From Caminibacter pacificus (GTDB taxonomy: Bacteria; Campylobacterota; Campylobacteria; Campylobacterales; Nautiliaceae), in the NCBI RefSeq assembly GCF_003752135.1, contig NZ_RJVK01000005.1:62001-126000 (forward strand): 64,000 bases of DNA, written 5' to 3'. Below are positions 1-64,000 of this stretch, one piece after another (the first letter of the stretch is position 1; every line of letters begins with the position of its first letter). Below the pieces are notes generated by a model. The model was given only the letters and a program-made list of their open reading frames with translations, did not search any database and was not told the origin of the DNA. A program made the position numbers and the translations under genes.

Positions 1-2
1 AT

Positions 3-392
3 TTGAGTAAATTTAGCGTTGAAGAGCTTCACGAGCTTATAGAAAAAGCAAAAGCCGAACTTCTAAAAAGAAGAGAAGGCAAATGGATACACTTTAAAAC
101 CGATGATTGTTTTACTCCCAAATTCGGTCCTGCTTATGTAGCGAAGCTTTTTTTGGTAGGAGATGAAATAGAGAGGGAATTTTACGCATCAAACGGCAAA
201 GAGTGGTGCAAAAAAGGCAAATCCTACAAAGAAGATTGGGATATAGAGATTTTCGAAAACGACGTAATAGAAGCGAGGCTAACAACCGGTAAAAAAGTGG
301 ATAAAAGAGAGTGGTATTACGTAAAAAACGGAGAATTGATACCTCTTTTCGATTTGGATGAAGCCAAACAATTTTTGAAAAACCTTAAATAA
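3..392 (+). CDS. Hypothetical protein at the window edge, possibly cut at its 5' end
   Basis: I do not recognise the family. The open frame gives about 129 residues that begin with a charged Lys/Glu-rich helix (residues 5-25), followed by a region rich in aromatic and acidic residues (for example KWIHFKTDD near residue 27). There is no signal peptide or membrane segment. The first possible start in the window is a TTG at the very edge, and no ribosome site can be seen, so the true start may lie upstream. It converges with ribE and ends one base before the ribE stop. The protein is probably cytoplasmic; no function can be assigned. Confidence 0.55.
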   Translation: MSKFSVEELHELIEKAKAELLKRREGKWIHFKTDDCFTPKFGPAYVAKLFLVGDEIEREFYASNGKEWCKKGKSYKEDWDIEIFENDVIEARLTTGKKVDKREWYYVKNGELIPLFDLDEAKQFLKNLK

Positions 393-998
393 TCACCACC
401 AAGCTAAAATTTTTTCGTTTATATCTTCGGGGGATTTTTTTAGCATATGATAGATGTATCTTGCAAACATATCCGTTTCGATATTTACTTTTTGGTGGAT
501 TTTGTAGTATTTAAAAAGCGTATTTTCAAACGTATGAGGGATAATAGTCAGACGAAATCTGTCGCTAAATACCTCGTTTATCGTAAGACTCACCCCGTCA
601 ATTGCAATACTGCCTTTTGGAGCGATATATTTCATAATTTTGGGGTCCGTTTTTATAATTACGTCGTATGAATTTTGTGTTTTTTTGATTTCAAGTATCT
701 CTCCGATAGCATCGACGTGTCCTTGAATCAAATGTCCGTCAATCCTATCCCCGAATCTCAAAGCAGGTTCGATATGTACGTATTTTCCGGCTTGATAATT
801 CTCAAGAGGTACTATTTTTTGAGTCTCGGGAGATAACTCCACCTCAAACCCGTCGGGATATATTTTCGTAGCCGTCAAACAAACCCCGTTTATTGCTATG
901 CTATCCCCGATTTGAGGTTTATATTTTGCAATAACTCTCAGTTTATTGTTGCTAAAACTTTTAATTTTCGCCGTTTCTCTTATCAGTCCGTTAAACAC
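393..998 (-). CDS. ribE: Riboflavin synthase, alpha subunit
   Basis: Converts two molecules of 6,7-dimethyl-8-ribityllumazine to riboflavin in the last step of the pathway. The 201 residues show the typical internal duplication: GDSIAINGVCLT (31-42) in the N-terminal barrel is mirrored by GSIAIDGVSLT (129-139) in the C-terminal barrel. GHLIQGHVD (88-96) and PHTFENT (154-160) are also family hallmarks. Length matches the family (about 200). It is the last gene of the minus-strand operon that starts at dcd, and its start codon touches the stop of the dihydrouridine synthase gene. Identification is firm. Confidence 0.95.
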   Translation of the reverse strand: MFNGLIRETAKIKSFSNNKLRVIAKYKPQIGDSIAINGVCLTATKIYPDGFEVELSPETQKIVPLENYQAGKYVHIEPALRFGDRIDGHLIQGHVDAIGEILEIKKTQNSYDVIIKTDPKIMKYIAPKGSIAIDGVSLTINEVFSDRFRLTIIPHTFENTLFKYYKIHQKVNIETDMFARYIYHMLKKSPEDINEKILAWW

Positions 999-1927
999 TA
1001 AAAATACTCCTCAATAAGTTCTCTGGCTGTTTTGGCGTCTTTTACTTCGTTTATTTTGCTTCTGAATTCTGAGGCTTTTGCAATTCCTTTTGAGTAGGCG
1101 TGAGCGTGTTTTCTAAACAAAATCACTCCGTATTCGCCGTACCAATATATCATCTGGTCGAAATGTTCCAAAATCACCTCTTTTTTCTGCTGTGGAGTGA
1201 TATCTCCTTGTTGTTTCATTTCAAGAAAAATCCAAGGTTTTCCGATAGCTCCTCTACCGATAGCAACTCCTACGGCTCCGGTATATTCAAGAACGAATTT
1301 CGCTTTTTCGTAGTCGGTAATGTCTCCGTTTGCGATTACGGGAATATTTACGGCTTCTACTACTTTTTTTATCTCTTCGTAGTTTGCTTGACCTTTATAC
1401 ATCTGTTTGACCGTTCTTCCGTGTACGGTTAGAAACTCTATTCCCAAATCTTCAAGCATTTTAGCTCTATCTACGGCGACTATCTCGTCAAATCCGAGTC
1501 TCATTTTGGCGCTTACGGGTTTTTTTGAGGTTTTTACGATAGCACTTACTATCTCTTTTAGTTTTTCTTTGTTTTCGTCTTTAAGAAGCACTCCTCCAAA
1601 TCCGCTTCTTCTGGCTTTATTTACGGGACAGCCCAAATTTATATCTATTCCGTCGACTTCTTCCATTTCGTTTATGATTTCTACGGCTTTTATAGCGTTT
1701 TCGACGTTATTTGCGGCTACTTGAATGAAATAAGGGGTTTCAAGAGGAGATTTTTGCATCATTTTTTTCGTTTTTTCGTTGTTGTAAGCGATTGCGTTGA
1801 CGTTTATCATTTCGCTAAACGTCATATCGCAGCCGAATTTTTTTACAACACTTCTAAAAGGTAGGTCGGTATATCCCGCAAGGGGAGCTAAGAAATATTT
1901 AGCAGATTTGTGAGTCGATGTACTCAT
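998..1927 (-). CDS. tRNA-dihydrouridine synthase (Dus family)
   Basis: FMN enzyme that reduces uridine to dihydrouridine in tRNA loops. Visible family features are PLAGYTD (15-21) at the first barrel strand, NLGCPV (97-102) with the catalytic cysteine at 100, KMRLG (141-145), HGRT (169-172), ANGD (199-202) and GRGAIGKPW (224-232) for FMN phosphate binding. Length (309) fits. The subfamily (DusA, B or C type) cannot be decided by eye, although the single Campylobacterota enzyme is commonly called DusB. The start overlaps the upstream membrane-protein gene by 29 bases, suggesting coupled translation. Confidence 0.93.
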   Translation of the reverse strand: MSTSTHKSAKYFLAPLAGYTDLPFRSVVKKFGCDMTFSEMINVNAIAYNNEKTKKMMQKSPLETPYFIQVAANNVENAIKAVEIINEMEEVDGIDINLGCPVNKARRSGFGGVLLKDENKEKLKEIVSAIVKTSKKPVSAKMRLGFDEIVAVDRAKMLEDLGIEFLTVHGRTVKQMYKGQANYEEIKKVVEAVNIPVIANGDITDYEKAKFVLEYTGAVGVAIGRGAIGKPWIFLEMKQQGDITPQQKKEVILEHFDQMIYWYGEYGVILFRKHAHAYSKGIAKASEFRSKINEVKDAKTARELIEEYF

Positions 1928-2816
1928 CGATATCGTCTTTTTGAGGTAGGTTGAGGTAATATTCGAAAAATTTCAGGTTGTTTTCTTCTACTATTTGTCT
2001 TGCAAGATCAAAATGCGAATATTTTATAGCCATATAAGCGTATCCCCATTTTAGAGGTTTGATAGTCTCAAGCTCGCTATCGGGGTCTTTTTTCCCGTAT
2101 AGTTCTTTTGCTATTTCTATTTCTTCTTTTGGAGAGAGTTTCGCTTTTTCAAGTAATTTTTCAAAACCTTCTTCGTTAATATGAGATTTTACGATATCAA
2201 AAGTAATATCGTAAGGATATTTCAAAATCTCATATACCGGAGCTTTTTGGGCGTAGATGTAAAAGGCTTCTTTTTTAAGCTCTTCGTTTTTGAATTTTTT
2301 AAGCACTTCTCTTGCGTAGTTAGGTTCTTTTTTAAGTCTGTTTTTTACGTTTAGAATAAACCACGGGTTTTCTGGTTTTAGTTTGTATTTGCTGATTTCT
2401 ATCGTTTCGCCGTTTTTTAGTTTTTCTATATCTTCCAAAAACTCGAAACCTTCTATTTTTTTAGGCAGAATTTCAAGCCCGTTTATGTTGTTTTTTACGA
2501 ATTGATTGATGTTTTTAAGGACTTTTACCTCTTTGGTTTGGTCGATAAAAAGGATTTTGTTTTTGATGTTGTTAATTAGGGTTTGAGTATCTTTTTTTAT
2601 ATTTTTTTGAAAAAGGGAGCCTTTTAGGTTGATAAATCCCAAGAAAATAATAGAAAAAAGAAAAAACACTCCCAAAAATACCGCAATCCACACGGCGTTC
2701 GGGAGCGAGATATTAACTCCTAATAACGAAAACGTAGTAAACGTATTGTTTTCGATATAAACGAAAAGCGTAATAAGCGCAATAAAAATAATTCCGAAAA
2801 TAAAGTACTTTTTCAT
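1899..2816 (-). CDS. Hypothetical membrane protein with long cytoplasmic C-terminus
   Basis: No known family recognised. The 305 residues start with two hydrophobic segments (about 5-20 and 42-63) separated by a short loop, so both ends are probably cytoplasmic. The remaining 240 residues are charged, Lys/Glu-rich and mostly helical in appearance, without obvious enzymatic motifs. It sits between a DksA-like gene, with which it overlaps by 4 bases, and the dihydrouridine synthase gene, which it overlaps by 29 bases, so it is firmly part of the operon. The context gives no clear function; a role as a membrane-anchored scaffold is only a guess. Confidence 0.8.
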   Translation of the reverse strand: MKKYFIFGIIFIALITLFVYIENNTFTTFSLLGVNISLPNAVWIAVFLGVFFLFSIIFLGFINLKGSLFQKNIKKDTQTLINNIKNKILFIDQTKEVKVLKNINQFVKNNINGLEILPKKIEGFEFLEDIEKLKNGETIEISKYKLKPENPWFILNVKNRLKKEPNYAREVLKKFKNEELKKEAFYIYAQKAPVYEILKYPYDITFDIVKSHINEEGFEKLLEKAKLSPKEEIEIAKELYGKKDPDSELETIKPLKWGYAYMAIKYSHFDLARQIVEENNLKFFEYYLNLPQKDDIDEYIDSQIC

Positions 2817-3163
2817 TTGCCTTCTTTCTCAATAATTTCTCTACATATTATACAATATTTTGCGTACGGCTTGATTTTTAGCCTCTCTTCTTGGATAGGC
2901 TCGTCGCACATTTCGCAAATACCGTATGTTCCTTCTTCGATTCTTTTTAATGCTTCTTCGATTTCGGCAAGTTCTTTTTTTTGGTTGAGATAAATTTGGT
3001 AGTCTCTACCGCTATCCATACTTGCAGCGGCGAAGTCTCCGTCGTCTTTAATGTCGCATTTGCTGATGTCGTTTATTTCGTTTGAGATATTATATAAAAT
3101 TTTTTCAAGCTCCGCTTTTCTCATAAGCAAAATTTCTTTAAAATGGTTGATATTGATACTCAT
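2813..3163 (-). CDS. dksA: DksA/TraR family zinc-finger transcription factor
   Basis: Short DksA-like protein (116 residues) expected to bind RNA polymerase in the secondary channel and modulate the stringent response. A long N-terminal coiled-coil region (5-75) carries an acidic tip (DGDFAAASMDSG, 41-52), and the C-terminal finger has the four cysteines C83, C86, C104 and C107 in CEMC and CIIC pairs. DksA of enterobacteria is longer (about 150), but short forms are usual in Campylobacterota. It is encoded between rlmH and a membrane protein in the same operon. Confidence 0.88.
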   Translation of the reverse strand: MSININHFKEILLMRKAELEKILYNISNEINDISKCDIKDDGDFAAASMDSGRDYQIYLNQKKELAEIEEALKRIEEGTYGICEMCDEPIQEERLKIKPYAKYCIICREIIEKEGK

Positions 3164-3175
3164 TCTCTCTCCTTT

Positions 3176-3607
3176 TTATTTATGGTAAGGATGATTGTGT
3201 TTTATGCTAAGCCCCCTGTAAATTTGTTCGAATAGCACTAATTTGGCAATTTTATGGCTCATGGTAAGGGGACTGAGCGAAATATTCACACCCTTTGATT
3301 TAAAATCTTCATCAAATCCGTAAGCCCCCGCAATAAAAAAATTAACCAAAGAGTGCTCAAAAAACTTTGAAAATTCATAGCTGTCTATAAGTTTACCTTC
3401 GGGAGTTAGGATAATATTAAAGCCGTTTTGGGTATATTTTTCAAAGATTTTTGAATACTCTTGTTGAGGATTGTTCGTTTTTGCGAGGTTTTTTGAGTAA
3501 AGCGTGATATTTTTGACGTTGGCGAATTGTTTTGATTTTTTTATAAACTCTTCAATTTCCTTTTTGAAATCTTCCTTTTTTTCGATCGAGAAGACGTTAA
3601 TCTGCAT
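3176..3607 (-). CDS. rlmH: 23S rRNA (pseudouridine1915-N3)-methyltransferase RlmH
   Basis: SPOUT-class methyltransferase acting on pseudouridine 1915 in helix 69 of 23S rRNA. The knotted SAM-binding region is clear: FIAGAYGF (91-98), SLSPLTMSHKIAKL (110-123) and the characteristic C-terminal tail NHPYHK ending the protein at residue 143. The N-terminus (MQINVFSI) matches the family. The start lies 67 bases inside the end of thiE in another frame; no shorter start would keep the first beta strand, so the overlap appears real. Confidence 0.93.
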   Translation of the reverse strand: MQINVFSIEKKEDFKKEIEEFIKKSKQFANVKNITLYSKNLAKTNNPQQEYSKIFEKYTQNGFNIILTPEGKLIDSYEFSKFFEHSLVNFFIAGAYGFDEDFKSKGVNISLSPLTMSHKIAKLVLFEQIYRGLSIKHNHPYHK

Positions 3608-4239
3608 ATATCACTTCCTACAACTTTAAATTTTGACGGAATTTTATCATAAATTTTAACGCCTCCGATAACTGCAACCGGATGATAAGAATATTTTATG
3701 AGCTCTATAACTTTTTGCCCCAAAATATTGGAAGTGTCTTTTGTGGAGGTTGGTCTGTAGGCTCCTAAACCTATATAGCTTAGTGGAAGCTTGTTCGCTT
3801 CTAATATTTCTTCTTTGTTGTGGGTGGAGAGACCGACAATAAATTTATAATTGACAACGGATAATGGAAAATTTTTTTCATTCTTTATTATCCATGTTCC
3901 ATGTTCTATTTTCCATTCTAATAGCTCGCCCGTTCTTAATTTTTCTATTATTTCGTATTTGCTGAGATTATATTTTTGAGAGAGATTTTCGAGGTCTTCT
4001 TGTCCGATGTGTATGCCGTCGCAATATGGTAAAAGCTCGATTATGTCGTTGATAATAAGAGTCTTTTTCCAATATTTTCTTATTTCTAAAAGTCGTTGCT
4101 TTTTTTCTTCAAGAGAGGAGTTTTTGTCTCTGTATTGGATGATTTTTGCTTTTAAGCCTTTTGCGGTTTTACAAAAGTCTTTTATACTTATATCGTATTT
4201 TTTGAGAGTATCGAAATCAAGAAGGGCATAAAGAGCCAT
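3541..4239 (-). CDS. thiE: Thiamine-phosphate synthase ThiE, with an internal insertion
   Basis: Joins the pyrimidine and thiazole halves of thiamine to give thiamine phosphate. Family signatures are QYRDK (35-39), IIND (62-65), DGIHIGQED (74-82), GLSTHN (136-141), GLGAYRPTSTK (157-167) and VIGGV (190-194). Residues about 108-131 are an insertion between the HIGQED and GLSTHN motifs that is encoded by a palindromic repeat also found elsewhere in the window. The basic C-terminal tail (about 215-232) is encoded in the 67-base overlap with rlmH. Its start overlaps the accD stop by one base. Activity despite the insertion is likely, because the motifs on both sides are intact, but untested. Confidence 0.88.
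   Translation of the reverse strand: MALYALLDFDTLKKYDISIKDFCKTAKGLKAKIIQYRDKNSSLEEKKQRLLEIRKYWKKTLIINDIIELLPYCDGIHIGQEDLENLSQKYNLSKYEIIEKLRTGELLEWKIEHGTWIIKNEKNFPLSVVNYKFIVGLSTHNKEEILEANKLPLSYIGLGAYRPTSTKDTSNILGQKVIELIKYSYHPVAVIGGVKIYDKIPSKFKVVGSDICRLTSSRSKKRKISKRKLKSL
3849..3917. repeat. Palindromic dispersed repeat inserted in frame within thiE
   Basis: The plus strand reads AATTGACAACGGATAATGG and continues AAAATTTTTTT. The arms AATGGAAAAT (3863-3872) and ATTTTCCATT (3908-3917) are a perfect 10-bp inverted repeat, and GGATAAT/ATTATCC forms a nested pair. The 17-mer GATAATGGAAAATTTTT (3860-3876) recurs inverted at 50747-50763, and a diverged 24-base version lies at 63763-63786. It corresponds to thiE residues 108-131, which have no counterpart in ordinary ThiE. 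Confidence 0.7.
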
Positions 4240-5084
4240 TAAGATGCGCTCTTTAATGAAAATCTTAGTAAATCGGAGATTGTTTTTTTAAGTTCGTCTC
4301 TTTTTACGACCATATCGATAAGGCCGTGTTCGAGTAGGAATTCGGCTCTTTGGAAGCCTTCAGGCAAATCTTCACCGATTGTTTGTTTTATGACTCTCGG
4401 TCCCGCAAAACCTATCATAGCTCCCGGTTCTGCGATGATATAGTCTCCCAAAAAGGCGAAAGAAGCACTAACACCGCCGAAAGTAGGGTCTGTTAGTACT
4501 GAAATATAAGGAAGTTTGTTTTCCGCTAAACTTGCAAGTGCCGCAGAAGTTTTTGCCATTTGCATAAGACTAAAAGTACTCTCTTGCATTCTCGCACCGC
4601 CGCTTGTAGATACTATTACGAGTCCTTGTCTTTTTTCTATAGCTCTCATAACGGCTCTTGCGATTTTTTCGCCTTCTACGCTTCCTAAGCTTCCGCCCAT
4701 AAACGCAAAATCAAATACGACGAGTTGGGTTGGGATTTCGTTTATTTTACATTCACCCGAGATAACCGAGCTTTTTCTACCGGTTTTTTTGTAGTTTTCT
4801 TCGATTCTTTTTTTGTAGCTTTTTTTGTCTACGAAGTTTAGAGGGTCGTTTGGTTCTAAGTTTTTGTCATACTCTACAAACGTTCCTTCGTCTGCGAGCA
4901 TTTCGATTCTCTCTTGTGCACTCATCCTAAAATGATACCCGCACTTCGGACAAGTATTGTGTTGTTTTTGAACTTCTTTATAAAAACTAATAGCCCCGCA
5001 CGCAGGACATTTTACCCATGTAGTCTGCTCTTGTTTGCTCGGCTGAGGTTTTTTAAATTTTTTCAAGAAATCTCCAAATCCCAT
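4239..5084 (-). CDS. accD: Acetyl-CoA carboxylase carboxyltransferase, beta subunit
   Basis: Transfers the carboxyl group from carboxybiotin to acetyl-CoA, together with AccA, which is not in this window. The N-terminal zinc ribbon has CPAC (26-29) and CPKC (45-48). The crotonase-fold part shows SGGARMQES (about 158-166) and the [12 protein letters not shown] stretch forming the CoA and oxyanion region. Length (281) is typical. It is in the minus-strand operon between the phosphatase-like gene and thiE; accB and accC lie 3 kb away on the opposite strand. Confidence 0.96.
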
Positions 5085-5086
5085 TT

Positions 5087-5788
5087 TTATTCCTTTATTA
5101 TACTTAAAACTTCTTCCAAATATTCTTTTTTAGGACTCATTACGATTAAGTCCTCTTCAAAGTGCCAATGGCAATCGCTATTATAAAATTTTGCCGCTGC
5201 GATGTCGAATTCTCTGATTTCGCCTTTATAAATTACGGCTTTGCTCGCTTCTCCGTATGATAAAGAGAGGCTAAGAGCTCCCGGAGCTCTGAATTTTAGG
5301 CTGTGTTTTGCGAGTTTGGCTACCATATCAGGGTTTTGATACGCTTTTTCGAATAGAATTACGTCATGTCTAAAATTTGCGTGAAACGGTTTTCTAAATA
5401 GGTTGTCAAATCTTTTACCTTTGTCATCTTTTACGAAATAATCCCCGTTGCTTAAGTTAACAACTACGCTTGCCGTATCTTCAAAATAAACACTACATCC
5501 GAAATAAGGAATATTGTTTGATACGTTATAGCTCCCGTCTATCGGGTCGATTACGATTTTTTTATCTTTTCCGTTATCGATAAATCCCGCTTCTTCGCTT
5601 AGAATATTTCCGAATTCGCTAAGTTTTTTAATAAAAATCTTTTCGGCGATAAGGTCGATGTTTAGGCTTCTGTCTCCTCCGAATCCTATCCCTTTTTCTT
5701 CAAAAAGATTGAGCTCTTCGTGAAGAGCTCTTATTACTTTTAGCGCACAGCAAAGAGTCGCATCTACGAAATTACTCGCAAGACTCAT
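5087..5788 (-). CDS. Inositol monophosphatase family protein
   Basis: Metal-dependent phosphomonoesterase of the IMPase/FBPase superfamily. The first metal motif EEAG (65-68) and the second, DPIDGS (81-86), are intact, and a downstream aspartate in EFDIAAAKF supplies the third metal site. At 233 residues it is shorter than SuhB-type IMPases (about 265), and the usual WD before the third aspartate is FD. The substrate cannot be deduced: inositol phosphate, fructose bisphosphate, PAP or a regulatory role are all possible. It overlaps the upstream thiol-disulfide gene by 4 bases. Confidence 0.88.
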
Positions 5789-6504
5789 TTTTTATCTCCT
5801 AAAGTAGGCCAAGGAATAGGATTGAAATTTTTATCAAATACGCTCGGAGTTCCTCTTGCATCAAGCTCTTCCGCTGCTATTTGAGCGTTTTTAAGCTCTT
5901 CTTCGAATTTTTTGATTTGCTCTTTTGTTGGTTTGAATTTTTTCCAAGCGTCGCTGCCAGAGAGTACTTCTTTCATTCTTTTAGCTCTTTGGGCGTCCGT
6001 TTTACCTGCCAAGATATAATAACTCATAGGTCTTGCGTATTTATGAAACGGAAGAGGTAGTAATATTACGTGAACTTTGTAGTTTTTTTCCAAAATATCT
6101 TTTTTCATAGCTTCCATTTTTCTACAAAACGGACACTCAGGGTCTGTTACGAGATAAATCTCTTTTTTACCTTTACCGAAAGTAAACATAACGCCTTTAT
6201 TGATGATGTTTGCGTTTTTTGCAATTTGGATAGGTTTTTTTGTTTTGTTGTCGATTGCGTTTCCTATAAACGTATATTTTTTATCGGCAGTCAGATAGAT
6301 ATAAATTACACCTCTTGGAGTCGTAAGTCTATATACGTAAAGTCCGTCGATTTTTTGAGCTTTTATCGGAAGTCCTTCTTTTTTAGCTTTTATAATCTGA
6401 TTATAAAGCGGGCTTGCTTTTAGCGCTTCCATAGCTTCTTTTTGAGTGTTTTGGCTTGCAAAAAGCATAACCGCCGCACTTATTCCTATTAAAATTTTTT
6501 TCAT
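5785..6504 (-). CDS. Periplasmic thiol:disulfide interchange protein, DsbC/DsbG-like
   Basis: Secreted thioredoxin-fold protein (239 residues) with a signal peptide (1-16, cut near LFASQ). The active site is CPFC (124-127) in the sequence [12 protein letters not shown], and the cis-proline region is RGTPSVF near 217-223. Residues 20-110 resemble the dimerisation half of DsbC. It probably isomerises or reduces disulfides in periplasmic proteins. It lies between pyrF and the phosphatase-like gene, overlapping both by 4 bases; these neighbours suggest only co-transcription. Confidence 0.88.
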
Positions 6505-7187
6505 TTAATCTCCTTTAATATCTTCTCAACTTTTTCTTTGGGATTTTGCGATTTATATATCGGTCTTCCCACTACTATAAAATCAACTGAATTTTCTTTT
6601 GCGGCTTTTATATCCGCCACTCTTTTTTGGTCTCCCGCATCTTCGCCAAAAGGTCTGATTCCGGGAGTTAGGGTTATAAAATCGTTTGAAGTCGCTTTTT
6701 TGATATCAAGACTCTCCCAAACACTGCAAACCACGCCGTCAAGTCCGGCTTTGTGCGCGTCGATTGCGAACTCTTCGGCTTTTTCGTTTATATCTTTGCC
6801 GTATATTCGCTTAAACTCTTCGTTATCGAAACTCGTAAGCGCCGTAACCGCAAGCACAAGAGGTCTTTTTTGGAATTTCGAAAGCCTTTGCATTACCGTT
6901 TGCATCGCTTTTATTCCCGCACTTGCGTGTACGTTAAACATATCAATATCAAGTTTTGCGATTTCTTCCGCGGCATCCGCCATAGTATTGGGAATATCGT
7001 ATAGTTTCAAATCCAAAAAGATATTATAACCTAAATTTTTCAACTCTTCTAAAAATCGGTTATTATCTCTTATGTAGCTTCTAAATCCCACTTTCAGCCA
7101 TAAATCGTTTGCGTACTCTTTTAGTTCGTTTGCGAGTTTTAGGTTTTCTTCTTTTGTCGGATTGTCAAGGGCGATACATAGTTTCAT
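6501..7187 (-). CDS. pyrF: Orotidine 5'-phosphate decarboxylase
   Basis: Final step of UMP synthesis. The 228-residue barrel shows LCIALDNP near the start, the catalytic [11 protein letters not shown] (about 59-69) with its Asp-Lys-Asp triad, [17 protein letters not shown] as the phosphate loop, and VVGRPIYKS near the end. Length is typical of the short bacterial enzyme. The start overlaps the end of dcd by 4 bases, so both pyrimidine genes are coupled. Identification is firm. Confidence 0.96.
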
Positions 7188-7744
7188 TTATCCACCTTAG
7201 GAAGCGTAATACCTTGCTGTCCGTGGTATTTTCCGCCTTTGTCCGCGTAGCTTATATCGCACATATCGTCATCCGCGCCTAAGAAAATAAGCTGAGCTAT
7301 TCCTTCGTTTGCGTAGATTTTCGCCGGAAGTGGCGTAGTGTTTGAGATTTCTATAGTTATATGTCCTTCCCATTCGGGCTCGATTGGCGTTACGTTTACG
7401 ATGATACCGCATCTTGCGTAAGTGCTTTTTCCTACGCATATCGCCAAAACGTCTCTTGGCATCCTGAAATATTCCACGCTTCTGCAAAGTGCGAAGGAAT
7501 TCGGAGGAATAATACAATCGCCTTTGATTTTTACGACGTTTCTTTCATCGAAGTTTTTAGGGTCTACGACTGTGGAGTTGATATTCGTAAATACCATAAA
7601 TTCGTCGCTGACTCTTATATCGTATCCGTAAGAGCTCACTCCGTAGCTTATGATTCCTTTTCTTACCTGCTTCTCTTCAAACGGCTCTATCATGCCGAAA
7701 TTTTTAGCCATAGTCCTAATCCACTTATCAGACTTGACACCCAT
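7184..7744 (-). CDS. dcd: dCTP deaminase
   Basis: Deaminates dCTP to dUTP for thymidylate synthesis. The 186 residues contain the trimeric dUTPase-fold signatures [14 protein letters not shown] and [17 protein letters not shown], including the catalytic Glu in the latter, and GIAQLIFL. The gene heads the 11-gene minus-strand operon running to ribE. It diverges from accB across a 121-bp A/T-rich spacer that must hold promoters for both directions; no convincing -35/-10 pair stands out there. Confidence 0.96.
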
Positions 7745-7865
7745 TCATATCCTTTAAAACCGGCTTACAATTGCTATATCAGCCATTTTTATATCATTTA
7801 AATTATTTAAAATTGTATCAAAATTATGTTATTATTTTATTAAACTCAGTAAAAAGGGGACTTAT

Positions 7866-8330
7866 ATGGATTTAAGAGAACTAAAAAAACTGCTTGAGGC
7901 ATTTGATAAATCAAAAACGAATATTCTCGAGCTTGAAACCGAAGAATTCAGAATCTATCTTGATAAAACAGCTCCGAGTGCCGCTGCTACGGTAGCGCCG
8001 CAAGCAAGCGCACCGCAACAAATCACGTCGGTAGAAAACGCTCCTGTCGTACAAAAAGTAGAAGCGAAACCTGAGTGTGAAGTTGAGGGTGATTTGATAA
8101 CATCTCCTATGGTAGGTACTTTTTATCAAGCGCCGAGCCCTGATTCTCCTCCGTACGTAAAAGTGGGAGACAAAGTAAAAAAAGGTCAAACTTTATGTAT
8201 TATCGAAGCTATGAAAATTATGAACGAGCTTGAAGCGGAGTTTGACTGCGAGATTTTGGAAGTGTTGGTGGAAGACGGTCAGCCGGTGGAATTCGACACT
8301 CCATTATTTAGGGTAAAAAGGCTAAGCTAA
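7866..8330 (+). CDS. accB: Biotin carboxyl carrier protein of acetyl-CoA carboxylase
   Basis: Carries the biotin that shuttles carboxyl groups in fatty acid synthesis. The C-terminal biotinyl domain (about 77-154) has the modification site EAMKIMNE with Lys117, preceded by an Ala/Pro/Gln-rich flexible linker (35-65). The thumb sequence SPMVGTFYQAPSPDSPP (80-96) identifies the acetyl-CoA carboxylase type rather than an oxaloacetate decarboxylase type. A GGGGAC purine-rich ribosome site lies upstream. The stop and the accC start overlap. Confidence 0.96.
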   Translation: MDLRELKKLLEAFDKSKTNILELETEEFRIYLDKTAPSAAATVAPQASAPQQITSVENAPVVQKVEAKPECEVEGDLITSPMVGTFYQAPSPDSPPYVKVGDKVKKGQTLCIIEAMKIMNELEAEFDCEILEVLVEDGQPVEFDTPLFRVKRLS

Positions 8331-9664
8331 TGAAAAGAATCTTAATAGCAAACAGAGGCGAAATCGCACTAAGAGCGATAAGAGCCATCCACAAACTAAA
8401 CAAAGAAGCCGTTTGCGTATATTCTACGGCCGATAAAGAAGCGATTTATCTTGAATTTGCTGACGGGGCGGTTTGTGTCGGTCCCGCACCGAGCAACCAA
8501 AGCTACCTAAACATCCCGGCAATCATTACGGCTGCCGAAATGACCGAATGTGACGCTATTTTTCCGGGATACGGGTTTTTGAGCGAAAATCAGACGTTTG
8601 TAGAGGTGTGTAAAGCTCACAATATCGCTTTTATAGGTCCTTCTTTGGAAGTAATGGAGCTTATGGCGGATAAATCTAAAGCTAAAGAAGTTATGAAAAA
8701 AGCCGGTGTTCCCGTAATTCCCGGAAGTGAAGGCGCTATAAAAGACGTAGAAGAAGCGAAAAAAGTAGCACGTGAAATCGGATATCCCGTAATCCTCAAA
8801 GCCGCAAGCGGAGGCGGGGGTAGAGGTATGAGAGTCGTCGAAGACGAAAGCTACCTTGAAAATGCGTTTTTAGCCGCAAGTAGCGAAGCCGAGAGTGCAT
8901 TTGGCGACCCGACTATCTATATGGAAAAATATATCGAAAAACCTCGCCACGTAGAAGTGCAAATCTTGGGAGATAAACACGGAAACGTAATTCATTTGGG
9001 TGAGAGAGACTGCTCGCTTCAAAGAAGACACCAAAAGCTTATAGAAGAATCTCCGGCTACTATCCTTGATGAAGAAACAAGAAAAAAACTCCACGAAACA
9101 GCCGTAAAAGCGGCAAAAGCTATCGGGTATTATAGTGCCGGGACTATCGAATTTTTGGTAGATAAAGACTTGAACTTTTACTTTATGGAGATGAATACGA
9201 GACTTCAAGTGGAACATCCCGTAAGCGAAATGGTAACGGGTCTTGATTTGGTAGAGTGGATGATAAGAGTGGAAGAAGGCGAAAAAATCCCGAGCCAAGA
9301 CGAAATCGAAATCAAAGGTCACGCAATAGAGTGCAGAATCTTAGCCGAAGACCCGGAAAAATTCATCCCAAGCCCCGGAAAAATCCAAAAACTATATATC
9401 CCTGGAGGAAAAGACGTAAGAGTCGATACTCATATTTACGCAGGATATATTATTCCTCAATATTACGACAGCTTGATAGCCAAAGTAATCACATGGGGAA
9501 GAGACAGAAACGAAGCTATCGAGATTATGAAAGAAGCTCTTAGAGAATTCAAAGTCAGCGGAATAAAAACGACTATTCCTTTCCACCTAAAAATGCTTGA
9601 AAACGAAGACTTCCTAAACAACAACTACGATACGAAATACTTGGAAACAAAAGGGATGGCATAA
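8330..9664 (+). CDS. accC: Biotin carboxylase subunit of acetyl-CoA carboxylase
   Basis: Carboxylates AccB biotin with ATP and bicarbonate. The 444 residues show ILIANRGEIALR (4-15), the ATP-grasp glycine loop GGGGRGM (161-167), and EMNTRLQVEHPVSE (about 288-301) with the catalytic Arg and metal ligands. Length is typical. It forms a two-gene operon with accB, and its stop codon lies in the loop of an intrinsic terminator. The CRISPR leader begins immediately downstream. Confidence 0.97.
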   Translation: MKRILIANRGEIALRAIRAIHKLNKEAVCVYSTADKEAIYLEFADGAVCVGPAPSNQSYLNIPAIITAAEMTECDAIFPGYGFLSENQTFVEVCKAHNIAFIGPSLEVMELMADKSKAKEVMKKAGVPVIPGSEGAIKDVEEAKKVAREIGYPVILKAASGGGGRGMRVVEDESYLENAFLAASSEAESAFGDPTIYMEKYIEKPRHVEVQILGDKHGNVIHLGERDCSLQRRHQKLIEESPATILDEETRKKLHETAVKAAKAIGYYSAGTIEFLVDKDLNFYFMEMNTRLQVEHPVSEMVTGLDLVEWMIRVEEGEKIPSQDEIEIKGHAIECRILAEDPEKFIPSPGKIQKLYIPGGKDVRVDTHIYAGYIIPQYYDSLIAKVITWGRDRNEAIEIMKEALREFKVSGIKTTIPFHLKMLENEDFLNNNYDTKYLETKGMA

Positions 9665-9674
9665 TCCCTTTTTT
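9649..9674 (+). terminator. Intrinsic terminator of accBC
   Basis: AAAAGGGAT (9649-9657) and ATCCCTTTT (9664-9672) form a perfect 9-bp stem with a 6-base loop; the T run extends to 9674. The accC stop codon lies in the loop. It isolates the CRISPR promoter from accBC transcription. Confidence 0.8.
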
Positions 9675-9687
9675 CCAACCTCAATTA

Positions 9688-9717
9688 TTGACAACTCTCT
9701 AAATTCTTCGATATAAT
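9688..9717 (+). promoter_or_regulatory. CRISPR leader promoter
   Basis: A consensus -35 box TTGACA (9688-9693) is followed after 18 bp by a consensus -10 box TATAAT (9712-9717). Transcription would begin near 9724, about 100 bases before the first repeat, and run rightwards through the array. It is the closest sigma-70 consensus match I noticed in the window. Confidence 0.8.
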
Positions 9718-9821
9718 CGGGTAATAAAAAGATGTTTGAGAATTTTTTGTTTTTTTGAAAAAAGATTGGAAAAACCCTAAAAAACGGGACGAAAGTATAA
9801 AACTTCCCCGAAAAATAATGC

Positions 9822-10970
9822 ATAACACCGACACACCTGGAGTATTGAAATTATACAAATTATACAGCTAAATGCATAACAGTATATATAACACCGACAC
9901 ACCTGGAGTATTGAAATAAAGCAATCATCCACGCCGTAGCTTCTTTTACTTTATAACACCGACACACCTGGAGTATTGAAATAGGAATTCGGTGTTAGTT
10001 TTAGAACTATACAAAGAAATAACACCGACACACCTGGAGTATTGAAATCTTAATTCTTTTATTACTTTTTTCATTTTACTCTCCATAACACCGACACACC
10101 TGGAGTATTGAAATGCTAAAAAATTCGTAGACGGAATCGACTTTTCTAAAAATAACACCGACACACCTGGAGTATTGAAATTCGAGCCAATCAGGAGAAA
10201 AAATGCCGTCGCCTTCTATAACACCGACACACCTGGAGTATTGAAATAGCGTTGAAGTAATTGTTTTGAATATCGATAGCCCGATAACACCGACACACCT
10301 GGAGTATTGAAATTTTCCTTAACTTCCGAGCTTAATACTTTACCGACAATATAACACCGACACACCTGGAGTATTGAAATACGCTATTTTTGACGCAAAA
10401 AATGAGTATGAAAATGAATAACACCGACACACCTGGAGTATTGAAATCTGCTTTAATTAAGTTTTGAGCTTTTTTTAGCTTTTATAACACCGACACACCT
10501 GGAGTATTGAAATATAGCGATGATGAGAGAGTGGAGAAGAGAGAGGGTATAACACCGACACACCTGGAGTATTGAAATATAGCGATGATGAGAGAGTGGA
10601 GAAGAGAGAGGGTATAACACCGACACACCTGGAGTATTGAAATGCCCTGTTTCACGAAACGGTTATTTTCAAGCCCTTATAACACCGACACACCTGGAGT
10701 ATTGAAATAAAGCGATATAATCTTAAATCTCTTATTCTTATACTCATAACACCGACACACCTGGAGTATTGAAATTCTGTTACGGGGTCGTTTTCGATGT
10801 TCGGAGTTGTTATAACACCGACACACCTGGAGTATTGAAACAAATCTATATCTCTGCTAAGAATAGGCGTTTTATAATAACACCGACACACCTGGAGTAT
10901 TAAAATATTTTAAATCGCTTTTAAAGCTCACGCACATATGCATTACACCGACACATTTGGAGTATGAATT
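9822..10970 (+). CRISPR. CRISPR array, 18 repeats, 17 spacers, no cas genes in the window
   Basis: A 30-bp repeat starting ATAACACCGACACACC and ending GGAGTATTGAAAT recurs with a 65-67 bp period (starts at 9822, 9888, 9953, 10019, 10085, 10152, 10218, 10284, 10351, 10418, 10484, 10549, 10614, 10679, 10746, 10812, 10877, 10942). Spacers are 35-37 bp. The first 15 repeats are identical; repeat 16 ends in C, repeat 17 has TTAAAAT, and repeat 18 is clearly degenerate, so the trailer end is on the right. The repeat end ATTGAAAT matches the 8-base 5' handle style of type I-B and type III crRNAs, giving plus-strand transcription, which agrees with the promoter at 9688. Spacers 11 and 12 are identical. 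The subtype cannot be fixed without cas genes. Confidence 0.97.
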
Positions 10971-11315
10971 TGTGGAGTAATGTGTATAGCATAATACACA
11001 TTAGGGGGTGAGGAGTGGTTTTTTGGAAGTGGATTTTAAGAGGATTTTAGTATCGAAATAGTAAAAATAGTTAAAAATATAATTTTTTATTAAAAAAATA
11101 ATATTTACTATTAAAAAAATATAAAAGGATTATAAAAAATTATAGAAAAATTATATTTCTTATTAAGAAAATTATAAATAAATTATAAAATAATATAAAA
11201 AAATTATATTTATTATTGGATTTTTAATATTTTTGACGGAATGTTTTATATTTTTTGTAGTTGCAACCGATTATATTTTTGAATATAATATTTTTAGCAC
11301 TAACAAGGAGAAACA
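10971..11315. other. Gene-free A/T-rich tract after the CRISPR array
   Basis: No gene is visible. A small hairpin, TGTGTAT/ATACACA (10981-10987 and 10994-11000), follows the array. From about 11043 to 11219 the sequence is roughly 95 percent A+T and includes a near-perfect 19-base direct repeat, AAAAATTATATTTCTTATT (11146-11164) and AAAAATTATATTTATTATT (11199-11217). The right end holds the promoter of the following gene. Confidence 0.7.
11261..11289 (+). promoter_or_regulatory. Promoter of the coiled-coil gene
   Basis: TTGCAA (11261-11266), 17 bp, TATAAT (11284-11289). The start codon at 11316 follows an AAGGAG ribosome site. Confidence 0.6.
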
Positions 11316-11855
11316 ATGTATGAAACAAACGAAATGAGTATGAAAATTTTAGAAAAATTGGATAGTTTAGTATCAGAAAATCAAAAAATCCTCCAAAAGC
11401 TCGATGAACTTGCAGAGGAAAACAAACAACTCAAAAGCGAACTTGAAGAGGTAAAAGAACAACAACAAAAAACAAAAGAGTTTGTAAAAGAGTTAGCCGA
11501 AGAAATGGTAATGCTGCTTGGTAAATTTATCAAAGAACAAAACAAAAAACTCGACGCCGAAGTTAAAAAAGCTCTTGATGAACTGCCAAAAAAAATTACA
11601 AGCGAAGAAAAATTCGAAGTGTTTAGAAATTGGTTTGAGAATACTATTACTAAAGTGGTAGAAAGAGAAGAAGCAGCATCAACAAAAGCACTTGCTGGTT
11701 CATCAGCAAGAGGGCATAAACTTATCTTAGACAGCATCACCGAACTTAACAAAAAACTCGACAAAGTGGAGTATGAGCTTAAAAATATCCAAGACCCTTT
11801 ACACGATATGAGAGACAGAAACGGCGATTTTTCTCTATTTAATAGAGTTAGATAA
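11316..11855 (+). CDS. Predicted coiled-coil protein of unknown function
   Basis: No family recognised. The 179 residues are almost wholly helical and highly charged: a long heptad-rich coiled coil covers about 7-90 (ILEKLDSL, ILQKLDEL, LKSELEEV), a middle part (95-135) has FRNWFENTITKV, and a second coiled segment runs from about 140 to 160. The C-terminus is LFNRVR. A strong AAGGAG ribosome site and a recognisable promoter precede it. It stands alone between the CRISPR array and a small orphan gene. There is no membrane segment. Scaffold or structural roles are possible but not supported. Confidence 0.75.
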   Translation: MYETNEMSMKILEKLDSLVSENQKILQKLDELAEENKQLKSELEEVKEQQQKTKEFVKELAEEMVMLLGKFIKEQNKKLDAEVKKALDELPKKITSEEKFEVFRNWFENTITKVVEREEAASTKALAGSSARGHKLILDSITELNKKLDKVEYELKNIQDPLHDMRDRNGDFSLFNRVR

Positions 11856-11985
11856 TTTTCTCTTCCCTTTCTCCTTAAAAACTTCTAAAATTTTTCAAAA
11901 TTTTCCTTTACCACCTCATTGAACTTGGGGAAAAATTTGTAAAATATCCCTCAGAAAGACAAATATTTCATATAAGGGGGATATT

Positions 11986-12249
11986 ATGGCAAGTTATTTT
12001 AAAGCACAAGAAATAAATAAAGTAGAAAAACAACAACTACCGGAATCAACCGTAGCGGTATATAGCAACATTACGCCTAAAAACAAAGAAGAGGCTAAAA
12101 AGTTGGAAGATGAAATTCTTTTTGCAATAAAAAGAGAACACCAACTTGATATGAATCGTTTAATAAGAGGAAAGGAGCTTCCTAAAAAGCTCCAAAAATA
12201 TTTCCCGTCAGATTTTGGAGGTAGCGGGGTTATTTGTCTTCAATTTTAA
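11986..12249 (+). CDS. Small hypothetical protein
   Basis: An 87-residue protein of no recognised family, preceded by a good ribosome site (AAGGGGGATATT before ATG). It is charged and hydrophilic except for a glycine-rich C-terminus (GGSGVICLQF). There is no signal peptide, membrane segment or metal motif. Its last 20 bases overlap the 3' end of the convergent DUF3108 gene. Together with the preceding coiled-coil gene it makes up a short accessory patch next to the CRISPR array. Translation is likely from the ribosome site, but function is unknown. Confidence 0.65.
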   Translation: MASYFKAQEINKVEKQQLPESTVAVYSNITPKNKEEAKKLEDEILFAIKREHQLDMNRLIRGKELPKKLQKYFPSDFGGSGVICLQF

Positions 12250-12955
12250 GATAATCCATTTTTCCTTTTAAATCCCCGATTTTGAGTACGTTTTTTACCA
12301 TTCCCGCAACGGTTACCCAGTTCGTCGGGTCTATTACGAGATATAAAACTCCCTTATCCCCTGCAAAAACTTTGTTGTAAAGGTTTGCTTTTAGGTATGT
12401 TCCGTTGACTTTGAAAGTTTTTTTGAGCTCTTTTAACTCTTCACCTTGCGGAAATGTAATTTCGACTTTTCCGTTTTTTTTGCTGCCGCCGACTGCGTGG
12501 AAGATGTATGTTTCTTTTTTGTCTTTTAAATAAAGAGGTAGGTTCCAATATAGAGTCAAAATATCATCGGGTGCATAGTAGTATTTGTACTCTTTCGTAA
12601 GTTTGCCGTTTTTGTATCTTTTTTTGATTACGCTTTTGTTTTTGTGGTCGAAAATATAGATTCTATAATAATCGTCTCCGTGTCTTTTGATATCTACGAT
12701 GTAGTGTGTAGGGACGAGTCTGCCGTTTATTACTTTTCCTTCGCTAATGTATGTTTGGGTGAGGTGTCCCGAGATTGAAGCTGCGAAACCTTTTGTTTTG
12801 ACGGTAGTCATAATTTTATAGTCCGTTTCGTTTCTTTCATATACGCCTTTTGCCGTTGCGATTGTACCGAACCAACCGTATTTTGCGCTGTATGTTGCGA
12901 CGTATGTTTTTGAGTATGCAAAAATCGCTATCAAAAATAGTAAAATATATCTCAT
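12230..12955 (-). CDS. DUF3108-type exported protein
   Basis: An exported protein of 241 residues with a signal peptide (about 1-15, MRYILLFLIAIFAYS), followed by repeated beta-strand segments such as YVATYSAKYGWFG, ISGHLTQTYIS and DYYRIYIFDHKNK, resembling DUF3108 periplasmic or outer-membrane-associated proteins. I chose the ATG at 12955, which has an AGGA ribosome site. The open frame continues upstream to 13399, but that extension would overlap the divergent dehydrogenase gene and would remove the signal peptide from the N-terminus. Exact function is unknown. Confidence 0.75.
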   Translation of the reverse strand: MRYILLFLIAIFAYSKTYVATYSAKYGWFGTIATAKGVYERNETDYKIMTTVKTKGFAASISGHLTQTYISEGKVINGRLVPTHYIVDIKRHGDDYYRIYIFDHKNKSVIKKRYKNGKLTKEYKYYYAPDDILTLYWNLPLYLKDKKETYIFHAVGGSKKNGKVEITFPQGEELKELKKTFKVNGTYLKANLYNKVFAGDKGVLYLVIDPTNWVTVAGMVKNVLKIGDLKGKMDYLKIEDK

Positions 12956-13000
12956 AAATATCCTTTTTTGTTTATTATACCTAAAAAATAAGGAGCGAAA

Positions 13001-13924
13001 ATGACAATAGTTTTTTTGGATGCGTTGACTTTGGGAGATGTGGATTTTGATAGGTTTAGGAAATTCGGTGAAGTAAAAATCTATCAAACGACTCCAGCTG
13101 ATAAAACCTTGGAGAGAGTAAAAGATGCCGATATCGTCGTAACGAATAAGGTAGTTATCGATAAAGAAATTATGGATAACAGCAATATAAAATTTATCCA
13201 AATAGCGGCTACGGGGATGAATAACGTGGATTTGGAATATGCGAAGAAAAAAGGAATACCCGTAAAAAACGTAGCCGGATATTCTACAAAAGCGGTTGTT
13301 CAGCAGACTTTTGCGTTGGTGCTCGGGCTTTTGAATAAAGTGTGTTATTTTGACGAATATACAAGAAACGAGTATCCAAATAGCGAGATTTTTACTCATA
13401 TTAAAAATTGGTTTGAGATTGCAGGTAAAAGATGGGGGATTATCGGGCTTGGTACTATCGGAAAAGAGGTTGCGAAAATTGCCGAGGCTTTCGGGGCTGA
13501 GGTGGTGTATTATTCCACAAGCGGAAAAAACAATAACAGCGAATATAAAAGAGTGGAGCTTGAAGAGCTTATGAAAACAAGCGACATCATCTCAATTCAC
13601 GCACCTCTAAACGAAAATACGAAAAACTTGATAAAAGAAAAAGAGCTTATGATGATGAAAGATAATGCGGTTATTGTCAATCTCGGAAGAGGCGGAATTA
13701 TAAACGAAAAAGATTTGGCAAAAACGCTTGAGAAAAAAGATATTTTAGTAGGGCTTGACGTATTTGAAAAAGAGCCTGTTGAAAAAGATAATCCTATTTT
13801 GAAATTTAAAGATAAAACATTACTAAGCCCTCATATCGCTTGGACGAGTATCGAAGCCAGAAATAAACTGATGGACGGAATTTATAAGAATATCGAAGAG
13901 TATGTAAAACAAAGCGGAAATTAA
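13001..13924 (+). CDS. D-isomer-specific 2-hydroxyacid dehydrogenase
   Basis: NAD-dependent D-2-hydroxyacid dehydrogenase, most like glycerate/hydroxypyruvate reductases. The Rossmann dinucleotide motif GLGTIG is at 149-154. The catalytic Arg-Glu-His set is visible as R230 in NLGRGG, E258 in DVFEKEP and H278 in SPHIAW. Length (307) fits. AAGGAG precedes the start. The substrate (glycerate, lactate or another 2-hydroxyacid) cannot be settled from sequence. It is monocistronic, with a terminator shared with the converging mechanosensitive channel gene. Confidence 0.9.
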   Translation: MTIVFLDALTLGDVDFDRFRKFGEVKIYQTTPADKTLERVKDADIVVTNKVVIDKEIMDNSNIKFIQIAATGMNNVDLEYAKKKGIPVKNVAGYSTKAVVQQTFALVLGLLNKVCYFDEYTRNEYPNSEIFTHIKNWFEIAGKRWGIIGLGTIGKEVAKIAEAFGAEVVYYSTSGKNNNSEYKRVELEELMKTSDIISIHAPLNENTKNLIKEKELMMMKDNAVIVNLGRGGIINEKDLAKTLEKKDILVGLDVFEKEPVEKDNPILKFKDKTLLSPHIAWTSIEARNKLMDGIYKNIEEYVKQSGN

Positions 13925-13935
13925 GCCGCTTTGTT
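13908..13935. terminator. Bidirectional terminator shared by two converging genes
   Basis: AACAAAGCGG (13908-13917) and CCGCTTTGTT (13926-13935) form a perfect 10-bp stem with an 8-base loop. Both genes end in the loop: the dehydrogenase stop is TAA at 13922-13924 and the channel stop on the minus strand is 13921-13923. Confidence 0.7.
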
Positions 13936-14721
13936 GTCTACGTGAACATCCATTTGAGGATAAGGGATGTTGATTCCTTTTTCGTCGAATGTTGTTTTGA
14001 TGATTTCAAGAAGTTCGCTTCTTACACCCCAATAATCTTCACTTTTAACCCAAGGTCTTACGTTGAAGTTTACGCTGCTGTCCGCAAGTTCCGCAAGAGC
14101 TACCGCAGGTGCAGGGTCTTTTAGGACTTTCGGATGGTTAGCTAAGATTTCTTCAAGAGTAGATTTTACAAGTTTTAGGTCGTCTTCGTATCCTACTCCG
14201 ATAACAAGGTCGATTCTTCTGATAGCTTCTCTTGAATAGTTTGTGATGTTTCCGCCGATGATGTTAGAGTTTGGTACGATAATCACTCTATTGTCACCCG
14301 TTTTGAATGTTGTATTGAAAATACCGATTTGATCTACAACACCTGTAGCTCCGCCAGCTTCTACGAAATCTCCAACTTTGAAAGGTCTTAGGAATAGTAG
14401 CACAACTCCAGCACCGAAGTTTGCGATATTTCCTTGAAGCGCAAGACCTACCGCTAAACCGGCAGCACCGATAATAGCTGCGAATGAAGTAGTATTAACT
14501 CCAAGAGTACCAAGAGCAGCGATAATTACAAGTACGATAAGACCGAAATATACAAGGTCTCCTAAGAATTTTACAAGAGTCACGTCAGTGTTTGAGCGCT
14601 CAAGCATTTTTCTAAACAGATTAGTTAATAACTTTGCAATCCATTTACCGATAATATAAATGGCGATCGCGCCGATAATTTTGATTCCCCATGTTAGGGC
14701 TAAATCGAGGTATTGGTTCAT
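13921..14721 (-). CDS. Small-conductance mechanosensitive channel (MscS family)
   Basis: A 266-residue channel with three membrane segments (about 8-28, 55-75 and 80-105). The pore-lining third helix is followed by the FLRPFKVGDFVEAGGATGVV beta-domain start, typical of MscS, and NITNYSREAIRRIDLVIGVGY continues the vestibule. The core resembles E. coli MscS in length (286). It would open under membrane tension to release solutes on osmotic downshift. It appears to be the last gene of a run on the minus strand, separated by 61 bp from the glucosaminidase gene. Confidence 0.93.
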   Translation of the reverse strand: MNQYLDLALTWGIKIIGAIAIYIIGKWIAKLLTNLFRKMLERSNTDVTLVKFLGDLVYFGLIVLVIIAALGTLGVNTTSFAAIIGAAGLAVGLALQGNIANFGAGVVLLFLRPFKVGDFVEAGGATGVVDQIGIFNTTFKTGDNRVIIVPNSNIIGGNITNYSREAIRRIDLVIGVGYEDDLKLVKSTLEEILANHPKVLKDPAPAVALAELADSSVNFNVRPWVKSEDYWGVRSELLEIIKTTFDEKGINIPYPQMDVHVDNKAA

Positions 14722-14782
14722 CCTCTCTCCTTTTAGGTTTTTAATTTGAAATTATATTCATTCAAAATGACAAAATTATGAC

Positions 14783-15478
14783 TTATTTGTCATATTTCTC
14801 CCAATGATTGAGTTTTATCATTCTTTTTAGCATTTTTACGTACTCCTCTTTTTTTTGGGAGTAGTTTATCATCGTATTTGCGGCGATTATGCCTGTGAAT
14901 TTTTTGTGTTCTTGTTCGTATTTGTATCTGAGGTTTCTGAAGTTTTTATATGCCGGGTTTCTGTTTAGGTTTCGCATATACGCTGCGATTGAAGCTTCAA
15001 GAGAAGGGAAAATTTTTATCGAATATGCTATTTTTATGTTTTCGTATCTGCTTTTCGGTTTTATACCTTTATTGGAATATTCCCAATGTCCGAATATATT
15101 ATTCGCGACTCTAACAAATCTGCTTTTTCCCCATCCGCTTTCGATTGCCGCTTGAGCGAGTGCCAAAGACGGCGGAATGGTGTCTATTTTTTTTAGAAAC
15201 TCTTTTTTGTCGGTTATGTTTTTTATTTTGTATATTTTTGCTATTTTTGCCAAAAAGGCGATTTTATACGGGTCCATTAAATAATACGGGTCGTTGAAAA
15301 TTTCGATTATTTTTTCTCTTAGCGCTTTGATTTTTTTGTTTTCCGCTTGGATTAGCGGCAGCATAATCTCAACAAAAGCTTTTTTCTGTTTTTTTACGTC
15401 TTTTATGTTGTAATACCACGAGGGAAAAGCCGCATAAAGATTCAGCGCCAAGAGCATACTTCCTAAAAATCTTTTCAT
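14783..15478 (-). CDS. Bax-type glucosaminidase (GH73 lysozyme-like)
   Basis: Exported peptidoglycan hydrolase of 231 residues. A signal peptide covers about 1-16. The GH73 core includes PPSLALAQAAIESGWGKSRF (102-121), with the catalytic Glu at 113, then NNIFGHWEY and FPSLEASIAAYMRNLN. It is close to the E. coli Bax family. It probably cleaves GlcNAc-MurNAc bonds during cell wall turnover. It is encoded directly after rnhB on the same strand with an 8-bp gap. Confidence 0.9.
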   Translation of the reverse strand: MKRFLGSMLLALNLYAAFPSWYYNIKDVKKQKKAFVEIMLPLIQAENKKIKALREKIIEIFNDPYYLMDPYKIAFLAKIAKIYKIKNITDKKEFLKKIDTIPPSLALAQAAIESGWGKSRFVRVANNIFGHWEYSNKGIKPKSRYENIKIAYSIKIFPSLEASIAAYMRNLNRNPAYKNFRNLRYKYEQEHKKFTGIIAANTMINYSQKKEEYVKMLKRMIKLNHWEKYDK

Positions 15479-15486
15479 AATACTCC

Positions 15487-16044
15487 TTAAAATAGTGTCG
15501 GCTGTCTTAACTCTTTTAGCTTATAGCTTTTTCTGTGGATTTCGCAAAATCCGTATCGTTTAATCAGCTCGATGTGTTCTTTTGTTATGTAACCTTTGTG
15601 TTTTTTGAAATTGTATTCCGGATATTTTTTGTCAATAAAAACCATATATTCGTCTCTACTGACTTTTGCCAAAATACTTGCCGCACCTATCTCTTTTATT
15701 TTCAAATCACCTTTTATTATCGTCTCAATTCCGTCCACTCCGAAACTGCTGTTTCCGTCAAAGAGGTATTTTTTTGCTTTTATGGTGTTTTTTATCTCCG
15801 ATAATGCCTCTTTTATACAGACGGATAAGCCTTTTTGGTCTATCTCTTCGGGCCATTTCCAGACGATATGGTGTTTTGATTTTTGTTTTATAATCTCAAA
15901 AAGCTCTTTTCTTTTTTTCGGCGTGAGCTTTTTTGAATCCGTAATCCCGTCTATATCCTCAAGCAAAACAACACCGGCAAATACCAAAGGACCGGCGATA
16001 GGACCGCGTCCCGCTTCGTCTATTCCGCAAATCTCCATCTCCAA
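15487..16044 (-). CDS. rnhB: Ribonuclease HII
   Basis: Removes ribonucleotides and RNA primers from DNA. The catalytic motif CGIDEAGRGPIAGPL (6-20) contains Asp9 and Glu10; later acidic residues sit in GITDSKKLTPKKR and the YLFDGNSSFG region. Length (185) is typical. The 5' end overlaps the ATPase gene by 25 bases; the start at MEMEICGID is chosen because it immediately precedes the conserved first strand. RNase HI is also present in this window (44786). Confidence 0.95.
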   Translation of the reverse strand: MEMEICGIDEAGRGPIAGPLVFAGVVLLEDIDGITDSKKLTPKKRKELFEIIKQKSKHHIVWKWPEEIDQKGLSVCIKEALSEIKNTIKAKKYLFDGNSSFGVDGIETIIKGDLKIKEIGAASILAKVSRDEYMVFIDKKYPEYNFKKHKGYITKEHIELIKRYGFCEIHRKSYKLKELRQPTLF

Positions 16045-16985
16045 AACGGCGTCACCTCCACTTCGAATTTGTCGTTTGTTATTTCAAATTCGTTTGATAT
16101 TGTTATGATATCGACTTTTTCGACGTCGGTTACTTTTTTTAGTTTTTCTTGCGCTATCTCTTCGTTTGCAAATGGCAATACCAAAATCCCCCGTTTCTCT
16201 TCCGGGAGATAAAAACTCAAAGTGTCTTTGTAATAGACCTCTTTTTTGTTGAGTTCTAAAAATATAATATTTTCAAAAATATGTAAAGGGTTTTTTCGAT
16301 TCGTCATAATCGATTTAAAAGCGAAATTATACGCAAAAAATTTTTTAGGGGACTTTGGAGATTCGAATTTGTTAACTTCGAAAATAATTTTGTTTTTTAA
16401 TAGTTCGTTCGTCTCTTTATAAAAGCTGTCTTTGCTTAGTTTCATCTCTTTTTTTAGGATTTGATATATTTGATAAAGAGTAAATTTTTCTCCTAAATGT
16501 GCAAAAAAGAAAGCTAAGATTTTTTTGTTGTAGGGAAGCAGCTCGAAAGTCTCTTTTAAATATTCGTCTTTGAAGTATTCTTCGGAAAAAAGTTTGGGAA
16601 AGTTGCCGAGTCTTAGGAATCTGTCGAATGTTTGGTTTATGTTTGTGGTGTTGTCGAATGCAAAAAACTCTTCGAAATCAAGACCTCCGAGTTCTATTTT
16701 TTCGAAGTCTTCTATTTCTATGTTTTTGTTGCTGATGATAAAGGTCGTTTTGTCGGGGATTGGGATTTGAAAGTCGTAATTATCAAGCACCACTAAATCG
16801 ACACCGCTAAAATCGAGGTCTTTTTCTCTGTGGTCGCTGAAATCTATATATTTGTATTTTCCTTTGAAATTCTTTAGAAAATTAAATACCAAAAACGTCT
16901 TTCCGACCCTTTTTGGTCCCGTAATCAGAGTGTTTTTAAAGGATAATTTTACTTTTCTATCAAGTATTTTTTTTGGTAATTGCAA
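16020..16985 (-). CDS. AAA-family ATPase (archaeal-type ATPase/AAA_14-like)
   Basis: P-loop ATPase of 321 residues. Walker A is GPKRVGKT (23-30) and Walker B is LVVLDN (64-69). The middle (about 95-235) contains a winged-helix-like part, and the C-terminal half resembles the DUF4143/nuclease-like end of AAA_14 proteins. Such proteins are widespread and often orphan, with unknown targets. Translation starts at a TTG behind GGGGG. The gene overlaps rnhB, and a TTGATA-16-TATAAT promoter lies just upstream. Confidence 0.8.
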   Translation of the reverse strand: MQLPKKILDRKVKLSFKNTLITGPKRVGKTFLVFNFLKNFKGKYKYIDFSDHREKDLDFSGVDLVVLDNYDFQIPIPDKTTFIISNKNIEIEDFEKIELGGLDFEEFFAFDNTTNINQTFDRFLRLGNFPKLFSEEYFKDEYLKETFELLPYNKKILAFFFAHLGEKFTLYQIYQILKKEMKLSKDSFYKETNELLKNKIIFEVNKFESPKSPKKFFAYNFAFKSIMTNRKNPLHIFENIIFLELNKKEVYYKDTLSFYLPEEKRGILVLPFANEEIAQEKLKKVTDVEKVDIITISNEFEITNDKFEVEVTPFWRWRFAE

Positions 16986-17011
16986 TAAGCCCCCTTTTTT
17001 GTGCTTTATGT

Positions 17012-17039
17012 ATTATAACATAACCAAAAATCCTATCAA
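17012..17039 (-). promoter_or_regulatory. Promoter of the ATPase-rnhB-glucosaminidase genes
   Basis: On the minus strand, TTGATA (17034-17039), 16 bp, TATAAT (17012-17017), ending 26 bases before the ATPase start. It lies in the 3' end of the MFS gene. Confidence 0.5.
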
Positions 17040-18056
17040 GGCAAAAAGGCTTTCGTACAAAAACAGATAATCCCCGTATAAAAATCCCGCAAGCATACTT
17101 CCCAAAAACGCGGCAAAGCCGTATGCTATTCCGGCGTAGAACTGCTGAGCTAAGGTTTTGTTTTCGTATTTTTTGTTTAGATACAAAAGTGCCGATGTGT
17201 GAAAAAGCGCAAAAGAAAAGGCGTGTATCGTTTGAGAGAGCGCTATTAGCAATAGGTTTGAAGGGAAAAGATATAATATGAACCAGCGAACGGATGTAAG
17301 GAAAATAGAGAGTTTTATCCAAAAAAGAGGAGGCTTTTTGTTTATAAAGAAGTGTTGGATTAAAAATACGATAATCTCGGCGCTAACGCCTATTGCAAAA
17401 AGCCAACCGACCCACTCTTTGCTTATTCCGTGGCTTGTGACGTAAATGGTAAAAAAACTATAAAACCCTCCGAAACTTATCTGCAAAAACACAACCGCCG
17501 CCCAAAACTTCCACTCTTTAAGCAAAGAGAATTTCGAAGAGCTTTTCGTAATCGTTTTGTCTTCCAAAAAGAAAAGAGAAAATAGATTCGTTAAAATCAA
17601 AAGGACTATAAATGCTATTAAAAGATTAATATTTACATATCCGGCTATTATCCCGAAAAGCATAAAGCCTATACTGCCAAAAAGCCTGCTTTTTCCGTAT
17701 TTTTCTTTTAGCTTTTCTATCGCTACGGCTTCAATATACGGGAAAATAATCGAAAAAGAAGCACCCAAAATAAAGAAAAAGAGGCTGATTAAATAAAAGT
17801 TTTTGGTAAAAAGTAATACGGACGATAAGGAAGAGACGATAATCGCAAGTAAAAAGTCTCTTTTTGTAAGAGGTTTTTTTAGAAAAATAAATGGTGTTAA
17901 AAATCTGGCTATCGGCATCATCGCAAAAATTATCCCGATTTGTGCCGGAGTGAAAAAAGATGAGAAATATTTAGGTAAAAAGATAACGTAATCGCCTATA
18001 AGAGTAAAAAAGAGAAAGTAATAGACGCTTATAAGAATAAAAAACTTTTTATCCAA
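17013..18056 (-). CDS. Major facilitator superfamily transporter
   Basis: An integral membrane protein of 347 residues with about 11-12 hydrophobic segments and MFS-like loop positives (FLKKPLTKRDF after the second segment). It resembles the nucleoside/3-phenylpropionate permease group of MFS proteins, which are smaller than most. The substrate cannot be inferred. The gene overlaps the HIT gene by 8 bases in the secG-to-MFS operon. The ATPase promoter is embedded in its last codons. Confidence 0.85.
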   Translation of the reverse strand: MDKKFFILISVYYFLFFTLIGDYVIFLPKYFSSFFTPAQIGIIFAMMPIARFLTPFIFLKKPLTKRDFLLAIIVSSLSSVLLFTKNFYLISLFFFILGASFSIIFPYIEAVAIEKLKEKYGKSRLFGSIGFMLFGIIAGYVNINLLIAFIVLLILTNLFSLFFLEDKTITKSSSKFSLLKEWKFWAAVVFLQISFGGFYSFFTIYVTSHGISKEWVGWLFAIGVSAEIIVFLIQHFFINKKPPLFWIKLSIFLTSVRWFILYLFPSNLLLIALSQTIHAFSFALFHTSALLYLNKKYENKTLAQQFYAGIAYGFAAFLGSMLAGFLYGDYLFLYESLFALIGFLVML

Positions 18057-18438
18057 GGCTTTTTATAATTTCTTCTTTGATTTTTTCAAGGTCTATTTGA
18101 GGGTAGGTAAAATCCCTCGTTTTTTCACAAAACGTAGCACCCGGCCACCAAGGGTCGTTTTTGAATCTCGGAATAATATGAATATGAAGATGAGGTACCA
18201 TATTCCCAAGAGATGCTATGTTTATTTTGTCGGCATTGGTGTGTTTTAGTAGGATTTTTTCTATTTTTTTAACGGCGAGAGTAATTTCTACGGCTTCTTG
18301 GTCGCTTAGGTCGCTGAATTCTTTAACGTGAGCGTTTGTTATGAGTCTGATGTATCCCGGGATATCATCTACGAAAATAAGAGAAAAAAGAGAGTTTTTG
18401 TAAAAATAATCTGTAACGTTACAAAGAGGGCAGGTCAT
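18049..18438 (-). CDS. HIT family nucleotide-binding protein
   Basis: A 129-residue histidine-triad protein. The triad is HLHIHIIPR (83-91), and CPLC near the N-terminus (3-6) probably binds zinc with other residues. HIT proteins hydrolyse nucleotidyl-phosphoramidates or dinucleoside polyphosphates. The WWPGATF sequence after the triad resembles short HIT proteins of Campylobacterota. The gene starts within the pyrE stop codon region, so translation is coupled to pyrE. Confidence 0.92.
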   Translation of the reverse strand: MTCPLCNVTDYFYKNSLFSLIFVDDIPGYIRLITNAHVKEFSDLSDQEAVEITLAVKKIEKILLKHTNADKINIASLGNMVPHLHIHIIPRFKNDPWWPGATFCEKTRDFTYPQIDLEKIKEEIIKSLG

Positions 18439-19049
18439 TAATTCCCTCTGCTTCCCGGTTTTATAGGTGTACTTCCCGCTTTACACATCGGGCACTCTTG
18501 AGGTTCGTATACTTCGAATTCGAAATCGTCAAGCGCAAAAAGAGGTTTGTCAGCCGGTAATTTACACTCAGGTTTTCTTTCACTCTTTCCGTTTACTCTT
18601 TTGCAAACGCCTCTATTGGCAATAGCGGCAAACGCCACTACCTCAGCACCTCTTTTTTCAACTTCTCTTGCCGCTTCCATAGCGCTTCCGCCTGTTGTGA
18701 TGATGTCTTCGCAAATAAGTACTTTTTCGCCTTCTTTTACTTCAAAACCTCTTCTTAGTGTCATTTCACCTTTTACTCTTTCGGTGAAAATAAATCTAAC
18801 TCCAAGAGCTCTTGCAAGCTCGTATCCGGCAAGCAGTCCCCCGATAGCCGGAGAGCATACCGTATCTACTTTTATTCCCGCTTCTTGAATCTGTTTTGCA
18901 AGCTCTTTTGCGAGTTTTTCGGCAACTTCAGGATGTTCCAAAACTCTTGCGCTTTGGAGATAATATTCGCTGTGTTTGCCACTACTAAGTAAAAAATGCC
19001 CTTTTAAAAGAGCTCCGTATTTTTCGTAAATTTCTCTTACATTTTCCAT
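18438..19049 (-). CDS. pyrE: Orotate phosphoribosyltransferase
   Basis: Makes OMP from orotate and PRPP. The PRPP loop [14 protein letters not shown] (113-126) is intact. [10 protein letters not shown] (23-32) and [14 protein letters not shown] (66-79) are family features. The 203 residues include a C-terminal extension with cysteines (CKRVNG, ECKLP, ECPMCK) that resembles a small zinc-binding tail, common in Campylobacterota and thermophiles. It lies between frr and the HIT gene. Confidence 0.95.
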
Positions 19050-19072
19050 TTTAATTTTTCCGTCAGTTGATT

Positions 19073-19627
19073 TTATACTTTCATTACGTCGTCGATTTTT
19101 TTATTTACGATTTCATCGACTTTCGCAACATAAGTATCGGTAATTTCTTGCACTTTATCAAGACCTCTTTTTTGATCGTCTTCAGTGATTTCTTTGTTTT
19201 TAAACATTTTTTTTATTTCGTCGTTAGCTTCTCTTCTTATGTTTCTGATTGCGATTTTTGCTTTTTCACCGAATTCTTTAGCTTTTTTCGCTTGTTTTTT
19301 TCTCTCTTCTTCCGTCATAGGCGGGAAGTATAGTTTGATAGTGTCTCCGTCGTTGTTCGGATTTGCACCGACATTTGCTTCTTGGATAGCTTTTTCGATG
19401 TCGTTAATAATACCTTTATCCCAAGGGCTTACTACGATAGTAGTAGCATCTACCGCGTTGATGTTCGCTACTTGATTAAGAGGTGTAGGCGCTCCGTAAT
19501 ACTCCACTTTTACTCCGTCAAGTACGTGAATAGAAACTCTACCAGTTCTTAACGTATTCAAATCTTTTTTTAGTACTTCGATACTCTTTTCCATATGTTC
19601 TTTTGCGAACTCAAATACTTCTTCCAT
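19073..19627 (-). CDS. frr: Ribosome recycling factor
   Basis: Splits the post-termination ribosome with EF-G. The 184 residues are full length: the N-terminal helix with ALRTGR-like [22 protein letters not shown] (split around 24-45), VVSPWDKG, and the C-terminal helix pair [26 protein letters not shown]-like purines precede the start. The gene lies between pyrE and a polysaccharide deacetylase gene. Confidence 0.96.
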
Positions 19628-19638
19628 AATTTACCTCC

Positions 19639-20571
19639 TTATTTTTTGTATTTTATTACCATTTTCGAAATTATTTTATAATTATATCTTATAATGACTC
19701 TGTTTCTGTATTTTTTAAGCTCGAAGTTAGGTGCGTAGCTAAAAGAGCCGTTTTTTACCGGGATTTTATAAACCCAGCCCATTTTCGTTATGTAGATATT
19801 GACGTATGGAATTTTATCAAAAACTTTTCCTTTTATGAGGGTTATTTTGTTGCCTTCTCTTTGTATCTTTATATCGGCGTGAAGTCTTTTGATTTTGAGT
19901 TTTTTAGCAATATCTACTTTGCCTGTTAGGGCTATTCTGTCAAGGTCGTTTATCGGTGTAGCGATATCTACGGCTCCTGGGTTTTGGTTGGCGATAATAG
20001 GGAAAAACGAATTAATTATTTTTTTGACTCTTTGGTCGTATTCCCCGTACGGATAAGCGTACATATCAGGCACGTATCCCATATGTTTTTTGAAAATTTC
20101 GATAGCTTTTTTAGTATCGTTTATTATTGCTTGGTTGCTAAGATTTGGCAAGTGAGGATGTGCGTAGCTGTGGATACCTAATTCTCCGTATTTTGCGGCA
20201 TCTTTTACCTGTTGCCAGGTCATAAAATCGCCCCATTTTTCGTTTGTGGCTTTTACATATACGAAAAGTGTAAATGGAATGCCGTACTTTTTGAAAACGG
20301 GAAGTCCGTTTTTATAAAAGCTTTTGTAAGTGTCGTCTATCGTAAAAACGACGATATTATCGACGTTTTGTCTGTTTTTTATCATTTCGGCGAGTTTTGA
20401 GAGGGTGATGGCTTTGTAGTTGTGGGATTTTATATATTTGAAATATTTTTCGAGTTCTTTTGATGATGTGTTCGTATAAGGATGTCTGAAATCGTCAATT
20501 CTGTGAAGCACGAAAATATGCGCCTCGGCTAAAAGCCAAAGAGGCAATAAAAAGAGGATTAATTTTTTCAT
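19639..20571 (-). CDS. Exported polysaccharide deacetylase (NodB-type, CE4)
   Basis: A 310-residue protein with a signal peptide (about 1-17). The NodB domain (about 70-220) has the first metal motif as FTIDDTYKSF, with the double Asp, and the second as GIHSYAHPHL, with the two metal histidines; the Arg/Asp later motifs include YAYPYGEYD. A beta-rich C-terminal part (225-310) follows. It probably de-N-acetylates a cell surface or cell wall glycan. It overlaps secG by 4 bases. Confidence 0.88.
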   Translation of the reverse strand: MKKLILFLLPLWLLAEAHIFVLHRIDDFRHPYTNTSSKELEKYFKYIKSHNYKAITLSKLAEMIKNRQNVDNIVVFTIDDTYKSFYKNGLPVFKKYGIPFTLFVYVKATNEKWGDFMTWQQVKDAAKYGELGIHSYAHPHLPNLSNQAIINDTKKAIEIFKKHMGYVPDMYAYPYGEYDQRVKKIINSFFPIIANQNPGAVDIATPINDLDRIALTGKVDIAKKLKIKRLHADIKIQREGNKITLIKGKVFDKIPYVNIYITKMGWVYKIPVKNGSFSYAPNFELKKYRNRVIIRYNYKIISKMVIKYKK

Positions 20572-20879
20572 TTCGTAGGTACGGTAGGTACGCTCGGCAC
20601 TTGTTTTGGAGTGATGTGTTTTACTTTTACTTCGTCAACTGCCGAAGTGTTTGCTTGTTTGTTGTATAGATATACGAGAGTTAGAGTGTTTAAAACAAGT
20701 AAAATTCCTACAACCATAGTCGCTTTTGTTAAGAAATTCATAGGTCCGCCGGCACCGAATACCGTATCGTTTGAGCTTGAATATGCGCCAAGACCCATAC
20801 TTTCAGATTTTTGCAAAAGTGTCAAAATTACGATAACTATCGCCAAAATAATCTGGATAGTAAAGAAAATACCAGTCAT
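20568..20879 (-). CDS. secG: Preprotein translocase subunit SecG
   Basis: A 103-residue membrane protein with two segments (about 4-22 and 50-70). The linker carries QKSESMGLGAYSSSNDTVFGA, which contains the SecG hallmark of Gly/Ser residues before an FGA turn. The C-terminal hydrophilic tail (75-103) is variable, as usual. It assists the SecYE channel. It is the first gene of a minus-strand run through the deacetylase, frr, pyrE, HIT and MFS genes. Confidence 0.93.
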   Translation of the reverse strand: MTGIFFTIQIILAIVIVILTLLQKSESMGLGAYSSSNDTVFGAGGPMNFLTKATMVVGILLVLNTLTLVYLYNKQANTSAVDEVKVKHITPKQVPSVPTVPTK

Positions 20880-20960
20880 TTATTTGCCTTTTTGGGTAGA
20901 ATTATATCATAAAATAAAAATTCGGTCGGTAAGTTTAAAAATTAAAAACGAAAGTAAAAA

Positions 20961-21611
20961 ATGCATAAAAGTTTGAGTAGTTTCGATAAATTCGCGCACA
21001 CGTACGGAGAATATAACGTAATTCAAAAGAAAATCATTAAAAAATATCTCCCTTTTTTGAAAAAGAGAATTGTCGATTTGGGCTGTGGAAGTGAAGGGCT
21101 TTGTAAATATACTGATTTTGAATTTTATTTGGGAGTGGATAAGAGTGAAAAAATGCTTCAACTCAACCCTTGTAATACCTTAAAAGCCGATTTTAACACA
21201 AAAGAGTGTTTTGATTTGATAAAAAAATACGATTTTGAGCAAATAGTTTCGTTTTCCGCACTTCAGTGGGCGAGAGATTTGAAGTTTGTATTTGAGGAGA
21301 TAAAAAAACTTGATAAAGAGTTTTTGTTAGCGATTTTTACTTCGAATACGTTTAAATCTTTACATAATTTTTTAGGAGTGAAATCTCCTATTTATTCTAA
21401 AGAAGAGATAGTCGAATATGCTAAAATTTTACAACCGAAAATTGAAATTCTTCGTTATGAAATGACGTTTGATAAACCGAAAAGCCTTCTTGATTATATT
21501 AAATTCTCGGGAGTAAAAGGGGATGTTAGCGCCGGTAGAGCTAAGATTAGGGAATTTATGAGAACTTTTCCCGTTAAAAAGCTAGAATTTGAGGTGGTGG
21601 TGCTAAAATAA
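20961..21611 (+). CDS. SAM-dependent methyltransferase, BioC-like
   Basis: A 216-residue class I methyltransferase. Motif I is IVDLGCGSEG (37-46), the acidic end of strand 2 is GVDKSEKM (58-65), and SFSALQWARDL (97-107) matches the SALQW signature of malonyl-ACP methyltransferases that start pimelate (biotin precursor) synthesis. It is shorter than E. coli BioC (251). bioB lies 37 kb away in the same window, so a biotin role is plausible but not proven. It diverges from secG. Confidence 0.75.
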   Translation: MHKSLSSFDKFAHTYGEYNVIQKKIIKKYLPFLKKRIVDLGCGSEGLCKYTDFEFYLGVDKSEKMLQLNPCNTLKADFNTKECFDLIKKYDFEQIVSFSALQWARDLKFVFEEIKKLDKEFLLAIFTSNTFKSLHNFLGVKSPIYSKEEIVEYAKILQPKIEILRYEMTFDKPKSLLDYIKFSGVKGDVSAGRAKIREFMRTFPVKKLEFEVVVLK

Positions 21612-21627
21612 TCTAAAGGTTGGGGTT

Positions 21628-22215
21628 GTGAGAAAATTATTTTTTTTGTTAAGTAGTGTTTTTTTATTTGCTGAAAATAATCAAACAAAAAGTATAGAAG
21701 CGGCTAAAAAAATAGCTTTGGTTGCCTCTACGGAGTATTTAAAAGTTTTAAAAAATGCAATGAAATCTCATTTAATGGAAAAAGGGCCTAAAGGAGCAAT
21801 CGACTATTGCAATAAAAACGCTTATCCTTTAACTATGAAAACAAGCGTGAAACTTAGTAGGAAGTTGCATGTAAGGCTAAAATTAAAAAGAATCTCTTTT
21901 AAAAACAGAAACGTAGCCGATTATCCTAATGCGACTGATGTACCTATATTAAAAGAGCTTTCAAAAACCGATCCTAAGCATCCTAAAATGTACGTAAAAG
22001 AATATCCGACAAGAATTGACGTATATCAGCCGATTTACGTTCAAAAAATTTGTTTAAGATGTCACGGAAAACATCTAAATAAAGACGTAGTAAAAGAACT
22101 CGACAAATATTACGAAAATGATAAAGCAAGAGGCTATAAAGTCGGAGACTTTAGAGGTGCCGTTGTTGTTACTATCGATAAAAAAAGCTTGGAGAAATAC
22201 CTCCATAATCAGTGA
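21628..22215 (+). CDS. Exported c-type heme protein with Tll0287-like (DUF3365) domain
   Basis: A 195-residue periplasmic protein with a signal peptide (1-15) and one heme attachment motif CLRCH (142-146). The fold resembles Tll0287/DUF3365 sensor-type domains that bind a single c-heme, as in histidine kinase or chemoreceptor sensors, but here the domain is alone. The start is GTG with a GGTTGGGG purine stretch upstream. It follows the methyltransferase gene by 16 bp. It may be a soluble redox or gas-sensing heme protein; partner unknown. Confidence 0.82.
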   Translation: MRKLFFLLSSVFLFAENNQTKSIEAAKKIALVASTEYLKVLKNAMKSHLMEKGPKGAIDYCNKNAYPLTMKTSVKLSRKLHVRLKLKRISFKNRNVADYPNATDVPILKELSKTDPKHPKMYVKEYPTRIDVYQPIYVQKICLRCHGKHLNKDVVKELDKYYENDKARGYKVGDFRGAVVVTIDKKSLEKYLHNQ

Positions 22216-22406
22216 TTTTTAGGGTTTAAAATCGATTCTTTTTCTAATGAATAAATTGAAATCATCATCAAAACAATTCCGGCGCACTCAACCAAAACTC
22301 CCGCCGTTACTATTTGAAATGCTCCTAAAATAGTACCTACCGCACAAAGAAAAATTCCCGCTAAAAATATAGGATTGCTCCAATACTCTTTTACCGCATC
22401 CATCAT
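22209..22406 (-). CDS. Small membrane protein of unknown function
   Basis: A 65-residue protein with two hydrophobic segments (about 13-31 and 34-50) separated by a tight turn, and a charged C-terminus. No family recognised. It converges with the heme protein gene, overlapping it by 7 bases. Its own upstream region is A/T-rich. It has no neighbours on its strand, so nothing about its role follows from context. The hydrophobic pattern argues that it is translated. Confidence 0.55.
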   Translation of the reverse strand: MMDAVKEYWSNPIFLAGIFLCAVGTILGAFQIVTAGVLVECAGIVLMMISIYSLEKESILNPKNH

Positions 22407-22515
22407 AAAACCTTTTTTTTAAATTTTACTGAATAAGTATTCATAAGTCAAGTTTATATTGTCATTTTAATATAAGTTAAATCAGTAATAATTTTTAGTT
22501 ATAAAAAAAGTAATT

Positions 22516-22545
22516 TTGTCGATTATTAGATGAGTGTGATATAAT
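22516..22545 (+). promoter_or_regulatory. Promoter of the hemerythrin-like gene
   Basis: TTGTCG (22516-22521), 18 bp, TATAAT (22540-22545), 17 bases before the start codon at 22563. Confidence 0.55.
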
Positions 22546-22562
22546 ATTGAAAAGGATGAAAA

Positions 22563-22997
22563 ATGTGGTTCGGTAACTTTTTTAAAAAAGAAGACCCTTT
22601 AATTACGGCATTAAAAAAACATCACAAAGAGCTTTTTAAAATCTACCTTAAAATTGCCGTTTTGGTAAACAAAAACAAATTCGACAAAATTCCTTCTAAA
22701 TTGAATGATTTTTATTATAAGTATAAACAGCATATTATTTATGAAGATAATTATTTTTATGCAAAATTAAATGAAATGTATAAAAATGATACCGATAAAA
22801 AAATCTTCATTAGAAATAAAAGAGAAGATATGGATAAAATAACCGTAGATGTAGAGAAATTTATCAAAGATTATACTACTATCGAAAAAATCAGAGATAA
22901 TTTAGGAGCTTTTAAACGAGAATTTCAAAGAATAGGTGCCGTTTTAAAAAGTAGAGTCGATTTTGAAGAGAGCGAATTATATGTTTTGTATAAGTAA
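22563..22997 (+). CDS. Hemerythrin/HHE-like helical protein
   Basis: A 144-residue all-helical protein. Candidate iron ligands follow the HHE pattern: H20/H21 in ALKKHHKEL, H57 and E61 in KQHIIYEDNYF, and a later acidic set near DFEESELY at the C-terminus. That is fewer histidines than in true oxygen-carrying hemerythrins, so it may bind metal differently or be a degenerate HHE protein. Its last 21 bases overlap the convergent thiD2 gene. It has its own promoter (TTGTCG/TATAAT). A role in oxygen or iron handling is inference. Confidence 0.6.
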   Translation: MWFGNFFKKEDPLITALKKHHKELFKIYLKIAVLVNKNKFDKIPSKLNDFYYKYKQHIIYEDNYFYAKLNEMYKNDTDKKIFIRNKREDMDKITVDVEKFIKDYTTIEKIRDNLGAFKREFQRIGAVLKSRVDFEESELYVLYK

Positions 22998-23375
22998 GAG
23001 TATCTCTTTTTCTAAAGTATAGAGTTTATAGCGTGCGTTTTTGAACTCTTCTGAGGTTTTTATGTCGTCGAGTTTATAGACTTCTTCTAAAACTCTTGCG
23101 CTTTCTTGCGCTCTTTTTAGATTTGAAATTATTATATCTTCAAGTGATTTTCTTGTTTGTTCCGATTTTGTAGAGGGTTTTAAAATATCGTTTTGTGCGT
23201 CTCTTTGTTTTATAACTTCTAAGTAATTGGGGATTTTGATGTGTCTTAGGTTTTTTAGCTCTTTTGCAAGAGGAGAGTTAAGTTCGTAGCGAAGAATATC
23301 TTCGACTACTCTTATACCTTCTTTAAAACGATTAAAATTTGCATCGATAGTGCGAAGAGGAGGATTAGTCCTCAT
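22977..23375 (-). CDS. thiD2: ThiD2-type protein (hydroxymethylpyrimidine-phosphate kinase family)
   Basis: A 132-residue helical protein matching the ThiD2 domain that precedes ThiE in cyanobacteria and some other bacteria. The signature is DANFNRFKEGIRVVEDILRY (11-30), then LKNLRHIK (40-47) and RAQESARVLEEVYK near the end. ThiD2 supplies the HMP-P kinase step for thiamine. Here it is a separate gene; thiE (3541) and thiG (33549) lie elsewhere in the window. It overlaps the BI-1 gene start by 11 bases. Confidence 0.82.
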   Translation of the reverse strand: MRTNPPLRTIDANFNRFKEGIRVVEDILRYELNSPLAKELKNLRHIKIPNYLEVIKQRDAQNDILKPSTKSEQTRKSLEDIIISNLKRAQESARVLEEVYKLDDIKTSEEFKNARYKLYTLEKEILLLIQNI

Positions 23376-24108
23376 TGTTTAAAAATCCTAAAATTTGTAG
23401 AAGTGAAACGAATAGGTTTAGAAAATCTAAATAAAGCATAACAGCCGCTTCTATTTCGCTGCTAACGTTTCCTCTAATGATGTTTTGAGTGTCATATAAA
23501 ATAAAGAAACTAAAAAGTACCGCAGAAACGCTTGCGATGATTAATTGAAGCATAGGCAAATGTAAGAAAATATTTAAAATAGATGCACCTATTACCACTA
23601 AAAGAGTTATAAAAAGTATTTTTCCCATTGTCGTAAAGTCTCTTTTTGTAGTCATAGCGAAGACGGTTAGTCCTCCAAAAGCGATTGCAGTGAGGAAAAA
23701 CGCTTCACCGATTACATAACCCATATTTGCCGAGATAAAAAATGCAAGTGTTGGTGAGAGAGTAAATCCCGTCATAAATGTGAACGCAAAAAGCAATACC
23801 AAATTAAGAGGGGTTTTGTTTTTTGCCGCAAAAAGACCGAACAGCAAAATAAATTCTAAAATTACAGCTCCCCAATATGTAAATGTTAAAGAGCCGGTAG
23901 CCGATACCATATTGCCTACAAATCCCATTCCTACATAGGCGCCTACCGCTCCGGCTATTAGACTTCCCGCAAGAAGTTGATAAGTGCGTTTTACGAATTC
24001 GTTGATATCTTCAATAACATGAGTATGTTGATAGCTATTTTGATTCACCGTTTCTCTCATGGTATTGATGTTTGAGTTGGTTTTGAAATCGTTTGATGAA
24101 AATTTCAT
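23365..24108 (-). CDS. Bax inhibitor-1/YccA family membrane protein
   Basis: A 247-residue protein with seven predicted membrane segments (from about 38 to 240). The N-terminal 35 residues are hydrophilic. FVKRTYQLLAGSL, GEAFFLTAIAFGGLTVFAMTTKRDFTTMG and LYDTQNIIRG are typical of the BI-1/YccA family, the last carrying the conserved Asp that gates the pore. These proteins act as pH-dependent calcium leak channels or bind FtsH. A TATAAT-type -10 sequence at 24137-24142 on the minus strand may drive it. Confidence 0.93.
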   Translation of the reverse strand: MKFSSNDFKTNSNINTMRETVNQNSYQHTHVIEDINEFVKRTYQLLAGSLIAGAVGAYVGMGFVGNMVSATGSLTFTYWGAVILEFILLFGLFAAKNKTPLNLVLLFAFTFMTGFTLSPTLAFFISANMGYVIGEAFFLTAIAFGGLTVFAMTTKRDFTTMGKILFITLLVVIGASILNIFLHLPMLQLIIASVSAVLFSFFILYDTQNIIRGNVSSEIEAAVMLYLDFLNLFVSLLQILGFLNNED

Positions 24109-24212
24109 CTTTATCCTTTTTACTAAATTTTAATAAATTATACTCTAAAAAGGATTAAGAAAGTATTAAATTATAAGAAAAACTTAACGCTCGTCACTTA
24201 TTTACACTTTTA

Positions 24213-26390
24213 TTATTTTATAGGGTTTTTGATATTGAAATCGAAAAATTTTGAAGTGAATCCGTCTTTTATTTTAGCGTATTGAATTGAAGCTGCGTTT
24301 AGGTTATTCGCTTCTTGCCAAAGAAGTCCAAGACCGTATCTCGCTTCTAAATATTTAGGATTTTTGAGTTTAGCAAGTTCCATTAAAGCGACCGCGTTTG
24401 CGTGATGTCCAGCACCTATTGCTGCGACGGCCGCGTGATACATTGTGTGGGCGTCTTCTACGTTTTTGTTGTTGATTAGGTCGTTATATATTGTATAGCT
24501 CTCTTCGAAATGTTTTGTAAATAAATCCGCATAAGCGAGTCTTTTAAGTACCGGGATTATGTCAAACGTTTCGGTTTTCGCTTTTTGTAAAAGCTGTAAT
24601 CTGACTCTATATAAAAGCCCTGAAATTTTGGCAAATTCGAAATACCAATCTCTTGCTATTTTCGCTCCGTAGTAAAAGTCGTTTAAATTTACTTTCATAG
24701 TCATAAAAAAACTTTGATAACTTTGGGCTAATTTTTGAATCGGCTCGTCTTTATTCGAAGCGTAAAAATATAAAAGATTGGCAATAAGGTCTTTTTCGAA
24801 CATGCTTTTTAATTTTAAAGCTTCGTAGGTGAAATCTTTGTTGAATAACGCTTTAATAGTTAGTTTTGTTAAAATCCACATCGGAGTGGCTTTTTCTTCT
24901 TTTTCGGCGAACGCCGCCATTTTTACGGTGTCGTGAGAATAAATGGCGAGCATTGCGTCTTCAAGAGGATTGTTTATCAAATCTTCTTTTACCGAAGCTA
25001 AAAGGTATTTGTTTTGGATATTGCTTTTATCGGCTGCAAAAAGAGCGAAAATACCGCTTTTTAGGTCGTAAGGGTTTAGGTGGTAGGCTCTTAGGAAATG
25101 TTTATAAGCGTTTAGATAATCCCCGAGTTGTGCGTATGTTAGGGCTAAATTGTAATGAAGAATATATGAATCGGGGTTTGTTTTTATGAGTTTTTGAAAT
25201 TCGTTGTTTGCGAGATAAATATGTCCGTTTATTGCGTATTTTATGGCTTTTGCTATTTTGATGTTAAGTGTAGAATATTTTGCCGTTTTTTTGAGGTAGT
25301 GAGTAGCTTCTTCTATCGAATTTAGCGGAATACCCGCAATACCTTTTTTTAGATAATCGATTGTCATATTGACATTGAATACTTTATATGGGGCGAAGTA
25401 GAAAAATAGGTCGTAATAGTCGTTTCTTTTTTTTAGGAATGTCTTTTGAAACTCTTTTTGAGCGGTTTTTACTTCAAAAAGGGAAGGTTTTAGGAAAACT
25501 TTTATAGGGTAGATGTTTTCGTTTGCGAATTTTTTAAATATTCTACTCGCTTCTTTGAAATAAGATAGTTTCAAATCCACAAGTCCAAGAGCGAATTCTC
25601 CGATTTTAGAATCGCTGTTTTTGAGATAACTTCTCGCACTTTCATACTCTCCGGCTCTTGCTAAATCAAGCCCTTTATAGAGACTTTTTTCTACGTATAA
25701 AGAGGCTTTTTTCGGGTCGTTGTAGTATTCGTAAATGTTTCCTAATAATCGTTTGCTTTTTTCTTCGAAATCGGTAGGTTGGATAAGTGCGGGGATAGAT
25801 TCGTATTCGTATCCCATATAATACATCACAACCGCATAATAAAACGGATAGTTTTTGTTTTTTGCTATTTCCGGCAAGAACGTATATGCTAAGTTTCGGT
25901 AATAATCGAAAAGTTTGTAATCTTTAAGCATCAAAGCGCAGTATGCCGCGTTAATGGCGCTTAGGGTTCTGTTTTCTTTGTTTTGGATTGCTTTTTGGAA
26001 ATATTTGAGGGCTTCTTTGTAGTTTTTTTCTTTTATTTTTATCACTCCCAAATTATACATTGAGAGACTTTTCGCAAAAGCCGAAAGTTTCGTGAGTATT
26101 TCAAGAGCTTTTTCTTTTTGACCGCTTTTATATAGTATGGTAGCTTTTTTTACGAGAATATTTATTTCGTTTTTCGGGATATGTTTTTTTTCAAGTTTTT
26201 TTACTATTTGATTAACGTTAAAATTATCTTTTTTTTGCTCTTTTTTCTTTGTAACGACAACGGCGAGAAGTATTAAAAGCATAATAATCACCAAAAGAAG
26301 AACGATAATGATTATTAATATAAGTTTGTTTTTTTTCTGTTTTTGTTCTTCTTCTGGCTCTATTACTATTACATTATCTTCTTGGGCCAC
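24213..26390 (-). CDS. Membrane-anchored TPR-repeat protein
   Basis: A 725-residue protein with a short acidic cytoplasmic N-terminus, one strong membrane helix (about 23-47), and a long external or periplasmic part built of tetratricopeptide repeats. Clear repeats are visible near 95-170 (AKSLSMYNLGVIKIKEKNYKEALKYFQKA), 405-445 (SYILHYNLALTYAQLGDYLNAYKHFLRA) and 665-705 (residues quoted as landmarks only). It is preceded by serS on the same strand with an 8-bp gap. TPR scaffolds of this size often serve pilus, flagellar or secretion assembly, but no partner gene is nearby, so its role is unknown. Confidence 0.82.
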   Translation of the reverse strand: MAQEDNVIVIEPEEEQKQKKNKLILIIIIVLLLVIIMLLILLAVVVTKKKEQKKDNFNVNQIVKKLEKKHIPKNEINILVKKATILYKSGQKEKALEILTKLSAFAKSLSMYNLGVIKIKEKNYKEALKYFQKAIQNKENRTLSAINAAYCALMLKDYKLFDYYRNLAYTFLPEIAKNKNYPFYYAVVMYYMGYEYESIPALIQPTDFEEKSKRLLGNIYEYYNDPKKASLYVEKSLYKGLDLARAGEYESARSYLKNSDSKIGEFALGLVDLKLSYFKEASRIFKKFANENIYPIKVFLKPSLFEVKTAQKEFQKTFLKKRNDYYDLFFYFAPYKVFNVNMTIDYLKKGIAGIPLNSIEEATHYLKKTAKYSTLNIKIAKAIKYAINGHIYLANNEFQKLIKTNPDSYILHYNLALTYAQLGDYLNAYKHFLRAYHLNPYDLKSGIFALFAADKSNIQNKYLLASVKEDLINNPLEDAMLAIYSHDTVKMAAFAEKEEKATPMWILTKLTIKALFNKDFTYEALKLKSMFEKDLIANLLYFYASNKDEPIQKLAQSYQSFFMTMKVNLNDFYYGAKIARDWYFEFAKISGLLYRVRLQLLQKAKTETFDIIPVLKRLAYADLFTKHFEESYTIYNDLINNKNVEDAHTMYHAAVAAIGAGHHANAVALMELAKLKNPKYLEARYGLGLLWQEANNLNAASIQYAKIKDGFTSKFFDFNIKNPIK

Positions 26391-26398
26391 TTAATTCC

Positions 26399-27649
<1,251 letters not shown>

Positions 27650-27694
27650 TTATATCCTTTTCGATGTTAATTTATGCTATTTTTTTAATTTTGG

Positions 27695-27700
27695 TATAAT
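27695..27700 (+). promoter_or_regulatory. -10 box of the binding-protein gene
   Basis: TATAAT behind a T-rich stretch (27681-27692) without a clear -35 box, the style common in Campylobacterota. The start codon at 27734 has AGGAGAG upstream. Confidence 0.5.
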
Positions 27701-27733
27701 ATATCGGTAATTTTAACATAAAAGGAGAGCTAA

Positions 27734-28876
27734 ATGAAAAAAGGTTTATTGTTACTCGGTCTTAGTGCGTTCGCGGCAACTGCACTAATGGCTGCCGAAA
27801 TTAAAGTTGGTATTTTACAACCTCTAACAGGTCCAATTGCATCATTCGGTCAAAAAACACTTGACGGAATTAAACTAGTACATGAAAAATACAACAAACT
27901 TCCAAACGGAGACACTATCAAATTGGTAATCGTTGATAACCAATTCGATAAAATCCAAACAGTAAACGGATACAACAGATTGGCAAGCGATGATAAAGTT
28001 GTTGCAATCGAAGGTCCTCTTGCGAGTTCTATGGCGCTATCAATCAAAAGATTCGCAAACGATACTAAAACACCTACCGTAACTCAAATCGCTACTAACC
28101 CGAGAGTTACAAAAAACACTAAATATATCACAAGGGCGTGTTTTACTGATGATTTCCAAGGTACCGTAGCTGCTAAATATGCATTAAAACATCATCTAAA
28201 TAACGCTGTTGTAGTATTCGATATGAAACAAGATTATTCTGTAGGTCTTGCAAAAGCATTCCAAAAAGCTTATAAAAAAGGCGGAGGAAAAATCTTAAAA
28301 GTACTTTACATCAACTCAGGTGATAAAGACTTCAACGCTCAAGTAGCACAAATTAAAAGATTAAATCCAAAATTCATCTATACACCTATTTATGCACCTG
28401 AAGAAGGACTATTCCTAAGACAATTAAGAGCTGCCGGAGTAAAAGCTCCTGTAATGGGTGGAGACGGTATTGCAGACCCTGGACTACTTAAAAAACTTGC
28501 AGGAAGCGCTGCAAACGGTGTAATGTATACAGACCACTTCGACGCGGCTAAAGCTCCGACTCCATTATCAGCTCAATTCATTAAAGATTTCAAAGCTAAA
28601 TACGGAAGACTTCCAAGTGCATTCGCAGCAACCGGAGCTGACGGATATCTATTGATTTACAACGCTGTAAAACAATGTGATACAAATGCTAATAAAGCGG
28701 ATTTGGCTAAATTCAAAGCTTGTGTAAACAACGCTATAAGACATACTAAAAATCTTGAAGCGGTAACAGGATATTTGACAATTGATCCTAATACAGGAAA
28801 CCCAATCAATAAACCTGCGGTTATCGAAAAAATCGTTGATGGAAAAACTGAGTTCGTAGAACTTGTAAAACCATAA
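27734..28876 (+). CDS. Branched-chain amino acid ABC transporter, periplasmic binding protein
   Basis: A LivJ/LivK-type solute-binding protein of 380 residues. The signal peptide covers 1-20 (ending ATALMAAE). VGILQPLTGPIASFGQ (25-40) is the first ligand-loop signature of the family, with DGIKLVHEKYN following, and AATGADGYLLIYNAV near 295-310. It should capture a branched-chain or related amino acid for the LivH/LivM permeases encoded 2.6 kb downstream. Three sensory genes interrupt the operon. Stacked hairpins follow its stop codon, which would make this the most abundant message of the locus. Confidence 0.92.
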   Translation: MKKGLLLLGLSAFAATALMAAEIKVGILQPLTGPIASFGQKTLDGIKLVHEKYNKLPNGDTIKLVIVDNQFDKIQTVNGYNRLASDDKVVAIEGPLASSMALSIKRFANDTKTPTVTQIATNPRVTKNTKYITRACFTDDFQGTVAAKYALKHHLNNAVVVFDMKQDYSVGLAKAFQKAYKKGGGKILKVLYINSGDKDFNAQVAQIKRLNPKFIYTPIYAPEEGLFLRQLRAAGVKAPVMGGDGIADPGLLKKLAGSAANGVMYTDHFDAAKAPTPLSAQFIKDFKAKYGRLPSAFAATGADGYLLIYNAVKQCDTNANKADLAKFKACVNNAIRHTKNLEAVTGYLTIDPNTGNPINKPAVIEKIVDGKTEFVELVKP

Positions 28877-28897
28877 TTAATTATAATAATAACTTTT

Positions 28898-28976
28898 CCC
28901 CTTTCGGGGGATATATTTAAAAGACGCTAAGTAATGCGCTTTTAAATATATCCGATTATTATTGGATATAATAATC
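28898..28976 (+). terminator. Cluster of three hairpins after the binding-protein gene
   Basis: CCCC/GGGG with a TTTC loop (28898-28909) is followed by a long stem: GGATATATTTAAAAG-A-CGC (28909-28927) pairs with GCGCTTTTAAATATATCC (28936-28953) with one bulged A. Then GATTATTAT/ATAATAATC (28954-28962 and 28968-28976) forms a 9-bp stem. The first two share two G bases, so they may compete. The TATAAT at 28967-28972 within the last stem could be the -10 box of the next gene. Confidence 0.65.
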
Positions 28977-29002
28977 AAAAAACAAATTAAAGAGGACAAC
29001 AA

Positions 29003-30520
29003 ATGGGCTTTTCATTACCTGTAAAACTTAAAGACGGAATTTATTGGGTAGGTTGCGACAGCGCAAGACTTCTTAATTCCAATATGTATCTTATTAAAGA
29101 TGAAGACGTAGGAGTTTTGGTAGATCCGGCATGGAGTCAGTCAGGGTGTTTTTATGACAAGCTTTCTACTCTTATGGATTTGGATAAAATCAAATACGTT
29201 ATCGTTCAAAATTATGAACCGGATACCGTAAAAGCTCTTGAACTTCTTAAAAAAACGCTTAAAGATTTTCAAATCGTAACACATTGGAAAATTTCTATGT
29301 TTTTAAATAAATTCGATTTAAACGTACCAATGTATATTATTGACGAAAACGATTGGAAACTTAAACTTCCGACAAAAGATTTGGAATTTATTTTTACGCC
29401 GTTTAATTATTTTGCGGGAAGTTTTTGTACGTATGACAAAACCTCAAAAACAGTATTTAGCGGAGAGCTTTTTAGTGTCGTGAAAAACAAATTCGGTCTT
29501 TACGTGGATAAAGAACCGTTGTATTTGTATTCTTTAAAAACGTTTCATAAGCTATATTTACCTCTTGAATACGCAAAAAAAGCGGTAAAAAACATACCTG
29601 AAGAAGTAGAGCTTATAGCGCCTAAATACGGAAGCGTACTTGAAGACGAGTTTATTCCTAAAGCCAAAAAAGAGATTTTATCTATCGAAAAAGAGTTTGA
29701 TTTCGATAGCGTAAGAGAAGAGATTATGAGTAATCTCTACAAAGATTTGGTATATCTTGATTTTAAAGATGCGTTTAAAAACTTATTTAAAAATCTCCAA
29801 AAAGCTATCGAATCGATTATTATGCTTGAATTAAAAGTCGAAAACGAAACTCTTCATCAAGGACTTAACAAGTCAAAAAGTATAATTAAAAAAGACGGAG
29901 AAATAGAAGGAATTAATGCCGAATTATCGGTAGGATTAAGCAACTCCGGATTAAATGAAGAGCTGACTCAGTTTCTTGAAAGTTTATTAGATAGACTTTT
30001 ATATCCTCTTGTTAATTCATATAAAAGAGAACAAATTCTTAATAAAAACAAATATGAAAGAAATCCTATTTTAGATCCGTTAACAGGACTATTCAGTGTA
30101 GAATATTTAGAATTTTTAAAACCTAAACTTAAACAGTCTGTCAGATATAAGTTTCCTATTACAATGGGAGTTGTGAATATAGACTTTGACGAACAAACCG
30201 GAAAACTTTACAAAGAGTGTATTATTAGAGAAGCGGCTAAATATTTACAAAATCATTTTAGAAGTTCGGACGTTCTTTTGAGAATCGACGAAGGTAAGTT
30301 TTTAATTGTTATGCCGTTTACGTTTGAAAAAGACGCTAAGAAAAAATTAATGTCCGTAATTGACGGATTGAATCAAAAAGCGTTTTGCGGTACAAAAAAT
30401 ATGCATGTAAAAGCTGAAGCTTCAGTATTGGAATACGATAAAGAATCTACTTTAGAAGATTTTCTTAAAAAACTTGACAAATCAACTTTTGAACCGATTT
30501 TTATCACCCAATTATCATAA
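29003..30520 (+). CDS. Degenerate oxygen-binding di-iron-type (ODP) domain fused to degenerate GGDEF domain
   Basis: A 505-residue cytoplasmic two-domain protein. Residues about 5-225 have the metallo-beta-lactamase fold of flavodiiron/ODP proteins (DGIYWVGCDSARLLNSN, LVDPAW), but the metal set H-x-E-x-D-H reads N70-Y-E72-P-D74-T75. The next His is N135 (FNYFAGSF), the Asp is E155 (SGELFS) and the last His is Y209 (APKYGS). A helical linker (230-350) leads to a GGDEF-like domain: DPLTGLF (358-364) is kept, but the GGDEF box is DEGKF (429-433). It is probably a signalling protein that neither binds di-iron nor makes c-di-GMP. GAGGAC lies upstream of the start. Confidence 0.75.
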   Translation: MGFSLPVKLKDGIYWVGCDSARLLNSNMYLIKDEDVGVLVDPAWSQSGCFYDKLSTLMDLDKIKYVIVQNYEPDTVKALELLKKTLKDFQIVTHWKISMFLNKFDLNVPMYIIDENDWKLKLPTKDLEFIFTPFNYFAGSFCTYDKTSKTVFSGELFSVVKNKFGLYVDKEPLYLYSLKTFHKLYLPLEYAKKAVKNIPEEVELIAPKYGSVLEDEFIPKAKKEILSIEKEFDFDSVREEIMSNLYKDLVYLDFKDAFKNLFKNLQKAIESIIMLELKVENETLHQGLNKSKSIIKKDGEIEGINAELSVGLSNSGLNEELTQFLESLLDRLLYPLVNSYKREQILNKNKYERNPILDPLTGLFSVEYLEFLKPKLKQSVRYKFPITMGVVNIDFDEQTGKLYKECIIREAAKYLQNHFRSSDVLLRIDEGKFLIVMPFTFEKDAKKKLMSVIDGLNQKAFCGTKNMHVKAEASVLEYDKESTLEDFLKKLDKSTFEPIFITQLS

Positions 30521-30533
30521 AAGAGTCTTAAAA

Positions 30534-30564
30534 TACCTCCTTAGATGGATAATCTAAGGAGGTA
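30534..30564 (+). promoter_or_regulatory. Perfect hairpin sequestering the Shine-Dalgarno site of the first PAS gene
   Basis: TACCTCCTTAGAT (30534-30546) and ATCTAAGGAGGTA (30552-30564) are exact inverted copies around a 5-base loop. The right arm contains the full ribosome site AAGGAGGT, and the ATG follows at 30568. No T run follows, so it is not a normal terminator. In RNA it would hide the ribosome site. Confidence 0.8.
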
Positions 30565-30567
30565 AAA

Positions 30568-30999
30568 ATGAATAAGCGCTATATAATCGATGAAGAAGTT
30601 AAATTTGAAGATGTTAATCCTACAAACAGACCGGTTGTAAGCAGAACCGATATCCACGGAAATATTTTGTATGTTAATTCGGTATTCGCAAATATGTGCG
30701 GATATAAAAAAGAAGAGATGCTTGGCCGTCCGCATAGAATCATCAGACACCCTGATATGCCGAAAAAAGTGTTTGAAGAGATGTGGGAAACGATAAAAGC
30801 GGGAAAAGAATGGCATGGATTTGTTAAAAATTTGAGAAAAGACGGCCGATATTATTGGGTGGACGCTCATATTTCGCCTGTAAAGAAAAATGGAAAAATA
30901 GTGGGCTATATCTCTGTAAGAAGAGCTGTAAATGACGATATTAAAAGGGAAATGGAGAGAGTGTATGCTGAGATGAGGGAGAATGAACGTTCATTTTGA
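30568..30999 (+). CDS. Aer-type PAS domain protein (single domain), first copy
   Basis: A 143-residue cytoplasmic protein consisting of one PAS domain of the Aer/FAD-binding type: RTDIHGNILYVN (28-39), GRPHRIIRHPDMP (near 53-65), EMWETIKAGKEWHGFVKN and GRYYWVDAHISP. A helical tail (120-143) follows. No kinase, HAMP or methyl-accepting domain is attached, as seen for stand-alone Campylobacterota Aer-like redox sensors that work with a separate chemotaxis transducer. Its ribosome site is hidden in a hairpin. Confidence 0.88.
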   Translation: MNKRYIIDEEVKFEDVNPTNRPVVSRTDIHGNILYVNSVFANMCGYKKEEMLGRPHRIIRHPDMPKKVFEEMWETIKAGKEWHGFVKNLRKDGRYYWVDAHISPVKKNGKIVGYISVRRAVNDDIKREMERVYAEMRENERSF

Positions 31000-31026
31000 T
31001 TATTGGATGAAAAAGGGGGGTTAAGA

Positions 31027-31461
31027 ATGAGCGATTTCAATATTACAAACGAAATGAAATTTTTGGATGAGTTTGAGTTTCTAAACAAACCGATTATAAC
31101 AAGAACAGATAAAGAGGGGAATATAATTTTTGCCAATTCTTTATTTAGCAAAATGAGCGGTTTTTCAAGAGCCGAATATTTAGGGCGTCCTCACAATATC
31201 GTAAGACATCCCGATATGCCAAAAGCTATTTTCGAACAATTATGGGATATGATTTTGCTCGGGAAAGCTTGGAGCGGATATATTAAGAACAAAACAAAAT
31301 GCGGAAAGTTTTATTGGGTTGAAGCGTTTATTCAACCTGAATATGAAAACGGAATTATTACGGGATTTGCTTCTTTGCAAAGAAGAGTTTCTATTAAAAT
31401 CGTTAGACGTTACGAAAAAATTTATAAAGAAATGAGACTTAAGGAGCTAACAAGAGGATAA
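31027..31461 (+). CDS. Aer-type PAS domain protein (single domain), second copy
   Basis: A 144-residue paralogue of the preceding gene, roughly half identical in the PAS core (RTDKEGNIIFAN, GRPHNIVRHPDMP, GYIKNKTKCGKFYWVEAF). The ATG at 31027 is chosen because a strong AAAAGGGGGG site lies 6 bases upstream; a TTG at 31003 is in frame but lacks a site. Tandem duplication seems likely. It would sense redox state through FAD and pass it to a transducer not found in this window. Confidence 0.87.
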   Translation: MSDFNITNEMKFLDEFEFLNKPIITRTDKEGNIIFANSLFSKMSGFSRAEYLGRPHNIVRHPDMPKAIFEQLWDMILLGKAWSGYIKNKTKCGKFYWVEAFIQPEYENGIITGFASLQRRVSIKIVRRYEKIYKEMRLKELTRG

Positions 31462-31477
31462 ACCCTTTTAAACTTGA

Positions 31478-31511
31478 TATAATAACCCTAAATTAAAACA
31501 AAAGGTTAGGG
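31478..31511 (+). promoter_or_regulatory. -10 box and 6-bp hairpin upstream of livH
   Basis: TATAAT (31478-31483) lies 30 bases before the livH start. CCCTAA (31486-31491) and TTAGGG (31506-31511) pair across a 14-base loop and touch the start region. It could be a weak internal promoter for livH-livM. Confidence 0.4.
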
Positions 31512-31513
31512 AA

Positions 31514-32428
31514 ATGAGTATCGGGTTTATCCTGCAACAAATTATCAACGGCTTTTCTCTTGGAAGTATGTATGCCTTGATTGCTATCGGGTATACGCTT
31601 GTATACGGGGTGTTGAGACTTATTAACTTCGCACACGGCGATATTATGATGGTCGGTGCGTTTATGGCATTTATTTTCTTTAAGATTTTAGGGCTTAATT
31701 TTTACGTAGCTGTGTTGTTTTCTATTATTTTTACCGCAATTGTTGGTATTCTAACTTACGTGAGCGCCTATAAACCTCTACTTGACAAAGGCGCTCCTAA
31801 AATTTCTCTTTTAATTACCGCTATTGGTATTTCGTTTTTCTTGGAATCTTTATTTAACGTAATTGCAAACCAATATTTAGGCGGGACATATCAGGCTTTT
31901 TATTTTCCGAAATGGTTTTCTCATATTATCCATATCGGTAACGTAACTATTCCGGTACTTACGATTATCGTGCCTGTTTTGACTCTGTTGCTTTTAGGGG
32001 TTGTATTGTTTATTCTTTATAAAACGAAAGTGGGGATTGCTATTAGGGCTCTTGCGTTTGATATCACTACTGTAAAACTTATGGGTGCGAATTCGAATAT
32101 GATTATCGCTTTTGTTTTTGCGTTAGGTAGTGCCCTTGCAGCGATAGGTGGTATTGCTTATGCTATGGCATATCCGAGTATCGACCCTTATATGGGGATG
32201 CTTGTAGGTCTAAAAGCGTTCGCAGCTGCTGTTGTTGGAGGAATCGGGAGTGTAACAGGAGCGGTAATCGGTGGATTTATTTTGGGATTTGCCGAAGTTG
32301 CTATTCCAGGATTTTTCCCTGAACTTGGGGGATGGAAAGACGCTTTTGCATTTATTTTCTTGATTTTCGTATTGTTATTCAAACCGACCGGAATTATGGG
32401 TATCGACTTTGAAAGACAAAGGTTTTAA
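31514..32428 (+). CDS. livH: Branched-chain amino acid ABC transporter permease LivH
   Basis: Integral membrane permease of 304 residues with about eight segments. SMYALIAIGYTLVYGVLRLINFAHGD (positions about 17-42) is the family signature of LivH, and AFVFALGSALAAIGGIAYA and VVGGIGSVTGAVIGGFILG carry the ATPase-coupling loop and the terminal helices. It works with LivM and the upstream binding protein. The ATP-binding subunits LivG and LivF are not encoded beside it. Confidence 0.94.
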   Translation: MSIGFILQQIINGFSLGSMYALIAIGYTLVYGVLRLINFAHGDIMMVGAFMAFIFFKILGLNFYVAVLFSIIFTAIVGILTYVSAYKPLLDKGAPKISLLITAIGISFFLESLFNVIANQYLGGTYQAFYFPKWFSHIIHIGNVTIPVLTIIVPVLTLLLLGVVLFILYKTKVGIAIRALAFDITTVKLMGANSNMIIAFVFALGSALAAIGGIAYAMAYPSIDPYMGMLVGLKAFAAAVVGGIGSVTGAVIGGFILGFAEVAIPGFFPELGGWKDAFAFIFLIFVLLFKPTGIMGIDFERQRF

Positions 32429-32429
32429 A

Positions 32430-33464
32430 ATGATGAGCGCAAAAAAATACTTTGCTTTAATAGCGGCTGTTACGGCTGTTTTTATAGCTTTTTTATACTT
32501 TTCACCGAAACTCTTTAACAGTTATACGTTAATTGTTCTTGGTAATATTTACATTTTTATTATTTTGGCTGTTAGTTACAACCTTATCAACGGTGTAACG
32601 GGACAATTCTCGCTCGAGCCGAACGGATTTGTCGCAATAGGTGCTTATGTTACGGCTATTTTGATGTTATCACCGGAAGTAAAAGAAGAACTCTATATGC
32701 TGGCGGAGCCGTTGCCGCTTATAAGAGACGTGTTTTTGCCTAATCCGTTTTTAACGCTTTTGATAAGCGGTATTGTTGCAGCGCTTGTGGCATTGACTTT
32801 AGCTTTTCCTGTTTTTAGGGTTAGAGGAGACTATCTTGCTATCGTAACGCTTGGATTCGGGTTTATTATCAGAATCTTTTTAATCAATAACCCTGAAATT
32901 TCAAACGGTTCTATGGGACTTGATTCAATTCCCGGGTTTGCGAGTTATTTTTGGATAGGTATTGCTTGTCTTTTGACGGTGATATTGATTTATAACGTCG
33001 TATATTCTAAGTACGGACGTGCGATGAAAGCCGTAAGAGACGACGAAGACGCGGCACTTGCCATGGGTGTTAATACATTCAAAATCAAAACTCTTGCGTT
33101 TATGACGAGTGCGTTTTTTGAGGGAGTAGGCGGAGGACTTCTTGCAAGTTCAATCGGTGCTATTAGTCCGGATCAATTTACTTTTATGCTTACGTTCCAA
33201 TTATTGATTATTATCGTACTGGGCGGGCTTGGAAGTATGAGCGGTGCAATTTTGGGTACTATTTTGGTGCTCGGAGGAATGGAGCTTTTAAGACCGCTTG
33301 ACGATGCGAACTGGCATTTAGGTTCTATTCACGGAATTCCTGGACTTAGAATGGTTATTTTCAGTCTATTATTGCTTTTGATTATGCTTTTTGCAAGAAG
33401 AGGACTTCTTGGAGACAAAGAGATTTGGGATTATTTCAAACTCAAAAAAAACGGTGTGAAGTAA
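32430..33464 (+). CDS. livM: Branched-chain amino acid ABC transporter permease LivM
   Basis: Second permease subunit, 344 residues from the ATG at 32430, which has AAAGG upstream; a TTG 21 bases earlier, inside livH, is less likely. YNLINGVTGQFSLEPNGFVA and FRVRGDYLAIVTLGFGFIIR are LivM signatures, with the Glu/Pro-rich loop GQFSLEPNG replacing the more usual GQ.SLGH. About ten membrane segments are seen. It forms the transport channel with LivH. thiG starts 84 bp downstream instead of livG. Confidence 0.93.
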   Translation: MMSAKKYFALIAAVTAVFIAFLYFSPKLFNSYTLIVLGNIYIFIILAVSYNLINGVTGQFSLEPNGFVAIGAYVTAILMLSPEVKEELYMLAEPLPLIRDVFLPNPFLTLLISGIVAALVALTLAFPVFRVRGDYLAIVTLGFGFIIRIFLINNPEISNGSMGLDSIPGFASYFWIGIACLLTVILIYNVVYSKYGRAMKAVRDDEDAALAMGVNTFKIKTLAFMTSAFFEGVGGGLLASSIGAISPDQFTFMLTFQLLIIIVLGGLGSMSGAILGTILVLGGMELLRPLDDANWHLGSIHGIPGLRMVIFSLLLLLIMLFARRGLLGDKEIWDYFKLKKNGVK

Positions 33465-33548
33465 CAATACACGGCTGAAAAAAGCGTAGAAAAATTGATG
33501 AAAAAAATAGAAAAATATGATATAAAGAGTAAAAACTAAGGAGACTTA

Positions 33549-34328
33549 ATGAGTGATATTTTAAAAATCGGAAAATACGAATTTACAAGCAGACTTATTG
33601 TAGGAAGCGGAAAATATCCTGATTTCAAAACAACACGCGACGCGACTCTTGCGAGCGGTGCGGAGATGATTACGGTAGCTGTTAGAAGAGTGAATATTTT
33701 AGACCCGAACGAAGAAAACTTAATGGACTATTTCAAAGACACCGACGTTCAAATTCTTCCGAATTCTGCCGGATGTACGACGGCGGAAGAAGCTATTACG
33801 CTTTTTAGACTTGTAAGGGAAGCTACGGGAATCGATATTATTAAACTCGAAGTTATCGGAGATACCGCAAAAACATTATATCCAGACGTACTTGAAACTC
33901 TAAAAGCTTGCGAAGTACTCGCAAAAGAAGATTTTACGGTTATGGCATACACAAACGACGATCCGATTATGGCAAAAAGACTCGAAAACGCAGGAGCTGC
34001 TGCGGTAATGCCTCTTGCTGCGCCTATCGGAAGCGGTCTTGGTGTTCAAAATAGATACAACGTAGTATTCGTAAAAGATGCCGTAAACGTACCGGTAATC
34101 GTAGATGCGGGGATTGGTACGGCAAGTGACGCGGCCGTAGCTATGGAGCTTGGGGCTGACGGAGTGCTTACGAATACGGCTATCGCTCAAGCAAAAAATC
34201 CTATTGCAATGGCAGAAGCAATGAAACACGCCGTAATTGCCGGAAGAATGGCGTATAAAGCCGGAAGAATTCCGAAAAAACCTTATGCTACGGCAAGTTC
34301 TCCTCTTGAGGGATTAATTGAATTCTAA
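33549..34328 (+). CDS. thiG: Thiazole synthase
   Basis: Makes the thiazole phosphate half of thiamine from deoxyxylulose phosphate, ThiS-thiocarboxylate and dehydroglycine. The 259 residues show [15 protein letters not shown] at the start, [21 protein letters not shown] with the catalytic Lys, [14 protein letters not shown] and [24 protein letters not shown] precedes the ATG. thiS, thiH and thiO are not in view. No TPP-riboswitch motif is visible in the 84 bp upstream. Confidence 0.96.
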
Positions 34329-35094
34329 TGTTTTAGAGAAAATCTTTTTTCTCTTTTTATTTCTTCTTTTAGTTTATATCATCTCCGCTTTATATCTCTA
34401 TTTGACGCAAAATTCAAAGGTTTTCCAAAGAAAATACGCAAAAGAATATACCCCGAAATACGCTAAAAAACTCTATTTTACAACAAGTGACGGGAAAAGA
34501 CTTGAGGGAGCTTATCTTGAAAATAAAAAAGGTGCTCCTTTAGTATTATATTTTAGCGGAAACGCAAATAACGTTATCGAGTTTATAGATAATATTGCCG
34601 TAAATATTAAAGATTATAACTTTTTGGGCTTTAATTATCCGGGATACGCCGGAAGCGAGGGTGAGCCGTGTGAAGAGTGTATTTTAAAATACGCACTCGA
34701 AATATTCGACAAATACAAACCTCAAATATTAATAGGGCGAAGTTTAGGTACGGCAGTGGCAACTTACGTTGCTGCAAATAGAGATGTTGAAAAGCTCGTG
34801 CTTATAACTCCTTTTGATAGTATCGAGCATATTGCTCAAATAAGATATCCGATTCTTCCGATATCTTTGCTATTAAAACATAAATTTAAAGAAGTGGAAT
34901 GGATAAAAAACGTTAAAGCTCCCGTAAGTGTTTTGTTTGTCAAAAATGATGACATTATTCCTCAAAAATCTATCGACAACCTCCTAAAACATATTCCAAA
35001 CCTAAATAAAAAAATCGAAATAGAGGGCGTAACCCACGGCCGGATATACGAATATCCGAATATTTCAAAAGTGATAGAGGAACTACTAAAATAA
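34318..35094 (+). CDS. Membrane-anchored alpha/beta hydrolase
   Basis: A 258-residue protein with an N-terminal membrane helix (8-29) and an alpha/beta-hydrolase domain. The nucleophile elbow is IGRSLGTA with Ser142, the oxyanion region is LYFSGNANN, the acid is likely Asp in FVKNDDIIP, and His is in [11 protein letters not shown]. It resembles BEM46/ABHD13-like proteins of unknown substrate. The start is a TTG that overlaps the thiG end by 11 bases, behind TTGAGGG; no in-frame ATG is available. Confidence 0.82.
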
Positions 35095-35103
35095 GGATTT
35101 GAA

Positions 35104-35448
35104 ATGATTGATTTCGATAAAAATAAAGCCTTAGAACTTGCCAAAAATCTCTCGGATAAATTTTCCGCCGAAGAGACTAAAGAATTTATTAAAAAGTTTT
35201 CCGACCTCTCTTTTATCGATGATTTGAAACTGCTTTTTGGGATGATTACGGACAAAGAATATAGCATCGATAAAAAAACATATCTTATAATCGCAGGAGC
35301 GATAGCATATGTCGTTTTGCCAACAGACATAATCCCCGATTTTATCCCCGGAGTAGGGTTTGTGGATGATGCTTTTGTTATCGGAATGGTAGTAAAACAA
35401 CTAAAAGATGAAATTGAGAGTTATAAGAGGTTTAAAGAAAATTTATAA
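35104..35448 (+). CDS. YkvA-like DUF1232 membrane protein
   Basis: A 114-residue protein of the DUF1232 family. The signature VLPTDIIPDFIPGVGFVDDA occupies about 77-96, following a hydrophobic helix (60-76). The N-terminal half is helical and charged. Function is unknown across the family. It lies 9 bp after the hydrolase gene and overlaps the converging WYL regulator by 6 bases. It marks the right edge of the conserved gene block before the accessory patch. Confidence 0.86.
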   Translation: MIDFDKNKALELAKNLSDKFSAEETKEFIKKFSDLSFIDDLKLLFGMITDKEYSIDKKTYLIIAGAIAYVVLPTDIIPDFIPGVGFVDDAFVIGMVVKQLKDEIESYKRFKENL

Positions 35449-36342
35449 TTTCATAAACTTTTCAATATATTGAATTATATAATTATCTACTTCTTTTTTT
35501 AACCATTTAGGACTTACTACTGCAAGATGTGGTATCCACATGAGAAGTTTATGAATTATTTCGTTTTTGTCGGTAATTTCAAGATAGATTGTAGAAGTTT
35601 CGTCACTGTTTTTGATAATTTTTTGAGTTTTTGATATCGGAATTCTTTGGAGATATTTAGTTGCAAATTCATCTGCAATTAGTTCCACTAAAAATGGTGT
35701 ACCTTTAGGCTTAAACCAAATATTAACAGCTTTATCAACATCTTTTAAAATGTTTTCTTTTATATCAAAAGTGTGATTAGTTACCTGAAGCTCATGAATG
35801 CTTTTAATATGATATGTTCTGTATTCGTTTTTGTGATTTAATGCATTTACGTACCAATATCCGTCGAAATTTGAAATTTTAATAGGTTTTATTTCCATAT
35901 TTATTAGTCTTTTATTCATTTTGTATTTCATTTTAATTATTTTTTTTTGTTTTATTGCTGTTTCTATTTTTTTTAAAATTTGAGGGTCTATTTTTTCTAT
36001 ATCAAATTTTGAATAAAAGACGTTTTCTTTACTTATAAGTTTTAACTTTGTAAGTAAGGGAGAGATTTTTTCTTCAATATCGGCATTTTTAGCAATTGAT
36101 AAGATTGCCTCGAAAATAGTCTCTTTTTCATTATCAATAATTGTGTCAAGATAGTATTTTTTGCCTTTTTTTTGGATATTAAATCCCGCTTCTCTTAGAT
36201 AATTTATATATCTTTGAGCCGTTCTTTTTGAAACACCGTATATTTTTTCAATATCTGATGTGCTTAGATTTTCACCTTGATAAAATTTATTAATCAATTG
36301 AAGCAAAATAGAAAGAGTTTTTGTATATTCTTTTGCTTTCAT
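35443..36342 (-). CDS. WYL-domain transcriptional regulator
   Basis: A 299-residue regulator with a winged helix-turn-helix at about 24-66 (TSDIEKIYGVSKRTAQRYINY) and a WYL domain at about 151-190 (PIKISNFDGYWYVNALNH, then EYRTYHIKSI). A C-terminal extension (WCX-like, 215-299) follows. WYL regulators of the BrxR/CapW kind sense nucleic-acid or nucleotide ligands and often repress anti-phage operons that they face. Here it diverges from three unknown genes across 89 bp containing an inverted repeat on a TATAAT box. Base composition is clearly A/T-richer than the neighbouring metabolic genes. Confidence 0.9.
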   Translation of the reverse strand: MKAKEYTKTLSILLQLINKFYQGENLSTSDIEKIYGVSKRTAQRYINYLREAGFNIQKKGKKYYLDTIIDNEKETIFEAILSIAKNADIEEKISPLLTKLKLISKENVFYSKFDIEKIDPQILKKIETAIKQKKIIKMKYKMNKRLINMEIKPIKISNFDGYWYVNALNHKNEYRTYHIKSIHELQVTNHTFDIKENILKDVDKAVNIWFKPKGTPFLVELIADEFATKYLQRIPISKTQKIIKNSDETSTIYLEITDKNEIIHKLLMWIPHLAVVSPKWLKKEVDNYIIQYIEKFMKL

Positions 36343-36388
36343 AAATAAGCCTTTTTTATTATTTTATCAAAAACGACACAATCTGAAC

Positions 36389-36414
36389 ATTTTGTTTTTT
36401 ATAATTAACAAAAT
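36389..36414. promoter_or_regulatory. Candidate WYL operator overlapping a -10 box
   Basis: ATTTTGTT (36389-36396) and AACAAAAT (36407-36414) are perfect 8-bp inverted arms around a 10-bp centre that contains TATAAT (36400-36405). The plus-strand gene begins at 36432 behind AAAGGG. A regulator bound here would block that promoter. Confidence 0.55.
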
Positions 36415-36431
36415 TAAACAAAAGGGTTTAA

Positions 36432-36983
36432 ATGTTGAAAATAAAAGATAGGATATCGTTATGTAAAAAGTTAGGTTATACTAATTTAACTGCGTGTTTG
36501 GAAAAAATTGAATATTTGGAACAAAATGGGATAGAAGAGTTTTTAAAAAAAGATTTTCCTTATGACTTTGTGCTTGGTAATGAAGTCTTTTTAAAAAAGG
36601 TTATTGAAATTTGTGGTGATGAAAAAGATTTAAAATTTTTTGAAAAGTTGAGAGAAAAAATGAGTAAAAAACCGGGAAGTTTATTTGTTAATACGAAATT
36701 CAAAAAAATCTCACAGCCGATTTTTTCGTTAGCTGCAATGCAAGGGTTATTAAATATTTCTATTGATAGAAAAAATTTTGAAGATAAAAGCCAAGAACTT
36801 GAATATGTTAAGTTTTATGTAAATAGGCATTATTTGGAAAATAACGGTAAGTTGAAGCTGTGGGGGAAAATTCAAGGTTATATTTATAAAAGTGATAGTT
36901 TTGATAAATATATCGTTTTTGATGTCGATGGTAATATAATAGATGAATTAGAAAACTTTAATCCAAAAAAAATTTTTAAATAG
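36432..36983 (+). CDS. Hypothetical protein of the WYL-linked cassette (gene 1)
   Basis: A 183-residue protein with no recognised family. The N-terminal half (1-85) looks helical (ISLCKKLGYTNL, ECLEK-like repeats); the C-terminal part (125-170) is rich in aromatic and beta-type residues (VKFYVNRHYL, LWGKIQGYIY, KYIVFDVDGNII). There is no signal or membrane segment. The start follows AAAGGG and a TATAAT box overlapped by the inverted repeat. It is followed after 8 bp by gene 2 with a strong AGGAGGAAGA site, so the genes are co-transcribed. Function unknown; a defence role is inference from context. Confidence 0.7.
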   Translation: MLKIKDRISLCKKLGYTNLTACLEKIEYLEQNGIEEFLKKDFPYDFVLGNEVFLKKVIEICGDEKDLKFFEKLREKMSKKPGSLFVNTKFKKISQPIFSLAAMQGLLNISIDRKNFEDKSQELEYVKFYVNRHYLENNGKLKLWGKIQGYIYKSDSFDKYIVFDVDGNIIDELENFNPKKIFK

Positions 36984-36991
36984 GAGGAAGA

Positions 36992-37756
36992 ATGAAAAAT
37001 CAATATTTCGGAGATATTCATGATTTTAAAAAATATACGTTGTTAAATTGGTTTATGAAAGGATGTAATGATAAGTTAATGGTTGCTTGGTATCTAACTA
37101 ATGATGACGATTCATCTGACGGAGGAAAGAAAAAGTATCTTGAGGAAAAGATTGATAAAGAAAATAAAGAATTTGAAAAAAACAAACATATAGGAATTTG
37201 TAATAGGGAGCTGTTTGAATTTTTAGTGAAAAATCATCAGAAAAAAAATATTGGGGTAATTATGGAAAAAACGAATAAGAAATATATTTGTGAAAATGGA
37301 AATATTTCGTTTTTTGATAAAAAATTAGATGATATGGATAGAAAGGAATGGTTTAATGAATTAAAACAAGAATTAAACAAAACACAATGCGATATAGTTT
37401 TTACGGATCCTGATAACGGTATAAAATTTAATAATGAAGAATCAAAAAAACATATAAAACTGTCTGAAATTAAAGAATTATGGAAAATGGGAAAATCTTT
37501 AATTGTTTATCAACATTTTTTAATGGTGGATCATCAAGTATTAATGGCGGGTTTGATTTATAGATTATATAATGAATTAAAAGCTATTAATAAACCTTTC
37601 GTGGCAATTGTATATTCCTCTAACGTAGCAATGATTTTTATTTTGCAGCAAAAACATAAAAAACAGTTTGAGAGTCTAAAAAAACAGCTTGAAAAATGTA
37701 AAGATTTGAAGTTTTTAGATATTTTTTCTTTTAACAGTGAAAATATTAAAATATAG
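36992..37756 (+). CDS. Conserved protein with NQYFGD and DPDNG motifs, WYL-linked cassette (gene 2)
   Basis: A 254-residue protein. The N-terminus NQYFGDIHDFKKYTLLNW (3-20) and the later block IVFTDPDNGIKF (about 137-148), then KSLIVYQHF, match a scattered bacterial family that I remember only as hypothetical proteins. The alternating hydrophobic strands and the acidic DPDNG turn suggest a Rossmann-like or methyltransferase/nuclease-like fold, but no known catalytic set is certain. It is the most conserved-looking member of the cassette and its likely enzymatic part. Translation signal is strong (TAGGAGGAAGA before ATG). Confidence 0.75.
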   Translation: MKNQYFGDIHDFKKYTLLNWFMKGCNDKLMVAWYLTNDDDSSDGGKKKYLEEKIDKENKEFEKNKHIGICNRELFEFLVKNHQKKNIGVIMEKTNKKYICENGNISFFDKKLDDMDRKEWFNELKQELNKTQCDIVFTDPDNGIKFNNEESKKHIKLSEIKELWKMGKSLIVYQHFLMVDHQVLMAGLIYRLYNELKAINKPFVAIVYSSNVAMIFILQQKHKKQFESLKKQLEKCKDLKFLDIFSFNSENIKI

Positions 37757-37761
37757 TTGGC

Positions 37762-38097
37762 ATGAAAAAGCATAGAGTCGGTGAGATATGTTTTTATGTA
37801 GAGATTGATAATATTATTACAAAAGCTATGGTGAATTTTCTAAAATATATGGAAAAAAACGATAGTTACGGTTTTTTATTCTATAGGATTTTAGATAGTA
37901 AAAAACTAAGATTTTATGGAAAGTTTGAAGAAATCAACGAATTATTAGACAAAAGCAAGTTTTATTTTTTCTTTTTAAATGATACTGAAGAGAGTTATTT
38001 TAATAAAATTTATTCTGATATTGAAAGTTTTGAAAATTATATTATGGGCTTTCATAAAATAGATAATGAAACATATGTGTTTGAAATAATCGATTAA
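37762..38097 (+). CDS. Hypothetical protein of the WYL-linked cassette (gene 3)
   Basis: A 111-residue protein of unknown family, starting 5 bp after gene 2, so it is presumably in the same transcript. It has mixed alpha/beta character with aromatic patches (CFYVEIDN, YGFLFYRIL, YFFFLND) and an acidic C-terminus (YVFEIID). The ribosome site is weak (GTTGG), so its translation may depend on coupling to gene 2. A small partner, such as an immunity or accessory protein for gene 2, would fit, but nothing in the sequence proves it. Confidence 0.6.
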   Translation: MKKHRVGEICFYVEIDNIITKAMVNFLKYMEKNDSYGFLFYRILDSKKLRFYGKFEEINELLDKSKFYFFFLNDTEESYFNKIYSDIESFENYIMGFHKIDNETYVFEIID

Positions 38098-38257
38098 TTT
38101 TTATATTAAGGAACTTATAAGAGAACAATTAAAAAAATATCCAACCTAAAATACTTTCTATAAAAAGAGCAGATAGTGATGCAAATATTATAAATTTTAT
38201 TTAGATTTATAAAAAATTCTCTATCAAAAAGCAAAAAAATATTTTATTATCTATTTT

Positions 38258-38455
38258 TTATTCGGATAGTAATGAATTTAATAGTGATAAAATAATCGCA
38301 GTTATGGGTAGGGCAAGCAATCCGAAAAATAAACTTCCTACAAGCGCTACACTAAAAGACGAGGATGTAGGAAGTGTAATCAAAAGAATTACAAAAAAAC
38401 TTAACAAATATCCTAAAAATATATTATCCATAAATGTTTGAAGTATTTTTTTCAT
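38258..38455 (-). CDS. Possible small membrane protein
   Basis: A 65-residue open frame with two strongly hydrophobic segments (about 12-30 and 36-60), in a gene-poor A/T-rich stretch. No ribosome site is obvious before the ATG at 38455. The surrounding 38098-38257 and 38456-38569 hold no other gene that I can support. It may be a remnant of the accessory patch or a toxin-like small hydrophobic peptide; the call rests only on the hydrophobic pattern. Confidence 0.35.
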   Translation of the reverse strand: MKKILQTFMDNIFLGYLLSFFVILLITLPTSSSFSVALVGSLFFGLLALPITAIILSLLNSLLSE

Positions 38456-38569
38456 ATGATAAGTATATCATTATTTGAAGTAAAAACGGATTGATGTTTT
38501 GTAGGCAAATTAGTCGGGCGATTTAAAAACGAGTTTTAAAAAAAGTTTTACAAAACAACGAACATTTTT

Positions 38570-38588
38570 GGGGGTAATAGTGGGGGTA
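38570..38588. repeat. GGGGGTA direct repeat, possible integration (att/arm) remnant
   Basis: GGGGGTA occurs at 38570-38576 and 38582-38588, 12 bp apart, in otherwise A/T-rich DNA 54 bp from the 3' end of tRNA-Ser. Similar paired GGGGGTA tracts often sit at tRNA-linked integrase attachment regions. No integrase gene is visible, so it could be a scar. Confidence 0.45.
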
Positions 38589-38641
38589 TGATTAACTATC
38601 TTTGTGAATTAGCGAAATTTAGGGATTTTTGAGACATTGAA

Positions 38642-38731
<90 letters not shown>

Positions 38732-38764
38732 ACAAAAAATTGATAACTCAGATATAAGTTGCAG

Positions 38765-38853
38765 TGGTGCCCGGGGCCGGACTCGAACCGGCACGGGAAA
38801 AACTCCCGAGGGATTTTAAGTCCCTTGCGTCTACCAAATTCCGCCACCCGGGC
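38765..38853 (-). tRNA. tRNA-Leu (UAA)
   Basis: An 89-base class II tRNA with encoded CCA. The acceptor stem GCCCGGG pairs with CCCGGGC, discriminator A. The loop CTTAAAA between AGGGA and TCCCT gives anticodon UAA. The long variable arm CGGGAGTTTTTCCCG supports leucine identity. Confidence 0.96.
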
Positions 38854-38896
38854 ATGGAAGTGAAAGTATATCAAAACATACTTAAAAATAACTTAA

Positions 38897-38971
38897 TGGA
38901 GGCGCCACCCGGATTCGAACCGGGGATCAGGGCTTTGCAGGCCCCTGCCTTAGCCACTTGGCTATGGCGCC
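38897..38971 (-). tRNA. tRNA-Cys (GCA)
   Basis: A 75-base tRNA with encoded CCA. The acceptor stem is GGCGCCA/TGGCGCC and the discriminator is U, the known identity base for cysteine tRNA. The loop CTGCAAA gives anticodon GCA. Confidence 0.96.
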
Positions 38972-38974
38972 GAT

Positions 38975-38998
38975 GTAAATTCAAAGCTTTGAATTTAC
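38975..38998. repeat. 24-bp perfect palindrome between tRNA-Cys and tRNA-Gly
   Basis: GTAAATTCAAAG (38975-38986) is followed directly by its exact reverse complement CTTTGAATTTAC (38987-38998). It fills the whole spacer between the two tRNAs apart from 3 bases. In the transcript it would form a hairpin, perhaps for processing. Confidence 0.75.
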
Positions 38999-39075
38999 TG
39001 GAGCGGGCTACGGGACTCGAACCCGCGACCTCCACCTTGGCAAGGTGGCGCTCTAGCCAACTGAGCTAAGCCCGC
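38999..39075 (-). tRNA. tRNA-Gly (GCC)
   Basis: A 77-base tRNA with encoded CCA. The acceptor stem is GCGGGCT/AGCCCGC, discriminator U. The loop TTGCCAA between CCACC and GGTGG gives anticodon GCC. It is the first tRNA of the cluster, just below the promoter. Confidence 0.96.
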
Positions 39076-39092
39076 ATTGTTATTGGACTGAA

Positions 39093-39121
39093 ATTATATA
39101 AAAAAAAAGAAAAAAAAGCAA
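39093..39121 (-). promoter_or_regulatory. Promoter of the tRNA cluster
   Basis: On the minus strand, TTGCTT (39116-39121), 17 bp, TATAAT (39093-39098), 18 bases before the 5' end of tRNA-Gly. A long T tract fills the spacer. Confidence 0.65.
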
Positions 39122-39124
39122 TAT

Positions 39125-39150
39125 TCCTAAGATTAAATTATAACTTAGGA
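39125..39150 (-). terminator. Possible terminator of pckA
   Basis: TCCTAAG and CTTAGGA (39125-39131 and 39144-39150) form a 7-bp stem over the pckA stop. A T-rich stretch follows after about ten bases on the minus strand, where it overlaps the tRNA promoter. Confidence 0.45.
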
Positions 39151-40715
39151 CCAGCTTTTTCGTATTCTTTTCCTTCAGGTACGTCTTCGTATCTTTTGAA
39201 GTTTTCGATAAACATTTCAGCAAGTTTTTTTAGTTGTTTGTCGTATGCTTCTTTGTCTTCCCAAGTGTTTCTTGGGTTTAGAACTTGTGTATTTACTCCA
39301 GGAAGTTCTTTCGGAATTGCTAAATTAAATACCGGAAGAGTTTCGAATTCTGCATTGTTAATGCTTCCGTCTAGAATAGCATTGATACACGCTCTTGTGT
39401 CTTTTATACTCATTCTATGACCCACACCGTAAGGTCCGCCTGTCCAACCAGTGTTTACAAGATAAACGTTTACGTTGTGTTCGTCGATTTTTTCACCGAG
39501 TAGTTTTGCGTAAACTGTCGGATGAAGTGGTAAAAACGGCTCACCGAAGCATGCACTGAAAGTCGCTACCGGTTCAGTAATTCCTCTCTCAGTTCCGGCT
39601 ACTTTTGCAGTATATCCGCTTAGGAAGTAGTACATTGCTTGTTCTTTTGTGAGTTTTGAAACCGGTGGAAGTACTCCGAATGCGTCTGCTGTTAGGAATA
39701 TGATATTTTTAGGATGTCCGCCTTGAAGAGTACATTCGTGATTTTCAATATGTTCAATAGGATATGAAACTCTTGTGTTTTCCGTTTTGCTTCCGTCTGT
39801 GTAATCCACTTCTCCGTTTTCTTTAATTACAACGTTTTCAAGTAATGCGCCTCTTTTGATTGCGTTGTAAATTTCAGGTTCGCTTTCTTTATCAAGATTA
39901 ATTACTTTTGCGTAACATCCGCCCTCGAAGTTAAATACGCCTTTATCGTCCCAACCGTGTTCGTCATCACCTATAAGTTTTCTTTTAGGGTCGGTAGATA
40001 AAGTAGTTTTACCTGTTCCTGAAAGACCGAAGAATAGGGCAACATCACCTTCTTCACCTACGTTTGCAGAGCAGTGCATTGATAGTTTACCTTCAAGTGG
40101 CAGCCAGTAGTTCATCATAGTAAATATACCTTTTTTCATTTCGCCGCCGTACATTGTACCGCTCATTACCGCTAAATTTTCTTCGATGTTAAATGCAACG
40201 AAAATATCACTATTTAGATTTTCTTCTTTCCAGTTAGGATATCTTGCAGGTCCTGCTACTAAGAAAGTGAAGTCAGGTTTAAAGTTTTTAAGCTCTTCTT
40301 CCGTAGGTAAAATAAACATATTCATAACGAAATGCGCTTGCCATGCGATAGGAGTTACGAATCTGATAGCACGTCTGCTCTCTTTGCTCGCTCCTACAAA
40401 AACGTCAACTACATATAATTCGTCATATTTTGAAAGTTCTTCTTTTGTGAAAGCTTCTAATTTTTTGAAAGTTTCCGGAGAGATTGGTTGATTGATATTA
40501 CCCCATGCAATGAAGTTTTCGCTTGGCGGTTGTTTTACGAAGTATTTGTCTTTAGGACTTCTTCCTGTGAATTCACCCGTATCTACAGCTGTCGCACCGC
40601 TTGCCGTTTCTACTACCTCGCCTCTTTTTAAGGCATCTGAGATTATTTTATCATAGCTTGGATTATGAATGATATTTTTTGCCTTAATCCCAATCTTGTC
40701 AAGTTCTTTTATCAT
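39138..40715 (-). CDS. pckA: Phosphoenolpyruvate carboxykinase (ATP)
   Basis: Interconverts oxaloacetate and PEP using ATP. The 525 residues contain the P-loop [11 protein letters not shown] (230-240), the substrate loop TGRSPKDKY (50-58), the metal and PEP site residues in [13 protein letters not shown], and LIGDDEHGW. Length matches the ATP-dependent family (about 530). In an autotroph or organic acid user it would serve gluconeogenesis or anaplerosis. A TATAAT at 40756-40761 lies upstream. It is monocistronic, followed by the tRNA cluster. Confidence 0.97.
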
Positions 40716-40755
40716 AAATTTCTCCTAATAAATAAGTGTGGTTGTATGGAGTGTA

Positions 40756-40761
40756 ATTATA
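40756..40761 (-). promoter_or_regulatory. -10 box of pckA
   Basis: TATAAT on the minus strand, 41 bases before the pckA start, preceded by A/T-rich DNA and no clear -35 box. TAGGAG lies before the ATG. Confidence 0.45.
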
Positions 40762-40843
40762 ACAAATTTTGCTTAATTGAAGTTGAATTTGGAGAAGTTT
40801 AAGGAAAAAAATTATTAATTAAGAAAAAAAGAAAAAGGGGAGA

Positions 40844-41056
40844 TTAAACGTCAGGTTCTACACCTGATTTTCTTAATGTCCACTCTACGAATTTGTAGCT
40901 TACGATAATAAGAATCGGCCACATAAAGAATAGAATAACACCCCAAGTTGTATCGATTTTATGTACCTCAGGGTTAATTCCGTTTGGCATTAGCTTTTCC
41001 GAAGCGAAAAGGAATCCGCTGAAAAATACCATTAAAAGTGCTATTAATTTTTTCAT
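40844..41056 (-). CDS. Small cytochrome bd-associated membrane protein (CydX-like position)
   Basis: A 70-residue protein with a signal-like first segment (1-17) and a second membrane helix (about 43-61). It immediately follows cydB in the operon, the place where CydX or similar small subunits lie, but it is longer than CydX (about 37) and I cannot confirm homology. The ATG at 41056 is chosen because AAGGAG lies 6 bases upstream; an ATG at 41077, inside cydB, is in frame but lacks a site. Confidence 0.65.
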   Translation of the reverse strand: MKKLIALLMVFFSGFLFASEKLMPNGINPEVHKIDTTWGVILFFMWPILIIVSYKFVEWTLRKSGVEPDV

Positions 41057-41066
41057 TCCACGCTCC

Positions 41067-42266
41067 TTAATACGCATGAGATTCTGGGTCTTGGATTTCT
41101 TCTCTTGTAATAGGACCTTGTTTTTTCATTTGATACCATACCCAGATAATGTATCCAAGAACGAATGGTACCGCAACTGATACCCAAGCCATTACTTCAA
41201 GAGTATATTTAGAACCAGAACTGTTTTGAATTGTTAAGCTGCTTTGTAAATCAGCATAACTTGGATAGAAAGGTGTTCCAAAAAGTCCTGCGATAACGAA
41301 TACGATGATACCGATTAATACGATACCAAGTCCGCTAAACCAGATACCTTTGTTTGAACCTTTGAACGCTGTAACAAAAACTCCCCATACGAATAGTACA
41401 AGACCTGCTAAGAATAAGATTAGAGGAATTGCACCGAATGATAATAGGTTGTGTAAATATTTACCTGGTTCAAGGTAAACTTTTCCAGTTGGGTCATGAA
41501 TGTCGTATGCATAACCTTTTAAAGTTAAAAGACCGTAAAGTACAACAAGTAATGCAACTAATAGAATTACGAAACATCTTTTAACAACACCTCTTAATCT
41601 TTCGATTAGTTCAGGGAATTCGTTGTTATCGATGTCGTTGATTAGCCATAACGCACCAAGAATTCTTGCCGCTGCGAATACTAATACACCCATTGCAAGG
41701 TTGAACCATGCACCGTGTTTGAAGTCGATAGCAGCTTCAAGACCTCTTAAGTTGAAACCGTCTTTTGCTGTACCCCATTCAAGTACTCTTGTAACAGGAT
41801 CGTATGTAAAGTTAGAACCTGTAAAGAATGTACCAACTGCCGCACCGATTAATACCATACCTACAACACCGTTGAAGTAAAGGAAGAATTTGTATGCACC
41901 TTTACCGATAAGGTTGTTAGGTTTATTCATATATTCATAAGATACCGCTTGAAGTACGAATGCGAAAAGAATCAACATCCATACCCAATATGCTCCACCG
42001 AATGATACTGAGTAAAATAGTGGGAATGCTGCGTATAACGCACCACCGAAAAGTACTAATGTTGTAAATGTCAACTCCCATTTTCTACCAAGAGAGTTAA
42101 GAATCGCTCTTTCTTCCATTTCTGTTTTAGAAGTATGGAATAGAGTTTGTCCACCTTGTACGAATGTCATAAGGAGGAAAAGACCTCCAAGTACTGCAAC
42201 AATAATCCAGAAATATACTTGTAAATAAAAGTGTGTTGCGTCCACTGTTATTGGTGCCCAAGTCAT
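41067..42266 (-). CDS. cydB: Cytochrome bd quinol oxidase subunit II
   Basis: Membrane subunit of 399 residues with about nine segments. It lacks heme ligands, as is usual, and shows GLDAAID-like and GAYKFFLYFNGV features together with FAGLFGTPFYPSYADLQSSLT near the C-terminus, reminiscent of the conserved FPF/FPNI stretch of CydB. It pairs with CydA to reduce oxygen with menaquinol. The start overlaps the cydA stop by one base. Confidence 0.93.
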   Translation of the reverse strand: MTWAPITVDATHFYLQVYFWIIVAVLGGLFLLMTFVQGGQTLFHTSKTEMEERAILNSLGRKWELTFTTLVLFGGALYAAFPLFYSVSFGGAYWVWMLILFAFVLQAVSYEYMNKPNNLIGKGAYKFFLYFNGVVGMVLIGAAVGTFFTGSNFTYDPVTRVLEWGTAKDGFNLRGLEAAIDFKHGAWFNLAMGVLVFAAARILGALWLINDIDNNEFPELIERLRGVVKRCFVILLVALLVVLYGLLTLKGYAYDIHDPTGKVYLEPGKYLHNLLSFGAIPLILFLAGLVLFVWGVFVTAFKGSNKGIWFSGLGIVLIGIIVFVIAGLFGTPFYPSYADLQSSLTIQNSSGSKYTLEVMAWVSVAVPFVLGYIIWVWYQMKKQGPITREEIQDPESHAY

Positions 42267-43861
42267 CAGTGCGCTCCTTTTGGTCCGTTTTTAACGACCG
42301 TAAATAGGATTTTAAGTTCAGCAATACCAAGAATTACGAACGCTGTTAAGAACATAAAGAATGTTGCTTGAACGTTTTGTAATGCGATTGGTGTTACTGA
42401 TTCCGCTGTTGGAAGTACTCCGAATACTGTCCAAGGTTGTCTTCCGATTTCAGCTGTCATCCAACCGAAACTTGTTGCAATCCATGGAAGCGGTACAGAG
42501 ATAACAGCAAGTTTTTGAACAAGTCTGTTTTCAACAAACGTACCTTTCATAATTGATACGTAAGCTAAGATGAATAGTAAAATGAACCAGAATCCAAGTG
42601 CAACCATGATATGGAACGCATAGAATACTGGAGGTACCGGTGGATAAATTAGATTTGGATCAATATTTGGATTAGCAAAATATCCGTAACCGATTAAGTC
42701 AGCTTTTGTAAGTTTGATACCAGTTTTTGGGTCTTCCCAAATAACTTTGTAAAAGTCTGCTTTTGCAGCTTCCATTGCTGCTGTATCACCAGCTTTTTTA
42801 GCTTCATGATATTTTAATAAGTCGTTTTTAGCTTCTTTACCAACTGCTGCAAGTTTGCTTAGAGGCCAAATACCGTATTCAGAATTACCGTTAACTAAGT
42901 CTCTTAGACCAGGAACGAATGCGTTCGGATCTCTTTTTCCAAGTAGAGATAACATTTTTGGAAGTTCGATTTTAAATACGAAACCTTCGTCATTACTTGT
43001 AACTTCAGTAGCTTTTAGATTTTTAGGAATACCGAATGCTACGATCGGTGCTCCTCTTTCACCTACGTAAAGACCTTCTGCAGAAGCGATTTTTGTAGGT
43101 TGAGTATTTGCAACTTCATAAGCATGCTCGTCACCGATTACCGCTACGAAAATTGAAGAAATAAGTCCAAATGCTGCTGCAACTGTTGCTGATTTTTTAG
43201 CGAATTCTACGTGTTTACCTTTTAGTAGGTAAAGGCTTGAAATACCAAGTACGAAGATTGATGCAAGAGTATATCCCGCACTTACAACGTGTAAGAATTT
43301 AACTTGTGCTACCGGTTGCGTAATTAGCGCCCAGAAGTTTGTCATTTCAAGTCTTGAAGTGTCGATATTGAAGAAACCGAATTCATTACTTGGATGTTGC
43401 ATAAATCCGTTTGCAATCAAAATCCAAAGTGCTGATAGGTTTGAACCGATTGCAAGTAGCCAAGTAGATGCTAAGTGAACACCTTTGCTAACTCTTTTCC
43501 ATCCGAAGAATGAAATTGCTGCGAATGTTGCTTCCATAAAGAATGCAACGATACCTTCAACTGCAAGTGGTGCACCGAATAAGTCACCAACAACCCATGA
43601 GTAAGTTGACCAGTTAGTACCGAACTCGAACTCGTGAATAATACCAGTTGATAATCCAAGAGCGAAGTTGATACCGAAAATTAATTGCCAGAACTGAGTA
43701 ATTTCTTTCCACTCTTGCTTACCGGTTTTTACATAGATAGTTTCGAAAAACGCTACGATGAAAGACATACCTAATGTAAACGGTACGAAAAAGAAGTGGA
43801 ACAGTGCTGTCATTGCGAACTGAGCTCTCGCCCACTCAAGCATGGTTAAATCTACATGCAT
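42266..43861 (-). CDS. cydA: Cytochrome bd quinol oxidase subunit I
   Basis: A 531-residue heme subunit. The high-spin heme ligand His is in ALFHFFFVPFTLG (19-31 region), another ligand His is in KFLHVVSAGY, and the Met ligand is in AFHIMVALGF. GRQPW (near 440), of the quinol-binding Q-loop, is present. Residues about 255-385 form a long periplasmic region with several charged segments. It provides high-affinity oxygen reduction, useful in a low-oxygen organism. The operon order is DUF4492, cydA, cydB, small protein. Confidence 0.96.
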   Translation of the reverse strand: MHVDLTMLEWARAQFAMTALFHFFFVPFTLGMSFIVAFFETIYVKTGKQEWKEITQFWQLIFGINFALGLSTGIIHEFEFGTNWSTYSWVVGDLFGAPLAVEGIVAFFMEATFAAISFFGWKRVSKGVHLASTWLLAIGSNLSALWILIANGFMQHPSNEFGFFNIDTSRLEMTNFWALITQPVAQVKFLHVVSAGYTLASIFVLGISSLYLLKGKHVEFAKKSATVAAAFGLISSIFVAVIGDEHAYEVANTQPTKIASAEGLYVGERGAPIVAFGIPKNLKATEVTSNDEGFVFKIELPKMLSLLGKRDPNAFVPGLRDLVNGNSEYGIWPLSKLAAVGKEAKNDLLKYHEAKKAGDTAAMEAAKADFYKVIWEDPKTGIKLTKADLIGYGYFANPNIDPNLIYPPVPPVFYAFHIMVALGFWFILLFILAYVSIMKGTFVENRLVQKLAVISVPLPWIATSFGWMTAEIGRQPWTVFGVLPTAESVTPIALQNVQATFFMFLTAFVILGIAELKILFTVVKNGPKGAH

Positions 43862-43862
43862 G

Positions 43863-44090
43863 CTATTCCTCCTTTTTTGTTGTGGTTGTAATTTTTGTCA
43901 GTTGTTGTATATACAGCTCTTGTTGAGCCGCTTTGCTTTGAATCTTCGAACTTAAAGTCGGAAAGAAAAAAGCTTTGATAACGACAAAAATTACAACCAA
44001 TTTGATAATAATAATTACCCAAAGCTTTCGCCCAAGGTCCGACAGGTTTTTAAACCCGTCTATGTAAAAGAACAAAATTCGTTTAAACAT
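43863..44090 (-). CDS. DUF4492 small membrane protein, cyd operon leader gene
   Basis: A 75-residue protein with one membrane helix (about 23-45). FYIDGFKNLSDLGRKLWVIIIIK matches the DUF4492 family, which is regularly found just before cydA in Campylobacterota and Bacteroidota. The ATG at 44090 is used because AAGGAGG precedes it; an upstream in-frame start lacks a site. It probably helps assembly or stability of cytochrome bd, though this is not shown. One base separates it from the cydA stop side. Confidence 0.82.
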   Translation of the reverse strand: MFKRILFFYIDGFKNLSDLGRKLWVIIIIKLVVIFVVIKAFFFPTLSSKIQSKAAQQELYIQQLTKITTTTKKEE

Positions 44091-44107
44091 AGAGCCCTCC
44101 TTCGAGG

Positions 44108-44145
44108 CTACCAAAAATTATATATCAATTTATTTTGGTAGTCAA
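44108..44145 (-). promoter_or_regulatory. cyd operon promoter with operator-like inverted repeat
   Basis: On the minus strand, TTGACT (44140-44145), 17 bp, TATAAT (44117-44122). CTACCAAAA (44108-44116) and TTTTGGTAG (44133-44141) are perfect 9-bp inverted arms with a 16-bp centre that includes the -10 box and touch the -35 box. The layout suits repression or redox control. Confidence 0.75.
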
Positions 44146-44293
44146 TAATAATTAATGGAAAATTAATTGATTTTGACGTTTAATTCACAATTGAATATTC
44201 ATTTAGTTTTATATTTGACATAAATTTTACAAAAATTAAAAAACATTGATTTTTAGGGGAATTTGAAAAATAAAGAAAGAGAAGGAGAAAAAA

Positions 44294-44680
44294 TTATTCG
44301 CTAACTTCCACAACTTTTTCTTCGCTCTCCCATAGACCGTGTTTAGTACAATAAGCCATTGCAGTAAGTTTAAGTTTTGATTTTTTAGGAATGATGTAAA
44401 AATCAACTTCAACTTGGCTTTTTTCGTTTCCGAGCGTACCAGGTGTGAAAGTAGCTTGACCAAGTAGCGTATCTCCGTCCCAAAGTTGAACGTATGCGAT
44501 GTAATGGTCGAAATCGTCAGGGTGAGAGTATTCGTTACCAACTTTTACTTTTACTTTGAATTTTTCACCTTTTTTTGCAGTGTCTTCACAAATCACAAAT
44601 GGTGAATGTCTGTCGATGTAATCTTTTTTTGCTTCTCTATCGATTTGAGAGATGTCTTCATATCTGTTGATTTTTGGCAT
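44294..44680 (-). CDS. Superoxide reductase (neelaredoxin type)
   Basis: A 128-residue single-domain, class II superoxide reductase. Iron ligands are H25, H53 (EYSHPDD), H59 (FDHYI), C111 and H114 (YCTKHGLWES), which form the Fe(His4Cys) centre. The loop that usually reads Glu-Lys-His is D23-R24-H25 here. There is no desulforedoxin domain, so it is not desulfoferrodoxin. The ATG at 44680 follows AAAGGAGG. A strong TTGTCT-17-TATAAT promoter lies upstream. With cytochrome bd next door it forms an oxygen-protection block. Confidence 0.92.
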   Translation of the reverse strand: MPKINRYEDISQIDREAKKDYIDRHSPFVICEDTAKKGEKFKVKVKVGNEYSHPDDFDHYIAYVQLWDGDTLLGQATFTPGTLGNEKSQVEVDFYIIPKKSKLKLTAMAYCTKHGLWESEEKVVEVSE

Positions 44681-44711
44681 ATTTGCCTCCTTTTGATAAA
44701 ATTTGTAATTA

Positions 44712-44740
44712 ATTATAACACAAAAAAATAAAAAAGACAA
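44712..44740 (-). promoter_or_regulatory. Superoxide reductase promoter
   Basis: On the minus strand, TTGTCT (44735-44740), 17 bp, TATAAT (44712-44717), followed by AAAGGAGG and the start at 44680. Confidence 0.65.
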
Positions 44741-44785
44741 AATTTATCTTTTATTTTTGGATAAAAATTATAAAAAAGGTAACAA

Positions 44786-45214
44786 TTGAAAAAAGTCGAA
44801 ATTTTTACCGACGGCAGTTCCCTTGGAAATCCGGGGCCCGGTGGTTGGTGCGCGATTCTTAGACATAAAGGCGTTGAGAAGACATTGAGCGGAGGAGAAA
44901 AGGAGACTACGAATAACAGAATGGAGTTAAAAGCTGTCATTGAGGGTCTGAGGGCTTTAAAATTTCCTTGCGAAGTCGATTTGTATAGTGATTCGACTTA
45001 TGTGGTTAAAGGCATAAACGAATGGCTTGAAAATTGGGTGAAAAAAGATTTCAAAAAAGTAAAAAATCCCGATTTATGGCGTGAGTTTTTGGAAGTTAGC
45101 AAACCGCATAAGCTTAACGTTTTTTGGGTAAAAGCCCATAACGGACACAGAGAAAACGAAATTTGTGATAAAATAGCAAAAGAGGAAGCAAGGAGATTCA
45201 GTGTTAATAAGTAA
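44786..45214 (+). CDS. rnhA: Ribonuclease HI
   Basis: Cleaves RNA in RNA/DNA hybrids. The 142 residues have the four catalytic acids in place: FTDGSSLGNPGPGG (7-20), NNRMELKAVIEGL, LYSDSTYVV and NEICDKIAKEEA. The start is TTG; no ATG lies nearby, and a purine-rich AAAAAAGG segment precedes it. The gene overlaps the HDOD gene by 14 bases. It begins a plus-strand operon with HDOD, rnc and aroC. Confidence 0.95.
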   Translation: MKKVEIFTDGSSLGNPGPGGWCAILRHKGVEKTLSGGEKETTNNRMELKAVIEGLRALKFPCEVDLYSDSTYVVKGINEWLENWVKKDFKKVKNPDLWREFLEVSKPHKLNVFWVKAHNGHRENEICDKIAKEEARRFSVNK

Positions 45215-45977
45215 AAGCGACATAATCAAATATCTAAAAGAGATTCCCCCGGTACCTGAAAGCGTCAAAGCGTGTCTTGATTATTTGAAACAAGGAGAGC
45301 TTAAAAAAGCGGCGCTTGAGGCGGATAAAGATATCGTTTTGAAAAAACAGATAGAATCGATAGTAAACTCGGCGGCTTTTTCACTTCCAAACAAAGTCGA
45401 AGATACGGTACAGCTTTTTTCTATGATCGGACTTGAAATGGCAAAAAGCCTCGTTTATTCATATTTGGTAAAATTACTCTCTCCGAAAGAATGGAAGATT
45501 TTTGATATTAATTTTGCCGATTTTCAGGCGGCTTTTATGAAAATGTACGAAGAAAATATGATTTTGGAATTCGGTGAAGATGTTTATAAAAAATATGCCG
45601 AAATAGGCGCTATAGTACCTGCTGCGGTTTGTGTTTGCGATTCGCTTTTGGGGGATAAAAAAGAAGATTTGGAGCTTATATTGGACGCCGCTCCTTTAGA
45701 ATACGGCACTTTGCTAAAAAGAATGACCGGAGCGTCGCTTTTCGGACTTGCGGCTAAAATAGCCGAAATTTGGGGACTTGAAAAAGAAAAAACCGAAAGC
45801 TTGAAAAAAGCGGAGTGTGATGTTTGCGATAATGAAATCGCAGCGCTGATACATTTTATATTTTTCTATCTTAGCAGCAAAAAGCAGTTTTTGGATTTGA
45901 ATTCTTTAATAGAATTTAAACCCGAATCGATAGAAAAAATACCAAAAACTTACGAAAGGATAATAAATGGTAGCTGA
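45201..45977 (+). CDS. HDOD domain protein
   Basis: A 258-residue protein of the HDOD group (a non-catalytic HD-like domain used in signalling). IPPVPESVKACLDYL begins the domain, IVNSAAFSLPNKVEDTVQLFSMIG and EIGAIVPAAVCVCD continue it; HD metal residues are not kept, as usual. The start is GTG behind an AAGGAG site inside the rnhA end. HDOD proteins often tie into c-di-GMP or stress regulation, but the target is unknown. It overlaps rnc by 11 bases. Confidence 0.85.
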   Translation: MLISKSDIIKYLKEIPPVPESVKACLDYLKQGELKKAALEADKDIVLKKQIESIVNSAAFSLPNKVEDTVQLFSMIGLEMAKSLVYSYLVKLLSPKEWKIFDINFADFQAAFMKMYEENMILEFGEDVYKKYAEIGAIVPAAVCVCDSLLGDKKEDLELILDAAPLEYGTLLKRMTGASLFGLAAKIAEIWGLEKEKTESLKKAECDVCDNEIAALIHFIFFYLSSKKQFLDLNSLIEFKPESIEKIPKTYERIINGS

Positions 45978-46650
45978 GGAACTGCAAAAGAGCTTGGGGT
46001 ATCAGTTTAAAGATGAAAAATTGATAACCGAGGCTCTCACTCATAGAAGTTATACGAAAGATTTTAACAACGAAAGGCTCGAATATTTGGGAGATGCCGT
46101 ACTTGATTTGATAGTCGGAGAGTATTTGTATCATCTTTTTCCGGATGCTGAGGAGGGAATGCTCTCAAAACTTAGAGCCGCTCTTGTTAATGAGGACTCT
46201 TTTGACAAACTCGCAAAAAAGCTTGATTTGGGAAAATATCTCTTTTTATCTCCTGCGGAAGAAAATAACAGAGGTCGCGAAAAACCCTCTATTCTCTCAA
46301 GTGCTTTTGAGGCGTTAATAGGCGCTATTTATCTTGAAGCGGGATTTGATAAGGCAAAAGAGATTGCATTAAGACTTATAAAAGAGGTGTTTCCTAAAAT
46401 TACTCCCGAAGAGCTTTTAAAAGATTACAAAACGAATCTTCAAGAGATTACCCAAGCTCATTTCGGCGTCGTTCCGGAATATAGGCTAATAAGCGCAACG
46501 GGGCCCGATCATAGAAAAGAGTTTGAAATAGGTGTTTTTATCAACGATAAAGAGTATGCAAGAGCAAAAGGTAGAAGCAAAAAAGCGGCACAGCAAGAGG
46601 GGGCTCGTTTGACTATCGAAAAATTAAAAAAAGAGCTTAATTTAAAATAG
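45967..46650 (+). CDS. rnc: Ribonuclease III
   Basis: A 227-residue double-strand RNA endonuclease. The catalytic signature NERLEYLGDAVLDLIVGEYL occupies about 36-55, with the second metal Glu in AFEALIGAIYLEAG (near 110-125). The C-terminal dsRNA-binding domain covers 155-222 (YKTNLQEITQ, GRSKKAAQQEGA). It matures rRNA and, in organisms with tracrRNA systems, crRNA; here the CRISPR type probably uses Cas6 instead. Confidence 0.96.
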   Translation: MVAEELQKSLGYQFKDEKLITEALTHRSYTKDFNNERLEYLGDAVLDLIVGEYLYHLFPDAEEGMLSKLRAALVNEDSFDKLAKKLDLGKYLFLSPAEENNRGREKPSILSSAFEALIGAIYLEAGFDKAKEIALRLIKEVFPKITPEELLKDYKTNLQEITQAHFGVVPEYRLISATGPDHRKEFEIGVFINDKEYARAKGRSKKAAQQEGARLTIEKLKKELNLK

Positions 46651-46658
46651 GAGAGTTG

Positions 46659-47732
46659 ATGTTTAATAGTTTCGGTGAGATTTTTAGATTTACGACATTC
46701 GGAGAATCACACGGCAAGGCTATCGGTGTGATAATCGACGGCGTACCGGCTGGGCTTAAATTTGACGAAGAGTTTTTGGTAAGCGAGCTTGATAGAAGAA
46801 GACCCGGAAAAAATCGTTTTGCCACTCAAAGAAAAGAGAGCGATACTCCGGAAGTTTTAAGCGGTGTGTTTGAGGGGATGACAACAGGTACTCCGATTTC
46901 GATTGTTATTTTTAATAAAGACCAAAAAAGCAAGGATTATTCGAATATAAAAGATATTTTCCGTCCGGGACATGCTGATTTTACTTATTGGCATAAATAC
47001 GGCATAAGAGACTATAGAGGCGGTGGCAGAAGCTCTGCGAGGGAAACCGCAGCAAGAGTTGCGGCCGGAGCTGTAGCAAAGATGATTTTAAGAGAGCTTG
47101 ATATCGAAATTGAAGCCGGAGTAGTGGAAATCGGAGGGATTAGAGCTGAAAATATAGATTATGAGTATGCAAAAAACTCGCCGATTTTCGCACTTGATAG
47201 CGAAGCGGAAAAAAAATGGATAGAAGCGATAGATAAAGCAAGAGAGGAACATAACTCCCTTGGAGGAGTGGTGAAACTCAGAATAAAAAATCTCCCCGTA
47301 GGGCTTGGCGAGCCGATTTATTACAAGCTCGATAATATTTTGGCAAGTGCGATGGTTAGTATCAATGCCGTAAAAGGTATCTATATCGGAAACAGTGAGG
47401 CTCATAAACTAACAGGTCTTGAAAACAACGACGAAATAAGCAAAGATGGCTTTTTGAGTAATAATTGCGGAGGAGTTTTGGGAGGTATCAGTAACGGAGA
47501 AGATGTCGAACTTGAAGTCTTTTTCAAACCGACGCCTTCGATTTTTAAACCTCAGAAATCTGTCGATATTTACGGAAACGAAGTTGAAGTAAACCTAAAA
47601 GGCCGCCACGACCCTATCGTAGCGGTTAGAGGTAGCGTTGTGGCCGAAGCTATGGCTGCTTGTGTGGTAGCAGATATGCTGTTTTTGAATATGACGAGAA
47701 AAATGGAATATATCAAAAAGATTTATCAATAA
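46659..47732 (+). CDS. aroC: Chorismate synthase
   Basis: The last step of the shikimate pathway. RFTTFGESHGKAIGVIIDG near the start, FRPGHADFTYWHKYG (about 105-119), YRGGGRSSARETAARVAAG and RHDPIVAVR (with the conserved Arg-His) are all present. The ATG at 46659 has AGGAG 5 bases upstream and is preferred over the adjacent in-frame TTG at 46656. Chorismate is the substrate of MqnA, encoded just downstream on the opposite strand. Confidence 0.96.
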   Translation: MFNSFGEIFRFTTFGESHGKAIGVIIDGVPAGLKFDEEFLVSELDRRRPGKNRFATQRKESDTPEVLSGVFEGMTTGTPISIVIFNKDQKSKDYSNIKDIFRPGHADFTYWHKYGIRDYRGGGRSSARETAARVAAGAVAKMILRELDIEIEAGVVEIGGIRAENIDYEYAKNSPIFALDSEAEKKWIEAIDKAREEHNSLGGVVKLRIKNLPVGLGEPIYYKLDNILASAMVSINAVKGIYIGNSEAHKLTGLENNDEISKDGFLSNNCGGVLGGISNGEDVELEVFFKPTPSIFKPQKSVDIYGNEVEVNLKGRHDPIVAVRGSVVAEAMAACVVADMLFLNMTRKMEYIKKIYQ

Positions 47733-48025
47733 ATATGAATAGCAAGCCATACGGCCGTTTTTTTTGTTTTTAGAAGCGTATGGGGAGTATTTGCGGGAAT
47801 AAAAAGATAATCTCCGGCTTTTAGTTTTTTAATCTCTCCGTTTATTTCTATTTTTGCGCATCCTTTAAGCAAAACTACGAATTCGTCTTCTTCCTGGCAG
47901 AAAGTTTGAGGTGTTTTTAGAGTGTTTGAAATTATTTTTTTTATTTCGACGTTTTTGTGTTTTAGGATAGTTTCGAAAAATTCGCTATCAAGAGGAGGCA
48001 GTTTTTCTATGTTTAGTAAGTTCAT
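47726..48025 (-). CDS. Small cupin-domain protein
   Basis: A 99-residue single cupin. The core GDYLFIPANTPHTL (72-85) holds the second cupin motif with a His, and EEDEFVVLLKGCAKIEI (near 45-61) resembles the first motif but with E-D-E in place of the usual His pair. It could bind metal weakly or a small ligand. It overlaps the 3' end of mqnA by 38 bases on the same strand and the 3' end of aroC by 7 bases. A role near menaquinone synthesis is only suggested by position. Confidence 0.8.
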   Translation of the reverse strand: MNLLNIEKLPPLDSEFFETILKHKNVEIKKIISNTLKTPQTFCQEEDEFVVLLKGCAKIEINGEIKKLKAGDYLFIPANTPHTLLKTKKTAVWLAIHIY

Positions 48026-48626
48026 TCGCTTTTCTCCAAAATATTTTTAACGCTTTTTTTTCTCTCCAGCCGAGGTTGTAATATATGATTTTATCAAGAT
48101 ACTCTTTTGCTTCTTTGTAGCTTATTCCAAGAGACTCGGCATATTTTTTTAGAGTGAGATAAGGGATTTTTTGTTTTGTTTTTATGAACTCTTTAATAAG
48201 TTTTTCGTACTTTTCGTATTTTTTATTTACGCAAAATAGAGCGAATACAAAAGGTAGATTATATTTTTCATACCAAAGTTTCGCTAAATCTTGGCAGTTT
48301 TTTTCTCTAAAAGCTTTGTCGCCGATTACTACTTTTCCTTTTGTATTTAGGATTTTTGCAAGCACGTTTGAAGTGGCCGATTCGAAGTCGTCTCCGATTC
48401 CGGGGCATACGAGCACGCTTTTGACTTCTTTTTTCGCGGCTATTCCTACCGGAAAGCATTTTTGATTTTTTGCTTTGATAGATGAGATAAAAGCGGCTTC
48501 GATTTTGCCGTTTTCGAACCATTCGTTTATTTTAGCGGGATATGAACTTTTTACTTTTATCCCTTTTTTTTTCAAAAATTGATAAAATGGCAAAAGGTTT
48601 AAGTAATCAATGTGTCCGATTTTCAT
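47988..48626 (-). CDS. mqnA: Chorismate dehydratase MqnA (futalosine pathway)
   Basis: Converts chorismate to 3-enolpyruvoyl-benzoate, the entry to menaquinone by the futalosine route used by Campylobacterota. GHIDYLNLLPFYQFL at the N-terminus and AAFISSIKA near 48-56 match the family's ligand-binding fold, as do VVIGDKAFR and GISYKEAKEYL in the second half. The 212 residues make it a short MqnA. Menaquinone would serve cytochrome bd and respiratory enzymes. Confidence 0.9.
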   Translation of the reverse strand: MKIGHIDYLNLLPFYQFLKKKGIKVKSSYPAKINEWFENGKIEAAFISSIKAKNQKCFPVGIAAKKEVKSVLVCPGIGDDFESATSNVLAKILNTKGKVVIGDKAFREKNCQDLAKLWYEKYNLPFVFALFCVNKKYEKYEKLIKEFIKTKQKIPYLTLKKYAESLGISYKEAKEYLDKIIYYNLGWREKKALKIFWRKANELTKHRKTASS

Positions 48627-48665
48627 ATAAGCCTTTTTTTCGTAATTTTAGCATAAAGGAATTAA

Positions 48666-48887
48666 ATGATAAGAGTTGAATTTTTAGGTCCTATTAATAA
48701 AGAAGCTATGGAGATTGACGTTAAGAGTTTAAAAGAGCTAAAAGAAGTACTAAGTAAAGACGAAGAGCTTAAAAGTTGGCTTAAGTCTTGTGCGGTTGCT
48801 GTAAATGACAAAATAGTGACTTCATTGGACGTAGAGCTTAAAGACGGAGACAAAGTAGTGTTGCTACCGCCTGTATGCGGAGGATGA
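48666..48887 (+). CDS. moaD: Molybdopterin synthase sulfur carrier subunit MoaD
   Basis: A 73-residue ubiquitin-fold sulfur carrier ending in PPVCGG, with the terminal Gly-Gly that is thiocarboxylated. LKDGDKVVLLPP is typical of MoaD. ThiS ends similarly, but the following moaE gene settles the choice. It shares the thiocarboxylate logic with ThiS needed by ThiG; no separate thiS is visible in the window. Confidence 0.92.
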   Translation: MIRVEFLGPINKEAMEIDVKSLKELKEVLSKDEELKSWLKSCAVAVNDKIVTSLDVELKDGDKVVLLPPVCGG

Positions 48888-48909
48888 AATAATAATAAAA
48901 GGAGTATAA

Positions 48910-49338
48910 ATGGTTGAGGTATTTAAAGGCGGCGTTCCTGTAATTCCTACGCTTGAGAGGTGGTATGAGGAGTTTAAGCTCGAGGGGTACGGGGCGATGA
49001 TTCCTTTTATCGGAATTGTAAGACCGGATAACGAAATAGAAGGGCTTAGTTTTGATTTGTATTTGCCGATGCTAAACGAGTGGTTTAAGAAGTGGCAAAA
49101 TTTAGATGACGCTAAAATTATGATGGCTCATAGTTTCGGGGATGTAATGGTAGGTGAAACGAGCTTTTTGTGCGCCGTATTTACAAAACACAGACGTGAG
49201 GGGTTTAAGTATCTTGAGGAATTCGTAGAGGATTTCAAAGCCAACGCTCCGATTTGGAAATACGACCTTAAAGGCGGCAAAAGGATTTTTGCAAGCGATA
49301 GAGCAAAAGAGCTTCCGGGAGCCGGACTTTTAGATTAG
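48910..49338 (+). CDS. moaE: Molybdopterin synthase catalytic subunit MoaE
   Basis: A 142-residue catalytic subunit that adds dithiolene sulfurs to precursor Z using MoaD. AMIPFIGIVRPDNEIEGLSFD and FTKHRREGFKYLEEFVEDF with APIWKYD near 117-123 include the catalytic lysines and arginines. The gene follows moaD by 22 bp with GGAG upstream. It ends 9 bases into the converging moeA gene. Confidence 0.93.
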   Translation: MVEVFKGGVPVIPTLERWYEEFKLEGYGAMIPFIGIVRPDNEIEGLSFDLYLPMLNEWFKKWQNLDDAKIMMAHSFGDVMVGETSFLCAVFTKHRREGFKYLEEFVEDFKANAPIWKYDLKGGKRIFASDRAKELPGAGLLD

Positions 49339-50517
49339 GATATATTCTACTATTTCTCCCGCTTCTTTTGTACCTTCGTTTTCATCAATTACGGCAAGTG
49401 CGTTTGAAAGGGCGATTGAGAGGTAGTTTGAGGTTTGTTGCGTGTATGCCGCAGTAAAGGTTACTTTTTCGTCGCACTCGATATTGCCTCTTATGAAATC
49501 GACTCTTCCTTCTTTCGCTTTTGTTTTTGTAGTTAAAACGGCTTTTTTGTATTCGTTTTGATAATTTACAATACCTGCCGCTTTTTTGACGTACGGAATC
49601 AAAAATTCAACGGCGTTTACAAGCAGTGCAGCAGGGTATCCCGGCAGTCCGAAAAATAGTTTTTTGTCTTTATTTCCGAAAATCAAAGGGCGTCCCGGGC
49701 GGATGTTTGTAGTGGTGAATTTTATATCGACTCCTATTTGTTTTGCTATCTCTTTTGTAAAGTCGTATTTTCCTTTGCTTGCACCCCCGCTTGAGATTAA
49801 TATGTCGTTTTCTTCTATGGCGTTTTTGAAAACTTTTATCATTTCATCCAAATTATCTGGAAGTTTTCCGTAGTACGTAATATCGGCATAAGGTTTTAAA
49901 AGCCCTTTTAAAATATAAAGATTTGAGTTTTTCACTCCTGCCTTGTCGAGTGCTTCAAAGGGCTCTTTTACTTCGCTACCCGTAACTACGATACCGATTT
50001 TTACTTTTTTAAAAACTTTGATTTGATAATGTCCCAAATTTGCAAGAAGCGCTACTTTTTTATAATCCAGAATTTCGCCTTTTTTTAAGACCACATCTCC
50101 CGTTTTTACTTCTTCACCCTCGAAATTTATCAAATCACCTTTTTTTACAGGTTTTTTTATAACGATATAATCTCCATCTTTTTCTACATCTTCGATTCTG
50201 ACAACGGCGTTTGCGCCTTTTGGTACCACTCCGCCGGTCATAATGAAAATAGCGCCTTCTTTTAATTCTTTTTGCGCTTCTCCGGCGGGTGCTTCGTCTA
50301 TTATTTTTAGTTTTGCCGGAAATGTCAGATTATCTACGTTTATGGCGTATCCGTCAACCGCACTTTTATCGCTTTCGGGAATATTGAATTTCGCCTTCAT
50401 ATCTTCAAATAACACCCTGCCTTCCGCCTCGTCAATAGTTATCGTTTCATAGTATTTTTGGGATGTAAGAGAATCAATTATCTCTTTTGCTTCGTTACGC
50501 GTTACTTTTATAAACAT
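49330..50517 (-). CDS. moeA: Molybdopterin molybdenumtransferase MoeA
   Basis: Inserts molybdate (or tungstate) into molybdopterin. The 395 residues have domains I-IV: DKSAVDGYAINVD (48-60), TGGVVPKGANAVVRIEDV, IVVTGSEVKEPF, SSGGASKGKYDFTKE with the active-site acids, and RPGRPLIFG and GLPGYPAALL. Length is typical. It lies on the opposite strand to moaDE, converging by 9 bases. An intergenic repeated element separates it from the next upstream minus gene. Confidence 0.94.
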   Translation of the reverse strand: MFIKVTRNEAKEIIDSLTSQKYYETITIDEAEGRVLFEDMKAKFNIPESDKSAVDGYAINVDNLTFPAKLKIIDEAPAGEAQKELKEGAIFIMTGGVVPKGANAVVRIEDVEKDGDYIVIKKPVKKGDLINFEGEEVKTGDVVLKKGEILDYKKVALLANLGHYQIKVFKKVKIGIVVTGSEVKEPFEALDKAGVKNSNLYILKGLLKPYADITYYGKLPDNLDEMIKVFKNAIEENDILISSGGASKGKYDFTKEIAKQIGVDIKFTTTNIRPGRPLIFGNKDKKLFFGLPGYPAALLVNAVEFLIPYVKKAAGIVNYQNEYKKAVLTTKTKAKEGRVDFIRGNIECDEKVTFTAAYTQQTSNYLSIALSNALAVIDENEGTKEAGEIVEYILI

Positions 50518-50547
50518 TTTTGCCCTTTAGCCTTTAATTTCGTAAAG

Positions 50548-50684
50548 AATTAATAAATAAAGCGAAACAATTGCAAATTTTAATGGAAAAAAAGCGTTAA
50601 AAAAAGCACACAAGCTCAAAGAGGTCTGTGCTTTTTAGCTTTTTTGAAATGGCCAAAATTTGCTCTCTTGTTGAGCTTATTTAT
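50548..50684. repeat. Structured intergenic repeat element, copy A
   Basis: Aligns with copy B at 63853-64000. Shared blocks: AACAATTGC (50566-50574), GGTCTGTG (50623-50630), CTTTTTAG-like, GCTCTCTTG (50662-50670). A perfect 10-bp stem joins AAAAAGCACA (50601-50610) and TGTGCTTTTT (50627-50636), and GCTC/GAGC (50662-50665 and 50673-50676) closes a 7-base loop. In the minus-strand frame it reads PLKFAIVSL, and copy B reads SFKFAIVPL. Confidence 0.75.
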
Positions 50685-50746
50685 TAATCTTCATTTTTGG
50701 TTACTTGCTTCTTTTCCTTATCTTTTCCACTTTTTCACAATTTCAC

Positions 50747-50763
50747 AAAAATTTTCCATTATC
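50747..50763 (-). repeat. Second copy of the GATAATGGAAAATTTTT repeat
   Basis: A 17-base exact inverted copy of 3860-3876 in thiE, lying just before the stop of the molybdopterin-binding gene in intergenic DNA. Confidence 0.7.
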
Positions 50764-50768
50764 ACTTA

Positions 50769-51770
50769 TTAAGGTATTTCCCCATTTACCGCTTCTAAAA
50801 GTCCTCCGTGCGCTCTTTTGATAACTTCTTCTTTGCTGATAACTTCACCTATTAAAAGTCTTGGTAGCCATATATCAAAAGCCGTTCTTTTAAAAAACAA
50901 AGCCGCCGCAGGTACGGCAACAACCGGCGTATCTTCTATCCATCCCATAGTCAGCATATTTCCCGGCTGAATAGGATTTCCTCTAATGTAATTTTTAACT
51001 CCGGCTTCGTGGATAGCTTTATACGTTACATCATCAGGGTCTACGGATGTGCCGCCTGTTAGGATTACGAGGTCGTATTTTTGTGCGAACTCTTTGATTT
51101 TGTCTCTTATTTGAGCTTGGTCGTCGGGTAAAATCACCTTTTCTTCGATTTCGCATAATAGCTTTTTTAATTTCGGGCGAAGTTTTTCTTCGAATTTGTC
51201 TTTTATTCTGCCTTTATATACTTCGTTTCCGGTGACGATAAGTCCCGCTTTTTTAGGCGTAAAAGGCACTACTTTTACGATTCCTCCCGCTTCTTTTGCG
51301 ATTTTTGCGGCTTTTTCGACTTCGGCTTTTGGCGCCACAAGCGAGATGATTCTAACGGCCGCTAATTTATCGCCTTTTTTTACTACCGTATTGTTATAAA
51401 TAGTAGGACAGCTCGGCTCTCCTATCGAATTAAACTCGTTTAGTTTTTCTACGTCTATTTTACATACACCGAATACATCGGAATAGATTGTTAATTTTCC
51501 TTCTTTTACCTCTTTTGAATGATAAGTGTTTTCACCCATTAACGCGTCGGCTAAGATATATGCCGCGTCGTTTTCGTGGATTTCGTCTTCTTTTATCTCA
51601 AAAACGTAGATGTGGTCTTTTCCCACGTCTTTTAAAACGGGAATATCCTCTTCTCTTATTACGTGGCCTTTTTTGAAAATTCTTCCTTTGAATTTATCAC
51701 CGTCGACTTTGGTGATATCATGTAACAATACCTGACCTACGGCATCCTCGACTCTTATTTTTTTAGCCAT
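50769..51770 (-). CDS. Molybdopterin-binding (MoeA-like) protein
   Basis: A 333-residue protein sharing the MoaB/MogA-type molybdopterin-binding domain: [14 protein letters not shown] (about 177-190), [19 protein letters not shown] (235-253) and [14 protein letters not shown]. The N-terminal part (1-165) resembles MoeA domains only in part. It seems to be a second MoeA-like protein, possibly for tungsten or for regulation. Family members are often annotated only as molybdopterin-binding proteins. It lies upstream of moeA on the same strand with a 251-bp gap that contains two repeats. Confidence 0.85.
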
Positions 51771-51832
51771 TTTTCAGCCTTTTTGCCAAATTATAGCAAA
51801 AGAGGATAAAATTGCATTAAAAAAGGGCAGAT

Positions 51833-52948
51833 ATGAATATAAAAACACCGGCTTATGTTATTGAAGAAGAACTTCTTGAAAAAAACCTAAAAATTCTTGA
51901 TAGAGTACAAAAAGAGGCGGGTTGTAAAATTTTGGTGGCTTTAAAAGGTTATGCTACTTGGGCGACGTTCGATTTGCTTGAAAAATATTTGGCTGGCGCT
52001 ACTGCAAGCGGACTTTGGGAAGCAAAACTTGCTCAAATGAAGCCTTGGGAAGTGCATACGTATTGTCCTGCGTTTAAAGAGGACGAAATAGATGAAGTAG
52101 CCGATATTTCCCATACGGTTGTTTTCAATAGTTTTAATCAGCTTGAGAGATTTGAGGATAGAGTAAAGAACAAAGCTTTGATAGGGCTTAGGGTAAATCC
52201 GGGAGTTTCAAGCTCGCCCGTGCCTTTATACGACCCGTGCGCTCCTTATAGTCGTCTTGGAATTACAAAAGAAAACTTTAGAGCCGATAAACTACAAAAT
52301 GTCAGCGGACTTCATTTTCACGCTCTTTGCGAGCAGCTTGACAGCGCTCTTGAGAGAACGCTTGAGGGGTTTGAAAAGCTCTACGGCGAATATCTAAAAG
52401 ATATGGAGTGGGTAAATTTCGGAGGCGGTCATCACATTACGCGTGAGGGATATAACGTAGAGAATCTTATAAGAATGATAAAAGAGTTTAAAAACAGATA
52501 TCCTAACATTAAAGACGTATATTTAGAACCCGGCGAAGCGGTAGGGCTAAATGCCGGATATTTGGTAGCCGAGGTGCTTGATATTATCGATAACGGAATG
52601 AAAATAGCCATTCTCGATACTTCTGCCGAGGCTCATATGCCCGACGTCCTTGCTATGCCTTATCGTCCTAACGTAAGAGGGGCTGGGAAACCGGGAGAGA
52701 AAAAATATACTTACAGATTCGGCGGGGTTACGTGTCTTGCCGGTGATGTTATAGGGGATTACAGTTTTGATGAGCCTTTAAAAATCGGAGATAAAGTTAT
52801 TTTTGAAGATATGGCTATTTATACAATGGTGAAAAATACGGCGTTTAACGGTATAAGACTTCCTAGTATCGTTATCAAAAGAAAAGACGGCTCTTTATGG
52901 ACTACAAGAGAGTTTCATTTCGAAGATTTCAGAGACAGACTAAGCTAA
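51833..52948 (+). CDS. nspC: Carboxynorspermidine decarboxylase
   Basis: PLP enzyme of the alanine-racemase fold making norspermidine or spermidine from the carboxy form. The PLP lysine lies in LVALKGYATWATF (35-47). HFHALCEQ, NFGGGHH and YLEPGEAVGL (about 226-235) match NspC, and DTSAEAHMPDVL near 258-269 includes the dimer active-site residues. The 371 residues are typical. Carboxynorspermidine dehydrogenase is not in view. It diverges from the molybdopterin-binding gene. Confidence 0.93.
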   Translation: MNIKTPAYVIEEELLEKNLKILDRVQKEAGCKILVALKGYATWATFDLLEKYLAGATASGLWEAKLAQMKPWEVHTYCPAFKEDEIDEVADISHTVVFNSFNQLERFEDRVKNKALIGLRVNPGVSSSPVPLYDPCAPYSRLGITKENFRADKLQNVSGLHFHALCEQLDSALERTLEGFEKLYGEYLKDMEWVNFGGGHHITREGYNVENLIRMIKEFKNRYPNIKDVYLEPGEAVGLNAGYLVAEVLDIIDNGMKIAILDTSAEAHMPDVLAMPYRPNVRGAGKPGEKKYTYRFGGVTCLAGDVIGDYSFDEPLKIGDKVIFEDMAIYTMVKNTAFNGIRLPSIVIKRKDGSLWTTREFHFEDFRDRLS

Positions 52949-52953
52949 GCTTT

Positions 52954-54957
52954 TTAAGCCCGGCTTAGTTTTAGGTGCAGTTTTTCGAACTCTTTTGCGA
53001 ATTTAACGGCTTTATTTAGAGGTAATGCCGGAGCGAAAATATATCCCTGGATTAAGTCGACGCCTAAATTTTTAAGAATTTCCAATTGTTTTTGTGTTTC
53101 TACACCTTCGGCTACCACTTCTATTCCTATTTCTTTACACAAATGAATAGTATGAGAACAAATCAAATAGCCTCTGTGAGACTCTATTTTATCTATTAAA
53201 GTTTTATCGAGTTTTAATTCGTCGATTTTATATTTTATTAATGTCTCAAGAGATGAGTAACCCACCCCGTAATCGTCTATTGATAATCCAAAACCGCTTG
53301 ATTTTAGTCTGTTAATGTTTCTTACGGCCGTTTTATCCACAAAACTTCTTTCGATTATTTCAAACATAATATTTTCATCTTTTAAGATATCTAAAATTTT
53401 GCTTATAGCATCTGTACTTTTTAGAGTGTCAGGATGAAGATTTACGCTAAGAATCGGATAAAAGCCGAGTTTTCTGAATTTTTCTATATCTTTTTTAACC
53501 TGTTTGCAAACCCATATATCGATTATGGGAGCAAGCCCCGCTTTTTCGATGATATCCAAAAAGTAAGGCCCTTTTATTTTTCCATTGTCGTTATATCTGA
53601 TTAAAGCTTCGAATTTTTCTACTTTATTGTTTTTTATATCTACTTTCGGTTGATAATAAATGAATAGTTTTTCTTTATTCAGATTATCTATTACTTCTCT
53701 AATTTTAAAATTCGCATCGATTAATTCTTGGTTTGCTTGAAAAGCTTTTATATCTTCTTTGGCTCTAAGCTCAGTTTCTATTTCGAGGTTGTGTTCTAGT
53801 GCCGAGGCGTGAGTGAGTATAGACTGAGATGAGAAAAATTTTTTCATAAAGTGCGTATAAATAAAAACGTCAAGAGCCAAAAGGAACATTTGTAATATCA
53901 TAGCCGTTATGCAATGGGATTTTAAGTAAGCATCAAAAAACACCGGCATAGACCATACGACATAGTACTTTGTAAAGTGTATGTTGAAAATTTTTATACT
54001 TATATAAGCAATTAATATGTTCATAATCGGAAGTAGGATAAAAGGTATTAATAAGAATCTGTTAAAAACGATTACGAGGAATATTAAAATGTTATCGATA
54101 TTAAAGATAGTAAAAGGAGAGGAAATTAATGCTATTTTTTTGATTGTTTTATCTTTTGCGGTAATAAGTAACGATATCAGTATGGCAAGCCCTATACCGG
54201 CTCCTCCGATATTAACGAATATTCTTTGAAATTCGCCGTAAGTGAGATTAGGAAACATCTCTTTAAAAAGTAATTCTTTTCCAAAAAGCGCATTTACCAT
54301 ATGCTCTCCGTGCATTCCGAAAAACCAGAATATTTGAACTAATAGGTTTCTTATTACAAGAAGTACTATTCCTGGTAAATCAAGGTTGAAAGGGTTTAAT
54401 TCGTCGATTAAATAATCCATTACGAAATCGATAGCGATGTAGGTAATCATTGTTGCAAAATACGCTATAAAAAAAACGAATAAATAATTAAATAGTCTAT
54501 AAGCGTAATGTTTACCGTCGTTGGCTTTTATATCTAAAGAAAATACGGGATAAAGATATTTTAAAAAAATAGTGGCAATTATCGGGTTTGTAACGGTTGC
54601 GGCGGTAAATCCGTACGGTAGTTCGAGAGGAAATGCGGGATGTTCGTAAAAAACTATAGTGATAAAAGTGGTGACTGAGAGTAAAATTGCCATAATTTCG
54701 GATATTTTTATTCTTTTTGCAAAAAAATAAGCAATAGAAATGGTAGGTATGATAGATGTGTATGATTGGATTGTTTTGGTAAATAAAGAAAAATGTTCCG
54801 GAGATATAAAAAAGAGTTTGATGTGAAAATACTGAATTAAAATATTTAAAAGAGTTAAAATACCCGTTAATATGAAAAAAGGAATAATAGCAATAAAAGC
54901 TTCTTGAAGGGTTATTAAAAACAGAAGAATTTTTTTGTTTTGAATAATTCGTTGCAA
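52954..54957 (-). CDS. Membrane EIIC-like domain fused to EAL c-di-GMP phosphodiesterase domain
   Basis: A 667-residue fusion. Residues about 10-375 form a PTS EIIC-type sugar-transport membrane domain with some ten segments; FFGMHGEH (213-219) keeps the EIIC histidine, but the usual NxxEP Glu motif reads NIDN (286-289). A coiled linker precedes the EAL domain (about 425-665): FEALIRY with E450, VNLHP (N506), IDDYGVGYSS (D561, D562), ELKLDK and VAEGVET (E617), so catalysis is likely intact. A TTG at 54957 with AAAGG upstream fits the EIIC start; a TTG at 55032 is an alternative. It may sense a sugar and break down c-di-GMP. Confidence 0.83.
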   Translation of the reverse strand: MQRIIQNKKILLFLITLQEAFIAIIPFFILTGILTLLNILIQYFHIKLFFISPEHFSLFTKTIQSYTSIIPTISIAYFFAKRIKISEIMAILLSVTTFITIVFYEHPAFPLELPYGFTAATVTNPIIATIFLKYLYPVFSLDIKANDGKHYAYRLFNYLFVFFIAYFATMITYIAIDFVMDYLIDELNPFNLDLPGIVLLVIRNLLVQIFWFFGMHGEHMVNALFGKELLFKEMFPNLTYGEFQRIFVNIGGAGIGLAILISLLITAKDKTIKKIALISSPFTIFNIDNILIFLVIVFNRFLLIPFILLPIMNILIAYISIKIFNIHFTKYYVVWSMPVFFDAYLKSHCITAMILQMFLLALDVFIYTHFMKKFFSSQSILTHASALEHNLEIETELRAKEDIKAFQANQELIDANFKIREVIDNLNKEKLFIYYQPKVDIKNNKVEKFEALIRYNDNGKIKGPYFLDIIEKAGLAPIIDIWVCKQVKKDIEKFRKLGFYPILSVNLHPDTLKSTDAISKILDILKDENIMFEIIERSFVDKTAVRNINRLKSSGFGLSIDDYGVGYSSLETLIKYKIDELKLDKTLIDKIESHRGYLICSHTIHLCKEIGIEVVAEGVETQKQLEILKNLGVDLIQGYIFAPALPLNKAVKFAKEFEKLHLKLSRA

Positions 54958-55018
54958 AATTAAGACCTTTAATGTTTTATATATTATAGTAAAAATTTTT
55001 CTTTTTTCGTCACTTTGA

Positions 55019-55040
55019 TATAATATCGCCAAAAAAGGCG
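55019..55040 (+). promoter_or_regulatory. topA promoter -10 box and leader hairpin
   Basis: TATAAT (55019-55024) precedes a hairpin CGCC/GGCG with an AAAAAA loop (55027-55040) that overlaps the likely ribosome site AAGGCG. The topA start is at 55049. The leader is short, so the hairpin may moderate topA translation. Confidence 0.45.
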
Positions 55041-55048
55041 TATAGTTT

Positions 55049-57232
55049 ATGGGTAAAAAACTGATTATTGTCGAGTCTCCGGCAAAAGCGAGAACAATTA
55101 AAAATTTTTTGGGTAAAGATTATGAAGTTGTTGCGAGTAAAGGTCATATAAGAGATTTGCCGAAGACTTCGTTCGGGATTAAAATCGAAGAAGATCAATT
55201 CATTCCTCAATACAGAGTCACAAAAGACCACCAAAGCGTTGCAAAAGAGCTTAAAGAAAAAGCAAAAAAAGCGGATATGGTTTATATTGCGACGGACGAA
55301 GATAGAGAGGGAGAAGCGATAGGATTTCATATCGCTCACGTAATAGGTAAAAAACCCGAAGAGCTTCCGAGAATCGTTTTTCACGAAATTACGAAAACGG
55401 CGATTAAAAACGCTCTTGAAAATCCGAGAACTCTTGATATCAACCGCGTAAACGCACAGCAAGCAAGAAGACTTCTTGATAGGATAGTCGGGTATAAACT
55501 CTCTCCTTTACTTAATAAAAAAATCCAAAAAGGTCTGAGTGCGGGTAGGGTTCAAAGTGCCGCGCTTAAACTTGTGGTTGATAGAGAAAGAGAAATAAAA
55601 GAGTTCAAACCTCAAGAATATTGGACGATAGAGGGTATTTTTAAAAAGGTAGTGGGGAATTTAATCAAATATCACGGAAAAAAACTTGAAAAATTCGACA
55701 TAAAAACAAAAGATGACGCTCAAAAAATAGTAGATGAGCTAAAACCTCTTGAGTATACCGTTACGAAAATAGAAAAAAAGATTACCACTTCAAAATCACC
55801 CGCTCCTTTTATGACTTCTACGTTGCAGCAAACGGCAAGCAGCGAGCTTGGGTTTAGTCCGAGAAAAACGATGCAAATCGCTCAAAAACTTTATGAGGGT
55901 GTAAAAACGCCGGTTGGTGAGACGGGTATTATTACTTATATGAGAACGGATAGTTTAAATATCGCCGAAGAAGCTCAAAAAGCGGCGATTGAATTTATTA
56001 AGCAAAACGTCGGCGAAGAATATGCGGAAGCTAAAACATACAAATCCAAAAACCAAAATGCCCAAGAAGCTCACGAAGCCATAAGACCTGTGGATGTAAG
56101 ATTGACTCCAGATGATTTGAAAAACTACCTCACAAAAGACGAACTAAAACTTTATACGCTTATTTATAATAGATTTTTGGCTTCTCAGATGAAAGACGCA
56201 AAATTCGAAACGCAAAACATTTACCTTGCAAACGATAAGGGAGAATTTAAAATTTCAGGTAAAAAGCTTATTTTCGACGGATTTTATAAAGTGTACGGAA
56301 AACCTAGCGCGGATACGCTGCTGCCTGAATTTAGTGAGGGTGAGAGATTAAAACCTGAAGATATCAAAGCCACTCAGCACTTTACAAAACCGCCTGAGAG
56401 ATACACTGAAGCGAGTCTTATTAAAAAACTCGAGGCTCTTGGAATCGGTCGTCCTTCTACATACGCACCGACTATTACGCTTTTGCAAAACAGAAATTAT
56501 GTTGAGGTGAAAGACAAAAAACTTCATCCTACGGAAATCGCATTTACCGTGATAGAAACGCTTGAAAAACATTTTCCCGATATCGTAGATGCCAATTTTA
56601 CGGCGAATATGGAAGAGATGCTCGATAATATAGCCGGCGGCAAAAAAGATTGGCAGGAGATGTTAAGAGAGTTTTATAATCCTTTTATGGAGCTTATCAA
56701 AAAAGGCGAAAAAGAGATTCCTTCTCAAAAAATCGCAAAACCGACAGGTGAGCTTTGTCCGCAGTGCGGCGCTCCACTTGTAATAAGAAAAGGAAGATTC
56801 GGAGAGTTTATTGCGTGTAGCGCTTATCCGAAATGTAAATATACAAGACCTATTGAAGAGGAAGAAGAGAAAAAAGTTGATGTTAAGTGTGACAAATGCG
56901 GCGCTCCTATGGTTGTAAAAAGAGGTAAAAGGGGCGAATTTTTGGCGTGTAGTAATTATCCGGAATGTAAAAACACAAAACCTCTCAATCCGCCGGAAGT
57001 TTTAGAGGATGTGAAATGTCCCGAGTGCGGAGGTGATATCGTCAAAAGAAATTCAAGAAGAGGGGAATTTTACGGATGTAGTAATTATCCGGAGTGTAAT
57101 TTTATATCCAAATACAGACCCGTAAATAAAAAATGTCCCGAGTGCGGTTATCTTATGGCAAAAAGAACGTATAGAGGAAAAGAAGTTTACGAATGTATAA
57201 AATGTAAGCATAGAGAGGATGCGGAGAGTTAA
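55049..57232 (+). CDS. topA: DNA topoisomerase I
   Basis: Relaxes negative supercoils. The 727 residues begin with the TOPRIM domain (LIIVESPAKARTIKNFLG at 4-21; TDEDREGEAI for metal). The catalytic Tyr297 lies in GIITYMRTDS. The C-terminus has four zinc ribbons of the CPQCGAP...CSAYPKC kind (from about 570), three complete and a last one with CPECGY and CIKC. It heads a tight operon with the phosphodiesterase, bioB, antiporter and gltX genes. Confidence 0.97.
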   Translation: MGKKLIIVESPAKARTIKNFLGKDYEVVASKGHIRDLPKTSFGIKIEEDQFIPQYRVTKDHQSVAKELKEKAKKADMVYIATDEDREGEAIGFHIAHVIGKKPEELPRIVFHEITKTAIKNALENPRTLDINRVNAQQARRLLDRIVGYKLSPLLNKKIQKGLSAGRVQSAALKLVVDREREIKEFKPQEYWTIEGIFKKVVGNLIKYHGKKLEKFDIKTKDDAQKIVDELKPLEYTVTKIEKKITTSKSPAPFMTSTLQQTASSELGFSPRKTMQIAQKLYEGVKTPVGETGIITYMRTDSLNIAEEAQKAAIEFIKQNVGEEYAEAKTYKSKNQNAQEAHEAIRPVDVRLTPDDLKNYLTKDELKLYTLIYNRFLASQMKDAKFETQNIYLANDKGEFKISGKKLIFDGFYKVYGKPSADTLLPEFSEGERLKPEDIKATQHFTKPPERYTEASLIKKLEALGIGRPSTYAPTITLLQNRNYVEVKDKKLHPTEIAFTVIETLEKHFPDIVDANFTANMEEMLDNIAGGKKDWQEMLREFYNPFMELIKKGEKEIPSQKIAKPTGELCPQCGAPLVIRKGRFGEFIACSAYPKCKYTRPIEEEEEKKVDVKCDKCGAPMVVKRGKRGEFLACSNYPECKNTKPLNPPEVLEDVKCPECGGDIVKRNSRRGEFYGCSNYPECNFISKYRPVNKKCPECGYLMAKRTYRGKEVYECIKCKHREDAES

Positions 57233-57760
57233 ATGAAAGTCGGAATTATAAGCGATACTCACAAAAAAGCGGGGAGGGCTAAAAAGGCTATAGATTTTTT
57301 AATGGATAAAAATATCGAATTCTTAGTGCATGCCGGTGATATCGTAAAAGAGGAGATATTGGAATATATGGAGGCTTTGCCTATCAGATACGTTGCGGTT
57401 TTGGGAAATAACGATTTGCATTTATATTCCGTGGTAGATAAATACGAGCTCGTCACCGAGCCTTTTTATTTCAAACTTGCCGGAAAAACCTGGAAACTTA
57501 TGCATTATCCGAGATATATGTTTCCTCTTGATACGGATATAATAGTTTACGGGCATACTCACGATGTGGATATTACCTTTAACGGAAAAAACTTGATACT
57601 AAATCCCGGAGAAGTTTGCGCAAGAGACCACGGATTTTCCACATGTATGACGCTTGATATAGAAGACGAAAAATATATCGTAACGCTTTATTACAGAAAA
57701 GTAGGAGAAAAAGAGTGGAAGAGCAAAGTAAAAGAATTTCTCATTCCTAAGGGCGAATGA
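57233..57760 (+). CDS. YfcE/MJ0936-type metallophosphoesterase
   Basis: A 175-residue phosphodiesterase with the dimetal core: GIISDTHKK (4-12), HAGDIV (33-38), LGNND (near 58-62), HYPRY, YGHTHDVD and LNPGEVCARD. It resembles E. coli YfcE and archaeal MJ0936, which act on phosphodiester bonds with an unknown natural substrate. It begins immediately after the topA stop and overlaps bioB by 4 bases. Confidence 0.9.
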   Translation: MKVGIISDTHKKAGRAKKAIDFLMDKNIEFLVHAGDIVKEEILEYMEALPIRYVAVLGNNDLHLYSVVDKYELVTEPFYFKLAGKTWKLMHYPRYMFPLDTDIIVYGHTHDVDITFNGKNLILNPGEVCARDHGFSTCMTLDIEDEKYIVTLYYRKVGEKEWKSKVKEFLIPKGE

Positions 57761-58584
57761 TGGTATATCTTTGTGCCATATCCAATATTCGCTCGGGTGC
57801 CTGCAGGGAAGATTGTAAATTTTGTACTCAAAGCGTAAAATGGGGAGCGGATATTAACAGATACAAAGAAAAAAGTATCGAAACTATCGTAAAAGAGGCG
57901 AAATTAGCCAAAAAAAACAGGGCTTCGGGGTTTTGTCTTGTGACAAGCGGCAAAGGGCTTGATGAAAAGACGCTCGAATACGTATGTAAAGCTACAAAAG
58001 CGGTTTTAAAAGAGGTAGAAATTTCAATAATCGCGTGTAACGGAACGGCTGATAAAGAGTCTTTAAAAGAGCTAAAAAAAGCAGGAGTGAAAATTTATAA
58101 CCATAATCTTGAGACTAGTCGGGAGTATTATCCTAAAATCTGTACGACTCATAATTGGGATGAGAGATTTAAAACCTGCGAAAACGTAAAAAGCGTAGGG
58201 CTGAATCTTTGTAGCGGCGGAATTTTCGGTATGGGAGAGAGTGAAAGAGATATCGAATCTTTATTAAAATCACTAAAAGAGTTAAGTCCCGAGGGAATTC
58301 CGCTTAATTTTTTTATAGAAAACGAAAAGCTGCCTTTAAAAGCCACTCATTCAAGAGGTATGGCAATTGAAATAATTAAAAAATTTAGAAAAAATTTTCC
58401 AAATTCGATTATAATGCTTGCAGGCGGAAGAGAAGTGGTGTTTGGTAATTCGTGGCTTGAGGGGATAAAAGCCGGGGCGAATTCAATAGTAATAGGGGAT
58501 TATCTCACTACAAGAGGAGAGAGGCCGGATAAAGACCTCGAAATTTTAGAAAAAGAAGGAATAGAAATAGCAAATGAGTGCTGA
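57757..58584 (+). CDS. bioB: Biotin synthase (short form)
   Basis: Radical SAM enzyme converting dethiobiotin to biotin. The SAM cluster is CREDCKFC (C16, C20, C23). Later cysteines in GFCLVTSG, ICTTHNW and NLCSGGIFGMGE fit the second Fe-S cluster, and GGREVVFG holds the conserved Arg. At 275 residues it is shorter than E. coli BioB (346), as is common in Campylobacterota. Two adjacent ATGs occur at the start. It overlaps the antiporter gene by 11 bases. Confidence 0.93.
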   Translation: MMVYLCAISNIRSGACREDCKFCTQSVKWGADINRYKEKSIETIVKEAKLAKKNRASGFCLVTSGKGLDEKTLEYVCKATKAVLKEVEISIIACNGTADKESLKELKKAGVKIYNHNLETSREYYPKICTTHNWDERFKTCENVKSVGLNLCSGGIFGMGESERDIESLLKSLKELSPEGIPLNFFIENEKLPLKATHSRGMAIEIIKKFRKNFPNSIIMLAGGREVVFGNSWLEGIKAGANSIVIGDYLTTRGERPDKDLEILEKEGIEIANEC

Positions 58585-59728
58585 AATAATTTTGATAATA
58601 ACTTTATCGGTGATACTTTTAATTTCTCCGTTTATCAGTAACGCTTTGAAGTTGCCTATTTCCATGGTGGAAATAGCGCTTGGTATGATTGCCGGAAGTA
58701 TCGGTCTTTTGCACGAAAACGAGATGTTTAAGATTTTGGCGGAAGTAGGGTTTTTGTATTTGATGCTTTTGGCCGGGATGGAAGTGAATCTAAAAGATTT
58801 GCTAAAGCTTCCTAAGAGTTTTGTTATAAAAGCCGTTATAGTTTTGGGACTTTTGTATATTTTAAGCGCAATTGTGATAGCGATTTTTAAATTTTCTTTT
58901 ATATTTTTGGCGATTTTTCCTCTTATTTCAATCGGGCTTATGCTTTCTATTCAGCAAGAAATCGGAAAAACCGAGTGGCTTGACAATGCAATAAAAATCG
59001 GGGTTATCGGTGAGCTTTTATCAATTTTGGTATTAACTATAATAAGCGGATATTTTGAATTCGGAGTTAGTAAAGAGTTATTGATAAATATCGGGATTTT
59101 ATTTGGTTTTTTAGTGCTTTTAGGTGTGGTTTTTATGGCGTTTAGGACTATTTTTTGGTGGTTTCCGAGACTAAAGCATTCGATTATGCCTATTGCGGAT
59201 AAATATCATCAAGACGTCAGAATCGCAATCAGTCTCTTTTTCATAATGATAGCCGTGATGTTGGTACTTCATTTGGATGTGGTACTCGGGGCGTTTGTTG
59301 TCGGTGTGTTTTTGACGACGTTTTTTGATCACAATCACCATTTGGAACATAAGCTGGCGCCTTTTGGGTTCGGGTTTTTGATTACTATTTTCTTCGTGCA
59401 TGTCGGAAGCAGTATAAAATTTTCGGATATTTCGCTGAAACTTTTGGGTGACGCTCTTTGGATTACGTTTTTGATGATAATTTTAAGAATCATAGCTTCT
59501 ATTGTTTTCGTTAAAGAGTATGGAATTAAAACCACGATACTTTTCGGGCTTTCTTTGTCGATGCCTCTTACTTTATTGATTGCGACGGCAACTTTGGCAT
59601 ATAACAATCATATGCTCGATAGTTATTGGTATACCGTATTCGTAACGACAGCGGTACTTGAGGTTATCGTCGTAATGCTTGGAGTTAAGTTTATAAATAA
59701 GTTAAAATTTCAAAAAAAGGATAGTTAA
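58574..59728 (+). CDS. Cation:proton antiporter (CPA2/NhaP-like membrane transporter)
   Basis: A 384-residue integral membrane protein with about 12 segments, of the monovalent cation:proton antiporter-2 family (KefB/NapA-like core). VEIALGMIAGSIGLL and FLYLMLLAGMEVNLKDLL mark the N-terminal half; VVLGAFVVGVFLTTFFDHNHH with GAFV lies in the ion-binding region. There is no C-terminal TrkA domain. It probably exports Na+ or K+ in exchange for H+. The stop and the gltX start touch. Confidence 0.88.
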   Translation: MSAEIILIITLSVILLISPFISNALKLPISMVEIALGMIAGSIGLLHENEMFKILAEVGFLYLMLLAGMEVNLKDLLKLPKSFVIKAVIVLGLLYILSAIVIAIFKFSFIFLAIFPLISIGLMLSIQQEIGKTEWLDNAIKIGVIGELLSILVLTIISGYFEFGVSKELLINIGILFGFLVLLGVVFMAFRTIFWWFPRLKHSIMPIADKYHQDVRIAISLFFIMIAVMLVLHLDVVLGAFVVGVFLTTFFDHNHHLEHKLAPFGFGFLITIFFVHVGSSIKFSDISLKLLGDALWITFLMIILRIIASIVFVKEYGIKTTILFGLSLSMPLTLLIATATLAYNNHMLDSYWYTVFVTTAVLEVIVVMLGVKFINKLKFQKKDS

Positions 59729-61113
59729 TGGTAGTTACGCGTTTTGCACCGAGTCCGACCGGATATTTACACATCGGAGGGCTTAGAACGGCTCTTTTTA
59801 ACTGGTTGTGGGCTAAGAAAAACAACGGAAAATTTAGACTCAGAATCGAAGATACCGACCAAAAAAGAAACAAACAAGAAGCGGTTGATGCCATACTTAA
59901 AGCTTTTAATTGGGTAGGGATGCATTGGGATGATGAGGTCGTATTCCAAAGCGAGAGATTTGATATTTACAAAAAATACGTTCAAGAGTTACTTGATAAA
60001 GGGCTTGCTTATAAGTGTTATTTGACTCCTGAAGAGCTTGAATTAATCAGAAACGCAAAAATGAAAGGCGAAGAGCCTCCTATCGATATCAGAAAATATA
60101 GAGATTTTAAAGGAGAGCTTGATAAACCGTTTGTGGTTAGGTTTAAAACTCCGCTTGAGGGGACTTTGTGTTTTGAAGACGGAGTAAAAGGCAAACAATG
60201 CGTAGAAGCAAAAGAGATTGAGGATTTCGTAATTGCAAGAAGCGACGGTACTCCTACTTATAATTTCGTTGCCGCGATAGACGACCATGAAATGGGAATG
60301 ACGCATATCATAAGAGGAGACGACCACCTCAGAAATACATTTAAACAGATGTTGATTTATGAAGCGTTCGGGTGGGATATGCCGAAATACTACCACGTTC
60401 CTATGATTCACAACGAAAAAGGCGCAAAAATGAGTAAGCGTGACGGCGCCGTGGATGTTATGGAATATAAGCGTGAAGGATACCTGCCTGAAGCTCTTTT
60501 GAACTTCTTAGTACGTCTTGGGTGGAGTCACGGAGACCAAGAGATTTTCAGCGTAGAAGAGATGATAAACCTATTCGACCCGAAAGACATCAATAAAGCA
60601 CCGAGTCGCTTTAACAAAGAAAAACTTGATTGGCTAAATGCACACTATATTAAAAATTCACCTAACGAAAGACTTGAAAAACTTTTAAGGGATGATTTCG
60701 GTGTTGATATTGTAAATCACGACAAAAAAGAAATATTAATCGACGAGCTTAAAGAGAGGGTGAAAACTCTAAAAGAGATGGCTTTAGAGATTGAAAAAAT
60801 ATTGACTCCTCCGAGTGAATACAACGAAAAAGCGGTTAAAAAATTCCTAAAAGACGAAGTGTTGAGTAACTTAAGAGAATTTTTGGTCTTTTTAAACGCC
60901 AAAGACCCGAAATTGCCTCCTGAATGGCATGACGTTATGGATGAATTTTTAAAACTAAAAGGTATTAAGCCTAAATTCCTTATGCCGCCTCTACGAATCG
61001 CAATGGTAGGAGACACAAAAGGTATTGATCTTGCGGCACTTTTAAGCGTGCTCGGAAAAGAAGAAGTCAAAAAAAGAATCTCCTCACTACTTGCTAAATT
61101 CGAGGTTTTTTAA
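59728..61113 (+). CDS. gltX: Glutamyl-tRNA synthetase
   Basis: Class I synthetase of 461 residues. The HIGH motif is PTGYLHIGG (9-17 region), the KMSKS-type loop is KMSKRDGAVDV near 230-240, and AIDDHEMGMTHIIRGDDHL and the anticodon-binding helical part (about 315-461) follow. Bacteria of this phylum often have two GltX forms, one charging tRNA-Gln with Glu; which one this is cannot be told by eye. It ends the topA operon, overlapping the converging gene by 4 bases. Confidence 0.96.
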   Translation: MVVTRFAPSPTGYLHIGGLRTALFNWLWAKKNNGKFRLRIEDTDQKRNKQEAVDAILKAFNWVGMHWDDEVVFQSERFDIYKKYVQELLDKGLAYKCYLTPEELELIRNAKMKGEEPPIDIRKYRDFKGELDKPFVVRFKTPLEGTLCFEDGVKGKQCVEAKEIEDFVIARSDGTPTYNFVAAIDDHEMGMTHIIRGDDHLRNTFKQMLIYEAFGWDMPKYYHVPMIHNEKGAKMSKRDGAVDVMEYKREGYLPEALLNFLVRLGWSHGDQEIFSVEEMINLFDPKDINKAPSRFNKEKLDWLNAHYIKNSPNERLEKLLRDDFGVDIVNHDKKEILIDELKERVKTLKEMALEIEKILTPPSEYNEKAVKKFLKDEVLSNLREFLVFLNAKDPKLPPEWHDVMDEFLKLKGIKPKFLMPPLRIAMVGDTKGIDLAALLSVLGKEEVKKRISSLLAKFEVF

Positions 61114-61748
61114 ACCTCTTTTTCTTTTAAAATAAACGGTTTAAAATCATTTACTTCAAGGCATGCGTTTATGCATCTTTTGTCATTTACCATATACGAA
61201 TGAGTGTGACCGTGGACGTTGAGGTCGCAGCCGCACAGATAAAAGATTTCTTCAAGCAATTTTGAGATATTTTTATATTTTTCATCATACGGATTGTCGT
61301 TAAATACGGGATAATGTGAGAAAAGAATAGTTTCTGAATCTATCTTTTTTATAAGACATGCGGTTCTTGAGAGCGTTTTTTTGTCGTATTTGTATTGTAG
61401 GTAATTTAAAATTTCTTTGTCAAAATCGGTTTGAATTTCTATATCTTCTATTACTCTCCAGCCTATCGATTTATAATATTCAAGATGTTTTTGTTTGTCG
61501 TGGTTGCCTTTTATGAGCGTTATTTTTCCGTTTAGTTTAGAAGCGGTTTTATATGCGTCTTTAAAAGCTACGTCTCCTAAATGCAATACTTCGTCTTCTT
61601 TTGAAATATATTCGTTTAATCTGTCTATTAAAAACCTCTCAAAATCCTCATATCCTTCCATTCTCGCTTTTTGAATGCGAAGAGGCTCGTACAACAGAAT
61701 ATTTGAATGTCCGAAATGCGTATCGGCTATTATTTTCATATCAGGCAA
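61110..61748 (-). CDS. Metallophosphoesterase, calcineurin-like
   Basis: A 212-residue phosphoesterase with the metal motifs IIADTHFGH (5-13), HLGDVAF (near 56-62), IKGNHDK (79-85), FSHYPVF and VHGHTHSY. It resembles small bacterial phosphatases of unknown substrate, distinct from the YfcE-type gene at 57233. The start is a TTG at 61748 with AAAGGA 5 bases upstream; an ATG three codons later lacks a site. It overlaps the permease gene by 8 bases. Confidence 0.88.
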   Translation of the reverse strand: MPDMKIIADTHFGHSNILLYEPLRIQKARMEGYEDFERFLIDRLNEYISKEDEVLHLGDVAFKDAYKTASKLNGKITLIKGNHDKQKHLEYYKSIGWRVIEDIEIQTDFDKEILNYLQYKYDKKTLSRTACLIKKIDSETILFSHYPVFNDNPYDEKYKNISKLLEEIFYLCGCDLNVHGHTHSYMVNDKRCINACLEVNDFKPFILKEKEV

Positions 61749-62886
61749 ATTTTTCCTTTATTTGTGAAATAATTAAAAACACTACAAACGAAACAAGTGC
61801 GTATATCATATCAAATCCCAAAATAGAGATGATTATACCCATCGAAATTACGGCAAAAAAAGAAGTTTTTGTTTTTAAAATTTTAAGCGCCGCAAGAGAT
61901 ACCAAAAAGTATATAAGCACGAAAACGCCGTTTGAATAGGTGATAAGCAAATCTATTTTAAAATCGAATAAAAACTTAAAAACACTTACCACAAAAATAA
62001 TTCCCATAATAATAAAAAGCGCCTTTTTAAAGCCGATATTCAATGTCGTCGCGAGTCGTGTAAGGGACGCTACATATAGATTCAGAGCCATAATGCAGAT
62101 TATAAAAGCCACAATCGCCATAATTTTATCGGCGTAAGGCATTATGTGAGAGGCGACGATTACAAGAGAGTGCAGATTTTTATCTTCATTTCCGTATGCG
62201 TTAAATACAAGAAGAGAAAACGTAACCGCCATATACATAAAAGCAACTATTATTATTCCGATAACCACCGCTTTGAAAAAGTCGTTTTCGTTTTTAAATT
62301 CATGTGAAATATGGCTCATCGCTTCAATCCCCACAAAACACCAGAATATTATCCCGAGTGTTTTTATTATATGAAATTCGTGAGCGTTTATATGGAAGTT
62401 CTGAAACAGCGAAACGGTAAAAAACGTCGAAATTATAGTAATTACGGTAACCGCCACGGCAATGTTTATGTTTGATGAGATTGTTAAACTCATCAGATTT
62501 AAAATCAAAATTATTGCACTTGCAAGAAAGATAAATTCTATCAGGTATTGGTTACCAAACGCTCCGGCAAGATATGAAGCGGCCGTAATTATTACAACAG
62601 GAGGGCCTATCGGGATGATTGAAAGGTACAGAAGTTTTGTGGCAAATCCCATTTTCTCTCCGAAAGCCTCTTTTACAAACGTCGCACTCCCTCCGGCACT
62701 CGGATACATAATGCCGAGTTTTCCGAATACAAATGCAACAGGCAAAATCATTATAGCCATAACAAACCATAAAATAAGTGAAGCCCATCCGCTGTATGTC
62801 GCACTAAGAGCCGGTACGATAAACACGCCGCTTCCAAGAAGCGTAATTACGATAGTGGCGATTCCCTGAGTTAATGAAAGTTTCAC
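61741..62886 (-). CDS. APC family amino acid permease
   Basis: A 381-residue membrane transporter with about 11-12 segments. GIATIVITLLGSGVFIVPAL (9-28) is the first-helix substrate motif of the APC superfamily, and PSAGGSATFVKEAFG (62-76) follows. It is close in length to YjeH-type amino acid exporters. The regulator gene that diverges from it has HTH and cupin domains, so the permease is likely its target. Substrate unknown. Confidence 0.87.
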   Translation of the reverse strand: MKLSLTQGIATIVITLLGSGVFIVPALSATYSGWASLILWFVMAIMILPVAFVFGKLGIMYPSAGGSATFVKEAFGEKMGFATKLLYLSIIPIGPPVVIITAASYLAGAFGNQYLIEFIFLASAIILILNLMSLTISSNINIAVAVTVITIISTFFTVSLFQNFHINAHEFHIIKTLGIIFWCFVGIEAMSHISHEFKNENDFFKAVVIGIIIVAFMYMAVTFSLLVFNAYGNEDKNLHSLVIVASHIMPYADKIMAIVAFIICIMALNLYVASLTRLATTLNIGFKKALFIIMGIIFVVSVFKFLFDFKIDLLITYSNGVFVLIYFLVSLAALKILKTKTSFFAVISMGIIISILGFDMIYALVSFVVFLIISQIKEKFA

Positions 62887-62915
62887 AAAATGCCTTTTTT
62901 AAAATTATACCCAAT

Positions 62916-62962
62916 TTGACAGGAAACAAAAACTTTTATAGAATTTCTTAAAAGAAACAAAA
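62916..62962. promoter_or_regulatory. Permease/regulator intergenic region with promoter and repeated operator-like sites
   Basis: TTGACA (62916-62921), 17 bp, TAGAAT (62939-62944) forms a plus-strand promoter for the regulator. GGAAACAAAA (62922-62931) and AGAAACAAAA (62953-62962) are direct repeats 31 bp apart, flanking the -10 box, and could be binding sites for the XRE regulator. Confidence 0.55.
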
Positions 62963-62970
62963 GGCTTAAA

Positions 62971-63768
62971 ATGACGCTTGGAAAGAAGATAAAGTTTTTT
63001 AGAGAAAACAAAGGACTTAATTTAAGCGAGCTTGCAAAAAAGGCGGGGGTCGCGAAATCGACGCTTTTTAAAATAGAAGAAAACAAAACAAATCCAACTA
63101 TAAATACAATTTGGGCGATTGCAGAAGTTTTGGGAGTGCCTTTTGGTGAGCTTGTGGGAGAAGGGGAAATTAAGGGTGAGGGTGTTAGTGTCGTATTGAT
63201 AGAAAAGACGGAAGAATTTGAGAGTTACAAAATGAATTTAAAAGAAAATGCAGAGTATATTGCAAAACCGCATTTTGCTGGGGCAAAAGAGAGAATTTAC
63301 GTTTTAAGCGGAGAGGCTATTGTAGGTCCCGTTGATAATCCAAAAAGTGTAAAAAGCGGAGAAACGATAGAATTTAGAGCCGATAAAACTCATATTTACA
63401 AATCAAAAACGTCGAGTGTTTTAATCGTAACTATTTTTTATCCTAAAAAGATATATTTTCAAGAAGACGTTTTTGTAGACGTGTTTGATGAAGAGGTTTA
63501 TGAGAGGCTGAATAATTTAATCAAAAAAGGGGTCGGAATTATCAGGGTTATTGCAAAACACGATAAGTTTGACGCCCAGAACGTAGTAAAAAACGAGCAC
63601 GGGATATTTATTTACGGCAAGTTTGAAGTTAAATTTAACGAGCCTCTCAGTATCAGAGATTTTGAAAGACGTGAAATTTTGGAAAATTTTAGCGAAGATA
63701 ACATTTATGCGGCTTATCTTGCCTTGATAGGTGAAGTGGAAGCGGCAAAAGAGCAGATGGAAAATTGA
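62971..63768 (+). CDS. XRE-family regulator with C-terminal cupin
   Basis: A 265-residue regulator. The helix-turn-helix covers about 3-60 (NLSELAKKAGVAKSTLFKIE), and the cupin sensor covers about 85-155 (GAKERIYVLSGEAIVGPV, then KTHIYKS). Residues 160-265 form an extra helical part not usual for short XRE-cupin proteins. Such regulators control neighbouring transport genes, here the divergent APC permease. Its last residues (MEN and the stop) are encoded by the dispersed repeat described at 63763. Confidence 0.9.
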   Translation: MTLGKKIKFFRENKGLNLSELAKKAGVAKSTLFKIEENKTNPTINTIWAIAEVLGVPFGELVGEGEIKGEGVSVVLIEKTEEFESYKMNLKENAEYIAKPHFAGAKERIYVLSGEAIVGPVDNPKSVKSGETIEFRADKTHIYKSKTSSVLIVTIFYPKKIYFQEDVFVDVFDEEVYERLNNLIKKGVGIIRVIAKHDKFDAQNVVKNEHGIFIYGKFEVKFNEPLSIRDFERREILENFSEDNIYAAYLALIGEVEAAKEQMEN

Positions 63769-63786
63769 TAGTTGATAATGGGAAAT
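63763..63786 (+). repeat. Third copy of the dispersed GATAATGG repeat
   Basis: AATTGATAGTTGATAATGG, continuing GAAAT, matches 3849-3872 at 19 of 24 positions. It overlaps the stop codon of the XRE-cupin gene and lies before copy B of the structured intergenic element. Confidence 0.65.
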
Positions 63787-63852
63787 GAAAACAGTGAAAA
63801 GCAGAGAAAAAAGGATAATATTTAAAGGCGTTGATTGAGATTATGTAAACAT

Positions 63853-64000
63853 AATTAATAAAAATGTTAAAGAAGCGGAACAATTGCGAATTTAAACGAA
63901 AAAAATACGTCAAAAAAATCACACAAAAAAGCGGAAGCGGTCTGTGATTTTTAGTATTTTTGAAGTGAAATAAAATTCGCTCTCTTGAGGAGCTGATTTA
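63853..64000. repeat. Structured intergenic repeat element, copy B (window edge)
   Basis: Same blocks as copy A: AACAATTGC (63879-63887), GGTCTGTG (63939-63946) and GCTCTCTTG (63979-63987), with spacings of 60 and 40 bases against 57 and 39 in copy A. The stem AAAAATCACA (63914-63923) with TGTGATTTTT (63943-63952) is again perfect over 10 bp, with a compensated T-A pair where copy A has G-C. GCTC/GAGC with a 7-base loop is also kept. It may continue past the window end. Confidence 0.75.

Follow-up and report, generated by a model that had tools for sequence, protein, structure and literature searches.

BrxR (BREX islands) and CapW (CBASS) are WYL-domain regulators with a wHTH-WYL-WCX architecture, variable defence cargo alongside and a cis site near the promoter, placed between the promoter and the gene. 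In DNA-damage operons of the DriD/PafBC type, the WYL protein binds single-stranded DNA and turns on repair-related genes; the DriD arrangement consists of a divergent operon with the site on a poor -35 element, at a fixed distance from the -10 box. WYL regulators are also among the parts of ARG-centred systems, together with phosphatases, Macro and nuclease genes, and these systems are proposed to undo phage-directed ADP-ribosylation (PMC9503650). A different point of comparison is RlmJ, a 23S rRNA m6A methyltransferase (DUF519, PF04378) in which Y4, K18 and D164 are essential by mutation (PMC3814359), as its family provides the best fold match to a sister-species homologue of one of the proteins described here.

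The window analysed is a stretch of 64,000 nucleotides from Caminibacter pacificus, a deep-sea-type bacterium, and contains a WYL regulator divergent from three close-set genes, A, B and C, separated by gaps of 8 bp (A-B) and 5 bp (B-C) (Table 1). An earlier note on this DNA had described the arrangement, and its coordinates and gaps are confirmed, as are the four neighbouring tRNA genes and the A/T-rich patch around the cassette (25% GC over 36-38 kb vs ~36% in the surroundings). Third-position GC is 0.19-0.22 in the cassette vs ~0.30-0.34 in the flanking genes. We regard the chances as evenly balanced that this is a horizontally acquired defence cassette switched by its WYL protein. The earlier proposal of an undescribed defence cassette gains from the variability of the insertion and from the defence cargo of relatives, but A, B and C match no defence model: they gave zero meaningful matches in Pfam, NCBIfam, PHROG and PADLOC, with the WYL regulator being the sole cassette gene matched in PADLOC-DB 2.0 (WYL model, 2e-22).

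Table 1. Features of the WYL cassette and its surroundings (window positions).
Feature	Position	Strand	Description
WYL regulator	35443-36342	-	299 aa; HTH (14-64), WYL (122-187), WCX (222-285)
Candidate operator CCTTTTTTATTATTTTATCAAAAACGACACAA	36350-36381	unspecified	conserved 31-32 bp, imperfect dyad
TATAAT -10 box, A-B-C promoter	36400-36405	+	18 bp after the operator in 6/6 loci
Gene A	36432-36983	+	183 aa; recurrent WYL partner, matches no family or fold
Gene B	36992-37756	+	254 aa; family with NQYFGD and DPDNG motifs; methyltransferase-type fold, RlmJ-like; effector (presumed)
Gene C	37762-38097	+	111 aa; small accessory (probable)
GGGGTAATAGTGGGGGTA direct repeats	38571-38588	+	adjoin the tRNA-Ser 3' end
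tRNA-Ser, Leu, Cys, Gly cluster	38642-39075	-	insertion-slot boundary; ARAGORN

The regulator shows the wHTH-WYL-WCX order, with Pfam matches to HTH_11 (1e-7), WYL (6e-9) and a marginally sub-threshold WCX (6e-5, 0.2 bits below the cut-off), and orthologues with 65-77% identity occur in five relatives. Its earlier placement with BrxR and CapW holds for the architecture, but its nearest solved relatives, all of them weak matches, are PafBC (3e-7) and DriD (4e-5), with BrxR (3.5e-3) and CapW (8e-3) ranking lower. The variable defence cargo and the cis site near the promoter are likewise as in the BrxR and CapW systems; the differences are that the site here lies over the -35 element, at fixed spacing to the -10 box, and that the cargo families of the cassette are undescribed.

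This site is a candidate operator with an imperfect dyad, whose best form, TTTTTGATA-N4-TATCAAAAA, is seen in the relative G010. Across six loci, 25 of its 34 aligned columns are invariant, vs 9 of 46 elsewhere in the intergenic region, and it overlaps the poor -35 element (CACAAT) of the A-B-C promoter, a geometry that slightly favours an activator over a repressor. When 60 genomes were searched with a strict pattern, which weaker sites could escape, one site per genome was found, limited to the five genomes with a cognate WYL, and multiple target promoters per genome were not seen; the reversed pattern used as a control gave 0 matches. The conserved element sits just upstream of an inverted repeat (36389-36414) that had been put forward as the place of WYL binding. 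This perfect 8-bp repeat (ATTTTGTT, 36389-36396; AACAAAAT, 36407-36414) exists but was rejected as an operator, as it arises in 9.9% of shuffles of the A/T-rich intergenic region and five relatives that have the cognate regulator all lack it.

While the WYL regulator and the 31-32-bp site are constant across the six loci, the cargo varies. In two relatives, it includes PADLOC defence candidates: PDC-M27B/C (2e-84 and 7e-104) in G032, where the operator is retained with a 1-bp deletion, and PDC-S26 (2e-89) in G010, accompanied by PP2C and GmrSD_C. The insertion slot itself is orthologous across the family and is bounded by the identical four tRNAs in eight relatives. The earlier note had allowed that the cassette might be syntenic in all close relatives; it is missing from their orthologous slots, which are nearly empty or hold other genes, such as PDC-M62A/B (Septu-like; 4e-132, 2e-71) and Fic in the sister species G008. 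PDC-M27, PDC-S26, PDC-M62 and PDC-S06 (the last near a B homologue in G007) fill the regulated position, the insertion slot or the B neighbourhood in relatives, and no sequence relation of A, B or C to any of them was detected. A strain-variable insertion with a defence-like context is supported, and the four genes appear to have been gained beside the tRNA cluster. The WYL/A island of G010 is bounded by an integrase and by att repeats, in which 19 bp from the 3' end of tRNA-Ser recur. Both integrase and att repeat are absent from the window's slot, and the direct repeats around the window cassette include nothing beyond 10-mers, so an att site was not found. A pair of the GGGGTAATAGTGGGGGTA type is present in 0.05% of 4.1-kb shuffles, and the motif lies 80-281 bp upstream of the start of a P4-type integrase in 3 of 15 viral contigs; the repeats are possibly a relic of an integrase arm site.

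The data do not support B as the defining gene of the cassette; the recurring partner of the WYL regulator is A. Homologues of A, whose profile had diverged too far for a contig scan, occur in 27 of 150 relatives, and 7 of 11 A genes lie within 6.5 kb of a WYL gene (P ~4e-14, or ~6e-8 with close relatives counted once). The AlphaFold model of A (pLDDT 90) matched nothing among PDB folds at E <= 0.001.

A search of the GTDB genomes found 486 stretches homologous to B, from both bacteria and archaea; tblastn found B in no phage record, and in plasmids it turned up in only two records. The NQYFGD (residues 3-8) and DPDNG (139-143) motifs noted earlier are the best-conserved parts of this family, and the invariant or near-invariant positions are Y5, D8, D11, K14, W33, D43, G44, R117, D139-P-D-N-G143, K153, E159, Y173 and H175. 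A model of the homologous B-C fusion from the sister species G001 has the RlmJ family (2oo3, 4blw, 6qe5) as its top Foldseek matches (E 2e-5 to 1e-3, probability ~1, TM only 0.33-0.45). The N-terminal Y..D-x2-K tail and D139 of B parallel Y4, D15, K18 and D164 of RlmJ, with D-P shared at the motif IV position. However, B has DPDNG in place of DPPY and lacks both the glycine-rich motif I and a [D/N]PPY motif IV, having instead the consensus W-x-L-T-P-D-D-G-x2-D-G. PF04378 gave no Pfam match on B and none in its own genome, and because hhalign found no match between the B profile and RlmJ, the resemblance is at the fold level only. The earlier view of B as an enzymatic effector is strengthened by its conserved core, which resembles that of an enzyme, and by its RlmJ-like fold, but the missing motif I and DPPY, and the lack of a profile alignment with RlmJ, leave catalysis by B uncertain. 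phmmer also matched B with a calcineurin chain (8e-6); this match was discarded, being an outlying score over 68 residues of a single chain that vanishes with the family profile. Matches to a viral fold library were weak and mixed only. One alignment used for structure prediction left out the plasmid-collection row. Among 76 B homologues examined, most have no common neighbour; one is flanked by McrBC and type I restriction genes.

Gene C had been suggested to be an accessory or immunity protein. In G001, a C-equivalent domain is fused to the C-terminus of B (346-aa protein; BLASTP E=1e-9), and because of this fusion C is probably an accessory of B rather than an immunity protein. Other convincing copies of C were not found, and the fold of the C domain was set aside, as model confidence was too low for use.

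The cassette might be a pared-down form of the systems under WYL or Nudix control that are proposed to undo phage-directed ADP-ribosylation, with A as a substrate-binding helper and B processing an adenine-containing product. The WYL regulator and variable accreted modules are held in common with ARG-centred systems (Iyer et al., 2022), and A homologues elsewhere occur with WYL and with ADP-ribosylglycohydrolase (L070 and L077), Macro (L072), PP2C, GmrSD, calcineurin-type phosphatase and SLOG, while a B homologue in Saccharospirillum (L152) lies directly downstream of ADP-ribosylglycohydrolase. The window operon, however, has no ADP-ribosylglycohydrolase (PF03747), Macro, phosphatase or other ADP-ribose-processing gene, and the cysteine reported to be invariant in ARPP is missing from A; we consider this reading unlikely. 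We give a similarly low weight to a DriD/PafBC-type DNA-damage operon in which phage would be one trigger or none. Such an operon would explain the rank of the solved relatives, the divergent layout and a site that covers a poor -35 and keeps its spacing to the -10, but not the single, apparently self-linked site in each genome, which gives no sign of a regulon, nor a cargo that is variable, lineage-specific and without conserved repair genes.

If B were a housekeeping-type RNA methyltransferase, the cassette could be a neutral passenger of a mobile island; the RlmJ-like fold would fit, and two other lineages of the phylum have branches of the wider family that are passed on vertically and keep their synteny, so that family membership alone does not imply defence. 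The refuting conditions named in the earlier note give a divided outcome: the cassette is not syntenic in relatives, but such branches exist in the wider B family. The window type of B sits in operons whose cargo is exchanged under a conserved switch, and at the sensitivity used only 5 of 150 relatives have B, in one case as a broken match of 30%; we rate this reading very improbable for the cassette. A toxin-antitoxin module, with C or A neutralising B, is suggested by the small adjoining genes in a mobile stretch and by the TA-like genes that adjoin the G015 copy; yet gene C is missing in G015 and fused to B in G001, and most loci with A have no B, and we rate it the least probable of the alternatives.

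In the reading we prefer, that of an acquired, WYL-switched defence cassette, the WYL protein would bind the predicted site at 36350-36381, overlapping the -35 and 18 bp from the -10, and would gate transcription of A-B-C on a nucleic-acid or nucleotide signal from infection or DNA damage, as either a DriD-like activator or a CapW-like repressor. B would be the effector, an RlmJ-like Rossmann enzyme with nucleic-acid modification as its most likely activity, C would serve B as an accessory, and A may be an adaptor that many operons of this kind share. More tentatively, and on balance doubtfully, the WYL regulator and its 32-bp site may form a portable promoter unit gated by a ligand, frequently with A at its side, that takes in unrelated defence genes exchanged between species, with B founding an undescribed class of nucleic-acid-modifying effectors (RlmJ-like fold, DPDNG active site) in bacteria and archaea. 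If true, a regulator and its promoter site would be fixed while defence cargo is exchanged, and the operator would be directly testable, as would the question of whether a WYL protein linked to defence activates or represses. Searching for the 32-bp site would then be a route to new defence genes, and A and B, two sizeable families without annotation, would have their first functional lead.

A WYL regulator faces three close-set genes, A (183 residues), B (254 residues) and C (111 residues), which are separated by 8 and 5 bp within the operon and followed by four tRNA genes, as the earlier note had described. The GC content of this cassette is 25%, versus roughly 36% in its surroundings in a host genome of 1.86 Mb. 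Of the cassette proteins, the regulator alone hits established models: HTH, WYL and, as a marginal hit, WCX in Pfam, and WYL in PADLOC. A, B and C have no meaningful match in Pfam, NCBIfam, PHROGs or PADLOC. The host genome also encodes a second WYL regulator, 40% identical to the first.

Coordinates of the features discussed (window positions unless a genome or locus is named)
Feature	Position	Strand
WYL regulator	35443-36342	-
Conserved block (putative operator)	36350-36381	
8-bp inverted repeat	36389-36396 / 36407-36414	
Hydrolase-to-tRNA-Ser slot	34318-39138	
Second WYL regulator	G000:C1:698366-699217	
Integrated element	L066 4442-15082	
Defence island	L107 21-11730	
B/DUF7002 locus	L144 4278-9682	

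Orthologues of the regulator (65-77% identity) were found in five other genomes in a search of relatives, and the cargo differs between these loci while the switch stays conserved. The divergent genes are A-B in G015, which has no C, and A-DUF429-(B+C fusion) in the sister species G001; in G010 they are two small genes, PP2C, a PD-(D/E)XK nuclease, an unknown, A and GmrSD_C; in G032 they are esterase-like, N-formylglutamate amidohydrolase-like, PLD and helicase-like; and in G019, on a short contig, mainly transposase-like. Aligning the six intergenic regions reveals a single conserved block, retained in G032 with a 1-bp deletion, where 25 of 34 columns are invariant versus 9 of 46 elsewhere. 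The block lies exactly 18 bp from the -10 box in all six loci, and the -35 hexamer at this position is poor. Among 60 searched genomes, the block occurs in five, as one copy each and always with this WYL regulator, while the reversed-control search of the 60 found none. The inverted repeat that had been proposed as the operator is absent from all other loci, and about 10% of shuffles contain such a repeat. Behind the same putative operator stand genes that PADLOC labels phage defence candidates (PDC): PDC-M27B (2e-84) and PDC-M27C (7e-104) in G032, and PDC-S26 (2e-89) in G010. In G002, whose WYL/A locus is more distant, there is a GmrSD-like gene.

A profile of this WYL group scores higher against PafBC (3e-7) and DriD (8tp8/7tzv, 4e-5) than against BrxR (7qfz, 3.5e-3) and CapW (9c5g, 8e-3). 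CapW and BrxR are repressors (PMC9122588, PMC9122601). DriD controls a divergent operon by way of a site that covers a poor -35 and keeps a constant spacing to the -10 (PMC12340889). The cassette has the same arrangement, and we lean slightly towards activation over repression.

The cassette sits between a ThiG/hydrolase pair and a tRNA-Ser..Gly/PEPCK block. Eight relatives have the orthologous slot, tRNAs included (G006 lacks the hydrolase), and the cassette is absent from it in all eight. The cassette is thus not syntenic in these relatives, as the defence reading of the earlier note requires. Instead, G012 has one 133-aa gene and G008 has SbcCD-like genes, PDC-M62A/B (4e-132 and 2e-71, Septu-like) and Fic. 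In G010, the island has a 19-bp copy of the tRNA-Ser 3′ end and an integrase at its borders; in G001, 5 bp separate the end of the cassette from a tRNA-Ala. No integrase or att repeat was found in the window slot. A GGGGTA..GGGGTA pair, which 0.05% of shuffles yield, adjoins tRNA-Ser there; because 3 of the 15 viral contigs with this motif have it ahead of a P4-type integrase, the pair is a possible relic.

The slot is a family-wide hot spot (L194-L204), with contents differing in nearly every genome; in G004, an integrase-like gene adjoins its ThiG/hydrolase side. Locus L066 holds a ~10.6-kb element integrated in tRNA-Ser(GCT), with 19-bp att repeats, an excisionase-like gene and an integrase, carrying WYL, PP2C, PDC-S26, gene A and GmrSD_C.

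Gene A has homologues in 27 of 150 relatives. Where a genome was searched for A as well as WYL, the two tend to be neighbours: 7 of 11 A genes have a WYL gene no more than 6.5 kb away, versus 0.5% expected. Its neighbours include ADP-ribosylglycohydrolase, Macro, PP2C, calcineurin-type phosphatase, SLOG, GmrSD and DUF429; WYL/Nudix-controlled counter-ADP-ribosylation systems are described as drawing on this gene pool (PMC9503650). The window operon lacks the ADP-ribosylglycohydrolase that defines such systems, and therefore is not classed among them. The predicted structure of A is confident (pLDDT 90), with no fold match in the PDB. Unannotated families of ~205, 256 and 305 aa recur around WYL/A loci (L069, L077, L081, L066, L071).

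Gene B belongs to a family with the consensus MK[ND]QYFGD[IV]NDYRKYGLLR, of which 486 homologous stretches turned up in bacteria and archaea when each species was represented by a single genome. Its fold was modelled on the G001 B-C fusion from 69 sequences, the B part being confident (pLDDT mostly >90). The top PDB matches are the RlmJ/DUF519 family, followed by other methyltransferases, at TM scores of only 0.33-0.45, depressed in part by the poorly modelled C portion of the query. RlmJ requires Y4, H6, K18 and D164, with D15 positioning K18 (PMC3814359); in B, Y5, D11-x2-K14 and D139 are invariant or nearly so, apparently at matching places, but DPDNG stands instead of DPPY and the glycine-rich motif I is missing. 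B may be a divergent methyltransferase directed at adenine, or else an enzyme that derives from one. Apart from C itself, the one copy recovered is the C-terminal domain of this fusion (E=1e-9), which points to C as a partner of B rather than an immunity protein.

On a viral contig, one B homologue has McrBC on one side and HNH-like/type I RM genes on the other; another lies near PDC-S06 in G007, and another adjoins an ADP-ribosylglycohydrolase in Saccharospirillum; DUF7002 adjoins B homologues in three genomes, and in most genomes B homologues have no shared neighbours. The genomic context of B is thus mixed and gives a split answer to the housekeeping question raised in the earlier note: neighbours are of defence type at some loci, but synteny is fixed in two other phylum lineages.

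The IMG/VR contig L107 carries a dense defence island with a McrBC pair, a B homologue, an HNH-like gene, a SLOG-like gene, a small REase-like gene and type I RM genes. In two Dehalococcoidia and one Thermoplasmata archaeon (L144, L147, L133), B homologues stand beside DUF7002 and a kinase-adenylosuccinate-synthetase fusion, apparently a recurrent, undescribed operon; L144 adds protease-like and dCTP deaminase-like genes.

This is probably a strain-variable defence cassette that pairs a conserved switch with exchangeable cargo; the evidence from regulation and genomic context is strong, and the effector mechanism hypothetical.
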